A stretch of DNA of 64,000 bases from Streptomyces sp. APSN-46.1 (GTDB lineage Bacteria; Actinomycetota; Actinomycetes; Streptomycetales; Streptomycetaceae): assembly GCF_022815725.1 (NCBI RefSeq), contig NZ_JALGRF010000002.1:248001-312000 (forward strand), given 5' to 3'. A model generated the notes under the pieces. It did not search any database. It worked only from the letters and a program-made list of their open reading frames with translations, and was not told where the DNA came from. The position numbers and the translations under genes were made by a program. Shown here in pieces: positions 1 to 64,000 of the stretch (positions are counted from its first letter, which is position 1; each line of letters starts with the position of its first letter).

Positions 1-1
1 C

Positions 2-952
2 CTCACCACCGGCGCGCTGGTGGCGTACCTGCTCTACATCGACCTGTTCTTCGCCCCCGTCCAACAGCTCTCCCAGGTCTTCGACGGCTACCAGCAGGCC
101 ACCGTCTCCCTCGGCCGCATCCAGGACCTGCTGCGCGAGCCCACCACCACCCCCCGGCCGGCCGAGCCGCGCGAGGTGGGGGAGCTGAGCGGCGAGATCG
201 CCTTCGAGAACGTCCGCTTCGCCTACGGCACCGCCGAGGAGCGGGGCGAGAAGGGCGAGGCACTGGCCGGAATCAGCCTGCGGATACCCGCCGGCCAGAC
301 CGTCGCCTTCGTCGGCGAGACCGGCGCGGGCAAGTCCACGCTGGTCAAGCTCGTGGCCCGGTTCTACGACCCGACCTCCGGCCGGGTCACCGCCGATGGC
401 GCCGATCTGCGGGAGCTGGACCTGACGGCGTACCGCCACCGGCTCGGAGTCGTCCCGCAGGAGCCGTACCTCTTCCCGGGGACGGTCCGCGACGCCATCG
501 CCTACGGGCGGCACGAGGCGAGCGACGCCGAGGTGGAGGCGGCGGCCCGCGCGGTCGGCGCCCACGACATGATCGCGACCCTGGACGGCGGCTACCTGCA
601 CTCCGTCGCCGAGCGCGGCCGCAACCTCTCGGCCGGCCAGCGGCAGCTGATCGCGCTGGCCCGCGCCGAACTCGTGGACCCGGACGTGCTGCTGCTCGAC
701 GAGGCCACCGCCGCGCTCGACCTGGCCACCGAGGCCCAGGTCAACCAGGCCACCGACCGGCTCGCGGGCAAGCGCACCACCCTGGTCGTGGCACACCGGC
801 TGACCACCGCCGCCCGCGCCGACCGGGTCGTGGTGATGGACCGCGGCCTGGTCGTGGAGGACGGCTCGCACGCCGAACTCCTGGCCCGCGGCGGCCGGTA
901 CGCCGAATTGTGGCGAACCTTCATCGGGGAGGACGAGCGGGCCGCCGCCTGA
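2..952 (+). CDS. ABC exporter, ATP-binding/permease protein (5' end cut off)
   Basis: The reading frame is open from the window edge, so this is the C-terminal part of a longer protein. The first ~45 residues match the end of a type I exporter membrane domain and the rest is a complete ATPase domain: Walker A GETGAGKST, signature LSAGQRQ, Walker B VLLLDEAT and an H-loop in VVAHRLTT. Such half-transporters work as homo- or heterodimers exporting lipids, peptides or drugs; the substrate cannot be told. Heterodimeric exporters are usually paired with a second half-transporter, which would lie outside the window. A good hairpin follows the stop codon. The family call is secure. Confidence 0.9.
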   Translation, partial: LTTGALVAYLLYIDLFFAPVQQLSQVFDGYQQATVSLGRIQDLLREPTTTPRPAEPREVGELSGEIAFENVRFAYGTAEERGEKGEALAGISLRIPAGQTVAFVGETGAGKSTLVKLVARFYDPTSGRVTADGADLRELDLTAYRHRLGVVPQEPYLFPGTVRDAIAYGRHEASDAEVEAAARAVGAHDMIATLDGGYLHSVAERGRNLSAGQRQLIALARAELVDPDVLLLDEATAALDLATEAQVNQATDRLAGKRTTLVVAHRLTTAARADRVVVMDRGLVVEDGSHAELLARGGRYAELWRTFIGEDERAAA

Positions 953-958
953 GCCCCG

Positions 959-986
959 GGCCCGCGCCTTCCCCCGGGCGCGGGCC
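959..986 (+). terminator. Hairpin terminator after the ABC exporter
   Basis: A perfect 10-bp inverted repeat (GGCCCGCGCC at 959-968, GGCGCGGGCC at 977-986) with an 8-nt loop starts 6 bases after the TGA. There is no U-tract, which is common for Streptomyces terminators. Confidence 0.6.
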
Positions 987-1101
987 GCGCGGGCCCTCGG
1001 TATCAACCAGCCGACGTTTGCCGCGTGCAACCATCCGGGGGGTCCACGCGTCGTACGGGCGTACGTACGCCCGTATCGCGTGCGACTGATCGGGGGGCAG
1101 G

Positions 1102-1503
1102 GTGCTGTACGGAGGCAAGAGGATCGGCCGACGGGCCGTAGTTCTGGGCGTGTTCGGGTCGGCTCTGTGGTTCTGCGTCGGCGGGCTGGTGATGGCGTCT
1201 CCCGCGCAGGCCGCGAGCGGGGCCTGCCCGGGGCGGCTGGTGAGCTCGCTGCCGTTCTCCACAGGTGAGGTGCGCGTCTACAAGAGCCGCACGCAGGCCT
1301 GCGCCATGACCGTCGCCAACCGGCCCGGCCAGCGCCGCCACATGTCGGTGAGCATCCAGCCCCGGGGCGGAGTGCCCGTCCGCGATTCCGGGCAATTCAC
1401 CCGGTATGCCGGACCTGTCGCCGTCGGTGCCATCAACCGCTGCGTGTACGTCAAGGGGAGCGTGGGCGCCGGATCGGTCGATTCCGGCTGGATCCTGTGC
1501 TGA
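1102..1503 (+). CDS. Small secreted protein, SpaA-like pattern
   Basis: A 133-aa protein with GTG start. It has a signal peptide: basic KRIGRR, a hydrophobic run, then ASPAQAA as the likely cleavage site near residue 38. The mature domain is about 95 aa with four cysteines (near residues 42, 69, 113, 133), enough for two disulfides. The order of Cys, Tyr and Gly, including FTRYAGPV and a Cys at the extreme C-terminus, recalls the spore-associated protein SpaA of Streptomyces, but this comparison is from memory. Monocistronic, between two terminator-like regions. Function unknown. Confidence 0.7.
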   Translation: MLYGGKRIGRRAVVLGVFGSALWFCVGGLVMASPAQAASGACPGRLVSSLPFSTGEVRVYKSRTQACAMTVANRPGQRRHMSVSIQPRGGVPVRDSGQFTRYAGPVAVGAINRCVYVKGSVGAGSVDSGWILC

Positions 1504-1664
1504 GTGCGGCCCGTCCTTCCGGCCGATCCCGATCCCGATCCAGTCTGCCCCGTCTGTCCCGTCTGGCCTGAAAGGCAGGTCCCGGCGGCCCAACTGGGTC
1601 TGGCCATTTATGTGTTGATCCCGCTAGGTTCACGCGCACCGCAGTGAACTGAAGGGGAGGGTCA

Positions 1665-3101
1665 ATGCGCAAGTCGCTCGGATGGCTGCTGTCGCTCGTG
1701 GTGCTCATCGGCACCATGGGTGCGGCCGGATTCACGGCTCAGGCGGCCACCGCCGCCGGGCCTGAGGCCGGCGCGGACATCAAGGATCAGATTCTCGCCG
1801 TTCCGGGGATGAGTCTGGTCGAGGAGAAGCCGTACCCGGGGTACCGCTTCTTCGTCCTGAACTACGTACAGCCCGTGGACCACAAGAACCCCTGGAAGGG
1901 CACCTTCAAGCAGCGCCTGACGCTGCTGCACAAGGACACGTCCCGCCCCACGGTGTTCTTCACGTCCGGCTACAACGTCAACACCAACCCGCGCCGCAGT
2001 GAGCCGACGACCATCGTCGACGGCAACCAGGTGTCGATGGAGTATCGATTCTTCACGCCCTCCCGGCCCGATCCGGCCAACTGGGCGAACCTGGACATCT
2101 GGCAGGCCGCCAGTGACCAGCACCGCATCTTCACCGCCCTGAAGAAGATCTACACCAAGAACTGGCTCGCCACGGGCGGCAGCAAGGGCGGCATGACGGC
2201 CACCTACTTCGAGCGCTTCTACCCGCGTGACATGGACGGTGTCGTCGCGTACGTCGCGCCCAACGACGTCGTCAACAACGAGGACTCGGCCTACGACCGG
2301 TTCTTCACCAAGGTCGGCACCAAGGAGTGCCGCGACAAGCTGAACGCCGTGCAGCGCGAGGCGCTCGTGCGCCGCGACGCGCTGGAGGTCAAGTACGCGG
2401 CCGCCGCCGCCGAGAACGGCTGGACCTTCACCACGGTCGGCAACCTCGACAAGGCCTACGAGGCCGTCGTCCTCGACTACGTGTGGGCCTTCTGGCAGTA
2501 CAGCCTGCTCGCCGACTGCGCCGCCGTCCCGACGGCCGCCACCGCGAGCGACCAGGAGATCTGGGACTCGATCGACGCGATCTCCGGCTTCTCCGCCTAC
2601 GCCGACCAGGGCCTTGAGACGTACACGCCGTACTACTACCAGGCGGGCACGCAGCTCGGCTCGCCCGACATCAAGATGCCGCACCTGGGCAATCTGAGCC
2701 GCTACGGCTACCAGCCGCCGCGCAACTTCGTGCCCCGCGACATCCCGATGACCTTCCAGCCGAAGGTCATGGCGAGCGTGGACAACTGGGTCCGCGACAA
2801 CGCCAACCAGATGCTGTTCGTGTACGGGCAGAACGACCCGTGGGGTGCCGAACCGTTCCACCTCGGCTACGGGACGCGCGACAGCTACGTGATGACCGCC
2901 CCCGGCGCCAACCACGGGGCCAACGTCGCCAAGCTGCTGGACGGCGAGCGCGAGCTGGCCACCGCCAAGATCCTCCAGTGGGCGGGAGTGGCCCCGGCCG
3001 CCGCGCTCACCGGCGAGGCCAAGGCGGCGGCGCCGCTGGCCACGCCGGACGCCCAGCTCGACCAGCGCGACCTGGAGCGCGAGCCGCAGCTGCGGCCGTA
3101 G
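1665..3101 (+). CDS. Secreted S28-family tripeptidyl aminopeptidase
   Basis: A 478-aa exported serine peptidase that should release tripeptides from protein N-termini outside the cell. ATG start is preceded by a clear site (AAGGGGAGGG). A signal peptide (MRKSLGWLLSLVVLIG, Ala-x-Ala region near residue 28) is followed by an alpha/beta-hydrolase-type peptidase. GGSKGG places the nucleophile at Ser173; Asp391 (in NDPWG) and His417 (in ANHGAN) are spaced as the other triad members. This matches the Streptomyces S28/PS-10 group. It faces the GH3 gene convergently, 58 bp away. Confidence 0.88.
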   Translation: MRKSLGWLLSLVVLIGTMGAAGFTAQAATAAGPEAGADIKDQILAVPGMSLVEEKPYPGYRFFVLNYVQPVDHKNPWKGTFKQRLTLLHKDTSRPTVFFTSGYNVNTNPRRSEPTTIVDGNQVSMEYRFFTPSRPDPANWANLDIWQAASDQHRIFTALKKIYTKNWLATGGSKGGMTATYFERFYPRDMDGVVAYVAPNDVVNNEDSAYDRFFTKVGTKECRDKLNAVQREALVRRDALEVKYAAAAAENGWTFTTVGNLDKAYEAVVLDYVWAFWQYSLLADCAAVPTAATASDQEIWDSIDAISGFSAYADQGLETYTPYYYQAGTQLGSPDIKMPHLGNLSRYGYQPPRNFVPRDIPMTFQPKVMASVDNWVRDNANQMLFVYGQNDPWGAEPFHLGYGTRDSYVMTAPGANHGANVAKLLDGERELATAKILQWAGVAPAAALTGEAKAAAPLATPDAQLDQRDLEREPQLRP

Positions 3102-3143
3102 CACGTAGGTCAGGCGCAGGCCAGGGCCCACGGGTTGTCGTAC

Positions 3144-3158
3144 GCGGGGTACCGCCCC
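3144..3158. terminator. Small hairpin between convergent genes
   Basis: CGGGG-TACCG-CCCCG lies between the stops of the peptidase (3101) and the GH3 glycosidase (3160). The 5-bp stem is short, so a terminator role is only plausible. Confidence 0.3.
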
Positions 3159-3159
3159 G

Positions 3160-4953
3160 TCAGTCGTACGCCAGCCCGTGGCCCAGCGGGTAGCGGCCCG
3201 GCACCGGGACCGGGAGGTGGCCGGCCGGCCGGGCCGCCCCCGTGAGGACCCGGGCCGCCGCCCGCATCTCCACATCCGTCCACGAGTACGTCGCCAGCTC
3301 CGCCGCGCACCGCGGCAGCCGGGCGCAGTCGTACGGGTTGCGGATCGCCACCGCGACCACCGGCACCCCGGTGGCCAGCAGCTCCGCGACCAGAGTGCGC
3401 TGCGGACTGTCCCCCTCCGGGACGTTGTACGTGCACACCAGCACCGCCGCGTTGCCGGGAGCCGCCGCCACCGCCCGCGCGGGCGGTACGGCCGTCGCCC
3501 GGCAGCCCAGGGCGGTCAGCTCCCGCGCCAGTACCGCCGTAGGGGGTCCCGTCGTACCGCTGGGGGACGCCGGGTCGGTCCCGGTGACCAGCAGCTTGGG
3601 CGCGGCCTTCGGATCCAGCGGCAGCAGCCGCGCCGGATTGGCCAGCAGGGTCGTCGTACCGGCCGCGATCTCGTCGGCGGCCGCCAGATGGGCGGCCGTG
3701 CCCGCCGTCGCGTCCACCCGCTCCGCCGTCGTGTACGGGTCGAGGAACAGGCCCCGGCGGGCCTTGAGTTCCAGGATGCGCAGCACCGACTCGTCGATCC
3801 GGGCCTCCGACAGCTCGCCCGCCTCGACGGCGGCCAGCACGGCGCGCTGCGCCAGCGCCAGGTCCGGCGCGTTCAGCAGCTGGTCGCAGCCGGCCTTCAG
3901 GGCCAGCACCGGGACCCGGTCGTCCCCGTACTTCTGGCGTACCCCGGCCATGTCGAGCGCGTCGGTGACCACCACCCCCCGGAAGCCGAGGCGTTCGCGC
4001 AGGATCCCGGTCACGATCGGCCGCGAGAGGGTCGCCGGGTCCCCCGACGGGTCGAGCGCGGGGAAGACGATGTGCGCCGTCATCACCGCGTCCACGCCCG
4101 CCTCGACGGCCGCGCGGAACGGCGGTTCGTCCAGCTCCTCCCACCGCTCGCGGCTGTGCCGCATCACCGGCAGCCCCACATGGCTGTCGGTCTCGGTGTC
4201 CCCGTGGCCGGGGAAGTGTTTGGCGGTGGCGGCCACCCCGGCGCCCTGGTAGCCGCCGACCTGGGCGGCGACCAGCCCCGCCACCGCGCGCGGGTCGGAG
4301 CCGAAGGACCGTACGCCGATCACCGGATTGGCCGGGTTCACGTTCACGTCGGCCACCGGCGCGTAGTCCTGCCGGATGCCCATCGCGGCCAGCTCGCCGC
4401 CCGCGATGCGCGCGGCCCGGCGGGCGTCGTCGGTGGAACCCCGCGCACCCAGCGCCATCGCGCCCGGAAGCAGGGTCGCCGGCTTCCCGATCCGGGCGAT
4501 GATTCCGTGCTCCTGGTCGGTGGAGAGCAGCAGCGGGATGCCGGAGCCGGTGTCGGCGGCCGCCCGCTGGAGCCCGTTCGACAGCTCGGCGATCTGGTGC
4601 GGGGTGCGGGTGTTGTGGGCCCAGCCGAAGTAGATGACCCCGCCGAGGCGGTAGCGGGAGACCACCTCGGCGGCCGTGCGGACCCCGAACTGGGCCAGGT
4701 TCTTCTCGGCGTCCTCCGGATCGGGATCGGTCGCCGAATGCCCGTACGCCCGGGATACGAAGAGCTGCCCGACCTTCTCCTCCAGGCTCATCCGGCCCAG
4801 CAGCCGGGCCGGGGTCCGGTCGCGCGCGCGGTCCCCGGGGCGCCCGTCGTCGGGCGCCGCCCGGGAGCCCAGGGCGACGGCGGCCCCGCCGGCGGTGACG
4901 GCGGCGATGGCGGCGGCGGTGATCAGGGTCCGGCGGGAGGCGTGAGAGGGCAC
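3160..4953 (-). CDS. Tat-exported glycoside hydrolase family 3 protein (beta-N-acetylhexosaminidase-like)
   Basis: A GH3 enzyme with the NagZ-like signature KHFPGHGDTETDSH (His/Asp pair of the bacterial hexosaminidase branch) and VVVTDALDM holding the nucleophile Asp, followed by a C-terminal alpha/beta domain. It probably releases N-acetylglucosamine from cell wall or chito-oligosaccharides. I chose GTG at 4953 (597 aa), which gives a short n-region and a twin-arginine signal SRRTLITAAAIAAV; an ATG at 5028 would add 25 Arg-rich residues and overlap the LysR gene more. With the later start the 3' end of the LysR gene still lies close upstream on the same strand. Product class is well supported; substrate is inferred. 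Confidence 0.85.
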   Translation of the reverse strand: MPSHASRRTLITAAAIAAVTAGGAAVALGSRAAPDDGRPGDRARDRTPARLLGRMSLEEKVGQLFVSRAYGHSATDPDPEDAEKNLAQFGVRTAAEVVSRYRLGGVIYFGWAHNTRTPHQIAELSNGLQRAAADTGSGIPLLLSTDQEHGIIARIGKPATLLPGAMALGARGSTDDARRAARIAGGELAAMGIRQDYAPVADVNVNPANPVIGVRSFGSDPRAVAGLVAAQVGGYQGAGVAATAKHFPGHGDTETDSHVGLPVMRHSRERWEELDEPPFRAAVEAGVDAVMTAHIVFPALDPSGDPATLSRPIVTGILRERLGFRGVVVTDALDMAGVRQKYGDDRVPVLALKAGCDQLLNAPDLALAQRAVLAAVEAGELSEARIDESVLRILELKARRGLFLDPYTTAERVDATAGTAAHLAAADEIAAGTTTLLANPARLLPLDPKAAPKLLVTGTDPASPSGTTGPPTAVLARELTALGCRATAVPPARAVAAAPGNAAVLVCTYNVPEGDSPQRTLVAELLATGVPVVAVAIRNPYDCARLPRCAAELATYSWTDVEMRAAARVLTGAARPAGHLPVPVPGRYPLGHGLAYD

Positions 4954-4963
4954 GCGCCGGACC

Positions 4964-5995
4964 CTACTGCGGCGCCGGGCCCGCGGGGCGGGGGACACTC
5001 GCCGGATCGCCCGGAAGTGGGGCCTCATGGGCTAGGCGGTCTCGGCGAGGTGCCGTGCCGGGCGGCGGGGAGGCGTGCCCCACCTCCCCGAGACCGCTTA
5101 CGGACGGCCAGTGCTCCCGAAGCGTCCGGACGGCCTCCGTGATCGCCGGCCGCCGCGCGGCCCCGGCCCGCCACAGGGCGTACAACCTGCGTACGGGGGC
5201 CGGTTCGAGCGGTACGGCCACCGCCCCGGGCGGCAGCGGCCCGGTGCCGAGCCGCGGTACGACGGCCACCCCGAGCCCGGCCGCGACCAGCGCCACGATG
5301 GTGTGGTTCTCCTCGGCGACATGCGCGATGTCGGGCTCGAACCCGGCGGTGCGCAGGGTGCGCATCAGCCAGTCGTGGCAGACGCGGCCGGGCGGCTGGC
5401 ACACCCATCGCTGGCCGCCGAGGTCCGCCCGGCGGATCACCCGGCGGGTGGTGAACGGGTGGCTCCCGGGTACGACGAGCTCGCAGCGGTCGTCCCCGAT
5501 CACCGCCTGCTCGACGCCCTCGGGGGCCGGCAGCGGGGCGATGTCCCAGTCGTGCGCCACCGCCAGATCGGTGACGCCCCGGGCCACCAGGTCCACCGAG
5601 AGGTGGGGGTCCACCTCCGTGAGGCGTACGTCCAGCGCGGGATGCCGACGGGCCAGGTCCGCCAGCACCCCCGGCAGCAGCCCGCGCGCGGCCGAGGCGA
5701 AGGCGGCCACCCTCAGCAGCCCGCTCGGCTGTCCGCGCCGCTCCTCCAGGGTGGTTTCGGCCCGCTCTACGATCGCCAGCAACTCCTGTGCCGTGTCGGC
5801 CAGATGGCGGGCCTCCTCGGTGAGCGCGACCCCGCGCCCGCGCCGCTCCAGCAGCGTGGTCCGGGTCTCCCGCTCCAGCTTGGCGATCTGCTGGGAGACG
5901 GCCGAGGGGGTGTAGCCGAGGGCGGCCGCCGCGCCCGCGACCGAACCGTGGACGGAGACGGCGTGCAGGGCGCGCAGCCGGGAGAGGTCGAGCAT
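4964..5995 (-). CDS. LysR-family transcriptional regulator
   Basis: A LysR-type regulator: N-terminal winged HTH (MLDLSRLRALHAVSVHGSV, then a recognition helix around YTPSAVSQQIAKLE) and a two-lobed ligand domain starting near residue 90. ATG at 5995 gives 343 aa; an in-frame ATG three codons upstream (6004) is equally possible, and weak ribosome sites do not decide. It is transcribed away from the EamA exporter with about 110 bp between starts, the classic layout for a LysR protein controlling its divergent neighbour. The C-terminal ~30 residues are Pro/Arg-rich and unlike the family. Effector unknown. Confidence 0.88.
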   Translation of the reverse strand: MLDLSRLRALHAVSVHGSVAGAAAALGYTPSAVSQQIAKLERETRTTLLERRGRGVALTEEARHLADTAQELLAIVERAETTLEERRGQPSGLLRVAAFASAARGLLPGVLADLARRHPALDVRLTEVDPHLSVDLVARGVTDLAVAHDWDIAPLPAPEGVEQAVIGDDRCELVVPGSHPFTTRRVIRRADLGGQRWVCQPPGRVCHDWLMRTLRTAGFEPDIAHVAEENHTIVALVAAGLGVAVVPRLGTGPLPPGAVAVPLEPAPVRRLYALWRAGAARRPAITEAVRTLREHWPSVSGLGEVGHASPPPGTAPRRDRLAHEAPLPGDPASVPRPAGPAPQ

Positions 5996-6039
5996 GCGGC
6001 CCATCGTAGGCAGCTCCGCCGCACCCGGCACCCGTAAGT

Positions 6040-6050
6040 GATGCTTCATC
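6040..6050. promoter_or_regulatory. Candidate LysR operator
   Basis: GATG-CTT-CATC is a short dyad in the divergent LysR/EamA intergenic region, where a LysR protein would be expected to bind. The match is short, so it is a guess from position and symmetry. Confidence 0.3.
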
Positions 6051-6106
6051 CATTCCGGAAGAGATCTGTGCTGGTGCTACATGGTCCGGGCGCCGATGCT
6101 CGGAGC

Positions 6107-7063
6107 ATGCGTCCCGTACACACCGCACTCGCCGTACTTATCGCCGCTGTCTGGGGGTTCAACTTCGTCGTCATCGAGATCGGCCTCGGCCACTTCCCGC
6201 CGCTGCTGCTGTCCGCCCTGCGCTTCCTCGTCGCCGCCGTGCCCGCCGTGTTCTTCGTCGGGCGGCCCACGGTGGCCTGGAAGTGGATCCTCGGGGTCGG
6301 AGCGGCCCTCGGCATCGCCAAGTTCGGCCTGCTCTTCACCGGGATGGACGCGGGGATGCCGGCCGGGCTGTCCTCGCTCGTGCTCCAGATCCAGGCCGTC
6401 TTCACCGCAGTCCTCGCCTCCGTCGTGCTGCGCGAACGGCCCGGTCGGGTGCGGCTGCTCGGCATGGGCGTGGCGCTCGCCGGGATCGCCGTCGCCGCCT
6501 GGGACGGCGGGACCTCCGGGCCGGTGCTCGGCTTCACGCTGGTCGTCGCGGCCGCCGCCTGCTGGGGCGTGTCCAACGTACTGACCCGCAAGGCGTCGCC
6601 GCCCGACGCGATGAACTTCATGGTGTGGGTCTGCACGGTCCCGGTGCTGCCGCTGCTCGCGCTCTCGCTGCTGCTGGAGGGGCCCGAGCGGGACCTGGCC
6701 GCGCTGCGCGGCCTGGACTGGTCCGGAGCGGCCGTCATCGGGTACGTGGCGTGGGTGTCCACCGTGTTCGGCTTCGGCGCCTGGAGCTACCTGATGCGCC
6801 GCTACCCGGCCTCCTCGGTCGCGCCGTTCTCGCTACTGGTGCCGGTGTTCGGGATGTCCTCGGCCGCGCTGGTCCTGGGGGAGGGGATCTCGGGGCCGCG
6901 CTGGGTGGCGGCGGTGCTGCTGGTCGGCGGGGTGGCGCTCACCTCGCTGGCCCCGGCCCGGGCGGTTGTCCGTACCCCCGCTGTCCGTACCCCCGCTGTC
7001 CGTACCGCCGGGGTCAGCGCGGGGAGTTCTCCCGCAGCGGCAGCCGCCAGTCCTGCCCCGTGA
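6107..7063 (+). CDS. EamA/DMT-superfamily metabolite exporter
   Basis: A polytopic membrane protein of 318 aa with two EamA repeats and about ten membrane segments (first VHTALAVLIAAVWGFNFVVIEIGL). Family members export amino acids, cysteine derivatives or other small metabolites. I chose ATG at 6107, which has CGGAG 3 bases before it and starts at the first membrane helix; an upstream in-frame ATG at 6038 would add a non-family leader. Probably controlled by the divergent LysR regulator. The C-terminus carries an in-frame 15-bp triplication and the last ~50 bases overlap the convergent GNAT gene. Confidence 0.88.
   Translation: MRPVHTALAVLIAAVWGFNFVVIEIGLGHFPPLLLSALRFLVAAVPAVFFVGRPTVAWKWILGVGAALGIAKFGLLFTGMDAGMPAGLSSLVLQIQAVFTAVLASVVLRERPGRVRLLGMGVALAGIAVAAWDGGTSGPVLGFTLVVAAAACWGVSNVLTRKASPPDAMNFMVWVCTVPVLPLLALSLLLEGPERDLAALRGLDWSGAAVIGYVAWVSTVFGFGAWSYLMRRYPASSVAPFSLLVPVFGMSSAALVLGEGISGPRWVAAVLLVGGVALTSLAPARAVVRTPAVRTPAVRTAGVSAGSSPAAAAASPAP
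6968..7012 (+). repeat. 15-bp tandem repeat, three copies
   Basis: GTCCGTACCCCCGCT occurs at 6968 and 6983, and a third copy with three changes at 6998. It encodes VRTPA-VRTPA-VRTAG near the C-terminus of the EamA exporter, beyond the last membrane helix. Confidence 0.85.
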
Positions 7064-7544
7064 GGGTGACGCCGTACGAGCGGTGCGGGCGCTCGGCGAC
7101 CAGGGTGAAGCCGGCGCGCTCGTACAGGGAACGGGCCTCGCGCAGTACGTCGTTGGTCCAGAGCACCAGTTCGCGGTAGCCGGCCGAACGGGCGAACGCG
7201 ACGACGGTGTCGACCAGCAGGGTGCCGATGCCGTGGCCGCGGCCGGCCGGCTCCACCAGGAGCAGCCGCAGCCGGGCGGTCCCGGGCGCGCCGTCCTCCC
7301 GTACGCACATCACCGAGCCGACCGGCACTCCGTCCAGCTCGGTGATCCAGACGCGCTCCAGGTGGGGGTCGTGGTCCTCGGCGAAGTCCGCGACGATCCG
7401 GGCCACCAGGCCCTCGAACTCCTGGTTCCAGCCGTACTCGGCGGCGTAGAGCGCGCCGTGCCGCTGGACGATCCAGCCGAGTTCGCCGGCCTGCGGATCC
7501 CGCAGCCGGACCGGTGTGGCGGAGGTGTCACCAGGGTGCTCCAT
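7014..7544 (-). CDS. GNAT-family N-acetyltransferase
   Basis: A 176-aa Gcn5-type acetyltransferase. The acetyl-CoA loop is in VEPAGRGHGIGTLLVDTVV and a typical C-terminal strand-helix follows (LWTNDVLREARSLYERAGFTLV). The sequence resembles the acetyltransferase half of MarR-GNAT fusion regulators, but no HTH part is present. ATG at 7544; no clear ribosome site, and an AT-rich TATATT-like element lies only ~9 bases upstream, so it may be read from a leaderless mRNA. The 3' end overlaps the EamA gene by 50 bp. Substrate unknown. Confidence 0.82.
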   Translation of the reverse strand: MEHPGDTSATPVRLRDPQAGELGWIVQRHGALYAAEYGWNQEFEGLVARIVADFAEDHDPHLERVWITELDGVPVGSVMCVREDGAPGTARLRLLLVEPAGRGHGIGTLLVDTVVAFARSAGYRELVLWTNDVLREARSLYERAGFTLVAERPHRSYGVTLTGQDWRLPLRENSPR

Positions 7545-7570
7545 GGAGCCAAATATAAATCTTCGGCTCC
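7545..7570. promoter_or_regulatory. AT-rich element inside a 6-bp dyad upstream of GNAT
   Basis: GGAGCC and GGCTCC flank AAATATAAATCTTC directly before the GNAT start. AT-rich DNA is rare here; on the minus strand TATATT could be a -10 box and the dyad an operator. Confidence 0.35.
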
Positions 7571-7672
7571 GCGTGCAACCGTCCGGGCGGATCGAGGGTC
7601 ATATGGTGCGTCGGTACTTCCGGGAGGGGATCTGGGGGGATCGGGAAGTCCGACGGGGAGGGGTAACCGTGA

Positions 7673-7700
7673 GGGGGTCCGGCCGCGAGGCCGGACCCCC
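7673..7700. terminator. Perfect 12-bp stem-loop, GCGA tetraloop
   Basis: GGGGGTCCGGCC at 7673-7684 and GGCCGGACCCCC at 7689-7700 enclose GCGA, a stable GNRA loop. It lies between the divergent GNAT and recD2 genes, 80 bp before recD2, so it cannot simply end either one. It may close a short unannotated transcript or act as a leader structure of recD2. Confidence 0.5.
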
Positions 7701-7781
7701 TTCTCGGTTCTCCGGCCTCCCCGTTCCCCGAGTTGTCCACAGGCCGGGCGGGCTGTCGGCGCCTGGCGGTAGTTTCGTGTC

Positions 7782-10028
7782 ATGACAACCGACGGGGTGG
7801 TGCGGCAGGCGGTGGTCGAGGGGGTGCTGGAGCGCATCACCTACGCCAACGAGGAGAGCGGGTACACGGTCGCGCGGGTCGACACCGGCCGCGGCGCCGG
7901 AGACCTGCTCACCGTCGTCGGCTCCCTCCTCGGGGCCCAGCCGGGCGAATCGCTGCGCATGGAGGGCCGCTGGGGCTCCCATCCGCAGTACGGCCGCCAG
8001 TTCACGGTCGAGAACTACTCCACCCTCCTCCCCGCGACCATCCAGGGCATCCGCCGCTACCTGGGCTCCGGGCTGATCAAGGGCATCGGCCCGAAGATCG
8101 CCGACCGGATCGTGGAGCACTTCGGCCTCGACACCCTGGACGTCATCGAGGGCGAGCCGAAGCGGCTGATCGAGGTCCCCGGCCTCGGCCCCAAGCGGAC
8201 CAAGCTGATCGGCGCCGCCTGGGAGGAACAGAAGGCCATCAAGGAGGTCATGGTCTTCCTCCAGGGCGTCGGAGTCTCCACCTCCATCGCGGTCCGGATC
8301 TACAAGAAGTACGGCGACGCCTCCATCTCGGTCGTGAAGAACCAGCCCTACCGGCTCGCCGCCGACGTGTGGGGCATCGGCTTCCTCACCGCCGACCGCA
8401 TCGCCCAGGCCGTCGGCATCCCGCACGACAGCCCGGAGCGGGTCAAGGCCGGGCTCCAGTACGCCCTGTCCCAATCCACCGACCAAGGGCACTGCTTCCT
8501 GCCCGAGGAGCGGCTGATCGCCGACGGGGTGAAGCTGCTCCAGGTGGACACCGGGCTGGTCATCGACTGCCTGGCCGAGCTCGCCGCCGACCCGGAGGGT
8601 GTCGTACGGGAACGCGTGCCGGATCCGCAGGGCGGGCCGGACCCGCTGACCGCCGTGTACCTGGTGCCCTTCCACCGGGCCGAGCTGTCGCTGGTCGGGC
8701 AGGTACGACGGCTCCTGAACGCCGAGGAGGACCGGATGCCGGGCTTCCAGGACGTGGACTGGGCCAAGGCCCTGGACTGGCTGGCGGGGCGTACGGGGGC
8801 CAAGCTGGCTGCCGAGCAGCGGGAGGCGGTGCGGCTGGCGCTCACCCGCCGGGTCGCCGTCCTCACCGGCGGCCCGGGGTGCGGAAAGTCCTTCACTGTC
8901 CGCTCGATCGTGGAGCTGGCCCGGGCCAAGAAGGCCAAGGTGGTGCTCGCCGCGCCCACCGGCCGGGCCGCGAAACGGCTCTCGGAGCTCACCGGGGCCG
9001 ACGCCTCCACCGTGCACCGGCTGCTGGAGCTCAAGCCCGGCGGGGACGCGGCGTACAACCGGGAACGGCCGCTGGACGCGGACCTGGTCGTGGTCGACGA
9101 GGCCTCGATGCTGGATCTGCTGCTCGCGAACAAGCTGGTCAAGGCCGTGGCACCGGGTGCCCATCTGCTGCTGGTGGGGGATGTGGACCAGTTGCCGTCG
9201 GTCGGCGCGGGGGAGGTGCTGCGGGACCTGCTGGCCGAGGGCGGCCCGGTGCCGGCGGTGCGGCTGACCCGGATCTTCCGGCAGGCCCAGCAGTCGGGCG
9301 TGGTCACCAACGCCCACCGGATCAACACCGGATTGCCGCCGATCACCGACGGGCTCCCGGACTTCTTCCTCTTCCCCGAGGAGGACACCGAGGAGGCCGG
9401 CCGGCTCACCGTGGACGTGGCCGCCCGGCGGATTCCGGCCAGATTCGGCCTCGACCCGCGCCGCGACATCCAGGTGCTGGCGCCCATGCACCGGGGCCCG
9501 GCCGGCGCGGGCAACCTCAACGGACTGCTCCAGCAGGCGGTCACCCCCGCCCGGCCGGACCTGCCCGAGAAGCGGTTCGGCGGCCGGGTCTTCCGGGTGG
9601 GCGACAAGGTCACCCAGATCCGGAACAACTACGAGAAGGGGGCCAACGGCGTGTTCAACGGCACGGTCGGCGTGGTCACCGGCCTCGACCTGGACGAACA
9701 GCGCCTGACCATCCGGACGGAGGAGGACGAGGAGGTCGCGTACGAGTTCTCCGAACTCGATGAACTGGCCCACGCGTACGCCGTCACCATCCACCGCTCC
9801 CAGGGGAGTGAATATCCAGCGGTGGTGATCCCGGTCACCACCGGGGCTTGGATGATGCTCCAGCGCAATCTGCTCTATACGGCCGTGACCAGAGCGAAGA
9901 AATTGGTCGTCCTCGTCGGGTCCCGCAAAGCCCTGGCTCAGGCGGTGCGTACCGTTTCCGCAGGCAGGAGGTACACCGCGGTCGCTCCGAGGCTGTCCGG
10001 TCGCGTACCGGTGGGAAACATCACCTAG
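7782..10028 (+). CDS. recD2: RecD2-type DNA helicase
   Basis: A 748-aa superfamily 1B 5'-3' helicase of the RecD2 class, found in bacteria independently of RecBC. Domains in order: N-terminal OB-like region, tandem helix-hairpin-helix motifs (YLGSGLIKGIGPKIADRIVE, EVPGLGPKRTKLI), then the motor with Walker A GGPGCGKS near residue 365, motif II VVDEASM, and motifs V/VI in AVTIHRSQGSEYP and LLYTAVTRAKKL. Length is normal for RecD2. It probably acts in replication-coupled repair. ATG at 7782; spacing upstream holds a strong hairpin. No partner genes adjoin. Confidence 0.95.
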   Translation: MTTDGVVRQAVVEGVLERITYANEESGYTVARVDTGRGAGDLLTVVGSLLGAQPGESLRMEGRWGSHPQYGRQFTVENYSTLLPATIQGIRRYLGSGLIKGIGPKIADRIVEHFGLDTLDVIEGEPKRLIEVPGLGPKRTKLIGAAWEEQKAIKEVMVFLQGVGVSTSIAVRIYKKYGDASISVVKNQPYRLAADVWGIGFLTADRIAQAVGIPHDSPERVKAGLQYALSQSTDQGHCFLPEERLIADGVKLLQVDTGLVIDCLAELAADPEGVVRERVPDPQGGPDPLTAVYLVPFHRAELSLVGQVRRLLNAEEDRMPGFQDVDWAKALDWLAGRTGAKLAAEQREAVRLALTRRVAVLTGGPGCGKSFTVRSIVELARAKKAKVVLAAPTGRAAKRLSELTGADASTVHRLLELKPGGDAAYNRERPLDADLVVVDEASMLDLLLANKLVKAVAPGAHLLLVGDVDQLPSVGAGEVLRDLLAEGGPVPAVRLTRIFRQAQQSGVVTNAHRINTGLPPITDGLPDFFLFPEEDTEEAGRLTVDVAARRIPARFGLDPRRDIQVLAPMHRGPAGAGNLNGLLQQAVTPARPDLPEKRFGGRVFRVGDKVTQIRNNYEKGANGVFNGTVGVVTGLDLDEQRLTIRTEEDEEVAYEFSELDELAHAYAVTIHRSQGSEYPAVVIPVTTGAWMMLQRNLLYTAVTRAKKLVVLVGSRKALAQAVRTVSAGRRYTAVAPRLSGRVPVGNIT

Positions 10029-10210
10029 ATGATCGATCATTTGGGGTTACAGCACTGGTACCGAGGGGGCAGGATGAGCAGGTTGAAGGCACTCAGTGCC
10101 GTCAAAAGAACCAAAGGCCGACCCCGAGTGCACTCACCTGCGCCAAATGGGGGAAGGTAGAGGCAGTCAGGGCACCTCGAAGAAGAGGCACTACGTCGGT
10201 GAGGGATGAC

Positions 10211-11500
10211 GTGAGCGACAACTCTGTAGTACTCCGGTACGCGGACGGTGAATACACCTACCCGGTGGTCGAGAGCACCGTCGGTGACCAGGGCTTCGAC
10301 ATCTCGAAGCTGCGGGCCCAGACCGGGCTCGTCACTCTGGACAGTGGCTACGGAAACACGGCCGCCTACAAGTCCGCGATTACCTACCTCGACGGTGAGC
10401 AGGGAATCCTGCGTTACCGCGGTTACCCGATCGAGCAGCTGGCCGAGCGTTCGACCTTCATCGAGGTCGCGTACCTGCTGATCAACGGTGAGCTGCCGAC
10501 CGTCGACCAGCTCGCGTCGTTCCGCAACGAAATCACCCAGCACACGCTGCTGCACGAGGACGTCAAGCGCTTCTACGACGGCTTCCCGCGTGACGCGCAC
10601 CCGATGGCGATGCTGTCGTCCGTCGTCAGCGCGCTGTCCACCTTCTACCAGGACAGCCACAACCCGTTCGACGAGAAGCAGCGGAACCTCTCGACGATCC
10701 GGCTGCTGGCCAAGCTTCCGACGATCGCGGCCTACGCGTACAAGAAGTCGGTCGGCCACCCGGTGGTCTACCCGCGCAACGACCTCGGCTACGTCGAGAA
10801 CTTCCTGCGCATGACGTTCTCCGTGCCGGCCCAGGAGTACGACCTGGACCCGGTCGTGGTCGCGGCGCTCGACAAGCTGCTGATCCTGCACGCGGACCAC
10901 GAGCAGAACTGCTCGACCTCCACCGTGCGTCTGGTCGGCTCCTCGCAGGCGAACATGTTCGCCTCGATCTCGGCCGGCATCTCGGCCCTGTGGGGCCCGC
11001 TGCACGGTGGCGCCAACCAGTCGGTGCTGGAGATGCTGGAAGGCATCAAGGCCGACGGCGGCGACGTCGACGCCTTCATCCGCAAGGTGAAGAACAAGGA
11101 AGACGGCGTCCGCCTCATGGGCTTCGGGCACCGCGTCTACAAGAGCTTCGACCCCCGGGCGAAGATCATCAAGGCGGCGGCGCACGATGTCCTCTCGTCG
11201 CTCGGCAAGGACGACGAGCTGCTCGACATCGCGCTCAAGCTGGAAGAGCACGCGCTGGCCGACGAGTACTTCGTCGAGCGCAACCTCTACCCGAACGTGG
11301 ACTTCTACACCGGCCTGATCTACCGGGCCATGGGCTTCCCGACCGAGATGTTCACCGTGCTCTTCGCGCTCGGCCGCCTTCCCGGCTGGATCGCCCAGTG
11401 GCACGAGATGATCAAGGAGCCGGGCTCCCGCATCGGCCGCCCGCGCCAGATCTACACCGGCGAGGTCCTGCGTGACTTCGTCCCGGTCGAGGCCCGCTGA
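10211..11500 (+). CDS. gltA: Citrate synthase
   Basis: Condenses acetyl-CoA and oxaloacetate to citrate in the TCA cycle. The 429-aa length and sequence fit the type II hexameric class typical of Streptomyces. Catalytic residues are visible: His265 in LHGGANQ, His307 in GFGHRVYK and Asp364 in YPNVDFYTG. The frame is open well upstream; GTG at 10211 (VSDNSVVLRYADGE) is chosen because GAGGGA lies 4 bases before it and it matches the usual Streptomyces N-terminus. Monocistronic, ending in a strong terminator 54 bp on. Confidence 0.96.
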   Translation: MSDNSVVLRYADGEYTYPVVESTVGDQGFDISKLRAQTGLVTLDSGYGNTAAYKSAITYLDGEQGILRYRGYPIEQLAERSTFIEVAYLLINGELPTVDQLASFRNEITQHTLLHEDVKRFYDGFPRDAHPMAMLSSVVSALSTFYQDSHNPFDEKQRNLSTIRLLAKLPTIAAYAYKKSVGHPVVYPRNDLGYVENFLRMTFSVPAQEYDLDPVVVAALDKLLILHADHEQNCSTSTVRLVGSSQANMFASISAGISALWGPLHGGANQSVLEMLEGIKADGGDVDAFIRKVKNKEDGVRLMGFGHRVYKSFDPRAKIIKAAAHDVLSSLGKDDELLDIALKLEEHALADEYFVERNLYPNVDFYTGLIYRAMGFPTEMFTVLFALGRLPGWIAQWHEMIKEPGSRIGRPRQIYTGEVLRDFVPVEAR

Positions 11501-11553
11501 GACCGCTCAGGCCCTGAGGCCCGTAAAGGGCTGAAGGCCCGCCAAGGCAGCGA

Positions 11554-11603
11554 AAAGCGCCCCGCCGTCGATCCCCCCACGGGTCGACGGATCGGGGCGC
11601 TTT
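11554..11603 (+). terminator. Strong intrinsic terminator of citrate synthase
   Basis: An 11-bp outer stem AAAGCGCCCCG / CGGGGCGCTTT plus a 7-bp inner stem CCGTCGA / TCGACGG, with a 2-nt bulge, followed by TTTCCTTTCC. A textbook factor-independent terminator. Confidence 0.88.
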
Positions 11604-11655
11604 CCTTTCCCCGGAACGGATTCCCCCCACGGGACCCGAGCCGGGGCGTCGGAGA

Positions 11656-11689
11656 GGAGCGCGCACAAGGCGCGCTCCCATGGGTTTTT
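11656..11689 (+). terminator. Second hairpin with T-run
   Basis: GGAGCGCGC / GCGCGCTCC (9-bp perfect stem, loop ACAAG), then CATGGG and five T. Possibly a backup terminator. Confidence 0.55.
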
Positions 11690-11912
11690 GCCGGGACCCG
11701 CACGAGTCGGGAGGGCCGCTCAAAGCTCTCCGGTGAGCACGCGTCCCGGCCGGCTGATGCCCTGGACGTCCCCCAAGACCCCCATGAACGTCCCCCAAGA
11801 CGTTCTTGGCATCGCCCCATTAGACCCACCCGATCCCCGGATGGTTACGCTCTCATCACTGTGATTTGCGTCTCTTGTGAAGAAACGGTGTCCGAGTGAA
11901 GGAGGTGGGTCA

Positions 11913-14273
11913 CTATCGGAAGGATCGCAACCGGAGGCTGTTGCTCACCACGAAAACGGAGGAGAACGCCATCGCGGCCCCTGCAATCATCGGGTTGAGC
12001 AGTCCGGCGGCCGCGAGCGGAAGCGCCGCCACGTTGTAGCCGAAGGCCCAAAACAGGTTGCCCTTGATGGTGGCGAGGGTTCGGCGGGAGAGCCGGATCG
12101 CGTCCGCCGCGACCCGCAGATCGCCCCGTACGAGGGTCAGGTCGCCCGCCTCGATCGCGGCGTCGGTTCCGGTGCCCATGGCCAGGCCCAGATCGGCCTG
12201 GGCGAGGGCGGCGGCGTCATTCACCCCGTCGCCCACCATCGCGACCGTACGGCCCTGCGCCTGGAGGCGTCGTACGACATCCACCTTGTCCTGCGGGAGC
12301 ACCTCGGCGATCACCTCGTCGATGCCCACCTCGCGGGCCACCGTCTCGGCCACGGCCTTGTTGTCGCCGGTCAGCAGGACCGGGGTGAGGCCCAGCGCCC
12401 GCAGCCGGGACACCGCCTCCGCGCTGGTCTCCTTGACCGCGTCGGCCACGGTCAGGACGCCGCGGGCCGCCCCGTCCCAGGCCACCAGGACCGCGGTGGC
12501 GCCCGCCGCCTCGGCGGCCGCCTTGGCCTCGGCGAGCCCGGCCGGCAGGGTGATCGACCAGTCGGCCAGCAGCTTCTCCCGGCCGACCAGGACGGCGTGC
12601 CCGTCCACCACGCCCTGGACGCCGAGGCCGGGCACGTTGTCGAAGGACGAAGGGGCGTCGAAGGGAGACGGGGCCTTGGAGGGAGACGGGGCCTCGAAGC
12701 TCTCGAAGCCCGCGTGGGGCAGGGCCCCCGCCCTCGCGGCCGCGCCGGCGGCGATGGCCCGGGCGATCGGGTGCTCCGAGGCGTGCTCCAGGGCGCCCGC
12801 GAGACGGAGCAGCTGCTTCTCGTCGACGCCTTCGGCGGGGTGGACGCCGACCAGGGTCATCCGTCCGGTGGTCACGGTTCCGGTCTTGTCCAGGACGACG
12901 GTGTCCACGCGGCGCGTGGACTCCAGCACCTCGGGGCCCTTGATCAGGATGCCGAGCTGCGCTCCCCGGCCGGTGCCGACCATCAGCGCGGTCGGGGTGG
13001 CCAGCCCGAGGGCGCAGGGGCAGGCGATGATCAGGACGGCCACGGCGGCGGTGAAGGCGGCGGTCGGGTCGCCGGTGATCAGCAGCCAGGTCACCCAGGT
13101 GCCGAGCGCGAGCAGCAGCACGACCGGCACGAAGACGCCGGAGATCCGGTCGGCGAGGCGCTGCACCTCGGCCTTGCCGCTCTGTGCGTCCTCGACCAGC
13201 TTGGCCATCCGGGCGAGCTGGGTGTCCGCGCCGACCCGGGTGGCCTCGACGACGAGCCGGCCGGAGGCGTTGACGGTGGCGCCGGTGACGGAGTCGCCGA
13301 CCGCGACCTCGACCGGGACGGACTCGCCGGTCAGCATGGAGGCGTCCACGGCGGAGCTGCCCTCGACGACCGTGCCGTCGGTGGCGATCTTCTCGCCCGG
13401 GCGGACGACGAACCGGTCCCCGACCGCGAGCCGCGCCACCGGGATCCGTACCTCCGTGCCCGCGCGCAGGACGACGACGTCCTTGGCGCCCAGCTCCAGC
13501 ATGGCCCTGAGCGCGGCGCCAGCCTTCCGCTTGGAGCGGGCCTCCAGGTAGCGGCCGAGCAGGATGAAGCCGACGACGCCGGCCGCGACCTCCAGGTAGA
13601 TGGCGGAGGAACCGTCGGTGCGCGCGATGGTGAGGGCGAAGCCGTGCCGCATGCCGGGCATTCCGGCGTGGCCGAAGAACAGGGCCCACAGGGACCAGGC
13701 GAAGGCGGCGAGCGTGCCGACCGAGACCAGGGTGTCCATGGTCGCGGCGCCGTGCCGGGCGTTGGTCCAGGCGGCCTTGTGGAAGGGGAGGGCGCCCCAG
13801 ACGACCACGGGGGCGGCGAGGGTGAGCGAGAGCCACTGCCAGTTGTCGAACTGGAGGGCCGGGATCATGGAGAGCAGCACGACGGGGAGGGCGAGCACCG
13901 CGGAAACCAGCAGCCGTTGGCGCAGCGCGGCCAGCTCGGGATCGCGTACCTCCGGCGCGGCCGCTGTCGCCGCGGCTCCCGCCTCCGCCGTGGGTTCCGC
14001 TGCGGGTTCCGGTGCCGGTGGCGGGGGTTCCTCGGCGGTGTACCCGGTCTTCACGACGGTCGCGATCAGGTCGGCGACGCCTACGTCACCGGCGTACGAG
14101 ACCCGGGCCTTCTCGGTGGCGTAGTTCACCGTGGCGGTGACCCCGTCCATCCGGTTCAGCTTCTTCTCGATGCGGGCGGCGCAGGAGGCGCAGGTCATCC
14201 CGCCGATGGTCAGCTCGACCTCGGCCGTGTCGGCCTGCGCTATGGGTCCGTCGTGCACTGTGCTGCTGCTCAT
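11913..14273 (-). CDS. copA: Copper-translocating P1B-type ATPase
   Basis: A 786-aa copper-exporting ATPase of the plasma membrane. In order: one N-terminal heavy-metal domain (GGMTCASC), an Ala/Pro linker, membrane helices, actuator loop (LTGESVPV), the membrane CPC motif in IIACPCALG, phosphorylation site DKTGTVT near residue 460, the SEHP motif, a small Ala/Pro/Ser insertion ([14 protein letters not shown]), and [15 protein letters not shown] plus CxxC indicates Cu(I). ATG at 14273 has GGAG 6 bases upstream; longer in-frame extension runs through the copZ gene and is rejected. Second gene of a copZ-copA unit behind a CsoR operator. Confidence 0.95.
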
Positions 14274-14410
14274 GTCCGGCTCCAGGGGGAGGGCCGGGCC
14301 GTACGGGACCAGTATGAGCTGGCCGGTACGGCCCGGCGCGGTGCTGCGTGTGGTGCGTCTGCTGTGCGCTGCGCGTGCGGCGGTGCGGCGGTGCGGAGAA
14401 GGCTCCCCGG

Positions 14411-14731
14411 CTACGGTCGGGAGGTGCCGCCGAGGCCCGCGAACTCGTACCCGGCCTCGTCCACGGCGGCGCGTACGTCGTCCTCGGCGAGCGGGGCGGC
14501 GGAGACCACCGTGACCTCGCCGGTCGCGGCGACGGCCTTGACCGAGCTGACGCCGGGCAGGGCGCTGAGCTCGGCGGTCACGGCGCCTTCGCAGTGGCCG
14601 CAGGTCATGCCCGTCACCCGGTAGACCGTGGTGACGGAGCCGATCTGGACGTCGGCCGCGGTGTCGCCACAAGAGCCGGTGGTGGAGCAGCAGGAACCGG
14701 CCGACTGCTGGGTTTCCGTCTCGGCGGTCAT
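14411..14731 (-). CDS. copZ: Copper chaperone, CopZ-like, with Cys-rich N-terminus
   Basis: A 106-aa cytoplasmic metallochaperone. The C-terminal 70 residues are a heavy-metal-associated domain ([12 protein letters not shown]). Ahead of it are ~30 residues with four more cysteines in [10 protein letters not shown], unusual for CopZ and perhaps an extra Cu(I) site. A strong site GAGGAG precedes the ATG by 6 bases. It lies 137 bp upstream of copA on the same strand and 85 bp downstream of a CsoR operator, so it should hand copper to CopA and be copper-induced. Confidence 0.9.
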
Positions 14732-14812
14732 GTCGTTCTCCTCTTCGGGGGCGTGCGTGTCCGGTCGCCGGAAGGTACGGCGTATCTCTCCACCGTCCTC
14801 CCGACACTTCGA

Positions 14813-14833
14813 GACTATACCCCTAGGGGGTAT
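14813..14833 (-). promoter_or_regulatory. CsoR operator overlapping the copZ-copA promoter
   Basis: ATACCCCTAGGGGGTAT (14817-14833) is a near-perfect dyad of the type bound by the copper repressor CsoR (TACCC...GGGTA). On the minus strand it abuts TATAGT (14813-14818), a good -10 box, so bound CsoR would block the promoter and Cu(I) would relieve it. CsoR itself is not encoded in the window. Confidence 0.85.
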
Positions 14834-14896
14834 GAAGCGAGCATCCTCCCGGGTTCTTTCCGGCCCGGTCCTGGATCCGGGCCCCGGCCGGTCGGG

Positions 14897-15097
14897 TCAG
14901 TCCTCGCGGCGGCTCCGGTTGCCGGGGCGGCGGGCCACCCAGACCCGGATGGTGTCGGCGTACCAGTAGGGCTTGCCGCCCTCCACGTGGTCAGGTGAAG
15001 GGAGCAGCCCGTGCTTGCGGTAGGAGCGCACGGTGTCCGGCTGGACCCGGATGTGGGCGGCGATCTCCTTGTACGACCACAGCTGTCGGTCGCTCAT
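14897..15097 (-). CDS. Small helix-turn-helix DNA-binding protein (MerR/AlpA-like)
   Basis: A 66-aa protein that is essentially one winged HTH: WSYKEIAAHIRVQPDTVRSY is the helix-turn-helix and KHGLLPSPDHVEGGKPYWY the wing, ending in a basic tail. This resembles the MerR N-terminal domain and excisionase-like proteins. ATG at 15097 is chosen because AAGGAGGT ends 6 bases before it; an upstream in-frame ATG at 15118 has no such site. It may be the regulator of a neighbour, but no target is evident. Confidence 0.8.
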   Translation of the reverse strand: MSDRQLWSYKEIAAHIRVQPDTVRSYRKHGLLPSPDHVEGGKPYWYADTIRVWVARRPGNRSRRED

Positions 15098-15350
15098 CAA
15101 CGACACCTCCTTGTCCACGCCGCGGGGCCGGCCGGGAGGCCGTCGGGGGAGCCGGCACGTGGACAGTGACGATCACTCGGGTTCTGCCCGGACAACGACA
15201 CAGGGTGAAGGCTGGGGAGCGGCTGTTGATCGCCTGTGACGGAAGACCCGCGTGATGCGGATATGTGTGACACAAGGGCGACACCTGTGACAGATACGGC
15301 ACTTGGGGTAACCCGGGGCGAAGCCGGGAGGAGGGGCCCGGGGGCGGCGG

Positions 15351-16364
15351 TCAGCCGTAGAGGGGTGGCCGGTCCGCCAGCTCCACCACGGTCCGTACGC
15401 CGGTGCGCGCGGCGGTGAGACCCGCCTCGGAGACGGCGGCCGCGGCGTAGCCGTCCCAGGCCGTGGGGCCCTCGACCCGCCCCCGGGCGGCCTGGGCCAC
15501 CCAGCCCCGCAACTGGCGGTCGTAGGCGTCGGCGAAGCGCACGGTGAAGTCCTGGGCGATCTCCCCGCCCCACCGGCCGGCGGACTGGACCACCATCGCG
15601 TGGCCGTCGCCGATCCGGGCGCTGCCCGTCTCGCCGACCGCCTCGCACCGCACCTGGTAGCCGAAGCCGCAGTTGACGAAGATCTCCACGTCCACGATCG
15701 CCCCGCCCGAGGTCTCCAGCAGGACCAGCCGGGGGTCGCGCAGCCCTTCGGGGGCCGCCGAGGAGGGCGTGGGCGAGAGCACCGACACGGCGGTGATCTC
15801 CTGGCCCAGCAGCCAGCGGGCGGCGTCCACCTCGTGCACCACCGAGTCGCTGATCAGCATGTCGCTGGTGAAGAAGGAGGGCGAGGCGGCGTTGCGGTGT
15901 CGGCAGTGCAGGAAGAGCGGCCGCCCGATCCCGCCCGCGTCCAGCAGCTGCTTCAGCCGCTCGTACTCGGTGTCGTAGCGCCGCATGAAGCCCACCTGGA
16001 CGAGCCTGCGGCCCAGCCGCTGCTCCGCCTCCATGATCCGCAGGGCCCCCGCCGGCTCCGGGGTCAGCGGCTTCTCGCACAGCACCGGCAGCTCCCGCTC
16101 CAGGGCGTGCAGGATCGCTTCCTCATGGGCGGGCCCGGGGGAGGCGATCAGTACGGCCCGCACCCCGGGCGCGGCTATGGCGGCCGCCGGGTCGATGTGG
16201 GCGCTCGCGCCCTCCAGGTCACGGGCGACCTCCTTGACCCGGTCCCCGTCCGGGTCGGCCACGGCCACCACCCGGGCCCTGCCGACCGTCCGGCCGATCC
16301 GGCGGACATGGTCGGCGCCCATCTTCCCGGTGCCGATGACGGCGATGCCGAGCGTGCTGCTCAT
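15351..16364 (-). CDS. iolG: Gfo/Idh/MocA oxidoreductase, probable myo-inositol 2-dehydrogenase
   Basis: A 337-aa NAD-dependent dehydrogenase expected to oxidise myo-inositol to scyllo-inosose. N-terminal Rossmann fold with GTGKMGADH near residue 12; the family EKP motif in LCEKPLTPE; substrate domain containing [16 protein letters not shown], where the His acts in catalysis. ATG at 16364 follows GGAAGGAC; in-frame sequence further up is the shadow of the next gene. It lies 26 bp after the isomerase gene on the same strand, divergent from iolC. Enzyme class is secure; the inositol assignment rests on context. Confidence 0.88.
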
Positions 16365-16390
16365 GGTCAGGGTCCTTCCCGATGCGAGGG

Positions 16391-17305
16391 TCAGCGTGCG
16401 CCGCAGGAGCGCAGGTAGGAGCGGGTACGACGGGCGATCGGCAGCGGCTTCTCGGGCGGGCAGGGGTACATGTCCTGCTCCACGATGGCGAAGAGGTCCA
16501 CGCCGAGCCGCTGCGCGGCGGCCAGGACGGGCTCCAGCGCGGGCACCCCCGACGGCGGTTCGCACATCACCCCGCGGGCCACGGCCGGCCCGAACGGCAC
16601 CTGGCCCGACACCACTTCGGCGAGGATCGCGGGGTCCACCTGCTTGAGGTGGAGGTAGCCGATCCGCTCTCCGAAGGCCTCGATGGCCTGGACGCTGTCG
16701 CCGCCGCAGTAGGCGTAGTGCCCGGTGTCCAGGCAGAGGGAGACCAGCTCCGGGTCGGTGGCGTCCAGGAAACGGGCCACGTTCTCCGGGGTGTCGATAT
16801 GGGTGTCGGCGTGCGGGTGGACGACGATCCGCAGCCCGTAGCGGTCCTGGACCTCCCGGCCCAGCCGCTCCGTCCGGGTGGTCAGTTCGCGCCACTGACC
16901 GGGGGTGAGGGTGCGGTCCTCCAGCACCTTGCCGGTCTTGTCGTCCCGCCAGAACGACGGGATGACCACGAGATGGGCGGCGCCCATGGCCTGGGTGAGC
17001 GCCGCGATCCGCGACACGTGCTCCCAGGTCTCCTCCCATACGGCGGGCCCGTGATGGAGTCCCGTGAAGACGGTTCCGGCCGATACGCGCAGCCCGCGTC
17101 CGGCGGTCTCGTCGGTGAGGCGGGCGGGATCGGTGGGGAGGTAGCCGTACGGGCCGAGTTCGATCCACTCGTACCCCGCGTCGGCCACCTCGTCGAGGAA
17201 GCGCTCCCACGGGGTCTGCCGGGGATCGTCCGGAAACCAGACACCCCACGAGTCCGGAGCCGAACCGACGCGGATACGGGTCAACGGGGGTGGGGAGGAC
17301 GTCAT
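16391..17305 (-). CDS. TIM-barrel sugar isomerase/epimerase of the inositol cluster (IolE/IolI/IolH family)
   Basis: A 304-aa AP-endonuclease-2-type TIM barrel, the fold of inosose dehydratases and isomerases. It opens with [16 protein letters not shown] and has metal-ligand positions in [27 protein letters not shown] and [10 protein letters not shown]. It should act on scyllo-inosose or a later intermediate; I cannot separate dehydratase from isomerase by eye. ATG at 17305 is preceded by AAGGTGG; a GTG three codons up is possible. It starts 41 bp from iolC, which runs the other way, so the two promoters must overlap. Confidence 0.85.
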
Positions 17306-17346
17306 GACGGCCACCTTAGGGTGCGGGACGAGTGGGAGGACTGCCT

Positions 17347-18336
17347 GTGACCACCGCGGACGGTAACGCGATCGACGTGAGCGACGCGAGCGACGCGATC
17401 GACCTGATCACGATGGGGCGGATCGGGGTGGATCTCTACCCGCTGAGAACGGGCGTACCGCTCGCGGAGGCCGACACCTTCGGGAAGTTCCTCGGCGGAT
17501 CACCGACGAACGTCGCCGTCGCGGCGGCCCGGCTGGGGCGGCGGGTCGCGGTGATCACCCGGACCGGCGCGGATCCCTTCGGCGCGTACCTGCGGGCGGA
17601 GCTGCGGGGGTTCGGCGTCGATGACCGGTGGGTGGCGGAGGTGCCCGGGTACCCGACACCGCTGACGTTCTGCGAGATCTTCCCGCCGGACCATTTCCCG
17701 CTCTACTTCTACCGCTTGCCGAAGGCGCCGGACCTGGAGATCGAGCCGGGAGAGGTGGACACGGAGGCGGTGCGGGCCGCGAAGGTGTTCTGGATGACGG
17801 GCACGGGCCTGAGCGCCGAGCCGAGCCGCGCCGCGACCCTGGCCGCGCTGGAGGCCCGGGCGAAGTCCGGGATCACCGTCTTCGACCTGGACTGGCGGCC
17901 GATGCTGTGGTCGGGGGAGGCGGGGCCCTGGTACGAGCGGGCGCTGGGCCTGGCGACGGTCGCGGTCGGCAACGCCGAGGAGTGCGCGATCGCGACGGGA
18001 GAGAAGGACCCCCGCGCGGCGGCCCGTGCGCTGCTGGCGGCCGGCGTGGAACTGGCGGTGGTCAAACAGGGGCCCAAGGGCGTCCTCGCGGTGCACCGCG
18101 ACGGCACCGCGGTCGAGGTCCCGCCGGTCCCGGTCCAGGTCGTGAACGGGCTCGGGGCGGGCGACGCGTTCGGCGGCGCCCTGTGTCACGGGCTGCTCGC
18201 CGGGTGGGACCTGGAGCGGGTGATGCGCTACGCGAACGCGGCCGGGGCGATCGTGGCCTCGCGGCTGGCGTGCTCGACGGCGATGCCGTTTCCGGCCGAG
18301 GTGGAGGAGGTGCTGGGCCGTGCCGGTGCTGTCTGA
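17347..18336 (+). CDS. iolC: 5-dehydro-2-deoxygluconokinase
   Basis: A 329-aa PfkB/ribokinase-family kinase that phosphorylates 2-deoxy-5-keto-gluconate in inositol breakdown. PfkB signatures: GGSPTNVAVAAARLG near the N-terminus and GLGAGDAFGGAL with the catalytic Asp near residue 278. GTG at 17347 follows GGGAGGA by 6 bases; an ATG-like GTG upstream is rejected. First gene of iolC-iolB-iolD-mmsA; its last 17 bp overlap iolB. Confidence 0.92.
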   Translation: MTTADGNAIDVSDASDAIDLITMGRIGVDLYPLRTGVPLAEADTFGKFLGGSPTNVAVAAARLGRRVAVITRTGADPFGAYLRAELRGFGVDDRWVAEVPGYPTPLTFCEIFPPDHFPLYFYRLPKAPDLEIEPGEVDTEAVRAAKVFWMTGTGLSAEPSRAATLAALEARAKSGITVFDLDWRPMLWSGEAGPWYERALGLATVAVGNAEECAIATGEKDPRAAARALLAAGVELAVVKQGPKGVLAVHRDGTAVEVPPVPVQVVNGLGAGDAFGGALCHGLLAGWDLERVMRYANAAGAIVASRLACSTAMPFPAEVEEVLGRAGAV

Positions 18337-19279
18337 GACGGGGATGGAATGGACGCGGCTGCGGGTGCTGGACCTTGAGCCGGGGGAGGCGTACGGGTTC
18401 GAGTCGGGGGAGTGCGAGTGGATCGTGCTCCCGCTCTCGGGCGGGTGCGAGGTCCGCTGCCTGCCGAGTCCAGCCTCGCCGGCGTTTGAGGCGCGGGGTC
18501 TGGGGCGGAGCCCCGGCAGCGGACCGCAGGTCTTCGAACTGCGCGGGCGAGAAGGGGTGTTCCACGGCCCCACCGACTTCGCGTACGTGCCCCGGGACGC
18601 GCACGCGGAGATCGTGTCGGCCGCCGGAGGGCGGTTCGCGCTGGTCGGGGCGCGGTGCGAGAACGTGCTGCCCGCCCGGTACGGTCCTGCGGCCGGGGTA
18701 CCGGTCGAGCTGCGCGGGGCCGGGCGGTGTTCCCGCCAGGTCAACAACTTCGCCGCCGCCGACACCTTCGCGTGCGACCGGCTCATCGCCGTCGAGGTGC
18801 TCACCCCCGGCGGCAACTGGTCCTCGTACCCGCCGCACAAGCACGACGAGTACCGGCCGGGGGAGGAGTCCCGGCTGGAGGAGATCTACTACTTCGAGAT
18901 CGCCCCGCACGGGGACACACCCGGGCTCGGGTATCAGCGTGTCACCCCCTCCCCGGCAGGGAAGACCGACATCCTCGCCGAGGTGAGGAGCGGGGACGCG
19001 GTACTGATTCCGGACGGCTGGCACGGGCCGTCCATCGCCGTGCCCGGGCACGACATGTACTACCTCAACGTGATGGCCGGGCCCGGATCGACGCGGGAGT
19101 GGCTGATCTGCGACCACCCCGACCACGGCTGGATCCGCGGGACCTGGGCCGACCAGGACATCGACCCCAGACTGCCGTTCTCCGGTTCGCCGCGGGAACG
19201 AGAACGCGACCAAGAACGAGACCGAGACCAAGAACGAGACCGAGAACACGACCGAGACCGAGCGGAGGACGGCGCATGA
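18320..19279 (+). CDS. iolB: 5-deoxy-glucuronate isomerase
   Basis: A bicupin isomerase converting 5-deoxy-D-glucuronate to 2-deoxy-5-keto-gluconate. Core motifs: GPTDFAYVPRDAHAEI, GGNWSSYPPHKHDEYRPGEESRLEEIYYF with metal ligands, and VLIPDGWHGP. Two oddities: about 20 extra residues (LPSPASPAFEARGLGRSPGSG) sit near residues 49-70 where the family has a short turn, and they are encoded by a dispersed Streptomyces repeat; and the C-terminus ends in ~25 residues of Arg/Glu/Asp repeats. GTG at 18320 overlaps iolC; the stop overlaps the iolD start (ATGA), implying coupling. Confidence 0.93.
   Translation: MPVLSETGMEWTRLRVLDLEPGEAYGFESGECEWIVLPLSGGCEVRCLPSPASPAFEARGLGRSPGSGPQVFELRGREGVFHGPTDFAYVPRDAHAEIVSAAGGRFALVGARCENVLPARYGPAAGVPVELRGAGRCSRQVNNFAAADTFACDRLIAVEVLTPGGNWSSYPPHKHDEYRPGEESRLEEIYYFEIAPHGDTPGLGYQRVTPSPAGKTDILAEVRSGDAVLIPDGWHGPSIAVPGHDMYYLNVMAGPGSTREWLICDHPDHGWIRGTWADQDIDPRLPFSGSPRERERDQERDRDQERDREHDRDRAEDGA
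18469..18519 (+). repeat. Dispersed Streptomyces repeat inserted in iolB
   Basis: Two hairpins in tandem: GCCTC/GAGGC (18473-18477, 18488-18492, enclosing GCCGGCGTTT) and GGGGC-GGA-GCCCC (18502-18514). This pattern is known to me as a common intergenic repeat of Streptomyces genomes. Here it lies in frame inside a coding sequence. Confidence 0.65.
19209..19262 (+). repeat. 18-bp tandem repeat at the iolB 3' end
   Basis: ACCAAGAACGAGACCGAG occurs twice exactly (19209, 19227) with a diverged third copy to 19262, encoding a run of Asp, Arg, Gln and Glu at the IolB C-terminus. Confidence 0.85.
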
Positions 19280-21147
19280 CGAGGCTGACCGTGGCACAGG
19301 CCCTCGTACGGTTCCTGGCCCGCCAGTACACCGAGCGCGACGGCCGCCGCCACCGGCTCATCGCCGCCACCTGGGGGATCTTCGGCCACGGCAACGTCGC
19401 CGGCATCGGCCAGGCGCTCCTGGAGACCGGTCGGCAGGACATGCCGTTCCTCCAGGGCCGCAACGAGCAGGCCATGGTGCACGCCGCCGTCGGGTACGCC
19501 CGCCAGTCCGGCCGGCTCTCCGCGCACGCCGTCACCACCTCCATCGGCCCCGGGGCGACGAACCTCGTGACCGGTGCGGCCCTCGCCACCATCAACCGGA
19601 TCCCGGTGCTCCTGCTGCCCGGCGACAGCTTCGCCACCCGGCCCGCCGATCCGGTGCTCCAGCAGCTCGAAGTCCCCTCCGCCGGCGACATCTCCGTCAA
19701 CGACACGCTGCGGCCCGTCTCCCGCTACTTCGACCGCGTCACCCGCCCCGAGGCCCTGATCCCGGCCGCCCTCCAGGCCATGCGGGTGCTCACCGACCCG
19801 GTAACGACCGGGGCCGTCACCCTCGCCCTGCCGCAGGACGTCCAGGCCGAGGCCTGGGACTGGCCCGACGCGTTCTTCCGCGAACGGGTGTGGGGCGTGC
19901 GGCGGCCCCGCCCCGACCGGGCGGAGCTCGCCGGGGCCGCCGAGCTCGTACGGGGCTCCGCGCGCCCGCTGCTCATCGCCGGCGGCGGGATCCGGCACAG
20001 CGCGGCCCAGGCCGCCCTGGCGGAGTTCGCCGAGGCCACCGGGATCCCCGTGGCCAGCACCCAGGCCGGCAAGGGCGCCCTCCCCCACGACCATCCCGCC
20101 GAGGTGGGCGGGGTCGGGCACACGGGGACCGGGACCGCCGACGAACTGGCCCGGGAGGCCGATCTGGTGATCGCCGCCGGGACCCGGCTGACGGATTTCA
20201 CCACCGCCTCCGCGACCCTGTTCCACCATCCCGCCGTCCGGTTCATCGGCCTCAACCTCGACCCGTACGACGCCCACAAGCTCGCCGCCCGGCCCCTCGT
20301 GAGCGACGCCCGCGAAGGACTGGAGGGGCTCCGGCGGGCGGTCGCCGGCCACCGCGTGGATTCCGGGTACGAGTCGGCGTACAAAGAAAGGAAACGGCTC
20401 TGGGAACAGCGCGTCGACCGGGCCTACGCCGCTCCCGACGAGGACGGCGTCCCCACCCAGGCCCAGGTGCTCGGGCTGCTCGACGCGCTCGTGGACGGCG
20501 ACGACATCCTGATCAACGCGGCCGGATCGCTCCCCGGCGACCTGCACAAGCTCTGGCGGGCCCGGTCCGCCGACCAGTACCACGTGGAGTACGGGTACTC
20601 CTGCATGGGCTACGAGATTCCGGCCGCCATCGGTACGGCCCTCGCCGCGCCCGGCCGCCCGGTGTGGGCGCTGGTCGGCGACGGGACGTACCTGATGAAC
20701 CCGACCGAGATCGTCACCGCCGTGCAGGAGGGCATCCCCGTCAACGTGGTCATCCTCGACAACCACGGCTACGCCTCGATCGGCGGACTCTCCGGGGCGG
20801 TGGGCGGCGAGGGATTCGGGACGGCGTACCGCTTCCGGGGGGTGGACGGCCTGTACAGCGGCGACCCGCTGCCCTTGGACCTCGCGGCCAACGCCGCCTC
20901 CCTCGGGATGGCCGTGATGCGTACCCGCACCATCGGTGACCTGCGGAAAGCCCTCGCGGAAGCGCGGGCGGCGGACCGTCCCACATGTGTCTACGCACAG
21001 ACCCGAACACCCGACACTGTGTCGGGCCCGCCTCCGGCACAGGCGTGGTGGGATGTTCCCGTGGCCGAGACCGCGACCCGTGCGGCGGCGGTCAAGGCCC
21101 GCGAAGAGTACGACCGGCAAGCCGCGCAGCGACGTCGCCATCTGTGA
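19276..21147 (+). CDS. iolD: 3D-(3,5/4)-trihydroxycyclohexane-1,2-dione acylhydrolase
   Basis: A 623-aa thiamine-diphosphate enzyme that hydrolyses the ring C-C bond of the inositol-derived trione to 5-deoxy-glucuronate. Three ThDP-family domains: an N-terminal PYR domain (GRNEQAMVHAAVGYARQSG with the catalytic Glu), a central domain, and the PP domain with metal-binding GDGTYLMNPTEIVTAVQEG and NVVILDN. ATG overlaps the iolB stop. Length is normal. Together with IolB, IolC and MmsA it forms the downstream half of inositol catabolism. Confidence 0.94.
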   Translation: MTRLTVAQALVRFLARQYTERDGRRHRLIAATWGIFGHGNVAGIGQALLETGRQDMPFLQGRNEQAMVHAAVGYARQSGRLSAHAVTTSIGPGATNLVTGAALATINRIPVLLLPGDSFATRPADPVLQQLEVPSAGDISVNDTLRPVSRYFDRVTRPEALIPAALQAMRVLTDPVTTGAVTLALPQDVQAEAWDWPDAFFRERVWGVRRPRPDRAELAGAAELVRGSARPLLIAGGGIRHSAAQAALAEFAEATGIPVASTQAGKGALPHDHPAEVGGVGHTGTGTADELAREADLVIAAGTRLTDFTTASATLFHHPAVRFIGLNLDPYDAHKLAARPLVSDAREGLEGLRRAVAGHRVDSGYESAYKERKRLWEQRVDRAYAAPDEDGVPTQAQVLGLLDALVDGDDILINAAGSLPGDLHKLWRARSADQYHVEYGYSCMGYEIPAAIGTALAAPGRPVWALVGDGTYLMNPTEIVTAVQEGIPVNVVILDNHGYASIGGLSGAVGGEGFGTAYRFRGVDGLYSGDPLPLDLAANAASLGMAVMRTRTIGDLRKALAEARAADRPTCVYAQTRTPDTVSGPPPAQAWWDVPVAETATRAAAVKAREEYDRQAAQRRRHL

Positions 21148-21160
21148 AGGAGCAAGGCAA

Positions 21161-22660
21161 ATGAAGACCGTCAACCACTGGATCGGTGGCAAGACCGTCG
21201 AGGGCGCGTCGGGCAACTACGGCCCGGTCACCGACCCGGCGACCGGTGAGGTCACCACGCAGGTCGCCCTCGCCTCGGCCGAGGAGGTCGACGCGGCGGT
21301 ACAGGTCGCGAAGGAGGCGTTCGAGAGCTGGGGCCAGTCCTCGCTGGCCGCCCGCACCAAGGTGCTGTTCGCCTACCGCGCCCTGCTGGACGCCAACCGC
21401 GACGCCATCGCCGAACTGATCACCGCCGAGCACGGCAAGGTGCACTCGGACGCGCTGGGCGAGGTCGCGCGCGGGCTGGAGATCGTCGAGCTGGCCTGCG
21501 GCATCACCGCGCAGCTCAAGGGCGAGCTGTCCACGTCCGTGTCCAGCCGCGTGGACGTCGCCGCCATCCGCCAGCCCATCGGCGTGGTCGCGGGCATCAC
21601 CCCGTTCAACTTCCCGGCGATGGTCCCGATGTGGATGTTCCCGCTGGCCGTGGCCTGCGGAAACACCTTCATCCTCAAGCCGAGCGAGAAGGACCCGTCG
21701 GCCTCCGTCAAGCTCGCCGAGCTGGCGAGCGAGGCCGGTCTGCCGGCGGGCGTGCTGAACGTCGTCCACGGCGACAAGGTGGCCGTGGACGCGCTGCTCG
21801 CGCACCCCGACATCGCCGCCGTGTCGTTCGTCGGCTCCACCCCGATCGCCCGCCACATCCACACCACCGCCTCCGCCAACGGCAAGCGCGTCCAGGCGCT
21901 GGGCGGCGCCAAGAACCACATGCTGGTGCTGCCGGACGCCGACCTGGACGCGGCCGCCGACGCGGCGGTCTCGGCCGCCTACGGCTCGGCCGGTGAGCGC
22001 TGCATGGCGATCTCCGCCGTCGTGGCCGTCGGCTCCATCGCCGACACGCTGGTGGAGAAGATCCGCGAGCGCGCCGAGAAGATCAAGATCGGCCCCGGCA
22101 ACGACCCGACCTCCGAGATGGGCCCGCTGATCACCGCCGCCCACCGCGACAAGGTCGCCTCGTACGTGAAGGGCGCGGCCGACCAGGGCGCGGACGTCGT
22201 CCTGGACGGTACGGGTTACACGGTCGACGGCTTCGAGAACGGCCACTGGATCGGCCTGTCGCTGCTGGACAACGTGAAGACCGACTCCGACGCCTACCGC
22301 GACGAGATCTTCGGCCCGGTGCTGTGCGTACTGCGCACCGAGACCTACGAGGAGGGCGTGGCGCTCATCAACGCCTCGCCGTTCGGCAACGGCACCGCGA
22401 TCTTCACCCGCGACGGCGGCGCGGCCCGCCGCTTCCAGCTGGAGATCCAGGCGGGCATGGTCGGCGTCAACGTGCCGATCCCGGTGCCGGTGGGCTACCA
22501 CTCCTTCGGTGGCTGGAAGGACTCGCTCTTCGGCGACCTCCACATCTACGGGAACGACGGCATCCACTTCTACACCCGCGGCAAGGTCGTCACGACCCGC
22601 TGGCCGGACCCCTCGGACGCCCCGGCGGGCGTGGACCTCGGGTTCCCGCGCAACCACTGA
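21161..22660 (+). CDS. mmsA: Methylmalonate/malonate-semialdehyde dehydrogenase (CoA-acylating)
   Basis: A 499-aa aldehyde dehydrogenase giving acetyl-CoA or propionyl-CoA and CO2; in the iol pathway (IolA) it handles malonate semialdehyde. Signatures: GITPFNFPAMVPMWMFP, KPSEKDPSA, VSFVGSTPIARHI and catalytic Cys281 in AGERCMAISAVV. GAAGGAGCAAGG precedes the ATG. It follows iolD by 13 bp, so it is the last gene of the operon and ends at a hairpin shared with the convergent DUF916 gene. Confidence 0.95.
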   Translation: MKTVNHWIGGKTVEGASGNYGPVTDPATGEVTTQVALASAEEVDAAVQVAKEAFESWGQSSLAARTKVLFAYRALLDANRDAIAELITAEHGKVHSDALGEVARGLEIVELACGITAQLKGELSTSVSSRVDVAAIRQPIGVVAGITPFNFPAMVPMWMFPLAVACGNTFILKPSEKDPSASVKLAELASEAGLPAGVLNVVHGDKVAVDALLAHPDIAAVSFVGSTPIARHIHTTASANGKRVQALGGAKNHMLVLPDADLDAAADAAVSAAYGSAGERCMAISAVVAVGSIADTLVEKIRERAEKIKIGPGNDPTSEMGPLITAAHRDKVASYVKGAADQGADVVLDGTGYTVDGFENGHWIGLSLLDNVKTDSDAYRDEIFGPVLCVLRTETYEEGVALINASPFGNGTAIFTRDGGAARRFQLEIQAGMVGVNVPIPVPVGYHSFGGWKDSLFGDLHIYGNDGIHFYTRGKVVTTRWPDPSDAPAGVDLGFPRNH

Positions 22661-22698
22661 CGGACCGGCCCCGGTATTCCGGCGGCCGGCCCGCCGCA

Positions 22699-22736
22699 CC
22701 ACTCGCCCCTCGCGCCCTCATGCGGGGGGCGAGTGG
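22699..22736. terminator. Hairpin between mmsA and the convergent DUF916 gene
   Basis: CCACTCGCCCC / GGGGCGAGTGG, a perfect 11-bp stem with a 16-nt loop. The right arm lies inside the last codons of the convergent gene, so it can serve both directions. Confidence 0.7.
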
Positions 22737-23728
22737 CGTCGGCGCCGCAGCACCCGGACGGCGATCCCGGCGCCGGTCAGCAGGAGTGCGGCGCCCGCGG
22801 CCGGCCAGGGTACGGCGATGAAGGCTGCCTCCGATTCCGAGGCCAGGTCCGGGTACGTGGCCGAGCCCGCCGCCACGTTGACGGTCACCCGGTCCAACTG
22901 CGGTGCGTCCGGCCACGGCTCGGTCAGCTCGATCCGCTGCCCGGGCAGCAGCGTCAGCTTCAGTTCGCGCGCCGGCCGGTCCAGCACCTCCCGCCCGAAC
23001 AGTCCCTCGGCGGACACCGCCACTTTCGGGTCGACGACCACGTTGCCCCGGTTGACCAGGGTGTACGAGATGGTGGCGTGGGCGTCCTTGACCCAGGGCA
23101 CCAGCGGTGCGCTCCGGCTGACCTTCACGTCCTCCACGCTCAGCCCGGGGGTCAGCGGCCCCGGCACCCGGAAGTACAGCCGGGCGCCGACCTGGCGCTT
23201 GACCCCGACCTGGACCTTGCCGTCCTTCTGGACGCCCTCCACGACGGTGTTGAGCGCGACGATGCCGCCGACGTGGTCGCCCGGGGTCGCGTCCTCGGGG
23301 ACCTTCACCGTGAAGGAGATGTCCTTGCGGCCCTTGGGCGGCACGGTGACGGTGCTCGCGGCCTCCGCGGCCTCCGCGGCCTCCGGGACCAGCGTGATCC
23401 ACGCGCCGGCGTCCTTGGGCTTCGTCTCGACGGGGAGCAGCGCGAAGGCGCCGCCCGCCCGGGTGTTGACGGCGTCGGTCGCGAAGACCTGGAACGTCAG
23501 CTCCGTGTCGGAGGAGTTCAGGATCGTCGCGCTGTCGGTGACGGTGGTCCCGGCGGCGCCCTGGTGGAAGAAGTACGCGCGGTCCGTCATCGCCGCTCCG
23601 GCCGGGGGCGTCGGGAAGACCCCCCAGGTGCCGTTGTCCGCGGCCGTCGCGGTGGCGGCGGGGAGCAGCCCCGAGCCCAGGAGGAGCAGGCCGAGGAGCA
23701 GACCGTACAGGGAGGTGCGGGTGCGCAT
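22718..23728 (-). CDS. DUF916-type membrane-anchored surface protein (WxL-interacting-like)
   Basis: A 336-aa exported protein: signal peptide (LLLGLLLLGSGLLPAATATAA), two Ig-like beta-sandwich regions and one C-terminal membrane helix (AVPWPAAGAALLLTGAGIAV) followed by RRRRHS, so it is held outside the membrane. The start WGVFPTPPAGA and the layout fit DUF916, the family of WxL-interacting proteins in Firmicutes. EAAEAAEAA is a short repeat. It lies 91 bp after a WxL-like gene on the same strand, so the two may form a surface complex. Its role in Streptomyces is unknown. Confidence 0.8.
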   Translation of the reverse strand: MRTRTSLYGLLLGLLLLGSGLLPAATATAADNGTWGVFPTPPAGAAMTDRAYFFHQGAAGTTVTDSATILNSSDTELTFQVFATDAVNTRAGGAFALLPVETKPKDAGAWITLVPEAAEAAEAASTVTVPPKGRKDISFTVKVPEDATPGDHVGGIVALNTVVEGVQKDGKVQVGVKRQVGARLYFRVPGPLTPGLSVEDVKVSRSAPLVPWVKDAHATISYTLVNRGNVVVDPKVAVSAEGLFGREVLDRPARELKLTLLPGQRIELTEPWPDAPQLDRVTVNVAAGSATYPDLASESEAAFIAVPWPAAGAALLLTGAGIAVRVLRRRRHSPPA

Positions 23729-23819
23729 GGGCGGGTCTCCAGAGGGGGTGGCGCACGGGATGCGGGAAAGGTGGTGCGGGGCCGGAGCGCCGCACCACCC
23801 TGGAGCCGAGCTGTGCCGG

Positions 23820-25112
23820 TCAGGCGATCGAGAAGGTCACGACCGTCTGGTAGGTGTCCGCGAACATGAACGGCGGGAGCTGGATCATCCCGGCGCCGCC
23901 GACGGCGAACTCACCGCCGGTCAGCTCCTCCCCGCCGGCGGCCTGGGAGGCCACCTTCATCGGGGTGTCGGAGATCGCCCCGGGCGTGCCCGCGGTGCAG
24001 GTGCTCGGGCTGTCCGGGTTGGTCACGGTGCAGGAGGGCTGGATGCCGATCTGCGCCTTCGCCATCGAGTGGCCGGTGGTCTGGTTCAGGAACGGCGTAC
24101 GGGTCGCCGTCACATCCCAGCCGAGCGAGCCGCCGCGGAAGTCCTGGACGGTCGCGGCGTTGAAGACGCCGACCACCGACTGGGCCTTGCCGTTGATGGT
24201 GACCGAGCCGAAGCTGACGGCCGGCTGGCCGTCCTTCGGGCCGAGGGCCAGCGGCCCGGGCAGCACCTCGACGTCGACCGGGTTCTTCACACCCGCCTGG
24301 TCCTCCAGGAACACGAACGACTTGTACGGGGTGACCGAGCCGTCGATCTTGATGGCGTCGGCCTTCTTGGTGACGGTGACGGTGCAGGTGGCGATGCCGG
24401 ACGCGTCCGCCGAGCCGGTGCCCGTGTCACCGGTGGCCGCACCGGCGAGCAGGGCGGAGCAGGTCACCGCCCCGGCCGGGAAGTTGGCGCCGGAGGCGAC
24501 GACGGCGGTGCCCGCCTTGCCGCTGTTGGGCGTCAGCTTCGTGGTGACCGGGTCCTTGGGCAGGGCCTCGACCGCGATCGAGCCGATCGCGGCGCTGGGG
24601 CGCGGCTTCGGGGTGCAGACGGTGGTGAAGACCGTGCCGCCGAGGTCGGCGTCGGTGACCATCTGGTCGAGCTTGACGTCGATCGTCATGCCCTCGGTGC
24701 CGTCCGGGATCTTGATGGTGCCCGTGACCGGGCCCGGGTCCAGGGGCACGCCCGGGGTGACGGTGACCGTCTCGGGCTGGCCGGTGACCGTCTGCGGGGC
24801 GCCGTTCACGAGCAGCGCGACCTTGGTCGTGTTCTTGGTGGTCACCGCGAACTGGGGGATCAGCGGGCTGGCGCCCGGGTCGATCGAGATCGGGACGACA
24901 TCCCCGGCCTTGGCACCGTCCGGCACGGTGACCGTGAAGTTCTGGTTGCCGGAACCGTCGGCCTGCGGCGCCGGGGCGTCGCACTCCACGAACACCGCTG
25001 TGGTCTTGGTCGCGGCCTGCGCCGTCCCCGTCAGACCCACGACGCCACCCGTCAGGGCCAGGGACAACGCGCCCGCCCCGGCCAGAACTCTTCGTCGGAA
25101 CGTTGTACTCAC
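23820..25112 (-). CDS. Secreted WxL-like surface protein
   Basis: A 430-aa exported protein with a clear signal peptide (AGALSLALTGGVVGLTGTAQA) and no membrane anchor. The central part is Thr/Val-rich with repeated beta-sandwich character and paired cysteines. The C-terminal ~170 residues resemble a WxL domain: GVFNAATVQDFRGGSLGW corresponds to the first motif, and the protein ends in a Tyr-containing strand ADTYQTVVTFSIA as in the second, though the Trp spacing is not canonical. WxL domains bind peptidoglycan. The downstream DUF916 gene supports the reading, but this remains by-eye. Confidence 0.65.
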   Translation of the reverse strand: MSTTFRRRVLAGAGALSLALTGGVVGLTGTAQAATKTTAVFVECDAPAPQADGSGNQNFTVTVPDGAKAGDVVPISIDPGASPLIPQFAVTTKNTTKVALLVNGAPQTVTGQPETVTVTPGVPLDPGPVTGTIKIPDGTEGMTIDVKLDQMVTDADLGGTVFTTVCTPKPRPSAAIGSIAVEALPKDPVTTKLTPNSGKAGTAVVASGANFPAGAVTCSALLAGAATGDTGTGSADASGIATCTVTVTKKADAIKIDGSVTPYKSFVFLEDQAGVKNPVDVEVLPGPLALGPKDGQPAVSFGSVTINGKAQSVVGVFNAATVQDFRGGSLGWDVTATRTPFLNQTTGHSMAKAQIGIQPSCTVTNPDSPSTCTAGTPGAISDTPMKVASQAAGGEELTGGEFAVGGAGMIQLPPFMFADTYQTVVTFSIA

Positions 25113-25261
25113 TGGGTCGCGACTCCTTCGTCAGACGAACCCTCCCCCCACCCGCTGTGTGGAGGAGGCCGAGCCGGTGCGGTGGCCGACATTGACGCGT
25201 CGCGGTGATGAGAAGTCAATGACTTCCCTTCGGGTGGAGGGCGTGGAAGGACACAGAAATT

Positions 25262-25294
25262 GATGTGCCATCAGAACCGGTCTGATGGCACATC
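25262..25294 (-). terminator. Perfect 14-bp inverted repeat after the S8 peptidase
   Basis: GATGTGCCATCAGA / TCTGATGGCACATC with a 5-nt loop, 27 bp downstream of the peptidase stop. On the minus strand it is followed by AATTTCTGT, so it probably ends that transcript. It also lies 150 bp upstream of the WxL-like gene and could double as an operator. Confidence 0.65.
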
Positions 25295-25320
25295 GGGTCC
25301 TGAAGGGTCCCGGGGACCGC

Positions 25321-26499
25321 TCAGCGGCCGGCCGGGCTGTGCAGCAGCAGGTTCGGGGTGCCCGTCGGGAGGGCGGTGATGTGGTCCGGCAGGGCGCCGC
25401 GCAGGAGGGCCTCGGACACCTGCGCCGGGGTCTTCGCCGTGCCGGCCGCGAGGATCAGCGCGGCGACGCCCGTCACGTGCGGGGCCGCCATGGAGGTCCC
25501 GGTGGCCCGGGCGAGGGCGGTGGTCGAGCCTTTCCAGGCCGAGGTCACGGCCACGCCGGGCGCCGAGACGTCCACACAGGGGCCGTGGTTGGAGAAGGGG
25601 GCCCGCCGGTCCTCGGCGTCGGTCGCGCCGACGGTGATGGCCTCGCGGACACGGGCCGGCGACCCGGCGCAGGCGTTCGCGTTCTCGTTCCCGGCGGCCA
25701 CGGTGAAGGTGATCCCGGCGAGCACCGCCCGCTTCACCGCCGCGTCCAGGGCGAAGCTGGGGGTCCCGCCCATGCTCATGTTCGCGACGGCCGGGGTGCC
25801 GGGCGACTTGGCGGCGTCCTTCACCATCCAATTGAGGCCGCTCAGGATGTCCGACAGGCGCCCGGCGCCCCGGCAGTCGGCCACCTTCACCGCGACGAGG
25901 GAGACCCCCTTCGCGACCCCGTACGTCGCCCCGCCGACGGTCCCCGCGACGTGCGTGCCGTGGCCGTTGCAGTCGGAGGAGGTTTCGAGGAAGACGGCGT
26001 TGTGGCCGCGCCGGGCGCGGCCGCCGAACTCCTGGTGGCGGGTGTTGATCCCGGTGTCCACGATGTAGGCGGTGACACCCCGCGCCTTCGTCCCGTACGC
26101 GTACGAGCCGTCGAGCGGCAGCTCACGCTGGTCGATCCGGTCCAGCGACCAGGGCGCCGGTGTCTGCGTGTCGCTCGTACGGAACTCCGCGTCCGGCTCC
26201 ACGGAGGCCACCCTGGGGTCCGCGGCGAGGGCCGCGGCGCGGGCGGCCGTGGTGCGGACGGCGAATCCGGTGACGGCCGTGTCGTAGACGGCCCCGACCT
26301 CGTCGCCCGACTCCGCCGCCTCGGCGGCGAGGGCGCGCAGCGGTGCCCGGTGGGTGGTGGTGTCCCTGAGGACCACGACGTAGGGGGCGACGGGGCCTTG
26401 GGGGGCGTCGGAGTCGGCTTGGGCGGCGGCGGGTGGCGGCAGGACGGTGGCCGCCGCCAGCAGGGTGGCGGCCGGGAGCAGCGCGGTGAATGCGGTCAT
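25321..26499 (-). CDS. Secreted subtilisin-like serine peptidase (S8)
   Basis: A 392-aa secreted protease: signal peptide (LLPAATLLAAATVLPPPAAA), an I9-type inhibitory propeptide (YVVVLRD ... SVEPDAEF) and an S8 domain with triad Asp148 (YIVDTGIN), His180 (GHGTHVAGT) and Ser336 (GTSMAAPH). It belongs to the proteinase K-like group of Streptomyces exoproteases. ATG at 26499 is chosen because it begins the signal peptide; the in-frame Arg-rich sequence above it is not family-like. The upstream region is bounded by a 64-bp palindrome. Confidence 0.92.
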   Translation of the reverse strand: MTAFTALLPAATLLAAATVLPPPAAAQADSDAPQGPVAPYVVVLRDTTTHRAPLRALAAEAAESGDEVGAVYDTAVTGFAVRTTAARAAALAADPRVASVEPDAEFRTSDTQTPAPWSLDRIDQRELPLDGSYAYGTKARGVTAYIVDTGINTRHQEFGGRARRGHNAVFLETSSDCNGHGTHVAGTVGGATYGVAKGVSLVAVKVADCRGAGRLSDILSGLNWMVKDAAKSPGTPAVANMSMGGTPSFALDAAVKRAVLAGITFTVAAGNENANACAGSPARVREAITVGATDAEDRRAPFSNHGPCVDVSAPGVAVTSAWKGSTTALARATGTSMAAPHVTGVAALILAAGTAKTPAQVSEALLRGALPDHITALPTGTPNLLLHSPAGR

Positions 26500-26574
26500 G
26501 CGGCTGATGCTCGGCGAGGCGCGGCGCGGGCGCGCGGAGGGTGCGCCGAGTGGGCGCACGACACGCCGCCGGGG

Positions 26575-26638
26575 GAGGTAGGGGGTGTTTCTCGGATCTC
26601 CGCGGCGCCGCGGAGATCCGGGAAACACTCCCTACCTC
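26575..26638. terminator. 64-bp near-perfect palindrome
   Basis: Two 32-bp arms (26575-26606 and 26607-26638) match at 30 of 32 positions with no spacer. The two mismatches would be G-U pairs in plus-strand RNA. It overlaps the stop codon of the acetyltransferase gene and precedes the S8 peptidase, so it probably ends transcription of the former. Confidence 0.65.
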
Positions 26639-27072
26639 GGGTTCGGCCGTGGCCCGGGTTCCGGCGAGACGGCCCAGCCGCGCATCGCGAAAAGGCCCTC
26701 GTCCCGGGCGCCGGCGGAGTCGTAGGTGGCGAGGGCGGCCTCGTTGTCGGTGTCCACCCCCACCCACATGCCGTAACAGCCGCGCGCCCGGGCCTCGTCG
26801 GCGAGGGCCAGGGTCAGGGCGCGGCCGATGCCGCGGCGGCGGTAGCCCTCGTCCACGGAGATCTCGTACAGGCACATCTCGGTGCCCTTGTCGGGGTGGG
26901 TCATCTCGACGCCGGAGACCATGCCGGCGGGGATGCCGTCGACGTAGGCGATGAGCATCAGGTGTCCCTGCGCGGAGAGGAAGCGCTCGGACCAGTCCAG
27001 GCGGGCGGGGCCGTCGAAGAGCCCCTCCGCGGCCTGGAATTCGGCGACGGTACGGGCGGGGCGGATGTCCAT
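26632..27072 (-). CDS. GNAT acetyltransferase, AAC(3)-I-like
   Basis: A 146-aa single-domain acetyltransferase. EMCLYEISVDEGYRRRGIGRAL is the acetyl-CoA-binding core, and the pattern around it (QGHLMLIAY, MWVGVDTDNEAALATYDSAGA) recalls aminoglycoside 3-N-acetyltransferases of the AAC(3)-I group. Resistance is not shown by this, since many such homologues have other substrates. ATG at 27072 is used; GTG at 27081 is an alternative and neither has a clear ribosome site. Its stop lies within the 64-bp palindrome. Confidence 0.78.
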   Translation of the reverse strand: MDIRPARTVAEFQAAEGLFDGPARLDWSERFLSAQGHLMLIAYVDGIPAGMVSGVEMTHPDKGTEMCLYEISVDEGYRRRGIGRALTLALADEARARGCYGMWVGVDTDNEAALATYDSAGARDEGLFAMRGWAVSPEPGPRPNPR

Positions 27073-27093
27073 GGCGGTCACGATAATGGGCGG

Positions 27094-27198
27094 GTGACGA
27101 GCGAAGACCCTGATTTCGCCACGGCGTGGCGGGCGGCGCCCGAGGCGCTACGCAGGGCTCTCGTGCCGGCCTACGAGGCGCCGGCCGCGGGGGCCTGA
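27094..27198 (+). CDS. Possible 34-aa ORF or gene remnant
   Basis: GTG-started, divergent from the acetyltransferase and ending in TGA at the edge of the repeat-rich stretch. The peptide (VTSEDPDFATAWRAAPEAL...) reads like a real protein N-terminus with good codon bias, so it may be the stump of a gene cut off by the repeats that follow. No ribosome site was seen. Confidence 0.2.
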   Translation: MTSEDPDFATAWRAAPEALRRALVPAYEAPAAGA

Positions 27199-27738
27199 CG
27201 GTGGGGCGGCCCTGACGGACGCGGCCGGGGCGGTGCCCTACCCGGGCCGCAACGAGGCGCCAAGGCCAGCCCGCCGGGCGCGCCGCGGGCGGGACCGGGC
27301 CGGGGCTGAGGCCAGGGCTGGGACCGGGGCCAGGGCCGGGGCTAGGGCCGGGAGGGTGAGGGGGCCACGGCCGGGGCCGGGGCCGGGGCCGGGGTCGGGA
27401 GGGTAAGGGGCCGGGGCTGCGGGCTGCTGAGGGGCACCCCGCTGGCCCAGGCCGGTAAGAGGCGGCGGGGTGCGGCGGCCGGCGGAGGCCAGGGGCAGGG
27501 GCGTGTCCCGGGTCGTGGCCGCGACGGCCCGGAGGGTAAGGGCGGTGGACCGGCAGTCGGAGAGGGGCCGGGGCGGAGGCGCAGGGGCAGGGTGCGGCCC
27601 GGGTGGGGTTGGGACGGCTCGGCGGGGTCCTCGTCAGGCCCGGAGGGTAAGGGCGGCGGATCGGCAGTCGGAGAGGGGCCGGGGCGGAGGCGCAGGGTGC
27701 GGCCCGGGTGGGGTTGGGACGGCTCGGCGGGGTCCTCG
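27199..27738. other. Repeat-rich noncoding stretch
   Basis: 540 bp without a supported gene. It begins with ordinary GC-rich sequence, then has G-rich runs (27291-27416), and ends in a ~105-111 bp tandem duplication abutting the PPTase stop. Long open frames here are repeats of Arg, Gly and Ala and are not credible. Confidence 0.7.
27291..27416 (+). repeat. GGGGCC-type simple repeat
   Basis: Runs of three to five G spaced by one to four bases (GGGCCGGGGCCGGGGCCGG and variants). The plus strand could fold into G-quadruplexes. Confidence 0.75.
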
Positions 27739-27768
27739 TCAGGCCCGGAGGGCGAGGGCGGCGGCGTA
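27526..27768 (-). repeat. Tandem duplication of the PPTase 3' end and flank
   Basis: Copy 1 at 27526-27636 (111 bp) and copy 2 at 27637-27741 (105 bp, lacking 6 bases) are nearly identical; each begins with a version of the last codons of the PPTase gene, whose true copy continues from 27742. The duplication therefore repeats the gene end and its flank. Confidence 0.85.
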
Positions 27769-28440
27769 CTCCAGCGGGGCCGGAAGGTCCGTCAGGGTCC
27801 AGCCCGGTACCTCGGCCGGGGCCGGTGCCGCCCCGATGTACGGGTCGGCCAGACCGAGGGACAGGCCGGCGCCCGTCCCTTTGAGGTAGGCCTCCTTGCG
27901 GGACCACACCCGCGCCAGCGCCACCCGCCGGTCCGCCTCGGGCAGGGCGGTCACCTCGGCCGCTTCCGCCGGATGCAGGGCGGTCAGTACGTCCGCCACC
28001 GCCGCCGCGTCCGGGATCCCCTCCACGTCGATCCCCACCGGCACCGCCGCGAACGCGAAGTACGCCAGGTCCCCGCTGTGCGACAGCGAGAAGTGCAACC
28101 CGCCGTCCGCCACCGCCGGGCGGCCGTGCGGGGCGCCGCAGCACAGGCAGTCCTCCCGCATCAGCGAGACCTTCTCCGGGGCCAGCCCCAGGTACCCGCC
28201 GAGCAGCACCCGCAGCCCCACGTGCGAGGCGAGGTACCGCTGGCGGTCGCCGTCCCGCAACAGCCGCCCGGCCCGGTCCCGTTCGGCCGCGTCCAGGAGC
28301 GGCAGCGCATCGTCGATCCGGAACCCGCCGACCGCGTCCAGCGTGGTGTCCAGGGACCACACCGCCGCGGTCGCACTGCCCGGGGGCAGCGCGCCTATCA
28401 GGGGTGCGCCGCCGCTGAGTTGGTTCACGTACTCGCTCAC
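27739..28440 (-). CDS. Sfp-type 4'-phosphopantetheinyl transferase
   Basis: A 233-aa enzyme that transfers phosphopantetheine from CoA to carrier proteins. The Mg/CoA motifs are intact: GIDVEG in the middle and WSRKEAYLKGTGAGL later, with FSLSHSGDLAYFA between. Length is that of the Sfp/Gsp class acting on PKS and NRPS carriers. GTG at 28440 is the first start that fits; no ribosome site is obvious. No PKS or NRPS lies within the window, so it probably serves distant clusters. Divergent from an alpha/beta hydrolase, 102 bp apart. Confidence 0.92.
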   Translation of the reverse strand: MSEYVNQLSGGAPLIGALPPGSATAAVWSLDTTLDAVGGFRIDDALPLLDAAERDRAGRLLRDGDRQRYLASHVGLRVLLGGYLGLAPEKVSLMREDCLCCGAPHGRPAVADGGLHFSLSHSGDLAYFAFAAVPVGIDVEGIPDAAAVADVLTALHPAEAAEVTALPEADRRVALARVWSRKEAYLKGTGAGLSLGLADPYIGAAPAPAEVPGWTLTDLPAPLEYAAALALRA

Positions 28441-28542
28441 CCGATGAGGGTAGACGAGGCGGTCGGCGCTCTGGTTACGCTCAGATCTTCTGATCCTTCC
28501 ACTCGTTCCAGGCCACCACAGCAGCCCAGGGGGAACCACACC

Positions 28543-29319
28543 GTGCACAGTGCCGTCGTGACACCGAAAGGCGACCGCATCCGCTGGGTCGAACTGCCCG
28601 GAGCCGAGCCCGCCCGCGTGTACCTGCACGGGCTGGGCTCGACCGCGCCCGCCTACTTCGCGGCGAGCGCGGTACATCCGCTGCTGGCCGGGCGGCGCTC
28701 GCTGCTGGTCGACCTGCTGGGGCACGGGCACAGCGACCGCCCCGAAGAGTTCTCCTACACCTTGGAGGCGCACGCCGACGCCCTGGCAGCCGCGCTCGAC
28801 ACGGCCGGAGTCGACGGCGCCGAGGTCATCGCGCACAGCATGGGCGGAGCGGTGGCCATCGTGCTGGCCCACCGGCATCCCCGGCTGGTCTCCCGCCTGG
28901 TGCTGGTGGACGCCAACCTGGACCCCGCACCCCCCGTCCCCACCACCGGCGGCAGCGGGATCGCCTCCTACACCGAGGAGGAGTTCCTGGCCGGCGGCTG
29001 GGCCGAGGTCCGCGACCGGGTCGGCGCGCACTGGTGGTCCACCATGCGACTGGCCGGCCGCACGGCCCTGTACCGCACCGCGGTCCACCTCGCCGCCGGC
29101 ACCACGCCCACCATGCGGGAGCTCCTGCTGGAGCTGAAGATCCCGCGCAGCTACCTCCTCCCGGAGGCGGACGGGCCGCTCGCCGGGGCCGAGGCGCTGG
29201 AGGCGGCCGGAGTGGCCGTCGTCCCCGTCCCGGACTGCGGGCACAACATCATGCTGGACAACCCCGAGGCCTTCGCCCGCGCCACGGCGACCGCCCTCGC
29301 CCGCGACGAGCGGAGCTAA
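28543..29319 (+). CDS. Alpha/beta hydrolase
   Basis: A 258-aa cytoplasmic hydrolase. LHGLGSTAPAYF is the oxyanion loop, AHSMGGAVAIVLA holds the nucleophile Ser, and the triad His is in VPDCGHNIMLDNPEAF. A cap region sits between. GTG at 28543 lies 7 bases after CAGGGGG. The substrate is unknown; its position beside the PPTase could suggest thioester or ester release, but that is speculation. The TAA stop overlaps the stop of the convergent anchored protein gene by 4 bp. Confidence 0.85.
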   Translation: MHSAVVTPKGDRIRWVELPGAEPARVYLHGLGSTAPAYFAASAVHPLLAGRRSLLVDLLGHGHSDRPEEFSYTLEAHADALAAALDTAGVDGAEVIAHSMGGAVAIVLAHRHPRLVSRLVLVDANLDPAPPVPTTGGSGIASYTEEEFLAGGWAEVRDRVGAHWWSTMRLAGRTALYRTAVHLAAGTTPTMRELLLELKIPRSYLLPEADGPLAGAEALEAAGVAVVPVPDCGHNIMLDNPEAFARATATALARDERS

Positions 29320-29846
29320 CGCCGCGCGGCGTCGGCCGGGGCCTGGGCCTGGTCGTGTATTCGGGCGCCCGGGGAGGGTGTTCCGTCGGTCCAGGCGTAG
29401 ACATGCTTGCCGCGCACCGCGACCTGGTACTGGTGGACGTCCCGGCATTCGGGCCGCTCCTCGGCCCGGGTGTCACGCGGCCACCACTTCGCCTTCGCCC
29501 CGAGCCCGGGCCCGGCCAGCCGCTTCGGCTTCCCGGCGCCGCACTGCGGGCCGTCCAGCGGGGCGGAGCCGAGCGTGAACCGGATCAGCCGGGCCTCGCC
29601 GCCGGCACGCGCCCGTATCCGTACATCGGTGGCGTCCTTCGGTATCCAGGACGGCAGCACGAACGCCGGCTCCCCGCGCGTCGGAGCCTCGGCGGCCGTC
29701 GCGAACCGCTTCTGCCGCTCCTGGAAAATGCGGTCGTTGACGGCATCGGTGAGTGGATTGGGCGGGAGGTTGGGCAGCGCGAAGGCCGCGGCGGCGAGGG
29801 CTCCCACGGCGGCTGCTGCGAAGACGAGCGGGCGACGGCGGTTCAT
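29316..29846 (-). CDS. Membrane-anchored extracytoplasmic protein of unknown function
   Basis: A 176-aa protein with an N-terminal hydrophobic segment (PLVFAAAAVGALAAAAFALP), either an uncleaved anchor or signal peptide, followed by a soluble domain with one pair of cysteines (in PQCGAGKP and PECRDVHQYQ). The part around FVLPSWIPKDATDVRIRAR recalls a small Streptomyces family, but I cannot name it. ATG at 29846 is chosen because it starts the basic MNRRRP before the hydrophobic run; upstream in-frame sequence is not protein-like. Confidence 0.7.
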   Translation of the reverse strand: MNRRRPLVFAAAAVGALAAAAFALPNLPPNPLTDAVNDRIFQERQKRFATAAEAPTRGEPAFVLPSWIPKDATDVRIRARAGGEARLIRFTLGSAPLDGPQCGAGKPKRLAGPGLGAKAKWWPRDTRAEERPECRDVHQYQVAVRGKHVYAWTDGTPSPGARIHDQAQAPADAARR

Positions 29847-30181
29847 GGAAACAAGTGTTCGCCACGGACCCCACTCCGCGCGTCCCTCCGTAGGACGAAC
29901 CGAATCCCTGCCGGAAGTAGCACACACCGTCATACCTGAGTCCCGGGCCGGGCCGCGTCCCCATACCTGAGTCCGGGGCGGGCGAGTGGGTCCGCCTTCC
30001 GTCAGAGGGCGAATCCATCCCGCCCGCAGCGGCCGCGGCCTCGCGGACGTACTCCGTTCCGGCGGTGAACCCGAGAAAAATAGCCCGGCCATAGGGGCCG
30101 CCGGTATGCCTTCTCCGAGAGCGATCCCCAGCCGCCGCCCGGAAGTCCGGGCGGCGGACCGTCAACTCCCGGAGGACTCCC
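29847..30181. other. Divergent intergenic region upstream of phospholipase A2
   Basis: 335 bp with promoters for both flanking genes expected. It carries the 13-bp direct repeat CATACCTGAGTCC (29931 and 29962) and the phospholipase ribosome site GGAGGA. No gene supported. Confidence 0.6.
29931..29974 (+). repeat. CATACCTGAGTCC direct repeat, 31-bp period
   Basis: Two identical 13-mers at 29931-29943 and 29962-29974, three helical turns apart. A related TACCTGAGTC occurs near 48104, upstream of ettA. Confidence 0.7.
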
Positions 30182-30694
30182 GTGAGCCGTCGTCTCGTGC
30201 CCGCCGCCTTATCCGCCGCCGCCGCTAGCGCCAGAGCTGCCGCTACCGCCACCGCCCTGGCTGCCGTCCTGGTCCTGGCCACCCCGGCGTCCGCCGCCCC
30301 TGCCGACAAGCCCCAGGTCCTCGGCGGCTGGACGCAGACCAGCGCGGCGAGCTACAACGCGTGGGCCGCGGCGCGCGGGAACCAGGGCCAGTGGTCCGCG
30401 TACGGCTTCGACTGGTCGACCGACTACTGCACCACCTCCCCGGACAACCCGTTCGGCTTCCCCTTCCAGATGTCCTGTGCCCGCCACGACTTCGGATACC
30501 GCAACTACAAGGCGGCCGGCTCCTTCTCCGCCAACAAGTCCCGCCTGGACGACGCCTTCTACGCCGACCTCAAGCGGGTCTGCGCGCAGTACTCCGGCGC
30601 GAAGAAGACGTCCTGCACCGGCACGGCGTGGACCTACTACCAGGCCGTAAGGGCGCTCGGCGTCTCGGCGCAAGACACCCCCACCGCCGCCTGA
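30182..30694 (+). CDS. Secreted phospholipase A2
   Basis: A 170-aa exported lipase of the Streptomyces PLA2 class, hydrolysing the sn-2 ester of phospholipids with Ca2+. Signal peptide ends near Ala-Ser-Ala at residue 38. The catalytic dyad is His102-Asp103 in CARHDFGYRNYK, and four cysteines (83, 99, and two near the C-terminus) would form two disulfides. GTG follows GGAGGA by 6 bases. Codon 10 is TTA (30209-30211), so translation should need the bldA tRNA and be tied to development. Confidence 0.92.
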   Translation: MSRRLVPAALSAAAASARAAATATALAAVLVLATPASAAPADKPQVLGGWTQTSAASYNAWAAARGNQGQWSAYGFDWSTDYCTTSPDNPFGFPFQMSCARHDFGYRNYKAAGSFSANKSRLDDAFYADLKRVCAQYSGAKKTSCTGTAWTYYQAVRALGVSAQDTPTAA

Positions 30695-30763
30695 CCCACC
30701 CCTGCCGTCCGCCGCCGCCCCGTCGCACGCCACCGGACCGTCACCGGGCCGCCGATCTGCCCG

Positions 30764-31975
30764 TCACCAGGCGACCGGCAGGGTCTCCGGGCCCCGGTTG
30801 ACGGTGTGGCGGCGCCAGCGAACCTGGTCCGGTCCGACGGCCAGACGGAGTTCCGGAAGTTCCCGCAGCAGCGTGGAGAGGACCACTTCCGACTGCATCC
30901 GCGTGAGCGCGGCGCCCAGGCAGTAGTGCGCGCCGTGGCCGAAGGCGAGGTGGGGTGCCTCGTCGCGGGTCAGGTCCAGCCGGTCGGGATCGGTGAACAC
31001 GTCCGGGTCGCGGTTGGCGGCGAGATACGACACGTAGACAGCCTCGCCGGCCCGGATCAGCGTGTCGCCGATCACGACGTCCTCGGTGGCGATCCGGGGA
31101 AGGCCGACGCCGTTGCGTTGGGGGATGAAGCGCAGCAGTTCCTCGACGGCTCGCGGCAGCAGGGCGGGCTCGGCCCGCAGCAGGGCCAGCTGCTCGGGAT
31201 GGGTGAGCAGCGCGTACACCATGGTCGAGGTCTGATTGCGTACCTGGTCGAGGGCGTTCAGCACGGTCATCACCGACAGGGAGATCAGTTCGGGACGGCT
31301 GAGCGCGCCCTCCCGCTGGGCGCTGACCAGCTCACTGAACAGGTCGTCGCCCGGATCGAGGGCCCGGTGGTCCGCCAGGTTCCGGAAGTAGCCGGCGATC
31401 TCGGCCTTGACGGCGCTGCTCCGCGCCGGTGAGGCGTCACTGGAGAGGATGACGGCACGCCAGCCCTGCAGGCGGCCGAAGTCGCCCGCCGGGACGCCCA
31501 GGAGGTGGCCGATCACCTGTTCCGGCAGCGGCCCAGTCAGCGCCTCCGTCAACTCGGCGGGCGGGCCTTGGGCGGCCATCGCCGCCACCATCCGGTCGGT
31601 GGCCTCCTGGGCCAGGATCCGCAGGGCGCAGGCCCGCCGGCGGTTGAAGGCGTGGGCCACGAGGCGGCGCAGCCGGGTGTGGTCGGGATGGTCGGTACGC
31701 CCGATGCCGCCCACCGGCGCGACGGTGTGCGGCGTCATGCTCGTCACCGGTCGGCCGACGGTCAGCGCGCGGCTGAAGCGCTGGTCGGACGTGATGGTTT
31801 TGACGTCCTCGTACCGGGTCGCGAGCCAGGCGTCGCCCTCACCGAAGCGCATCCGCACACGGGCGATCGGCTCCTCGCGCAGCAGCCGGTGCAGCAGCGG
31901 GTCGAAGCGGAGAGCGTCCAGGGGTTCCACCGCCCAGTGGTGCACTGTGGCGTGCGCGGGGCAGGTCTCGGTCAT
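30764..31975 (-). CDS. Cytochrome P450, CYP158-like (second P450 of the rppA operon)
   Basis: A 403-aa bacterial P450. Heme loop FGHGAHYCLGAAL and ExxR in VEELLRFIP are intact. The I-helix reads NALDQVRNQ, so the usual acid-Thr pair is replaced (Gln, Val), as in CYP158A2, which couples flaviolin without the conserved Thr. It ends RGPETLPVAW like that group. ATG overlaps the cupin stop (ATGA). Expected to act on flaviolin or a related naphthoquinone; the exact reaction is unknown. Last gene of the operon. Confidence 0.9.
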   Translation of the reverse strand: MTETCPAHATVHHWAVEPLDALRFDPLLHRLLREEPIARVRMRFGEGDAWLATRYEDVKTITSDQRFSRALTVGRPVTSMTPHTVAPVGGIGRTDHPDHTRLRRLVAHAFNRRRACALRILAQEATDRMVAAMAAQGPPAELTEALTGPLPEQVIGHLLGVPAGDFGRLQGWRAVILSSDASPARSSAVKAEIAGYFRNLADHRALDPGDDLFSELVSAQREGALSRPELISLSVMTVLNALDQVRNQTSTMVYALLTHPEQLALLRAEPALLPRAVEELLRFIPQRNGVGLPRIATEDVVIGDTLIRAGEAVYVSYLAANRDPDVFTDPDRLDLTRDEAPHLAFGHGAHYCLGAALTRMQSEVVLSTLLRELPELRLAVGPDQVRWRRHTVNRGPETLPVAW

Positions 31976-32550
31976 CGGCCCGCTCCGGCCCGGGTGCCGG
32001 ACGGCAGGGGGGCGTGTCGCAGAGGTGTGAGCTGTTCGATGTCGTAGCGTCGCCGCAGCTCCTCGACGGCCGCGGCGTCGGGACCGGCGTCGGGACCGGC
32101 GTCGGAGTTCAGCAGTTCCAAGAGTTCCTCGAAGTAGCGCTCGTGGTCCGGCGGCGGAGACGCCTGGAACAGCATCCTGGCCGGCGCTCCGGTCGGGTTG
32201 GTGAAGGCGTGCGGGCAGCCGGGCGGTACGAGGATCAGCGTGCCGGCGGTCGCCCGGACGGGCCGTTGGCCGGAGAGCGACTCCCACCCGCGCCAGTCGT
32301 CGCGGGTGCGGACCCTCGGCTCGAAGGCCATCACCTCCAGCTCGCCTTCGATCACGTAGAACAGCTCCTCGCTCCGGTCGTGGGTGTGCGCCCCGACATC
32401 GAAGCCGGGCGGCACCACCACCTCGAAGGTGGAAGCGGTCCGTGAGGACGCGCCGGTCACCTTGAACGTCACCTGCTGGGCGGCGGTGCTGATGGTGCGT
32501 CCGCCGCCCGGGGGGACCACCAGGCCGTCGGACGGATGGGACTGGGGCAC
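31972..32550 (-). CDS. Cupin quinone-forming monooxygenase, MomA-like
   Basis: A 192-aa single-cupin protein. Metal-ligand motif GAHTHDRSEELFYVIEGE and a second half with PPGCPHAFTNPTG. In Streptomyces type III PKS loci, MomA is a cupin that oxidises tetrahydroxynaphthalene to flaviolin; position and size fit. A DAGPDAGPDA repeat lies near residue 152. GTG at 32550 is chosen because GAGGAGCGAAGGAC precedes it. Between two P450 genes, with an ATGA overlap to the second. Confidence 0.82.
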   Translation of the reverse strand: MPQSHPSDGLVVPPGGGRTISTAAQQVTFKVTGASSRTASTFEVVVPPGFDVGAHTHDRSEELFYVIEGELEVMAFEPRVRTRDDWRGWESLSGQRPVRATAGTLILVPPGCPHAFTNPTGAPARMLFQASPPPDHERYFEELLELLNSDAGPDAGPDAAAVEELRRRYDIEQLTPLRHAPLPSGTRAGAGR

Positions 32551-32624
32551 GTCCTTCGCTCCTCTCTCTCGCGTTTTCAGGGCTTCCGCGGGTGGGTTCT
32601 CGCCGCCCGCGCGCCGGTGCTCCG

Positions 32625-33830
32625 TCACCACAGGACGGGGAGCGTTTCGGGGCCGCGGATCAGCGCGCCCCGCCGCCAGTGCAGCTCCCCCTCGGGGACG
32701 GCCAGGCGGAGCCGCGGGAACCGGTCCCAGAGGGACCCGAGGATGATCTCGGACTCCATGCGGGCCATCGCCGCCCCGGGGCAGTAGTGCGGGCCGTGGC
32801 CGAAGGCCAGGTGCGGGTTGGCGACGCGGTCGAAGTCGAGCCGCTCCGGGTCGGCGAAGACCGACGGGTCGCGGTTGGCGCTCAGGTAGGACACGTACAC
32901 GGCTTCGCCGGCCGGGATCGGCACGCCGCCGACCTCGACGTCCTCCAGGGTGATCCGCGCCAGGCCCACGGCGTTGCGGTGGGGGATGTAGCGCAGCAGT
33001 TCGTCGACGGCCTGCGGGATCAGCTCGGGCTCGGCGCGCAGCCGGGCCAGGTGTGCGGGCCGGGTGAGCAGGGCGAAGACCATGTTGGCGCTGTTGTTGC
33101 GTACCGCGTGAGCGCCGCTGATCTGGACCAGGGCCGCGAGACTGACGGCCTCCGCCTCATCGAGGGCACCGCTTCCGACGGCGTCGGCCAGGACTGCGGC
33201 GAGCCCCTCGCCGCCCGGGCCCCGGCGGCGGGTCAGCAGGGCGGAGAAGTAGTCGCCCAGCTCGGTCTTGGCCGCTTCGCTGGCCTCACGGCCGGCCGCG
33301 GCGGAAATGATGGTGTCCGACCAGTGCCCCATCCGGTCGCGGTCCGCTGCCGGTACGCCGACCAGTTCGGAGACCACGGCCAGCGGGAACGGGCGGTTGA
33401 GGTGGGCCACCAGATCGAGTGGCGGACCGTGCCGCTCCATCTCGGCCAGGAGGCCGTCCATGACCGCCTGGGCACGGTCGCGCAGGCGGCGCATGCTGCG
33501 GGCGGTGAACGCGGCGGCGACCACCCGCCTGATCCTGGTGTGCTCCGGCGGGTCGGCGAACCCGACGGCGCCGGCCAGCGGGATGAAGTGCGGGACGAGC
33601 CGGGTGAGGGGCCGCCCCGGGACCGCACGCCGACTGAACCTGGGGTCGACCGAGACGAACTTGACGTCCTCGTACCGGGTCACCACCCAGGCGTGCCCCT
33701 CCCCGTGGGGCAGTCGGATGCGCGCGACGGGCTCCTCGTGGAGCAGGCGGGCCAGCATGGGGTCGTAGTCGAGGCCGGGGAGGTCCGGCGGGGCCCAGAA
33801 GTGGACCGGGGCGTGGGGCGCGACAGTCAC
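32625..33830 (-). CDS. Cytochrome P450, CYP158A-like
   Basis: A 401-aa P450 with heme loop FGHGPHYCPGAAM, ExxR in VDELLRYIP, and end RGPETLPVLW. I-helix GAHAVRNNSANM lacks the acid-Thr pair and matches the CYP158A2 pattern I recall. CYP158A2 dimerises and trimerises flaviolin to pigments in S. coelicolor, where it also follows rppA. GTG at 33830; only a weak AGGA site upstream. It starts 82 bp after rppA. Confidence 0.9.
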   Translation of the reverse strand: MTVAPHAPVHFWAPPDLPGLDYDPMLARLLHEEPVARIRLPHGEGHAWVVTRYEDVKFVSVDPRFSRRAVPGRPLTRLVPHFIPLAGAVGFADPPEHTRIRRVVAAAFTARSMRRLRDRAQAVMDGLLAEMERHGPPLDLVAHLNRPFPLAVVSELVGVPAADRDRMGHWSDTIISAAAGREASEAAKTELGDYFSALLTRRRGPGGEGLAAVLADAVGSGALDEAEAVSLAALVQISGAHAVRNNSANMVFALLTRPAHLARLRAEPELIPQAVDELLRYIPHRNAVGLARITLEDVEVGGVPIPAGEAVYVSYLSANRDPSVFADPERLDFDRVANPHLAFGHGPHYCPGAAMARMESEIILGSLWDRFPRLRLAVPEGELHWRRGALIRGPETLPVLW

Positions 33831-33912
33831 GGGCGGCGAATCCTAGATCGAGAGGAGGGGCGGGAGGCGGGGGAGCGCCGGCGCCGGCGCTGGCGCGCCG
33901 ACGCCGCGGGCG

Positions 33913-35043
33913 TCAGCGGCCCGCGTGGCTGAGAGGGCGGTCGGCCGACAGCGCCGTGCTGCTCGCACCGGAGGCGCGCTGGCGGCCGATCCTGCCGGTG
34001 GTGGTCCACCGCCCGAGGGCGATCTCCGCGCTGATCCCGGGGCCGAAACCGGCGATCAGCCCACGGGCCTGATCGGCGACTCCGCCCTCGTCGAACAGGC
34101 GGCGGAGGGCGTCCAGGACGACGGCGCTGGCGATGTTCCCGTACTCGGTGAGCGTGGCCCGGCTGAAACGGAAGGCTTCCGAGGGGACCTTGAGGTGGGT
34201 GGAGAGATCGTCCAGGATGCGCGGGCCGCCCGCGTGGACGATGTAGAAGTCGAGCGCGGACGCGTCCCACCCGTGCTGTCCGGCCAGGTCGGCGAGGACG
34301 GGCGCGAGCGGTTCCATCGTGCCCGGAACCCGCCGGTCCAGCAGGAAGTGGAAGCCGGTGGAACGGACGCTGTACGCGATCCAGTCCTCGGTGTCCGGGA
34401 TCAGGTGCGAGCCGTTGCGCTCGATCAGGACTCCGGTTCCGCCGGAGCCGCGCACGACCGCGGCGGCCACGGCGTCACCGAAGAGTCCGTTGGAGAGCAG
34501 AGTGCCCACGCCGAGATCGTCGGGCTGATAGCTCAGCGAGCAGAACTCGCAGGCGACGACGAGCGCGTTGGCCTCCGGGTAGGCGGTGCAGAAGTCGTGC
34601 GCCCGGTTGATCGCGCTGCCGCCGGCGGCGCAGCCGAGCTGGGCGATGGGGAGTTGCCGGGTGTCGGACCGGAACCCCAGCTTGTTGATCATCCAGGCCG
34701 TCAGCGAGGGCATCATGAAGCCGGTGCAGGAGACGTAGACGATCAGGTCGATCTCACTCGCGGCCAGCCGGGCGTTGTGCAGGGCCCGTTGGACGACGTC
34801 CGGCACCCGGGCCTTGGCCTCAGCCTCGTAGACGCGGTTGCGGGCCTCGAAGCCCGGATGCCGCAGAGTCTCCTCGAGCGGCTGGACCAGGTGTCGCTTC
34901 CTGACGCCGGTGTTGGTGATCAGCCGGAGCGCCAGCGGCAGCTGGGGGTGGTCCGGATGGACGGTGCGCACGAGATCGAGGGTCTGCTCAAGGCTGATCA
35001 CGTGCTCGGGCACGGCTACAGCGGGTCGGCATAACGTGGCCAT
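33913..35043 (-). CDS. rppA: Type III polyketide synthase, 1,3,6,8-tetrahydroxynaphthalene synthase
   Basis: A 376-aa RppA-type enzyme making tetrahydroxynaphthalene from five malonyl-CoA. Catalytic triad at the canonical RppA positions: Cys138 (QLGCAAGG), His270 (YIVHAGG), Asn303 (EYGNIAS); Tyr224 (WIAY), which selects the malonyl starter, is also present. The C-terminus has ~25 extra Ser/Ala/Arg-rich residues. Codon 4 is TTA (35032-35034, minus strand), predicting bldA dependence. First gene of a four-gene operon. Confidence 0.96.
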   Translation of the reverse strand: MATLCRPAVAVPEHVISLEQTLDLVRTVHPDHPQLPLALRLITNTGVRKRHLVQPLEETLRHPGFEARNRVYEAEAKARVPDVVQRALHNARLAASEIDLIVYVSCTGFMMPSLTAWMINKLGFRSDTRQLPIAQLGCAAGGSAINRAHDFCTAYPEANALVVACEFCSLSYQPDDLGVGTLLSNGLFGDAVAAAVVRGSGGTGVLIERNGSHLIPDTEDWIAYSVRSTGFHFLLDRRVPGTMEPLAPVLADLAGQHGWDASALDFYIVHAGGPRILDDLSTHLKVPSEAFRFSRATLTEYGNIASAVVLDALRRLFDEGGVADQARGLIAGFGPGISAEIALGRWTTTGRIGRQRASGASSTALSADRPLSHAGR

Positions 35044-35253
35044 GGGCGGACATCCAGGGACAGAGGAAGAGCGCCCAGCCGCAAGAACCGGGCGCGTGGC
35101 GAGTCGCCATGCTGATCGTTTCCGATGTCATACGCAGGGAGCAAACCGGAAATAACTACCGAGAATCATCTAATCAGCTGATGTATCCGGGGCGCCGAGC
35201 CGGACGAAGGCGCAGAGCCTTGGCTGAATCGGAGTCCCGCCCGCCAAGGCCGG

Positions 35254-35278
35254 GCAGGGGCTTACGCCGCCGCTACGG
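35254..35278 (+). repeat. Left copy of a 25-bp direct repeat (possible attachment site)
   Basis: Core GGGGCTTACGCCG followed by CCGCTACGG; 24 of 25 bases match the copy at 39945-39969 in the same orientation. The pair encloses 4.7 kb. Confidence 0.6.
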
Positions 35279-35307
35279 CATGCGCGCCGCCGACGGCACT
35301 GGCGGCT

Positions 35308-35363
35308 CGCCGTGTCCGGCCGCCCGCGGATTCCGGCGAGCGCGTGCAGCGCCGGACACGGCG
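35308..35363 (-). terminator. Hairpin after the mtnK-like gene
   Basis: Perfect 13-bp arms CGCCGTGTCCGGC and GCCGGACACGGCG with a 30-nt loop, starting 8 bases after the TGA on the minus strand. Confidence 0.6.
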
Positions 35364-35370
35364 CTGCACG

Positions 35371-36627
35371 TCAACCGTTCCGGGCAGCCGCCGTGAGGTC
35401 AGCGGCGGTGCGGTAACCGGTCGGGGCTGTCACCAGGGAACGGGCCAGTGCCAGGGCTCGACGTTCCGCTTCGGCGCGAACGGTGGCGTCGGTGATGGTG
35501 GTGAAGTCGGCGGGGCGGGCGAAGCCGACGATCCGCCGGATGATCTCCGCGCCGCAGAAGCCCAGCGTCTCCGTGAACAACTCGCCGAGGTAGCGCTGCC
35601 GTTCGGCCTCCAGTGCTGTTGCCGCTTCCCCGGCGAAGAGGGCGGGAGGATAGGCGTCCCCGTCTGCGTGGTCGCGCCACAGCCGGGTGAAGTGTGTTCG
35701 GAACCCGTCCCAGAGCTGTTCCACGCTGGACAGCAGCCAGTTTCGTTGCTCCGACCGGTTGGGTTCGTGCGCGCCGGCTGCGAAGTACCCGATGAGGAGG
35801 TGGGCCAGGAGAGTGCCGATGTCGAAGCCCATGGGCCCGTAACAGGCGAACTCCTGGTCGATCACGCCGATGGACGGCTCGGTCCCGGACTCGGACACCA
35901 TGATCGAACCAGTGTGCAGGTCTCCGTGCAGGAGTGCCTCGCGGGAGGTGAGGTAGCGCGACTTCAGCCGGGACACGGCGAGTTTCAGCTCGATGTCCTG
36001 CTGGAGTTCCCTCACGTCCGCATCGAGCTCCGGGCTGGTCCACCGGTTGCGAGGATGCGGCAGGAGGATCTCGGTGAAGACCATGTCTTCCATGATCTGG
36101 CACATGGCTGTGTTGGCCTCGAAGTACGACGTCAACTCCCGCTTGCGCCCGGCCGGCAGGGCGAGGTCCGATGTGAAGAAGAGCGTGTGGGCCAGGTAGC
36201 GGGCGGCATGCTCGGCGAAGTGCGGGTAACAGGCACCGGCCGTCAGCCCGGTCCGCATGACCGTGTGCCCTTCCAAGTACTCCACGGTGAGGAGATGTTC
36301 GGCGGCGTCGACGTGCAGCGGCTCCGGCAGGTACGGGGCGGCGTGGCGCCGGTGCTCGACCAGCGCGCGATGCTCGAACATGACCCGTTGCGGCGTCAGC
36401 GGCCAGCTCGGTCCGGCCGCCCGCACATACGGGGGAGCCTGCTTGACGCATACGGCCCCCGCCGGGCCACGGACGGCGAACACCAGGTTGACGTTGCCGT
36501 CGCCGATCTCCCGGGCGGACCACTCTTCCCGGACGCCGCCCAGTCTGCACGCGAGTCCGGGTTGTCGGGCCAAGTGGTCGAGGAGCTTCGCGATCTCGGG
36601 TTCGACGATGGAGGGGGGAGCGGGCAT
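35371..36627 (-). CDS. mtnK: S-methyl-5-thioribose kinase-like protein
   Basis: A 418-aa APH-fold kinase closest in pattern to MtnK, which phosphorylates methylthioribose in methionine salvage: GDGNVNLVFAV for the ATP site, catalytic LLHGDLHTGSIMV, then VIDQEFACYGPMGFDIGTLLAHL. ATG at 36627 is preceded by AGGAG. It follows the amine oxidase by 58 bp on the same strand. No other salvage gene (mtnA etc.) is near, and the gene lies between the direct repeats, so the true substrate may be another sugar or aminosugar. Fold certain, substrate inferred. Confidence 0.82.
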   Translation of the reverse strand: MPAPPSIVEPEIAKLLDHLARQPGLACRLGGVREEWSAREIGDGNVNLVFAVRGPAGAVCVKQAPPYVRAAGPSWPLTPQRVMFEHRALVEHRRHAAPYLPEPLHVDAAEHLLTVEYLEGHTVMRTGLTAGACYPHFAEHAARYLAHTLFFTSDLALPAGRKRELTSYFEANTAMCQIMEDMVFTEILLPHPRNRWTSPELDADVRELQQDIELKLAVSRLKSRYLTSREALLHGDLHTGSIMVSESGTEPSIGVIDQEFACYGPMGFDIGTLLAHLLIGYFAAGAHEPNRSEQRNWLLSSVEQLWDGFRTHFTRLWRDHADGDAYPPALFAGEAATALEAERQRYLGELFTETLGFCGAEIIRRIVGFARPADFTTITDATVRAEAERRALALARSLVTAPTGYRTAADLTAAARNG

Positions 36628-36685
36628 GTCTACTCCTGTGGTGAGGACTCGATCGGGGCCGTGAGCAGTGATGAAGGCGCGGATG

Positions 36686-38224
36686 TCATGAGAGCCAGGG
36701 CGGCCGGGGCAGGCCGAGGTGCGCCTGCAGGACCTGCTCGGCGCAGCTGAGAGCGCCAGGTATAGAACCCGGGTCCTCGGTCCAGCAGTCGCTGACGACG
36801 TGCAAGGACGCTCCGGGTGCGGGGGCGCGCATACGGACCGCGACCTGCTCCGGGTCCCGCCCGGTCCGCCACAGGTGCCAGGCTCCCGAGTGGGGGCGGC
36901 GCCCCCAGTCCTGCCAACAGGCCGCCACCGGCGGGGGGGCCTGTACTCCGTGCATGCGGCACAGCAGCCGGTGGGCGTGGGCGACGGCCGCGGCGGTGGC
37001 GGGCGGGCCGCCGTCGAACGTGGCTCCGCTCGCCGGCTCGCCATGTGCGGGCCCCGTTCCGAAGCGGTCCCAGAGCGATGCGGACGGACCGCTGGGGTAC
37101 GCGGCCAGCAGCAGCCTCGACGCCCCTCCCGGTTCGTACCACACCTGCCGCAGCGGGAGATCGGTGGTGCTGCGCCCGGCCCGCACGCCACACGCGCGCC
37201 ACCACGGCTCGTCGTAGGCCAGGAACAGCTTCGAGGCGCGCACCGGCTCGACGGCTTCCAGGTCCTCGGCCCACGAGGACCCGAACACCCCGGGCCCTGC
37301 CGCAAGGCGCCGCAGGGCGCCTTGCGGCAGGGCCAGCACCACCGTCTCGGCCTGGACGCGCTCACGCCGGCCGGTGTCCCGGCCGGTGTGGTCTTCGACG
37401 GCGAACGTCAGTTCGTAGGTCCCGCCGGTCCTGCGGGCACGGTCGATCCGGCACAGTCGGCGGCCCCGACGCGTGCGGCCCCCGGCCTCCTCGAACCCGG
37501 TGTGCAAAGCCCTGGGCAGATCCTCCATGCCGCAGGAGAGCGTGACGTACTCGGCCTGCGGCGGTGTCCCGAACAACACGTCGATCCAGGCCGCCGAGCC
37601 ACCCGGGTGCATGTCGTACCCATCGGTGTCGGCGACGAGCCGTAACGCCTCGTGGCTCAGCGCCGCCGCGAGGACCCGCGGCCAGGAGACCTCCACCAGG
37701 GGCTCGCCCTGTACCAGCGCCGCCCCGTGTGCCGCCCGGTAGAGGGCTCGTGCCGACGCCGCATCAGCGTCCCGGCCCTCCCGGACCGCCCGGTGGTATT
37801 TCTCCCGCAGGCGTCCGAATCCCGGCACCGCCGATTCGACGGCCAGGAGCGTCAACTCGTCCGCATCCGATCCCTGTTCCCGTTTCCCCAATCGGTACGG
37901 AATGCGAGCGCAATGGGCGAAATCCCGCTGGTGCACCAGCATGCCGCGCGCCTGCACCACATTTTCCGGCCGCCCGAAAGGGAAGGGGACCAGGGCGTCG
38001 GTCAGCCCCAGATGTTTCAGCAGGGCCATCACCGGAGCGGCTTCCGTGTTCAAGCGCATGGCACCCAGTTCCGCCCACCCCCCGCCGTGCACCGGGACGG
38101 ACCAGATCCGGCCGCCCACTCGGTGTCCGCTCTCGTACAGCGTCACCTCCCGCGAGCCCACGGCCAGCCGGAAGGCGGTGTAACAGCCTCCCACACCCGC
38201 ACCGATCACGGCCACTCCGCCCAC
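36686..38224 (-). CDS. FAD-dependent amine oxidase
   Basis: A 512-aa flavin amine oxidase. N-terminal dinucleotide fold VAVIGAGVGGCYTAF and the flavin-contact strand YESGHRVGGRIWS; later TVVLALPQGALRRL. The C-terminal FAD motif is atypical (VSDCWTEDPGSIPGALSCAEQ). It resembles L-amino-acid and polyamine oxidases, but I cannot name the substrate. GTG at 38224 (GTG at 38215 also possible). One codon is TTA (37643-37645, minus strand), so it should be bldA-dependent. Divergent from the 38337 gene; probably co-transcribed with the mtnK-like gene. Confidence 0.85.
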   Translation of the reverse strand: MGGVAVIGAGVGGCYTAFRLAVGSREVTLYESGHRVGGRIWSVPVHGGGWAELGAMRLNTEAAPVMALLKHLGLTDALVPFPFGRPENVVQARGMLVHQRDFAHCARIPYRLGKREQGSDADELTLLAVESAVPGFGRLREKYHRAVREGRDADAASARALYRAAHGAALVQGEPLVEVSWPRVLAAALSHEALRLVADTDGYDMHPGGSAAWIDVLFGTPPQAEYVTLSCGMEDLPRALHTGFEEAGGRTRRGRRLCRIDRARRTGGTYELTFAVEDHTGRDTGRRERVQAETVVLALPQGALRRLAAGPGVFGSSWAEDLEAVEPVRASKLFLAYDEPWWRACGVRAGRSTTDLPLRQVWYEPGGASRLLLAAYPSGPSASLWDRFGTGPAHGEPASGATFDGGPPATAAAVAHAHRLLCRMHGVQAPPPVAACWQDWGRRPHSGAWHLWRTGRDPEQVAVRMRAPAPGASLHVVSDCWTEDPGSIPGALSCAEQVLQAHLGLPRPPWLS

Positions 38225-38272
38225 GCGTCACCCCGCCGGTTCGAGCCAATCAGACGTCTTTCTCTTTACCGC

Positions 38273-38289
38273 TCCATGCCGGACATGGA
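38273..38289. promoter_or_regulatory. Dyad in the divergent promoter region
   Basis: TCCATG-CCGGA-CATGGA, between the amine oxidase and the 38337 gene, in an AT-richer 112-bp gap. Candidate operator shared by both. Confidence 0.35.
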
Positions 38290-38336
38290 ACATCAATTGA
38301 ACAAATCAAGCGACCGTCGCGGCAACGGGAGACTAA

Positions 38337-39005
38337 GTGATCTTCAGGACCGACGTACTCGCCCAAGCACCCTCCGCCTATGACGCACTGTCTGAATACT
38401 TCCGGGACGTTCGCGCCTTCTACGAGGTCATCAGCGTTCGCTTCGCGATCCCGGAGTACGGCGTTCGCCTCACCCCCGTGGCCGGAAATGAACTGCATTC
38501 CAACGCCAACAGTTACTTGCTCTCCGACAACAGCTCCTACCCCTTCTACCTCTGGCTGCCCACCTGGCTCGGCCGCTTCTACATCGACCCCGAGCGCATC
38601 CCGGCGGACTGTCCGGCCGACGACTGTCCCACCGACAAAGCCGGCCTCATTGCCTTCGTCTGGCCGTGGCTGGGCTTCAACGACGCATACGTCAAGGACG
38701 CCGACGGACCTGAGTGCTGGTTCGGCGTTGCGGATGCCCGCCCGGAGGACCCGCACGAGACTGTCCGCACCACAGCCAGCAGCTTGTTCAACTACTTCCG
38801 CCTCGAACGCACCCTGGACGACGAGAAGGACGGCTGGGCCACCGGCACGTTCGCCGGCCGCGACATCGGCTGCAACCTCACCGGCCGCTGGCACCTGCGC
38901 CGCGCTCCCATGGCAGAGCTGACCAGTTACTACGAGGTCGAACGCAACATCATCAGGCCTCTTGGGGAGAAATTCACCGCGTTGGCCGGCTCGGCAGACG
39001 CTTGA
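38337..39005 (+). CDS. Protein of unknown function
   Basis: A 222-aa soluble protein, rich in aromatic residues (YPFYLWLPTWLGRFYIDPERI, VWPWLGFNDAYV), with no signal peptide or membrane helix and three cysteines. I recognise no family. GTG at 38337 lies 5 bases after GGGAGA. Codon use looks slightly less GC-biased than neighbours. The stop overlaps the start of the acyl-CoA dehydrogenase remnant (TGATG), so the two were once coupled. It lies between the direct repeats. Confidence 0.72.
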   Translation: MIFRTDVLAQAPSAYDALSEYFRDVRAFYEVISVRFAIPEYGVRLTPVAGNELHSNANSYLLSDNSSYPFYLWLPTWLGRFYIDPERIPADCPADDCPTDKAGLIAFVWPWLGFNDAYVKDADGPECWFGVADARPEDPHETVRTTASSLFNYFRLERTLDDEKDGWATGTFAGRDIGCNLTGRWHLRRAPMAELTSYYEVERNIIRPLGEKFTALAGSADA

Positions 39006-39890
39006 TGGTCGGATCCCCCGCATCTCGGCGTCCCGACGCCGAGATGCTGTCCGAGACGTCTCGTGTCGCCGACGAGCTGCTGAGCCCCAGCGCCGACCGG
39101 ACCGCACACGACGGTGTGCCCCGCGCCCACTTGGACGCCCTCGGTGCGTCTGGCGCCCTCGGCCTGGCGACCCGGAACCCGGCCCTGCTCCGGCGCGCCA
39201 CGGAGATCGTCTCGGCAGCCGACGGCGCCACCTGGTTCGTCTACGCTCAACACCACCAGCCCGTCAGAGCGGTCGCCGCCAGCGACAACCAGATTCTGCG
39301 GGACCGCTGGCTCACCCCCCTGCTCACCGGCCGGCCCCTCAGCGGCCACGCGATCTCGACGTGTCCGTCACACGCGACCAGGTCGTGAGCTTGTCCCGGC
39401 ACGAGGACTGGCTGCGCACCTACCTCCACCGCAACGCCAACACCCACCCCGCCGTGTTCGGCCATGTGCAGGGGACCACCCGGTATCTCGGCCGGTACGA
39501 GGCGTTCAAGGGCTGGGCCGACAGCGCGACACTCCTTGCCGACCGGCTCACGAAGCGACCGAGGAACGGCTCGCGACCCGCGCGGCCGTCGTCGACCTGG
39601 CACTGCGCAGCGCCGCCGCGTGCCTCGCGGCATCTGGTGCCCGGGCCATGGGGTCGGACACTACGGCGGCCCGGCTGATGGGCGAAGCCTCGTTCCATCT
39701 GGTCCACGGCCAGACACCCCAGGCCAAGCACGCGTACGCACACCTCACGGACGCCCGAACCACACATGCCCTGACGTGCCGCCGATCTTCGGAAGCGCAC
39801 CGAGGCTCCGCAGGAGCTGCCCGCCGTGGTATCGCCGGCGGACCAGTCGCGGCACAACTTCGGGAAGTTTTCGGGAAGAACAGCCGTTAA
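39005..39890 (+). pseudogene. Acyl-CoA dehydrogenase-like, decayed
   Basis: Three frames together cover an acyl-CoA dehydrogenase. 39005-39388 gives the helical N-terminus (DELLSPSADRTAHDGVPRAH ... RPLSGHAIS). 39361 onward, in another frame, resumes with DQVVSLSRHEDWLR ... LLADRL. Near 39549 it shifts again to EATEERLATRAAVVDLALR ... HAYAHLTD. The beta-domain of about 130 residues that should join the first two pieces is missing. So there is an internal deletion and at least one further frameshift; the enzyme cannot be made. Confidence 0.75.
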
Positions 39891-39944
39891 GAGCCCTCCG
39901 AAGCCGGGTTCAGTCGGACTGCCACCCCTGCCGTCAGGGGCGGT

Positions 39945-39969
39945 GCAGGGGCTTACGCCGACGCTACGG
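39945..39969 (+). repeat. Right copy of the 25-bp direct repeat
   Basis: GGGGCTTACGCCG then ACGCTACGG, one base different from the left copy at 35254. It lies about 75 bp beyond the 3' end of tRNA-Arg, next to a small hairpin CCCCTG-CCGT-CAGGGG (39925-39940). Confidence 0.6.
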
Positions 39970-40001
39970 TGCCCGCGTTAAAGTGCCGCTGACCTGCAAG
40001 A

Positions 40002-40024
40002 AAGCCCTCCGCGAGGGAGGGCTT
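40002..40024 (-). terminator. tRNA-Arg terminator
   Basis: AAGCCCTCC / GGAGGGCTT, a 9-bp stem with a 5-nt loop, 20 bp downstream of the tRNA 3' end on its strand and followed by TCTTGC. Confidence 0.75.
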
Positions 40025-40043
40025 GAGGGTGGGACGTGGAGAG

Positions 40044-40116
40044 TGCCCCCGGCAGGACTCGAACCTGCGGCCAAGTGCTTAGAAGGCACCTGCTCTATCC
40101 ACTGAGCTACGGGGGC
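40044..40116 (-). tRNA. tRNA-Arg (anticodon UCU)
   Basis: Minus strand GCCCCCGTAGCTCAGTGG opens the 7-bp acceptor (GCCCCCG/CGGGGGC) and D-arm; anticodon loop CTTCTAA gives UCU, reading AGA; T-arm contains GGTTCGAGTCC. Discriminator A; CCA is not encoded. All four arms pair. tRNA genes are frequent integration sites, and a direct repeat lies close to its 3' side. Confidence 0.96.
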
Positions 40117-40438
40117 CGGAAGGTGGCCGTGGTGGCCTGGAGCCCCGGTTGGGGGTGGGGCTGTGGTCCACGCCGGGTCAAGGATAGGGCTCCGGCCGCC
40201 TTGTCCCGGTTGCTTCACTCGCGTGCCACGATGTGGAGGTTCGGTGAAGCGGTCCCGATAATCGCAGGCAGGTGCGATTCTCGCACCGCTTTTGCGTCGT
40301 GGCGCCTTGGGTGTTGTGCACTCGTTATGCCTGCGCCCCACTCGTCCTCTCTGTCCATCATGTCCCGCTGGAGTGGCGGTCGGCGCGCAGAGGGCGTATA
40401 AGCTTCAAAAATGGTCCTAAATTGGGCATTCTTCGCAT
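40117..40438. other. Region between tRNA-Arg and the GTPase operon
   Basis: 322 bp holding the tRNA promoter (minus) and the GTPase promoter (plus). A 7-bp hairpin GGTGCGA-TTC-TCGCACC is at 40271-40287. It becomes AT-richer near 40395-40435. No gene seen. Confidence 0.6.
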
Positions 40439-42055
40439 GTGGTGACCTTGGATGTACGGCCTCAGCTGCTCGATGCCCTGTCCGCCCTGCGCGACCGGGT
40501 CGCGTCCGTGCGTCTGCCGCTGCCCCTGCCCGGCGCTCCGCGCGCCCGCCAGACCAGAGCCGAGCTGCTCGCGCAGCTCGACGACTACCTCGTACCCCGG
40601 CTCAAGGCGCCCGAGGCGCCGTTGCTCGCCGTAGTCGGCGGGTCGACCGGGGCCGGCAAATCAACGCTCGTCAACTCCCTCGTCGGACGGCAGGTCAGCG
40701 AGGCCGGGGTGCTGCGCCCGACCACGCGCACGCCGGTGCTTGTCTGCCATCCGGATGATCATCACTGGTTCGCCGGGATGCGGGTCCTGCCCGACCTGAT
40801 GCGGATCTGGGCGCCGCAGGGGGAGGAGGACGCCCTTCCGCCCCCGCAGCGCCACAGGCCCCACGGGCACACGCACGCCACCCGCGAGTTGCGGATCGAG
40901 ACCGTCGCCACCCTGCCGCGCGGCCTCGCCGTCCTCGACGCCCCGGACATCGACTCCCTCGTCGTCGATAACCGGACCCTCGCCGCCGAACTCATCTGCG
41001 CCGCCGATGTCTGGGTCATGGTCACCACCGCCTCCCGCTACGCCGATGCCATCCCCTGGCACCTGCTGCGCACCGCCAAGCAGTACAAGGCCAGCCTCGT
41101 CATCGTCCTCGACCGGGTCCCGCACCAGGTGCTCGCCGAGGTCTCGCGCCAGTACGGGGCCCTGCTCACCCGGGCCGGGCTGGGGGACGTACCGCGGTTC
41201 ACGGTGCCCGAGCTGCCCGAGTCGGCCGGCGGCGGCGGGCTGCTGCCGGCCAGCGCCGTCGCGCCGCTGTTCGCGTGGCTCGCCCACCACGCCCAGGACC
41301 CGGCCGCCCGTCAGTACGCCGTCGGCCGCACCGCGCTGGGCGCGCTCGACTCCCTCGGGCGCCGGATGCCCGAGCTGGCCTCCGCCGTCGCCGCCCAGCA
41401 CGCCGCCGCGGTACGGCTGACCTCGTCCGTCGAGGACGCGTACAAGAGGGAGGGAAAGCGGGTCCGCAGCCGCCTCGACAGCGGCGCCGTCCTCGCCGGG
41501 GACGCGCTGACCCGGTGGCGCGGCTACCCGCTCGACACCACCGCCGACGAACTGCTCGACTCGCTCGCGGAGTCCCTCTCCGCGCTGCTCCAGTGCGCCG
41601 TGGCCGCCGCCGACGAGCGGATCGCCGAGGCCTGGCGGCACGAACCGGCCGCCGGCGCGGTGCCGCAGACCGCACCCGACCGTGAAGCGGCGGAACGTAT
41701 CAGCATGGCCGTACGGCGCTGGCGGCGCGTACTGGAGGAACTCGCCGAGGAGGAGGTCGCCAAGCTCGACAAGCAGCCCGCGCCCGACCCCGACGCGGTC
41801 GCCGCCCTGCTCGTCGCCGCTCTCCTCGGCGGCAAGCGCGCCCGCCCGGCGGGGGAGAAACTCGCCGAGCGCATCGGCGTACAGGCCGCGGTACGGCTGC
41901 GCGACCGGGGCGGGGAACTCGTCGACGACCACCTGGACCAGGTGCTGCGTGCCGAGCGGGACCGCCGCCTCGCCCCGCTGGAAGCGCTCGAAGTGACCCC
42001 GGAACCACAGGCCGAGCTGATCGCCGCGCTGTCCGTACTGCAGAAGGAGAGGTGA
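40439..42055 (+). CDS. Dynamin-like GTPase, soluble member of a pair
   Basis: A 538-aa P-loop GTPase: G1 [10 protein letters not shown] near residue 67, switch Thr in PTTRTP, DAPDID as a variant G3, and a long helical C-terminal half. No membrane helix. It pairs with the next gene (4 bp gap), an arrangement that fits the DynA/DynB dynamin-like pair of Streptomyces, which stabilises FtsZ rings at sporulation septa; the identification is from memory. Start is GTG 40439 or the adjacent GTG 40442; no ribosome site is visible. Confidence 0.78.
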
Positions 42056-42059
42056 CGCG

Positions 42060-43904
42060 GTGACCGCCTTGACCGACCGCACCGACGACCGCTGGGACGA
42101 CGGATTCATCGCACGCTCGCGCCAACAGCCCGTGGACCAGGGCGACGAGCACGACGGCGAGGACGGCGACGACGCGCTCGTACGGGCCGTCTCCGGCACC
42201 GTCTCCGGCGCGGGCAGCGACGGCGGCAAGGCGCCCACGTTCCCGCTGAGCCCCGAAGGGCAGGCGCTGAGGCTGCGCCTCGACGCGCTGCGACAGCTCG
42301 TCGGGCTGTCCCGGACCCGGCTCGACGGCAAAACCCTCGCCGAGGCCGGCCGGGTACTCGACGAAGCGGCCGCGCGCCGCGGGCTGTCGCCTCAGCACAC
42401 GGTCGTCGCGATCGCCGGAGCCACCGGAAGCGGCAAGTCCACGCTCTTCAATTCACTCGCCGGAGTGCAGATTTCCGAGACCGGGCTACGCAGGCCGACC
42501 ACCGCCGCGCCCATCGCGTGCAGCTGGTCGGACGGGGCCGCCGGGCTGCTGGACCGGCTGGAGATCCCGGGACGGCTGCGGCGGCGGCCCCGCGAGACCT
42601 CGGAGGGCGGGGCGCTGCGCGGTCTGGTCCTCGTGGACCTGCCGGACCTGGACTCGGCGGTCGGCGCGCACCGGGACCACGTGGACCGGGTGCTGGCGCT
42701 GGTCGACGCGGTGGTGTGGGTGGTGGACCCGGAGAAGTACGCGGACGCGGTGCTGCACGAGCGGTACCTGCGGCCGCTGGCCGGGCACGCCGAGGTGACG
42801 TTCGTCGTGCTCAACCAGGTGGACCGGCTGCCCGGGGAATCGGCGGACCTCGTACTGGACGACCTGCGGCGGCTGCTGGACGACGACGGCATCGCGCTCG
42901 GCGAGCACGGCGAGCCGGGGGCCACCGTGCTCGGGCTTTCCGCTCTGACGGGTGAAGGGGTCGGGGAACTTCGCGAGCTCATCGGCCAGTTCACCCAGGA
43001 GAAGGGCGCGGCGACCCGGCGGATCTCGGCGGACGTGGACCGGGCCGCCGTGCGCCTGCGCCCGCTGTACGTGGCCGACGGGCACGCGGGGCCGGAGATC
43101 GGGGAGCAGGCGCGCGCCGATTTCGAGGACCGGCTCGCGGAGGCGGTCGGCGCGTATGCGGCCGGGCTCGCCGCCGAGCGCGCCTGGCGGCGCAATGCCG
43201 GCAAGGCGTGCGGGACGCCGTGGCTGCGGCTGTGGCGGTGGTACGAGAGCCGGCGCGCCCCCCGCTCGCTGGCCGGGCTCGCGTCGCTCGCGGCGATCGG
43301 GCGCAACCCCGGCGCCTTCGAGGCTCCGGTCGAGGAGGAGGTCACGGCGCGGCAGCGCGTCGAGCAGGCCGTACGGACCGTTGCCGAGGAGGCGGCCATC
43401 GGGCTGCCCGATCCCTGGGCGCAGGCGGTACGGGAGACCGCGGTGCGGGGTGCCGAGCGGCTGCCGGAGGCGCTGGACGAGATCGCGGTCACGCTGGGCG
43501 CGGCGGTCGCGGTGCCCGGCGCCAAGCCGCCGAGGCCCACATGGTGGCCGGCGGCGGTGCTCGCACAGGCGGCTATGACCTTGCTCCAGGTCTACGGGGG
43601 ACTGTGGCTGCTCGGCCAGATCGTCGGGGTGCTGGGGCCGCGCCTGTTGGCGCCGGTGCTGCTGATGGTGGCGGGCATCGTCGGCGGCCCGCTCGTGGAG
43701 TGGGCCTGCTCCATCGCGGCCCGGGGGCCGGCGCGGCGCTACGGGCAGGACGCGGAGCGGAAGCTGCGGCAGGCGGCGGCCGGCTGCGGGCGGGCCCGGG
43801 TGCTGGAGCCGGTCGCGGCGGAGCTGCTGCGCTACCGGGAAGTGCGCGAGCAGTACGGCACCGTCGCCGCAGGGGGGACGAAGTTGTCCACAACCCGCCA
43901 GTAG
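42060..43904 (+). CDS. YfjP-type dynamin-like GTPase with two membrane helices
   Basis: A 614-aa GTPase. G1 GATGSGKST near residue 120, PTTAAPIACSW as switch, DLPDLDS as G3, NQVD as G4. Near residues 495-545 are two hydrophobic helices (AAVLAQAAMTLLQVYGGLWLL, LLAPVLLMVAGIVGGPLVEW) and then a basic tail, the dynamin-like architecture. GAAGGAGAGG precedes the GTG. Probably the membrane partner of the upstream GTPase, acting at septa. Confidence 0.8.
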   Translation: MTALTDRTDDRWDDGFIARSRQQPVDQGDEHDGEDGDDALVRAVSGTVSGAGSDGGKAPTFPLSPEGQALRLRLDALRQLVGLSRTRLDGKTLAEAGRVLDEAAARRGLSPQHTVVAIAGATGSGKSTLFNSLAGVQISETGLRRPTTAAPIACSWSDGAAGLLDRLEIPGRLRRRPRETSEGGALRGLVLVDLPDLDSAVGAHRDHVDRVLALVDAVVWVVDPEKYADAVLHERYLRPLAGHAEVTFVVLNQVDRLPGESADLVLDDLRRLLDDDGIALGEHGEPGATVLGLSALTGEGVGELRELIGQFTQEKGAATRRISADVDRAAVRLRPLYVADGHAGPEIGEQARADFEDRLAEAVGAYAAGLAAERAWRRNAGKACGTPWLRLWRWYESRRAPRSLAGLASLAAIGRNPGAFEAPVEEEVTARQRVEQAVRTVAEEAAIGLPDPWAQAVRETAVRGAERLPEALDEIAVTLGAAVAVPGAKPPRPTWWPAAVLAQAAMTLLQVYGGLWLLGQIVGVLGPRLLAPVLLMVAGIVGGPLVEWACSIAARGPARRYGQDAERKLRQAAAGCGRARVLEPVAAELLRYREVREQYGTVAAGGTKLSTTRQ

Positions 43905-44002
43905 TCCACAGGCCGGAGCGGGGATCGGGCGGCCGGTCCAGCATGGTCGTACCTCGTGCGGATGGTCCGTACGGGTGGGGACGCGGGGGAGGGGTGGCCG
44001 GG

Positions 44003-44410
44003 ATGCACGACACCCGAGTGACTCTGGTGGGCCATGTGGCGACGCGGATCGACTTCAAGGAGACGCCGAGCGGTCCTTCGGCGAGGTTCCGTTTCGCGGT
44101 GACACCGCGGTACTTCGACCGGAAGAGGGAGGCCTGGACGGACGCGGCCACCAGCTTCTACACGGTGTGGGCGCATCGCGTGCTGGCGGTGAATCTCGCC
44201 GGCTCCGTTTCGGTCGGCGAACCGCTGGTGGTGCATGGGCGGCTGCGGGTCCGGGAGGGTCCGCCCGACACGGAGGGCAACCGGTGGTTCTCGGCGGATA
44301 TCGACGCGATCGCCATCGGGCACGACCTGAGCCGCGGTACGGCGGCCTTCCGCCGGGTGGTCCAGACGGATACTCCGCTGATGGCCACTCAGAAGGCGGC
44401 GGTGGTCTGA
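44003..44410 (+). CDS. Single-stranded DNA-binding protein paralogue
   Basis: A 135-aa OB-fold SSB: VTLVGHVATRIDFKETPSGPSARFRFAVTP at the N-terminus, then FYTVWAHRVLAVNLAGSVSVGEPLVVHGRLRVRE. It lacks the acidic DDDIPF-type tail of the housekeeping SSB, as in the second SSB (SsbB type) of Streptomyces, which serves chromosome segregation in sporulation. ATG at 44003 follows GGAGGGG. It lies 98 bp after the GTPase pair, in the same direction. Confidence 0.85.
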   Translation: MHDTRVTLVGHVATRIDFKETPSGPSARFRFAVTPRYFDRKREAWTDAATSFYTVWAHRVLAVNLAGSVSVGEPLVVHGRLRVREGPPDTEGNRWFSADIDAIAIGHDLSRGTAAFRRVVQTDTPLMATQKAAVV

Positions 44411-44478
44411 GTGTTCGAGGCGGTTAGGATTCCCCGGTACTCACGGGCACCTGGGTCTTTGGCCCGAAGGGGAAGACT

Positions 44479-45894
44479 GTGTCGATTGCCGTTCCCGCAT
44501 CCTCCGTACCCTCCGCATACTCCACATCCTCCGCGTCCTCATCCGGCGCGTACCTCACTTCCGCCGCGCCTCCCTGCGTGCCTTCCTCCGCTGCTCCGGA
44601 TTCTCCTGTCGTGGCGGCTGCCTCCGTGGCTGTGGCCGCTGCCGCCGCTTCCGGTTCGGCTCCTGGGGCGGTACGCGGCTCCGCGCGGCGACCGCTGGCG
44701 GTGGCGCTGCTCACTGCCGCCCTCGCCGCCGCGCCCGCGGCGCGGGCCGCCGCCGACGCCGACCCGGCGGTCCGCGCACCGGATGGTGCGAGCGCCGTGC
44801 TGGACGGGCTGAAGACGTACGGCCAGGCGGTCCTGCGCACCAGAGACGGTTCGGTCCGGCAGATCCCGGCCGGGCTGTACGAAATGCGGGTCGACGGCGG
44901 CGGCATGCTGCAGACCTACGGGGTCGGCGCGGCGGGCTACGCGCAGCCCGAGGCCCGCTACACGGAGAGCGGGTGGGGTACGAGCCCGCTCGCGGGGAAC
45001 GGAGAGGCAGGCCGGATCCGCTGGGTGCTGGAGCACTCCTACCCCCAGCTGAACGATCTGGCGGGCCTCGCGAAGGCGGCCGGAGCCGGGTCGCTCACCG
45101 CGGAGAGCGCGGCCGCCGGAACGCAGGTGGCCATCTGGCGGCTGGCGGACGGGGCACAGGTGGAGGCCGCGGACCCGGCGGCGGAGAAGCTGGCCGACTA
45201 CCTCCAGCGGGCGGCCGGGCGGCTGCCGGAACCGCCGGCCTCGCTGGGGCTGGACCCGGGCGAGGTGTCGGGCTCGGTATCGGGGCCGGTCGGCGGTCGG
45301 CTCGGCCCGGTCACGGTACGGACCGGCGCGCAGAGTGTCACCGTGACCCCGGACGCGGCGGCCGCGGCCATGGGGGTGCGGGTGGTGGACGCCGAGGGGC
45401 GGCCGGTGGCCACCGCCGCCAACGGCAGCCGGCTGTACTTCGAGGTTCCGGTGGGGACGCCCGACGGGGTGGCCTCGGTCACCGTCCAGGGCTCCACGAA
45501 GGTGCCGGTCGGGCGGGTCTTCACCAGCGGGGTCCCCACTCAGGCGCAGATCGTGGCCGGCTCCAGCGAGTCGGCGGCGGCCGCCACCGCGAGGGCGCTC
45601 TGGCCGAAGGCCCGGGCGGTTCCGTCGGGTGCGGAGTCCGGCGTGGAGGCGATGACCGTGGGCGAGCTGTCCGCGCCCGGCCAGGGCTCGGTGCCCGGGT
45701 CCGCCTCGGGTACGTCGGCGGGCTCGGCCGCGGGGGTGACCTCGGAGGTGTCCCCGCAGGAGGAGCGGCTTGCCTCCAGCGGCAGCTCCGCCGCCACCCC
45801 GGTGATCGCCTCGCTGGCGGTGGGGCTGGTCGTGCTGGGCGGAATGGTGGTCCTCCTGCTGCGCAAGCGGCCGCTGGAGGACGAGGAAAACTGA
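44479..45894 (+). CDS. Thioester-domain surface protein lacking the thioester cysteine
   Basis: A 471-aa cell-surface protein related to Streptomyces Cys-Gln thioester adhesins: IRWVLEHSYPQLNDLAGLAK and AAAGTQVAIWRLADG are family motifs, the latter with Gln216. Where family members have TYCID the sequence is TYGVG (Gly148), and no Cys is left in the exported part, so no thioester can form. A C-terminal helix (ASLAVGLVVLGGMVVLLL) plus Arg/Lys follows LASSG, a possible degenerate sortase-E site. AAGGGGAAG supports GTG at 44479, although ~65 Ser/Ala-rich residues then precede the signal helix. Confidence 0.82.
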   Translation: MSIAVPASSVPSAYSTSSASSSGAYLTSAAPPCVPSSAAPDSPVVAAASVAVAAAAASGSAPGAVRGSARRPLAVALLTAALAAAPAARAAADADPAVRAPDGASAVLDGLKTYGQAVLRTRDGSVRQIPAGLYEMRVDGGGMLQTYGVGAAGYAQPEARYTESGWGTSPLAGNGEAGRIRWVLEHSYPQLNDLAGLAKAAGAGSLTAESAAAGTQVAIWRLADGAQVEAADPAAEKLADYLQRAAGRLPEPPASLGLDPGEVSGSVSGPVGGRLGPVTVRTGAQSVTVTPDAAAAAMGVRVVDAEGRPVATAANGSRLYFEVPVGTPDGVASVTVQGSTKVPVGRVFTSGVPTQAQIVAGSSESAAAATARALWPKARAVPSGAESGVEAMTVGELSAPGQGSVPGSASGTSAGSAAGVTSEVSPQEERLASSGSSAATPVIASLAVGLVVLGGMVVLLLRKRPLEDEEN

Positions 45895-45950
45895 GGGGCC
45901 TGGTTCCGGAAGGGCTGGTTCCAAGCGTCTCCTCCGGGTAGGCGCTGGGA

Positions 45951-47804
45951 ATGGGTGACCAGGAACTGACCTGGCGAGGCGCGGTCGTGCGGTGGGACCG
46001 GCAGCTCTTCGACGTGGTCGCCCGGCGGCACTGGCCCGGCGCCGACCGGGTGCTGCCGAGGCTCGGGCGCGCCGCGAACCACGGGGTGCTGTGGGGCGGG
46101 GCCGCCGCGGCGATCGCCGCCTTCGGTTCGGCCCGGGCCCGCAAGGCCGCCCTGGGCGGGGCGGCCTCGCTGGCGCTGGCCTCGGCGACGATCAACACGG
46201 TCGGGAAGTGGTCCGTACGCAGGCCGCGGCCGCTGCTGGACGGGGTGCCGGCGGTACGGCAGCTGGCCACGCAGCCGCAGACCACCTCCTTTCCGTCCGG
46301 GCACTCGGCCTCCGCCTTCGCCTTCGCCACCGGGCTGGCGCTGCGGGCCCCGGGCTGGGGGGCGGCGGTGGCTCCGGTGGCCGTGTCGGTGGCGTTCTCC
46401 CGCGTGTACACCGGGGTGCACTACCCCTCCGACGTACTGGTGGGGGCGGGGCTCGGGATGGCGGCGGGGTTCGTCGTCCACCGGCTCGCGCGGGACGCGG
46501 CGGAGGCGCGGGTCGTGCCCGGTGACGAGCGGAAGGCGGCCGAGGCGCCGGCGCTGCCGGACGGGGCCGGGCTGGTGCTGGTGGTGAACACCGGGGCGGG
46601 CACGGTCGCCTCCGCGGGGCTCGATGTTCTGGGGGCCCGGCTCCCCAAGGCCGAGCTGATCGAATGCGAGGGTTCCGAGCTGGCGGAGACACTGGCCTCG
46701 GCGGCCGCCCGAGCCACCGTCCTCGGGGTCTGCGGCGGCGACGGGACCGTCAACGCGGCCGCCACCGCCGCCCTGCGGGCCGGGGTGCCGCTCGCGGTGT
46801 TCCCCGGCGGCACGCTCAACCACTTCGCCGTCGACCTCGGCCTCGCGGGCCCCGAGGACACCTGCGGCGCCCTCACCACCGGCCAGGCCGTCCGCGTCGG
46901 CGTGGGCCGCTTCACCCCGGGCCCCGCCACGGCCCCGGCCCCAGGCGATGCCGCCCCAGCGCCCGGCCATGAACCGCCGACCGCCGCCGCAGTCCCGGCC
47001 TCCGGCGAACCAGCTCCCGCAGGCACCACTCCGTCCCCATCCGCCGCAGCAGCCCCACTTCCCACTCCAGCGGCCTCCGCCCCGGCCCCTGCTCCGGGCG
47101 GTGCCCCAGCCCCAGGCGACGCCGCAGCCCCACCTCCCACTCCAGCGGCTTCCGACCCGGACCTTGCTTCGGGTGGTGCCCCGGCTTCACGCTCGGGGGC
47201 CGCGGTCGCGGCTTCCGCTTCGGCGGGCTCCGGGCCGGACCTTGCTCCGGGTTCGGGGGGCGCGGCTTTCGGGCTCGGCTCGGCCCCGGGGGGCGGGGAG
47301 TGCGGGTATTTTCTGAATACCCTCAGCATCGGGGCGTATCCCGAGCTGCTCGGGTACCGGCTGCGGTGGGGGCCGTGGATCGGGGGCGGGCCGGCCGCGT
47401 TGCTCGCGGCGTGGCGGGTGCTGCGCGCCGAGCGGCCGGTACGGCTGACCCTGGCCGGGCGGCCCCGTAGCGTCTGGCTGCTGTTCGCGGGCAACGGCAC
47501 GTACCACGGCACCGGCCCCGCGCCCCGCCGCCGCGACAGCCCCGGCGAGGGCCTGCTCGACGTCCGTGTCGTCTACGGCGGCGGCAGCCCCGCCCCGCGC
47601 CTGCTCGCCGCCGCCTTCACGGGCCCGCTCTCCCGCTCCCCGGTCCACACCGCCACCCACCTCCGCAGCCTGCGCATCGGCGACATCCCGCCGGGTACCG
47701 CCCTCGCCTACGACGGCGAGTACGCCCTGGCGCCCACCGCCCTCGTCCTCGACAAGCTCCCCGACGCGCTCACCGTGTACCGGCCTGATTCAGACAGAAC
47801 GTGA
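45951..47804 (+). CDS. PAP2 phosphatase / diacylglycerol-kinase-type fusion
   Basis: A 617-aa fusion. Residues ~1-185 are a membrane PAP2 phosphatase with KWSVRRPRP, PSGHSASAFAF and SRVYTGVHYPSDVLVG. From ~205 a lipid-kinase domain begins: VVNTGAGT, CGGDGTVNAA, FPGGTLNHFA; its second half (FLNTLSIGAYPELL, LLFAGNGTYHGTG) follows only after ~125 residues of Pro/Ala/Gly-rich sequence (about 322-449), an unusual insertion inside the catalytic domain. Such fusions are thought to remodel membrane lipids. ATG at 45951; weak ribosome site. Confidence 0.88.
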   Translation: MGDQELTWRGAVVRWDRQLFDVVARRHWPGADRVLPRLGRAANHGVLWGGAAAAIAAFGSARARKAALGGAASLALASATINTVGKWSVRRPRPLLDGVPAVRQLATQPQTTSFPSGHSASAFAFATGLALRAPGWGAAVAPVAVSVAFSRVYTGVHYPSDVLVGAGLGMAAGFVVHRLARDAAEARVVPGDERKAAEAPALPDGAGLVLVVNTGAGTVASAGLDVLGARLPKAELIECEGSELAETLASAAARATVLGVCGGDGTVNAAATAALRAGVPLAVFPGGTLNHFAVDLGLAGPEDTCGALTTGQAVRVGVGRFTPGPATAPAPGDAAPAPGHEPPTAAAVPASGEPAPAGTTPSPSAAAAPLPTPAASAPAPAPGGAPAPGDAAAPPPTPAASDPDLASGGAPASRSGAAVAASASAGSGPDLAPGSGGAAFGLGSAPGGGECGYFLNTLSIGAYPELLGYRLRWGPWIGGGPAALLAAWRVLRAERPVRLTLAGRPRSVWLLFAGNGTYHGTGPAPRRRDSPGEGLLDVRVVYGGGSPAPRLLAAAFTGPLSRSPVHTATHLRSLRIGDIPPGTALAYDGEYALAPTALVLDKLPDALTVYRPDSDRT

Positions 47805-48340
47805 CGAAGTCTCGTTCTCCGGTCGACCCGGGCCCACACGTCTCCCTAGAGTGGCGTCAGAGTTGATGATCATGAAGTTTGGGAAGAGCTGGGTGCTGTG
47901 CTGCTGCTGTCTGTGAAGTCGTCCCGGACCGCCGTCGCGGTCACCACCTCCGTTACCGCTACCGCGCCGAGGGCTGCGACGGCCGCGCCTACCCTGACCG
48001 GCACGTACGGCGCCGGCCGCGACAGCGGGTGGAACGCCACCGGCACCGGAACCGGCACCGGCGCCGACAGCGGCTGGAACCTCGTCGTCGCCTGAGTCGG
48101 CGTACCTGAGTCGGGGCCCGAGCCGGCCGTGAGCTGGGTCTGATGCCCTCTCCCGGACCGGTTCCGGGGGCACCGGCCGGCGCGGGTGGACAACCCGCAG
48201 CCCAGTCCCCCCAAGCCCTCCGGTCCCCCGGGCCCCCTCCCCGCCGGGGTCCCCCGGGTCCATTCGGGTTTCCCCCGGGGGATGGACGTACGGCACTATG
48301 GGGTGTATCTGCCCACCATCGATCTGCCGGACGGTTTCTC
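47805..48340. other. Long region upstream of ettA
   Basis: 536 bp. Contains TAGAGT at 47847 as a possible -10, a 16-codon ORF rich in Cys (separate entry), GGCACCGG repeats near 48041-48062 and two CCTGAGTCGG copies near 48094-48116. A 65-codon ORF at 47898-48095 is Thr/Ala/Gly-rich and not convincing. Probably a long ettA leader. Confidence 0.55.
47866..47916 (+). CDS. Short ORF with four consecutive Cys codons (possible leader peptide)
   Basis: MIMKFGKSWVLCCCCL, 16 aa, ATG start 13 bases after a TAGAGT box, so nearly leaderless. In mycobacteria, leaderless poly-Cys ORFs attenuate sulfur genes in response to cysteine. The next gene on this strand is ettA, 425 bp on. The Cys run could be chance within a CTG-rich stretch. 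Confidence 0.35.
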   Translation: MIMKFGKSWVLCCCCL

Positions 48341-50005
<1,665 letters not shown>

Positions 50006-50015
50006 GGCCGAAACC

Positions 50016-50471
50016 ATGGCCAGACACCACTACCGGTGCCCCCTCCGCTGGGCGGACATGGATGCCTTCGGGCATGTCAACAACGTCGTCTTCCTCCGTT
50101 ATCTGGAGGAGGCGCGGATCGACTTCATGTTCCGCCTGGCGCCGGGGGAGGGCAGTGAGTCCTTCACGGGCGGTTCCGTCGTGGCCCGCCACGAGATCGA
50201 CTACAAGCTGCCCCTCGTGCACCGCCACGAGCCGGTCCTCATCGAGTCCTGGGTGACCCGGATAGGCGCCGCGTCCCTGACCATCCGCTACGAGGTCAAG
50301 GACGAGGCGACCGAGGACCGGCCGGAGACGGTCTACGTGCGGGCCGAGACCGTGGTCGTGCCCTACAACCTCGCCGAGGGGCGGCCCCGCCGCATCACGG
50401 CCGAGGAGAAGCACTTCCTCGAGAAGTACCTCGACGAGCCGGTCGGCTCCGAAGGGCGCCTCGCGGCATGA
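50016..50471 (+). CDS. Acyl-CoA thioesterase, 4HBT family
   Basis: A 151-aa hotdog-fold thioesterase: WADMDAFGHVNNVVFLRYLEEARI carries the catalytic Asp and His/Asn pattern of the 4-hydroxybenzoyl-CoA thioesterase/YbgC branch. It hydrolyses acyl-CoA; the acyl group is unknown. ATG lies 10 bp after ettA, and its stop overlaps the next start (ATGAG), so ettA, this gene and the 50468 gene are probably one unit. Confidence 0.88.
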   Translation: MARHHYRCPLRWADMDAFGHVNNVVFLRYLEEARIDFMFRLAPGEGSESFTGGSVVARHEIDYKLPLVHRHEPVLIESWVTRIGAASLTIRYEVKDEATEDRPETVYVRAETVVVPYNLAEGRPRRITAEEKHFLEKYLDEPVGSEGRLAA

Positions 50472-51247
50472 GTGAACAGCTGCACTTCGCCGACTCCGGG
50501 GAGGCGGCGGACCTCGCCGCCTTCCTGGGCCGGCTGGTGCACTACGACCGCGCCGCCGCCGTCCGCCTTCAGGCCGGCGGCGGCGCGCTCGCCGTCTTCG
50601 GGCGGCCGCCGTCCTTCGACGTGCTGGCCATCCGCGCGGTGCGGCTCGCCGCGCCCGTGGGCGTGCCGCTGGACCTGACGGTGTCCGCCGGTGAGCTGCT
50701 GGAGTCCGTGGACGAGGGCGCCGCGAGCGCCGTCGTGCCCGGGCCGGTCACCGGCCCGCCCTGGGCCGGGGTGCTCCCGCCCCGCGGTGGCTGGCAGCCG
50801 CTTCCCGGGCTGCCCGGTGCCGAGGCGATCCTGGCCGCCGTGGCCGCCGCCGTCGCAGAATTCCGGGCCCGTGACGAGGCCCTGCCCCCGCAGCACCGGA
50901 CCCGTTCCGAGCGTGACCGCATCGGCCGCGAGATCTGGTCCCGCACGCTGGGGGAGACCGAGCTTCCGCTGCGCGCCGTGCACGCGGCGCAGTCCCTGGG
51001 CTTCCTGCGGCCGGTACGGGCCACCGTGCCCGCCCCGGCAGCGGCGCCCGGCGCGCCCGCCCCGGTGGCACTGTTCGCCGCGGGGAGCTGGCTGCGGCTG
51101 CGCACCCCGTTCGGCTCCGTCGCCACCCGCCGCCCGGGCGGCGTCAACGGGCTGGGCGCGCTCCAGGTGCGGCCGGTCTCGTACGACGGGCCGCCCGCCC
51201 CGCCGGGTGCGGGAGCGGACGGGCCGGGTCGGCGGGCTACGGGTTGA
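50468..51247 (+). CDS. Conserved protein of unknown function
   Basis: A 259-aa soluble protein that I do not recognise. The first ~170 residues are a compact mixed fold (GRLVHYDRAAAVRLQAGGGALAVFGRPP early, RTRSERDRIGREIWSRTL later); the last third is Pro/Ala/Gly-rich. ATG overlaps the thioesterase stop by 4 bp, so it is co-translated. Its final 11 bp overlap the convergent DUF1036 gene. Confidence 0.72.
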   Translation: MSEQLHFADSGEAADLAAFLGRLVHYDRAAAVRLQAGGGALAVFGRPPSFDVLAIRAVRLAAPVGVPLDLTVSAGELLESVDEGAASAVVPGPVTGPPWAGVLPPRGGWQPLPGLPGAEAILAAVAAAVAEFRARDEALPPQHRTRSERDRIGREIWSRTLGETELPLRAVHAAQSLGFLRPVRATVPAPAAAPGAPAPVALFAAGSWLRLRTPFGSVATRRPGGVNGLGALQVRPVSYDGPPAPPGAGADGPGRRATG

Positions 51248-51584
51248 AGTTGAGCGTGTAGTTGGGGGCGGTCACGGTGAACTCCACCATGTGGATCGTC
51301 CGCGAGTTCGAGTCCGAGACGTTCGAACACCACTCGAAGATATGGTTCGGGACCACCTCCTGGTATTTGTCCCGCCACTCCATGCCGTCCCCCGCGTACG
51401 CGTAGCCGTACCAGATCGGGTTCACGGCACGGGCGTCACCGCTGTAGACGACGACGCTCTGCCCGGGGGCGATCTTCCACCAGCCTTCCTTGAACCAGTT
51501 GCTGCTGGCGGAACAGTTGGGCTGGTACCGCTCGACCATCGCCCAGATTTCCCGCTCGTAGTTGTTCTTGAACCTCAGCGCCAT
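51237..51584 (-). CDS. DUF1036-like small protein
   Basis: A 115-aa protein of the DUF1036 type: FKNNYEREIWAMVERYQPNC, WFKEGWWKIAPGQSVVVYSGD and IWYGYAYAGDGMEWR follow its aromatic pattern. No signal peptide. DUF1036 members often sit beside extracellular or stress proteins, but the role is unknown. It starts 10 bp after the small acidic gene, so the two form an operon. Confidence 0.8.
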   Translation of the reverse strand: MALRFKNNYEREIWAMVERYQPNCSASSNWFKEGWWKIAPGQSVVVYSGDARAVNPIWYGYAYAGDGMEWRDKYQEVVPNHIFEWCSNVSDSNSRTIHMVEFTVTAPNYTLNFNP

Positions 51585-51594
51585 GGCCTGCCTC

Positions 51595-51780
51595 CTACTC
51601 CCCGCTCGGCTGCCTGCGGGCAGCCGGGCTTCCGTCGGACCGGGTCAGATCTTTCGGCGGGCTGCCGTTGTCCGTCCGGCCGCGGGGAGCGCCGGACCGG
51701 CCCGCTGCAAGGGCACGGTCCAGGGCCTCCTCGTCCGCTTCGGTCTTCGGATCCACCGCGTCGGTCGTCTCCTGGGACAT
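51595..51780 (-). CDS. Small acidic, probably disordered protein
   Basis: A 61-aa protein (MSQETTDAVDPKTEADEEAL...), acidic at the start, then Gly/Pro/Arg-rich. No fold predicted. A strong GGAGG lies 4 bases before the ATG and it is 10 bp upstream of the DUF1036 gene, both good signs that it is real. Confidence 0.6.
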   Translation of the reverse strand: MSQETTDAVDPKTEADEEALDRALAAGRSGAPRGRTDNGSPPKDLTRSDGSPAARRQPSGE

Positions 51781-51978
51781 GGGACCTCCAATCTCGTCGG
51801 TCTGGTCCGGCGTAGAGGTTCCCGGGAGGGGGCGCCGTGTACCGGGGGCGGCGGGCCCGTGCCCCGTACGGGCCCGGGCGGGCGCTCGTACGTGTGCTCT
51901 TCTGCGGCCGCTTGCCGATCCCGTGCGCGGAGGGGGTGCCGGCCTGGTAGGGGCCCCGGCGCGAGGGTCCGGGCGGGG

Positions 51979-52383
51979 TCAGTCCGCGGTGTTGATCATC
52001 GACGCCGCGGCGTACGTGAGGTAACGCCACAGCTGTGCCTCGTGCTCCGGCGCCAGGCCCAGCTCGTCCACCGCGACCCGCATGTGCTTCAGCCACGCGT
52101 CGTGCGCGGCCGCGTCCACCTGGAACGGCGCGTGCCGCATCCGCAGGCGCGGGTGGCCGCGGTTCTCGCTGTAGGTGGTCGGGCCGCCCCAGTACTGCAT
52201 CAGGAACAGCGTGAACCGCTCCTCGGCGGGGCCGAGGTCCTCCTCCGGGTACATGGGGCGCAGCAGGGGGTCCCCCGCGACCCCTTGGTAGAAGCGGTGG
52301 ACCAGACGGCGGAAGGTGTCCTCGCCGCCCACCAGCTCGTAGAAGGTCTGCTCCTGAACCGTGCTCCGCGGAATGTCATTCAC
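51979..52383 (-). CDS. glbO: Truncated haemoglobin, group II (GlbO type)
   Basis: A 134-aa group II truncated haemoglobin. YELVGGEDTFRRLVHRFYQGV carries the B10 Tyr region, PEEDLGPAEERFTLFLMQYWGG the E/F part and HPRLRMRHAPFQVD the proximal His. It likely handles oxygen, NO or peroxide in the cytosol. GTG at 52383; weak ribosome site. Monocistronic, divergent from the PCMT-like gene. Confidence 0.92.
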   Translation of the reverse strand: MNDIPRSTVQEQTFYELVGGEDTFRRLVHRFYQGVAGDPLLRPMYPEEDLGPAEERFTLFLMQYWGGPTTYSENRGHPRLRMRHAPFQVDAAAHDAWLKHMRVAVDELGLAPEHEAQLWRYLTYAAASMINTAD

Positions 52384-52455
52384 CTGACCATCGTCTCAGA
52401 CACCCGGACGGAGGACCCCGGTCCTAGGACTCCCGTTCAGGGCCCCGGCGGCCCC

Positions 52456-52495
52456 CGTTCGGCGGCCCCGCGTTCGGCGGCCCCCCGTTCGGCGG
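52456..52495 (+). repeat. 15-bp tandem repeat before the PCMT-like gene
   Basis: CGTTCGGCGGCCCCG then CGTTCGGCGGCCCCC and a partial third copy CGTTCGGCGG. Lies in the 157-bp divergent gap between the haemoglobin and methyltransferase genes. Confidence 0.8.
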
Positions 52496-52540
52496 GTACG
52501 CGCGTTCGCACGGGCGGGCCGGGCGCAGGACAGTGGAGGC

Positions 52541-53536
52541 ATGGGCGCACACGCCGAGGCACGCGACCTGCGGGAGACCGCGCACGCTGCCCAGGTACGG
52601 GAGCTGACCGCCGCCGGGGTCCTGGTCGATCCGGCCTGGCGGGCGGCTTTCGAGGCCGTGCCCCGGCACGTCTTCGTCCCGTACTTCTGGACCGGCCGCG
52701 GCGCCGGCCACGAGCGGCTGTGGGGCGAGGACCCGGACCCCGAGCGGCGGGCCCGCTGGCTGCGCGGCGTCTACACGGACGCCCCGCTCGCGACCCGGCT
52801 GCGCGACGGCGAGCTGGTCTCCTCCAGCAGCCAGCCCTCCCTGATGGCCAAGATGCTGAACGCCCTGGACGTACGCGACGGCCACGACGTGCTGGAGATC
52901 GGCACCGGCTCCGGCTACAACGCGGCGCTGCTGTGCCACCGGCTCGGCGACGAGCACGTCACCACGGTGGACCTGGACGAGGAGATCACCGAGTCCGCGC
53001 GGACGCATCTGGCCGCCCTCGGCTACCGGCCGACCGTGGTCACCGGCGACGGGGCGCGCGGCTGTCCCTCCCGCGCCCCCTTCGACCGGATCCTGGTGAC
53101 CTGCACGCTGCCGCGGGTCCCGCTCGCCTGGCTCGGCCAGTGCCGGCCGGGGGCGCGGATCCTGGCTCCGCTGTCGACCGGGCTGATCGCGCTGACGGTG
53201 CGGGACGCGGAGTTCGCCGAGGGCCGCTTCCTGCACACCGCGGCCTACTTCGTTCCCCTGCGCGGGGCCACGGCGACGCCGCCCGCCGAGCCCGGGGTGC
53301 CGCACGGGCTCCCGTACGAGCTGGTGGAGAACGAACGGTTCCAGTTCATGCTGTTGCTGACCGCCGGGGCCCTGCACCCCCGCGAGGCCCTGGACCTCTG
53401 GCGCGGCGAGGGCCGCCCGGCGCGCGAACGCTTCGGCGTGACGGTCACCCCGGAGGGCCAGTGGTCCTGGCTCGACGATCCCCAGGGACCCTACGTATGG
53501 CCCTTGGGGGCGGCCCAGTCCCCGGACACGGCCTAG
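52541..53536 (+). CDS. PCMT-like methyltransferase
   Basis: A 331-aa SAM-dependent methyltransferase of the protein-L-isoaspartate type: SSSSQPSLMAKMLNALDVRDG leads into VLEIGTGSGYNAALL (SAM motif I) and VTTVDLDEEITESA. Beyond ~residue 215 it has a longer C-terminal part than the repair enzyme, as in Streptomyces paralogues linked to RiPP and O-methyltransferase families, so the substrate need not be isoaspartate. ATG has GTGGAGG just before it. It runs convergently to the FHA gene, overlapping by 4 bp. Confidence 0.82.
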   Translation: MGAHAEARDLRETAHAAQVRELTAAGVLVDPAWRAAFEAVPRHVFVPYFWTGRGAGHERLWGEDPDPERRARWLRGVYTDAPLATRLRDGELVSSSSQPSLMAKMLNALDVRDGHDVLEIGTGSGYNAALLCHRLGDEHVTTVDLDEEITESARTHLAALGYRPTVVTGDGARGCPSRAPFDRILVTCTLPRVPLAWLGQCRPGARILAPLSTGLIALTVRDAEFAEGRFLHTAAYFVPLRGATATPPAEPGVPHGLPYELVENERFQFMLLLTAGALHPREALDLWRGEGRPARERFGVTVTPEGQWSWLDDPQGPYVWPLGAAQSPDTA

Positions 53537-54576
53537 CCGCGTCGGATGGTGATGGTGGTCCAGGCGCCGACGTGGACGCGGTCGCCGTCGGTGAGGGGGA
53601 CCGGCACGTAGGGCTGGATCGGCTCCTCGCCACCGTTGATGGTGGTGCCGTTGGTGGAGTTCTGGTCCACCACCGCCCAGCCGCCGTCGGGCTGCTGGAC
53701 CAGGACCGCGTGCTGGTGGGAGACGCCCGGGTCCTCCGGCGGCACCGAGAGGTCGATGTCCGGGGACTCGCCCGTGGACGCGCGGCGGCGGCCGATGGTG
53801 ATCTGGCCGCCATCGAGCGGAAGATGCTGCTCCGGGGCGTACGCGGGCAGGTTGAGCCCGGCCGCGTCGGGGCCGCTGCGCTGCATCATCGCCATGAAGT
53901 ACGAGCGGTCGGGGCCGATCGTCGCGCTCCAGGCGCCGCCGCCCTGGGGCGGGAAGCCCTGCGGCTGCGGCTGCTGCTGGGGCTGCGGCTGCTGGTATTC
54001 CTGCGGCTGCGGAGGCGGCGCGTACTCCTGGTGCTGCGGCTGCCGCAGGTACTCCTGCTGCTGGGGCGGCGGCGGGGGCTGCTGCTGGTAGTGCGGCTGC
54101 TGGTGCTGCTCGTGCGCCGGGGGCGGGAGCAGCCAGTCGTCCTCGCGCTGCAGCGGCTCGGCCGCCCGGTTGACCCGGGAGGGGCGGGAGCCCTGGTAGT
54201 CGAAGTGGTCCTGCGAGTACGCGGCCGGGGCGGGCGGCGCGACCGGCGGCGGGGGCGGCGAGGGCGGCGGGATGGCGCCCGCGCCGGGACCGGGATCCGG
54301 GGCGAGCGGCGTGTACGAGGTCGCCGAACGCGTCAGGAAGTTGTACCGGCACTCCTCGCAGAACGGGGCCATGGCCTCGCGCGGGGTCCGGCACTGCGGG
54401 CAGAGCTCGGCCTGGGCGGTCGGCTCACCGGCGGTGGGAGGGAAGCCGTAGCCGTAGGAGGGAGCCGCGGAAGCCCCGGCGGGAGCGGGGGCGGGGGCAG
54501 GGGCAGCCATGCGGTGGCCGCAGACCTCGCACCAGTCGTCGGAACCCGAGTGGTGCCCGTTCGGGCAGGTCGGCAT
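53533..54576 (-). CDS. FHA-domain protein with N-terminal zinc ribbons
   Basis: A 347-aa protein. Two zinc ribbons (CPNGHHSGSDDWCEVCG; CPQCRTPREAMAPFCEEC), a ~140-residue Pro/Gln-rich linker, and a C-terminal FHA domain (ITIGRR, SHQHAVLV, NSTNGTTING) that should bind phosphothreonine. Last gene of the PknG-type operon; in mycobacteria the PknG target GarA is also an FHA protein, so this is the likely effector. ATG at 54576 is chosen over 54606 because GGGGGAAGGG precedes it. Confidence 0.88.
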   Translation of the reverse strand: MPTCPNGHHSGSDDWCEVCGHRMAAPAPAPAPAGASAAPSYGYGFPPTAGEPTAQAELCPQCRTPREAMAPFCEECRYNFLTRSATSYTPLAPDPGPGAGAIPPPSPPPPPVAPPAPAAYSQDHFDYQGSRPSRVNRAAEPLQREDDWLLPPPAHEQHQQPHYQQQPPPPPQQQEYLRQPQHQEYAPPPQPQEYQQPQPQQQPQPQGFPPQGGGAWSATIGPDRSYFMAMMQRSGPDAAGLNLPAYAPEQHLPLDGGQITIGRRRASTGESPDIDLSVPPEDPGVSHQHAVLVQQPDGGWAVVDQNSTNGTTINGGEEPIQPYVPVPLTDGDRVHVGAWTTITIRRG

Positions 54577-54623
54577 GTCGGCCCTTCCCCCTTCACCCTG
54601 CGTCATCGCGTCAGGTCTTCTTC

Positions 54624-55952
54624 TCAGGTCTTCTTCACTCGGACGGTCTGTGTCGAACGCGTTTCAAGAGTCATCTCGTCGGCATCTGCGACCTTGGCTT
54701 TCAGCCGCACAGTACCCGCCGCCGCGTCCACGACGTCCACTACCTTCGCCAGCAGCTTGGCCGTGTCCGCGTTCCCCGAAGCGGACGCGAGCTGCACCGC
54801 GCGGCCGAGTTTGGCCGTGGCGCCGTCGACATCACCCAGTTTGCGGGCTTCCAGGCCCTGTTGGATAGCCTGCGCGAGCTCCGCCTGCCCGGTGTAGTGC
54901 GCCACCTGCGGGTTGATGGCGGTGGAGGCGGCGAGGTCGGTCGTCCACACCGCCCGGACCAGCCCCTGGGCGAGGGTGGCCGGCGGTTCGCCCGGCGCGC
55001 CGGGGAGCACGAGCATCGCGCGGGCGGCCAGCATCTCCTGGCCGACGGCCGCGCCCGGCACCCGTACGCACACGTGGTACTCGCGGGACTCGTCGCCCCA
55101 CGAGCCGGTCGGGTAGTCGCCGGCCCGCGGACCCGCCTCGACGCGACGGGCGGTCAGGTCCTGGACGGCGGGCGCGACCTGCTTGACGTACTGGATCTCC
55201 GCGCCGACGGGGGTCCACAGGCGCAGCGCGACATCCGCGACCTCCTTGCCCATGGCCTTCTCCATCATGCGGGTGAAGTCCTCGGCGAGGTGGGCCGGGT
55301 CGGCGACGATGTCGGCGGTGCCCAGCAGCGCACTCGCGATGCCGGTGACCTCCTTCACCTCCCAGTCGGTGCCCACCCCGCGGGCGTCGCAGGTGAAGCG
55401 GCCCGCGCAGGCGTCGAGGGTGGCGCGCAGCACGGCCGGCTCCTCGTGCTCGTTGCGGCCGTCGGTGAGCAGGATGCCGTGCCGGATGGCGGCGGCGGAC
55501 TGGCGCAGCAGGCCGTCGGCGAGGCGCAGCCAGGTCCCGATGGCGGTGCCGCCGCCCGTGCCGAGGCCGCGCAGGGCCTCCTTCGCCTGGGCGCGGGTCG
55601 CCGGGTCGGCGGTGGCGAGGCGGCCCTGACCGGGGTAGACCTCCTTGGCCACGTGCGTACCGGCTATGACGGCGAACGAGGTGCCGTCGCGCAGGGTGTC
55701 GATGGCCGCGGCCGTGGCCTCGCGGGCGCCGCGCATCTTGTCCGGCGGGTACTCCATGGAACCCGAGCAGTCGACCATGATCACGACGGCCGCGCCGCCC
55801 CGCGCGGGGACGGCGGTGCGGGTGGCGGCCGCTCCGCCGGTGGAGGTGACCGTGACGATGGCGTGGACGTCGCGGCCTCCCTCGGGGAGGAACTCGTTCT
55901 GGTAGACGTCCACGCTGAAGCGCGGGGCGCTCGGCTTGGCGAAATTCGCCAT
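54624..55952 (-). CDS. VWA-domain protein
   Basis: A 442-aa cytoplasmic VWA protein: VVIMVDCSGSM is the MIDAS metal site, GGGTAIGTWL and LLTDGRNEHEE complete it. The C-terminal half is a beta domain and a TPR-like helical stretch (GLEARKLGDVDGATAKLGRAVQLA). Between the PP2C and FHA genes with short gaps (26 and 47 bp). VWA, PP2C and kinase together recall the TerY-P triad. Confidence 0.88.
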   Translation of the reverse strand: MANFAKPSAPRFSVDVYQNEFLPEGGRDVHAIVTVTSTGGAAATRTAVPARGGAAVVIMVDCSGSMEYPPDKMRGAREATAAAIDTLRDGTSFAVIAGTHVAKEVYPGQGRLATADPATRAQAKEALRGLGTGGGTAIGTWLRLADGLLRQSAAAIRHGILLTDGRNEHEEPAVLRATLDACAGRFTCDARGVGTDWEVKEVTGIASALLGTADIVADPAHLAEDFTRMMEKAMGKEVADVALRLWTPVGAEIQYVKQVAPAVQDLTARRVEAGPRAGDYPTGSWGDESREYHVCVRVPGAAVGQEMLAARAMLVLPGAPGEPPATLAQGLVRAVWTTDLAASTAINPQVAHYTGQAELAQAIQQGLEARKLGDVDGATAKLGRAVQLASASGNADTAKLLAKVVDVVDAAAGTVRLKAKVADADEMTLETRSTQTVRVKKT

Positions 55953-55978
55953 CGGTTCGGACTCCTAGGGGCTGAGGA

Positions 55979-58030
55979 TCAGGCCTGGGTGCGCGGGTCG
56001 GCGTCCGGCTCCGGTTGACGTTCCGTTTGACGTTCCGGTTGCGGTTCCCGTTGCGGTTCCGCTTCGGCGGCCGGGGGCGCGGCGAACGGGACGACGGCCA
56101 CGGTGACGTTGTCGTGGCCTCCCCCGTCGAGGGCATGTCCGACGAGGACCTGCGCGCTGTGCAGCGGGCGGACGGCGGCGTCGGTGGGCAGCACCTGGGC
56201 CATCTCCTGCGCGGACTCGGCGTAGTTCCACAGGCCGTCGGTGCAGACCACGACCACGCCGGGGTGGTCCGGTTTGAAGCTGGCGGTGTGCGGTTCGAGG
56301 TCGTACGCGTCGGCCCCGAGCCAGCCGGTGATGGCGTGGGCGCGGACGTCGGCGTAGGCCTCGGCCTCGCCCATCAGGCCGGCCGCGACCATCTGGGCCG
56401 CCCAGGAGTCGTCCTCGGTGAGACGGCGGGAGAGCGCGGTGCGGTCGTCGGGGACCCAGTACGCGCGGCTGTCGCCGACCCAGCCGATGGTCAGCACGCC
56501 GCCGCTGACGACGGCGCCGACCAGGGTGCAGGCGGGGGCGTTCTGGGCGCCGGGGACTTCCGGGGCCAGGGCGTTGACGGCGGCGGCCGCGGCGAGGATC
56601 GCCTCGTGCATGGCCTCCTGGGGGTGGGCGCCGCGGGGGAGGGCGTCGAGCAGTGCCTCGTTGGCGGCGCCGGCGGCGGCGGCCGAGGCCTCGTCGGGGC
56701 GGCTGGCGGAGGAGACCCCGTCGCAGACGATGGCGACGGTGGCGGCGGAGCCGTCGGGGAGAGCGGTGGCCGCGACGGCGAAGGAGTCCTCGTTGCGGTG
56801 GTGGCGCAGGCCGCGGTCGCTGACGGCGGCGACGCTGCCGAGCTCCTCTTCGAGGTGGTCCCGCTCGCGGGGCTGGGCGTGGCCGCAGTGCTCGCAGTAG
56901 CCGTCGGTGTCCACCCGGCCGGCGCGGCAGGCGACACAGGTCTTCCCGCCGTCGCCCTGCGGCGTGCTGTACGGGGGCTCGTGCGCGGGGGGCGCGCCGG
57001 TGCCGCCGGTGCCGCCGGGCAGGTCGTACCGGGTTTCACGCCCCGGGTCCGTCCCGGGTTCGCGCTCGTCACCGGTGCGGCCGTGTCCCGGATCCGTGTC
57101 GGCGTGCCACGGCGTGCCGGTGTCGCCGTACGGCGCGGGGCCGGTGCCGGTGCCGGACCAGCCGGCCGGATCCCCGACCAGGGTCGGCGCGGCGCCGGCC
57201 ACGCTCCCCCACCCGGGCGCGGCCGCACCCCCGTACCCCACGGCGGCATACCCGCCCGCAGGCGCCGCGCCCGCCGGGGCGTCAGATCCGGAAGCGGCAT
57301 ACCCGCCAGCCGGGGCATCGGAGCCGGCGTACCCGCCCGTCGGGGCGCCAGGACCTGGACCGGCGTACCCAGCCACCGGGTTTGCGGCCCCCGGGGTGTT
57401 GGGACCGGCGTAGCCGCCTGTCGGGGTGTCAGGACCGGGACCGGCGTACCCAGCCACCGGGTTTGCGGTCGCCGGGGTGTTGGGACCGGCGTAGCCGCCC
57501 GTTGGGACTGCAGCCGCCGGGGCATCGGAGCGGGCGGCGGCGTGCCCGCCGGCCGGGGCCGAGCCAGCGGGGGCGTCGGGGCCGGAAGCGGGGTAACCGG
57601 CCGTCGGGACTGTGGCCGCCGGGGTGTCGGAGTGGGCGGTGGCGTGCCCGCCGGCCGGGGCTGTGCTCGCCGGGGTGCCGGGATCGGCGTAGCCGGCCGT
57701 CGGGACTGTGGCCGCCGGGGTGTCGGAGTGGGCGGCGGCGTGCCCGCCGGCCGGGGCCGTGGCCGCCGGGGCGTCGTCGGGGCCGGGACCGGCGTACTCG
57801 GCCGCCCGGGCCGTGCCTGCCTGGGTGTCGGGGCCGGAAGCGGTGTACCCGCCCGCTGGGGTGTTGGGGGTGGAGGCGCGGGCTTCGCGCGGGTTGTGGG
57901 GGGCGGGGTGCTCGCCGGAGGGGGGTGGCGGAGGGGAGGCGACCGCGTAGCCGCACACGCCGCAGAAGCGGTCACCCTCCTCCAGGGGTTCCGCGCAGCT
58001 GGGGCATCCCGACAGCCGATGCATCGACAT
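55979..58030 (-). CDS. PP2C-family protein phosphatase with zinc ribbons
   Basis: A 683-aa phosphatase. N-terminal zinc ribbon (CPSCAEPLEEGDRFCGVCG), ~310 residues of Gly/Ala/Pro repeats, a second ribbon (CVACRAGRVDTDGYCEHCG), then PP2C: GLRHHRNEDSFAV, VAIVCDGVSS, WVGDSRAYW, VVCTDGLWN and GGGHDNVTV hold the metal-binding Asp residues. It probably reverses the kinase. Starts 3 bp after the kinase stop (ATG 58030). Confidence 0.92.
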   Translation of the reverse strand: MSMHRLSGCPSCAEPLEEGDRFCGVCGYAVASPPPPPSGEHPAPHNPREARASTPNTPAGGYTASGPDTQAGTARAAEYAGPGPDDAPAATAPAGGHAAAHSDTPAATVPTAGYADPGTPASTAPAGGHATAHSDTPAATVPTAGYPASGPDAPAGSAPAGGHAAARSDAPAAAVPTGGYAGPNTPATANPVAGYAGPGPDTPTGGYAGPNTPGAANPVAGYAGPGPGAPTGGYAGSDAPAGGYAASGSDAPAGAAPAGGYAAVGYGGAAAPGWGSVAGAAPTLVGDPAGWSGTGTGPAPYGDTGTPWHADTDPGHGRTGDEREPGTDPGRETRYDLPGGTGGTGAPPAHEPPYSTPQGDGGKTCVACRAGRVDTDGYCEHCGHAQPRERDHLEEELGSVAAVSDRGLRHHRNEDSFAVAATALPDGSAATVAIVCDGVSSASRPDEASAAAAGAANEALLDALPRGAHPQEAMHEAILAAAAAVNALAPEVPGAQNAPACTLVGAVVSGGVLTIGWVGDSRAYWVPDDRTALSRRLTEDDSWAAQMVAAGLMGEAEAYADVRAHAITGWLGADAYDLEPHTASFKPDHPGVVVVCTDGLWNYAESAQEMAQVLPTDAAVRPLHSAQVLVGHALDGGGHDNVTVAVVPFAAPPAAEAEPQREPQPERQTERQPEPDADPRTQA
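57240..57890 (-). repeat. Imperfect repeats encoding the PP2C linker
   Basis: GGCATAC-type and GCCGGGGTGTTGGGACCGG-type units recur every 45-75 bp, encoding GGYAGPGPDTP-like repeats. Unequal copies suggest ongoing expansion and loss. Confidence 0.7.
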
Positions 58031-58033
58031 CAA

Positions 58034-60942
<2,909 letters not shown>

Positions 60943-60946
<4 letters not shown>

Positions 60947-62247
60947 GCGTTGTCCTTCCCGGGCCCGTCGGGCCGGTCGTGTTCCGGCAGGGATCGCTGT
61001 GGCACCAGGGACTCGGCCGCCGCCTGCTGGTAGCGCAGGACGGCCTGCTCGGCGACCCGCAGATCGCAGGGCGCGCTCCACAGCATCCGCCGGGCCGTGT
61101 CGTACCGCTCGATCAGCAGCGGATCCTCCGCCAGGCCGTGCCGGGCCACCTTCGCCTTGTAGGCATCGAGCCGCCCGCGCAGTTCGGCCCGTACGGCCAG
61201 CGGCGCCGTCACAGCGGTCAACGATTCGCGGGCCCTGCGCAGTTCGTCCTCGGCGCGCTCCTCCAAGGACTCCAGCAGCGGGGACAGCCGGTGCCACTGG
61301 GCCTGCCGGCGGTACTCCGCGGCCGCCGCCAGCTGCTCCTGCAACGCCGTCGGGGGACCGCTCACCGCCGGCACCTCCGACGCCGCGATCTTCGCCAGCA
61401 CCTCGCCGCGCGCCGTCCGCGCCTCCGCCAGGGTCCGGTCGGCCCGCGAGAGCACGTCCCGCACGCTGATCAGCCGCGCCTCGGCGTCCTGTCGTACGTC
61501 CAGCACCGCCTCGACCTCACGGCGTACGTCCTGCAGCGCGAGCGCCGCCCGGTCGTAGCGGCCGGTGTCCGGACGGCCGCCCCCGGGCGCGGAACTCCCC
61601 GTCACCGGCACCCAGAACGCCAGCGGGTCGGCGATCACCTGCTCCCGCAGCCGCGCCAGCTCGGCCGTGATGGCCTCCAGGTCGTCACCCGACGGGTGTT
61701 CGCCCGGGCGCACCCCCACCGAGTGGGCCAGCGAGCGCGTGCGGTGCAGTTCGGCGGCGAGCAGGTCGATGCGGGCGGGCAGCGCCGACCACACCGCGTC
61801 GGCGGCCACGACCACGTCCAGCGAGCTCGCGTACAGCTCGTTCATGCGGGTCAGCAGCTCGGCGAGCGAGAACCGCTCCGCCAGCGCGGCGCCCCCGACC
61901 CCGGCTCCGGCGATCGTCACGCCGGGGCCGCGCAGCCGGTCGGTCAGCTCGGCGAGCTCCTCACGGGTGGGCCAGCGGCGCCGCTCCCTGATCCGCCGGG
62001 CGGCGGCCAGCGCCCCGGTGTACGCGTCGAAGTACGTCCAGAGCCTGGTGATCGCCGCGTCGGCGGCGGCCCAGCGCTCCTTGGTGACCCCGGTCAGCCC
62101 GGCACCCTCCAGCAGCCGCCGTCCGGCGTGGTCCTGGAGCGCGAGCAGCGAGGTCTCGACCGCCTCGTGCTCCGCGCCCAGCCGGGACAGCGCGCGGTCG
62201 ACCCCGTCCCGGTCCATCAGGGCCGGTCCCGCTTCCGGTCGCCTCAC
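60943..62247 (-). CDS. Coiled-coil protein of the PknG operon, unknown function
   Basis: A 434-aa, almost all-helical protein: long stretches such as ALALQDVRREVEAVLDV and ADRTLAEARTARGEVLAKI have heptad character. No signal peptide, membrane helix or catalytic motif. It lies between the GlnH-like and PknG genes, overlapping the kinase start, so it may link the sensor to the kinase. GTG at 62247 is chosen because GGAG lies 6 bases before it; ATG at 62217 is an alternative. Confidence 0.8.
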
Positions 62248-62297
62248 ATAGGGCTCCGATTCTCTCCCGCGAGCGGGAGGTATTGCCACCACGGGCC

Positions 62298-63359
62298 TCA
62301 GCCGTCCCGGTACTTGGGCTCGGGCGGCGCGACCGCCTGGGGCAGCACGCCCTCGAAGTGGGCACGGTAGGCCATCATCCACGGGCTGTCGTTCCCACCC
62401 GCGCGGTAGTTCTCCAGCACCTTGTTGACCCGGCGCACCAGATCCGTCGCGTCCTTGTTCATCGCCACCCCGTAGAACTCCCTGGTGAAGGGGGATCCGA
62501 CGAGTCGCACCGACGGGTCCTGCGCGGCCTGGCCGGCCGCGAGCGCGTTGTCGGTGATGATGCCGTCCACTTCACCCAACTGGAGTCGCACCAGGCAGTC
62601 CAGCTGGTTGGCCACGGTGACCGGCACCGCCCCGTAGGACTGGGACGCGAGCGCCGCTTCGGCGGTGGAACCCGCCGCGACGCAGATCTTCCGGTCCTTC
62701 AGGGAGGTGTCGTACCCGGTGATCGTCGAGTCCTTGGGGGCCAGCACCTGCTGTCCGGCCTCGAAGTACGCCGTCGAGAAGGCGACTTCCTCCAGCCGCT
62801 TGCAGTTGATGGTCATGGTCCGCACCACGATGTCCACCCGGCCCTCCTGGAGGGCCGCGATGCGCTGATTGGTGGGGATGGCCCGGTAGATCACCTTGGA
62901 TTCGTCACCCAGGATGTCCTTGGCTATGGCCTTGACCAGGGCGATGTCGAAGCCGTCGAGGTGGCCGTCCGGATTGCGGTAGCCCCACTTGAAGCTGTTC
63001 TGGTCCACGCCCGCGACGAGCTTGCCCGCGCTGCGGATCCGCTCGATGGTCGGCCCGTCCACCCCGGAGGGGCGCAGGCTGGCCTCCGGGTTCTGACAGG
63101 TGTCGCCCGGTCCCCAGAGCGCGTCGGGGGCCACCGCCACCGACGCGCGCTCGCGGACCGACGTGCTTCCACCGGCCTCGGGCGCCGCCTGGGCCAGCGG
63201 CAGCAGCACGGCCGCTGCGGTCACCGCGCAGGCCGCGGCCATCGCGCTCACCCCGCCCCAGCCGCGCAGCCGGCCCGCCAGCCGGCGCGGCCCGGACACC
63301 CGGGGTCCGTCGCCCCCGCCCTCGCCGCGCCGCACTCGTATCGTCCGCATCGCTCTCAC
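62298..63359 (-). CDS. GlnH-like extracellular amino-acid binding protein
   Basis: A 353-aa solute-binding protein of family 3: a basic N-terminus and a membrane-anchoring helix (AMAAACAVTAAAVLLPLAQA), then KLVAGVDQNSFKWGYRNPDGHLDGFDI and the binding-site residues around VRTMTINCKRLEEVAFSTAYF. In mycobacteria GlnH binds Asp/Glu and signals through GlnX to PknG. No permease or ATPase genes accompany it, so it is a sensor, not a transporter. Start GTG 63359 overlaps the upstream stop (GTGA). Confidence 0.88.
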   Translation of the reverse strand: MRAMRTIRVRRGEGGGDGPRVSGPRRLAGRLRGWGGVSAMAAACAVTAAAVLLPLAQAAPEAGGSTSVRERASVAVAPDALWGPGDTCQNPEASLRPSGVDGPTIERIRSAGKLVAGVDQNSFKWGYRNPDGHLDGFDIALVKAIAKDILGDESKVIYRAIPTNQRIAALQEGRVDIVVRTMTINCKRLEEVAFSTAYFEAGQQVLAPKDSTITGYDTSLKDRKICVAAGSTAEAALASQSYGAVPVTVANQLDCLVRLQLGEVDGIITDNALAAGQAAQDPSVRLVGSPFTREFYGVAMNKDATDLVRRVNKVLENYRAGGNDSPWMMAYRAHFEGVLPQAVAPPEPKYRDG

Positions 63360-64000
63360 CTGTACTCCGAAAGCCTGCGCCCGATACCGAGCAGCGCCGC
63401 CGCCGCGCCGACGACCGCCAGGGCCGCCGCGCCCGTCACCAAACCGCCCAGCGCGCCGAGCCCGTCCTGGGCCGCCCGGGTGAACTCCTTCTGCTCATGG
63501 GCCACCGCCTGCTCCAGCGAGGCGTCCACCGTGTCGAACGAGGCGCCGCTGCTGTCCTTGTGGTCCTTGTCCCCGATGACCAGGGGCCAGGCGCCCTCGT
63601 AGTCGCCTTTCAAGTCGGTCTCCCGGGCCGCCGTGTGCCGCTGCTTCCACTGCTTCACACCGTCCACAGCGCGGACGACCGGCGCCCGGCCGCTGTTGTC
63701 GTCGGCCAGCTTCAGCGCCGTCGCCAGACCGGCGTCCAGCGCCTTCATGTTCGCGGTGAAGTCCACGTCGTACTTGTCGGACTTCTTGTCCTCGGCCAGG
63801 ACGGCGCCCCGCGAGATCAGCGTCAGGTTCTCGTTGGCCCGTGCCTGGAGCGAGGCGATCCGCGCGTCGTTGAGCACCTTCAGCGACTCCTGCCCGTCCG
63901 CCCGGGCCTCGCTCAGCTCCGCCCGCGCGACGGTGTGCCCCGCGGCCAGCCACAGCAGCGCCACCAGCGAGGCGGTCGACGCGGCGACGAGACCGTGGTT
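63356..64000 (-). CDS. GlnX-like membrane sensor (5' end cut off)
   Basis: Open to the right edge; 214 residues seen. One membrane helix near the start (LVALLWLAAGHTVA), an extracytoplasmic helical domain of ~140 residues (ARIASLQARANENLTLIS ... VKQWKQRHTAARET), and a second helix near the C-terminus (GGLVTGAAALAVVGAAAALLGI) ending in GRRLSEYR. This two-helix, four-helix-bundle layout fits mycobacterial GlnX. First visible gene of the operon; its promoter is outside the window. Confidence 0.8.
   Translation of the reverse strand, partial: NHGLVAASTASLVALLWLAAGHTVARAELSEARADGQESLKVLNDARIASLQARANENLTLISRGAVLAEDKKSDKYDVDFTANMKALDAGLATALKLADDNSGRAPVVRAVDGVKQWKQRHTAARETDLKGDYEGAWPLVIGDKDHKDSSGASFDTVDASLEQAVAHEQKEFTRAAQDGLGALGGLVTGAAALAVVGAAAALLGIGRRLSEYR

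Follow-up and report, generated by a model that had tools for sequence, protein, structure and literature searches.

Parts of two reports describe the systems closest to the locus analyzed here. In those of PMC9513070, AICEs and defective AICEs are accreted at tRNA-Arg in a Streptomyces population, and a conserved remnant that lacks traB occupies the site; in those of PMC3218068, the tandem AICEs Sav3708 and Sav3728 reside in tRNA-Arg of S. avermitilis, and the Frankia element Fean6303 carries three direct repeats that extend past the 3' end of tRNA-Arg. Both reports name the site as tRNA-Arg in the parts concerned, which may be a different gene from the tRNA-Arg(UCU) considered below.

We analyzed a stretch of 64,000 nucleotides from Streptomyces sp. 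APSN-46.1 (hereafter the window). In the features covered by those parts of PMC9513070, its tRNA-Arg locus resembles the published case: what would be successive insertions at one tRNA-Arg, a remnant without traB, and decay of the cargo. In contrast, functional traB elements persist in that population and their repeats are identical, whereas the locus in the window retains only cargo and what look like integrase tails, and its repeats are not the attachment core. Likened by description to the elements in PMC3218068, the locus shares with Sav3708/Sav3728 and Fean6303 what would be tandem insertion at a tRNA-Arg, and repeated DNA past the 3' end of the tRNA, although those elements, as described there, retain functional modules. 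Stacked, decaying elements at Streptomyces tRNA-Arg are thus already published, as far as the parts cited here describe them, and the locus in the window is a further, more eroded case. Genome changes of this sort are commonplace in bacteria, and the general picture of Streptomyces genome plasticity stays as it was.

A pair of direct repeats beside tRNA-Arg(UCU)

An earlier note on this DNA had proposed a 4.7-kb island (35254-39969) between 25-bp direct repeats beside tRNA-Arg(UCU). The repeats were confirmed: the 25-mers at 35254-35278 and 39945-39969 have one orientation and are identical at 24 of 25 positions (one mismatch), and the right copy, said to lie ~75 bp from the tRNA, is 73 bp from its 3' end at 40043 as located by ARAGORN. 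The window holds no further match to the 25-mer at up to three mismatches (0.00 expected from 100 shuffles), and among Markov resamples, none of 200 made from the 11-kb region and none of 40 made from the whole window contained a direct 25-mer pair with at most one mismatch. When the whole 6.6-Mb genome was searched with the 22-base core at up to three mismatches, the two known copies and one three-mismatch match were recovered; since a control with the reversed pattern gave three matches, the extra one is at chance level. The exact motif (at most one mismatch) was found in only one of 101 genus genomes, namely its own. Both 25-mers are therefore effectively unique in the genome, beyond chance. 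The repeat is not abundant elsewhere in the genome, and the many copies that the earlier note had named as evidence against an insertion were not seen; the motif counts in the window, in the genome and in the 101 genus genomes rule out a dispersed repeat family. The window also has other real direct pairs; those listed are a single pair between the two P450 genes and, around 27.5 kb, repeats at short spacing. The features of the locus are collected in Table 1.

Table 1. Features of the tRNA-Arg(UCU) locus, in window coordinates.
Feature	Position	Strand	Remarks
Left conserved neighbour, small secreted-type protein	30182-30694	+	Relatives cease to be collinear close to its 3' end
Outer strain-specific block, P450/cupin/P450/type III PKS	30695-35235		Absent from 40 relatives' regions
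P450 (first)	30764-31975	-	Assigned by DNA similarity to the second P450
Cupin	31972-32631	-	Pfam/NCBIfam
P450 (second)	32625-33830	-	Pfam/NCBIfam
Type III PKS	33913-35043	-	Pfam/NCBIfam
Putative older integrase tail with left 25-mer (35254-35278)	35236-35287	+	No stop codon, no adjoining tRNA fragment
Cargo cassette	35300-39780		Collinear with Streptomyces sp. NRRL F-4489
mtnK-like S-methyl-5-thioribose kinase, intact	35371-36627	-	TIGR01767, 427 bits; dN/dS 0.27 against F-4489
FAD amine oxidoreductase, intact	36686-38224	-	PF01593, E 2.6e-33; dN/dS 0.29 against F-4489
Orphan 222-aa protein, intact	38337-39005	+	Adjacency to the oxidase gene conserved in other Streptomyces; dN/dS 0.075 against F-4489
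Broken acyl-CoA dehydrogenase-like gene (label tentative)	39005-39780	+	ATG at 39005, 127 codons to the first stop; deletions of 253 and 40 bp
Relic of tyrosine integrase, last 66 codons and stop	39781-39981	+	Match to G046 integrase
Right 25-mer	39945-39969	+	Within the integrase tail
Terminator-like hairpin downstream of tRNA	40002-40024		Seen in the sequences, in the element and chromosome versions of the flank
tRNA-Arg(UCU), integration target	40043-40116	-	ARAGORN; partial 3'-half copies on the far side of relatives' islands

An integrase relic at the right end

The earlier note held that no integrase remains. We found instead that the frame at 39781-39981 encodes the C-terminal part of one: 43 of 63 aligned residues are identical to an integrase from genus genome G046 (E 3e-23), a complete open frame of 480 codons whose product matches Phage_integrase (PF00589, E 2.7e-8) and whose 3' end matches the DNA of the window from 39781 to the tRNA. 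Among 392 genus genomes, the best match to this DNA was likewise G046, at the same tRNA (92% over 657 bases; the part of the right-end DNA up to 40000 is 85% identical). Because the right 25-mer falls within the frame that matches the G046 integrase, it is itself integrase coding sequence. The integrase beside the tRNA is present only as this 66-codon relic and is not functional, and in its own genome the G046 integrase has no match with an E of 1e-40 or lower. In the plasmid collection, the right tail region gave two 34-base matches (E 0.02) and the region of the left copy gave none.

The G046 island (L037) shares with the window the target tRNA, the homologous integrase tail and the flank, and has no homology to the cassette of the window. 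Its integrase gene ends adjoining the tRNA, and ~15.5 kb to the left of the tRNA the tRNA 3' half and its flank recur as a 50-bp, 100% identical copy, as would be expected at the far end of an element that had inserted; this places the attachment core in the tRNA 3' half. The window has neither the complete integrase frame nor the far-end copy: both repeats lie outside the tRNA, and no tRNA fragment was found anywhere in 29.0-42.0 kb, the left copy included, so the repeats do not form an attL/attR pair that includes the tRNA 3' end. We therefore rejected the 25-mers as attachment core; they are pieces of integrase tails (the left one putatively) and of tRNA-flanking DNA. An integrase tail only a few dozen codons long can thus identify an island whose repeats, tRNA fragment and nearly all mobility functions have been lost.

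A hotspot with empty sites among relatives

In the tRNA-Arg(UCU) regions of 40 relatives, partial 3' copies of the tRNA accompany islands in five. The left conserved neighbour, which we take to be phospholipase A2-like, was found by tblastn in 18 of the 40, where it lies at anything between 108 bp and 17.7 kb from the tRNA; in the window this gap is ~9.3 kb. The tRNA-Arg(UCU) site is thus documented as a hotspot that holds, depending on the relative, between ~0.1 and 17.7 kb of DNA. The five relatives with the smallest gaps are G012 (108 bp), G278 (117 bp), G362 (144 bp), G209 (175 bp) and G038 (178 bp). The gaps of G012, G278 and G209 each contain one diverged copy of the motif and so provide the empty site with a single repeat copy that the earlier note had suggested looking for; no motif was found in the gaps of G038 and G362.

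These empty sites also lack the type III PKS, P450 and cupin genes, so the variable segment is ~9.3 kb (strain-specific DNA from ~30.7 to 39.98 kb) rather than the 4.7 kb first proposed. Confinement of the island to 35254-39969 was rejected on this basis, on the ends of collinearity, which fall at 30648-30723 in 9 of the first 20 relatives compared, and on the missing homology of the outer block: neither the outer block (30.7-35.24 kb) nor the DNA at 35.3-39.78 kb has homology in any of the 40 regions at E 1e-5. Parts of the outer block do match in 133 of 199 genus genomes, mostly through the PKS stretch alone among the matches listed. Among the named ORFs annotated in 30.7-40.0 kb by Pfam and NCBIfam there is no traB, conjugation or replication gene, and we do not class the locus as an AICE.

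Homology to the integrase tail (39781-39940) was found in 6 of the 40 regions. Two of the six, G323 and G350, keep just 47 and 55 open integrase-tail codons beside tRNA-Arg, so other genomes, too, have relics that consist of a tail alone. Of 199 genomes, 120 match the G046 integrase with an E of 1e-40 or lower. By comparison of coordinates, at least 17 of the 199 have such a match no more than 1 kb away from the tRNA-Arg flank (G015, G033, G041, G046, G050, G057, G059, G061, G064, G067, G073, G079, G081, G116, G157, G162 and G187).

A conserved cassette with one broken gene

Between the repeats lie four genes, which the earlier note had described as an mtnK-like kinase, an amine oxidase, an unknown protein and a decayed dehydrogenase, none of them expected in the core genome. 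The kinase exceeds the NCBIfam cut-off of 275 bits for S-methyl-5-thioribose kinase, and the oxidase assignment is borne out by its Pfam match (Table 1). The third product has no family match in Pfam or NCBIfam, the best hit of a profile search of PDB sequences had an E of 0.24, and the predicted structure has a mean pLDDT of 35. As for the fourth gene, its decay is evident from comparison with the intact 353-aa version in Streptomyces sp. NRRL F-4489, relative to which 253 and 40 bp are deleted. Its identity as a dehydrogenase is tentative, because the intact homologue itself matches the acyl-CoA dehydrogenase family PF02770 only below threshold (12.6 bits against a cut-off of 33.3, E 0.16). 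That these are accessory genes also held: only 9 of 101 genus genomes, including its own, have an mtnK product above the cut-off, and neither the cassette nor any homologue of it was found at the tRNA-Arg site in the 40 relatives' regions. The other finding that the earlier note had named as counter-evidence, the same genes here in most relatives, was thus not seen either.

The whole cassette is collinear with DNA of strain F-4489 (L075), at 91.1% identity over 4076 columns for 35300-39357 and 84.4% over 461 columns for 39360-39780. This homology ends at 35300 and 39780, and the integrase tail begins at 39781. The F-4489 cassette has no tRNA in the fetched locus and an intact fourth gene, whereas in the window the fourth gene is broken and tRNA-Arg adjoins. 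S. cinerochromogenes, Streptomyces sp. UNOB3_S3 and S. cellostaticus also have all four genes in this order; in seven further named loci and in G351 and G329, only the oxidase and the orphan protein are adjacent, with amino-acid identities of 43-48% and 70-73%. A tRNA was detected in 0 of the 13 fetched homologous loci that were scanned. In L075-L080, the ORFs chosen by GC3 were out of frame at several points; this choice served solely for finding neighbours.

The dN/dS values of the three intact genes (Table 1) make it probable that, after the divergence from F-4489, they stayed functional most of the time. The combination of a methylthioribose kinase with an oxidase suggests a role in salvage or specialised metabolism. 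GC3 is 0.83-0.85 in the intact cassette genes and 0.91-0.93 in the GTPase genes beside the tRNA. The comparison also brings to light a small conserved gene cassette that includes an orphan protein family.

Origin of the left repeat and history of the locus

We consider it probable that 30.7-39.98 kb is the eroded content of a hotspot for integration at the 3' end of tRNA-Arg(UCU), in which the cassette and the integrase tail derive from the last element to arrive and the left 25-mer from an older one. Tyrosine-integrase elements of this kind (AICE-like or other genomic islands) would recombine into the tRNA 3' half and have the integrase as their final gene, with its end ~60-100 bp short of the tRNA. 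A first element would have inserted with the PKS block; a second would then have entered the tRNA and pushed the tail of the first integrase to 35.25 kb; and deletions would subsequently have removed the tRNA fragment, most of the second integrase and all other mobility genes, leaving the cassette and the tail. The two 25-bp repeats would thus mark two successive insertions, with the order of events as given and the PKS block as presumed cargo of the older element. The integrase relic, the broken fourth gene and the empty sites support the old, eroded insertion beside the tRNA that had been proposed. The position of the cassette suggests that it came on the element.

In this history the left 25-mer is the tail of an older, related integrase, which on alignment is its most likely origin, favoured, though not strongly, over the alternative that a single insertion displaced the original chromosomal flank of the tRNA leftwards. 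There would then be one element at 35.29-39.98 kb, and the PKS block would already have been there by another route. Such a flank is exactly what the far-side copy in G046 represents; CTTAC stands in place, as a single-copy motif, in the flanks of 16 of the 40 relatives, and the left copy is as close to the single-copy flanks of G012 and G209 (28 of 34 positions) as it is to the right copy. The bases to the left of the motif nevertheless resemble integrase tails. When the upstream side was anchored at the repeat and aligned to the two tails, 0 and 4 of 500 shuffles reached the score, as against 216 of 500 for the G012 flank and 373 of 500 for the displaced flank of G046. By local alignment, the left copy (35236-35287) is identical to the G046 integrase tail in 44 of 53 columns and to the window's own tail in 40 of 48, and a search of 295 genomes with 35050-35299 ranked the G046 tail as the best non-self match (83% over 52, E 3.2e-6) and its own right copy (3.3e-5) ahead of the flanks of G074, G209 and G012 (5.5e-4 to 0.0019), with an unrelated match at 2.1e-5 in between. 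We accordingly consider the displaced flank rather improbable. The second integrase-like tail is short, and the alignment results on repeated insertion are mixed: free local alignment of the upstream side to the two integrase tails was no better than shuffles (174 and 27 of 500), nor did the downstream side show any similarity (498, 89 and 215 of 500 shuffles). The best E of the left copy is only modestly better than that of the best unrelated match.

It is somewhat less plausible still that recombination or transposition of the ordinary sort placed the cassette between two relics that were already there, the integrase tail belonging to an unrelated earlier element. The abrupt junction at 39780/39781 and the four other Streptomyces loci that have the cassette but no tRNA in the fetched DNA are both as such an arrival would have it, but the cassette is flanked by two integrase-like tails, as cargo would be. 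A chance or purely regulatory 25-mer in which insertion played no part is very improbable: a single copy of the motif does stand beside tRNA-Arg(UCU) in relatives with no visible element, but the two copies here are the only ones, have no counterpart in the 200 resamples of the region, and include one inside an integrase reading frame.

Such lone copies show the integrase-end motif CTTACG..CTACG..GCTAA beside the tRNA in genomes without a visible element, and we tentatively raise two accounts of them. The integrases at tRNA-Arg(UCU) seem to end, with their last dozen codons and stop, within a stretch homologous to the chromosomal flank of the tRNA. Conceivably, the elements captured the host flank, including the terminator, as the 3' end of the integrase gene and so kept the downstream context of the tRNA; or each successful insertion may leave an integrase tail behind as a footprint, in which case the tRNA flank would be a readable record of past insertions. 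In a motif count on a subset, which is not relied on here, 27 of 58 loci had a tRNA match, giving 23 distinct flanks, and the strict motif was found in nine.

The oxidase and orphan-protein gene pair

The 222-aa orphan protein, for which no match was found in Pfam or NCBIfam, is conserved at an identity of at least 70% among 13 aligned Streptomyces sequences. Its gene adjoins that of the FAD amine oxidoreductase (the oxidase gene) in all 13 of the loci examined (L073-L085), and the pair occurs within two distinct gene neighbourhoods. At six of these loci (L079, L080, L081, L083, L084 and L085), every contig stops ~5.3-5.4 kb past the orphan gene, which suggests that a repeat lies there or that the assemblies break at a shared point.

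Features of the window
Feature	Position	Strand	Description
Clustered direct repeats	~27547-27729		short spacing of ~105-111 bp, from 25-mer pairs
Oxidase gene	36686-38224	-	FAD amine oxidoreductase
Hairpin in oxidase gene	37293-37334		perfect; 19-bp stem, 4-base loop
Orphan-protein gene	38337-39005	+	222 aa
tRNA-flank motif	39950-40003		CTTACG..CTACG..GCTAA, then tRNA terminator hairpin

Sequence features of the oxidase gene and the tRNA flank

The oxidase gene contains a perfect hairpin, of which, relative to the same cassette in Streptomyces sp. NRRL F-4489, the right arm is unchanged whereas the left arm carries clustered substitutions. The pattern resembles what would be left if the right arm had served as the template for rewriting the left, by template switching or quasi-palindrome correction; the hairpin may instead be an assembly artefact.

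By a loose test for CTTAC, the motif in the flank of tRNA-Arg(UCU) also accompanies this tRNA in 16 of the 40 relatives; it reads as the integrase C-terminus in certain genomes and stands free in others. On the plus strand the motif may be promoter-like. Elsewhere in the window, direct repeats cluster near 27.5 kb.
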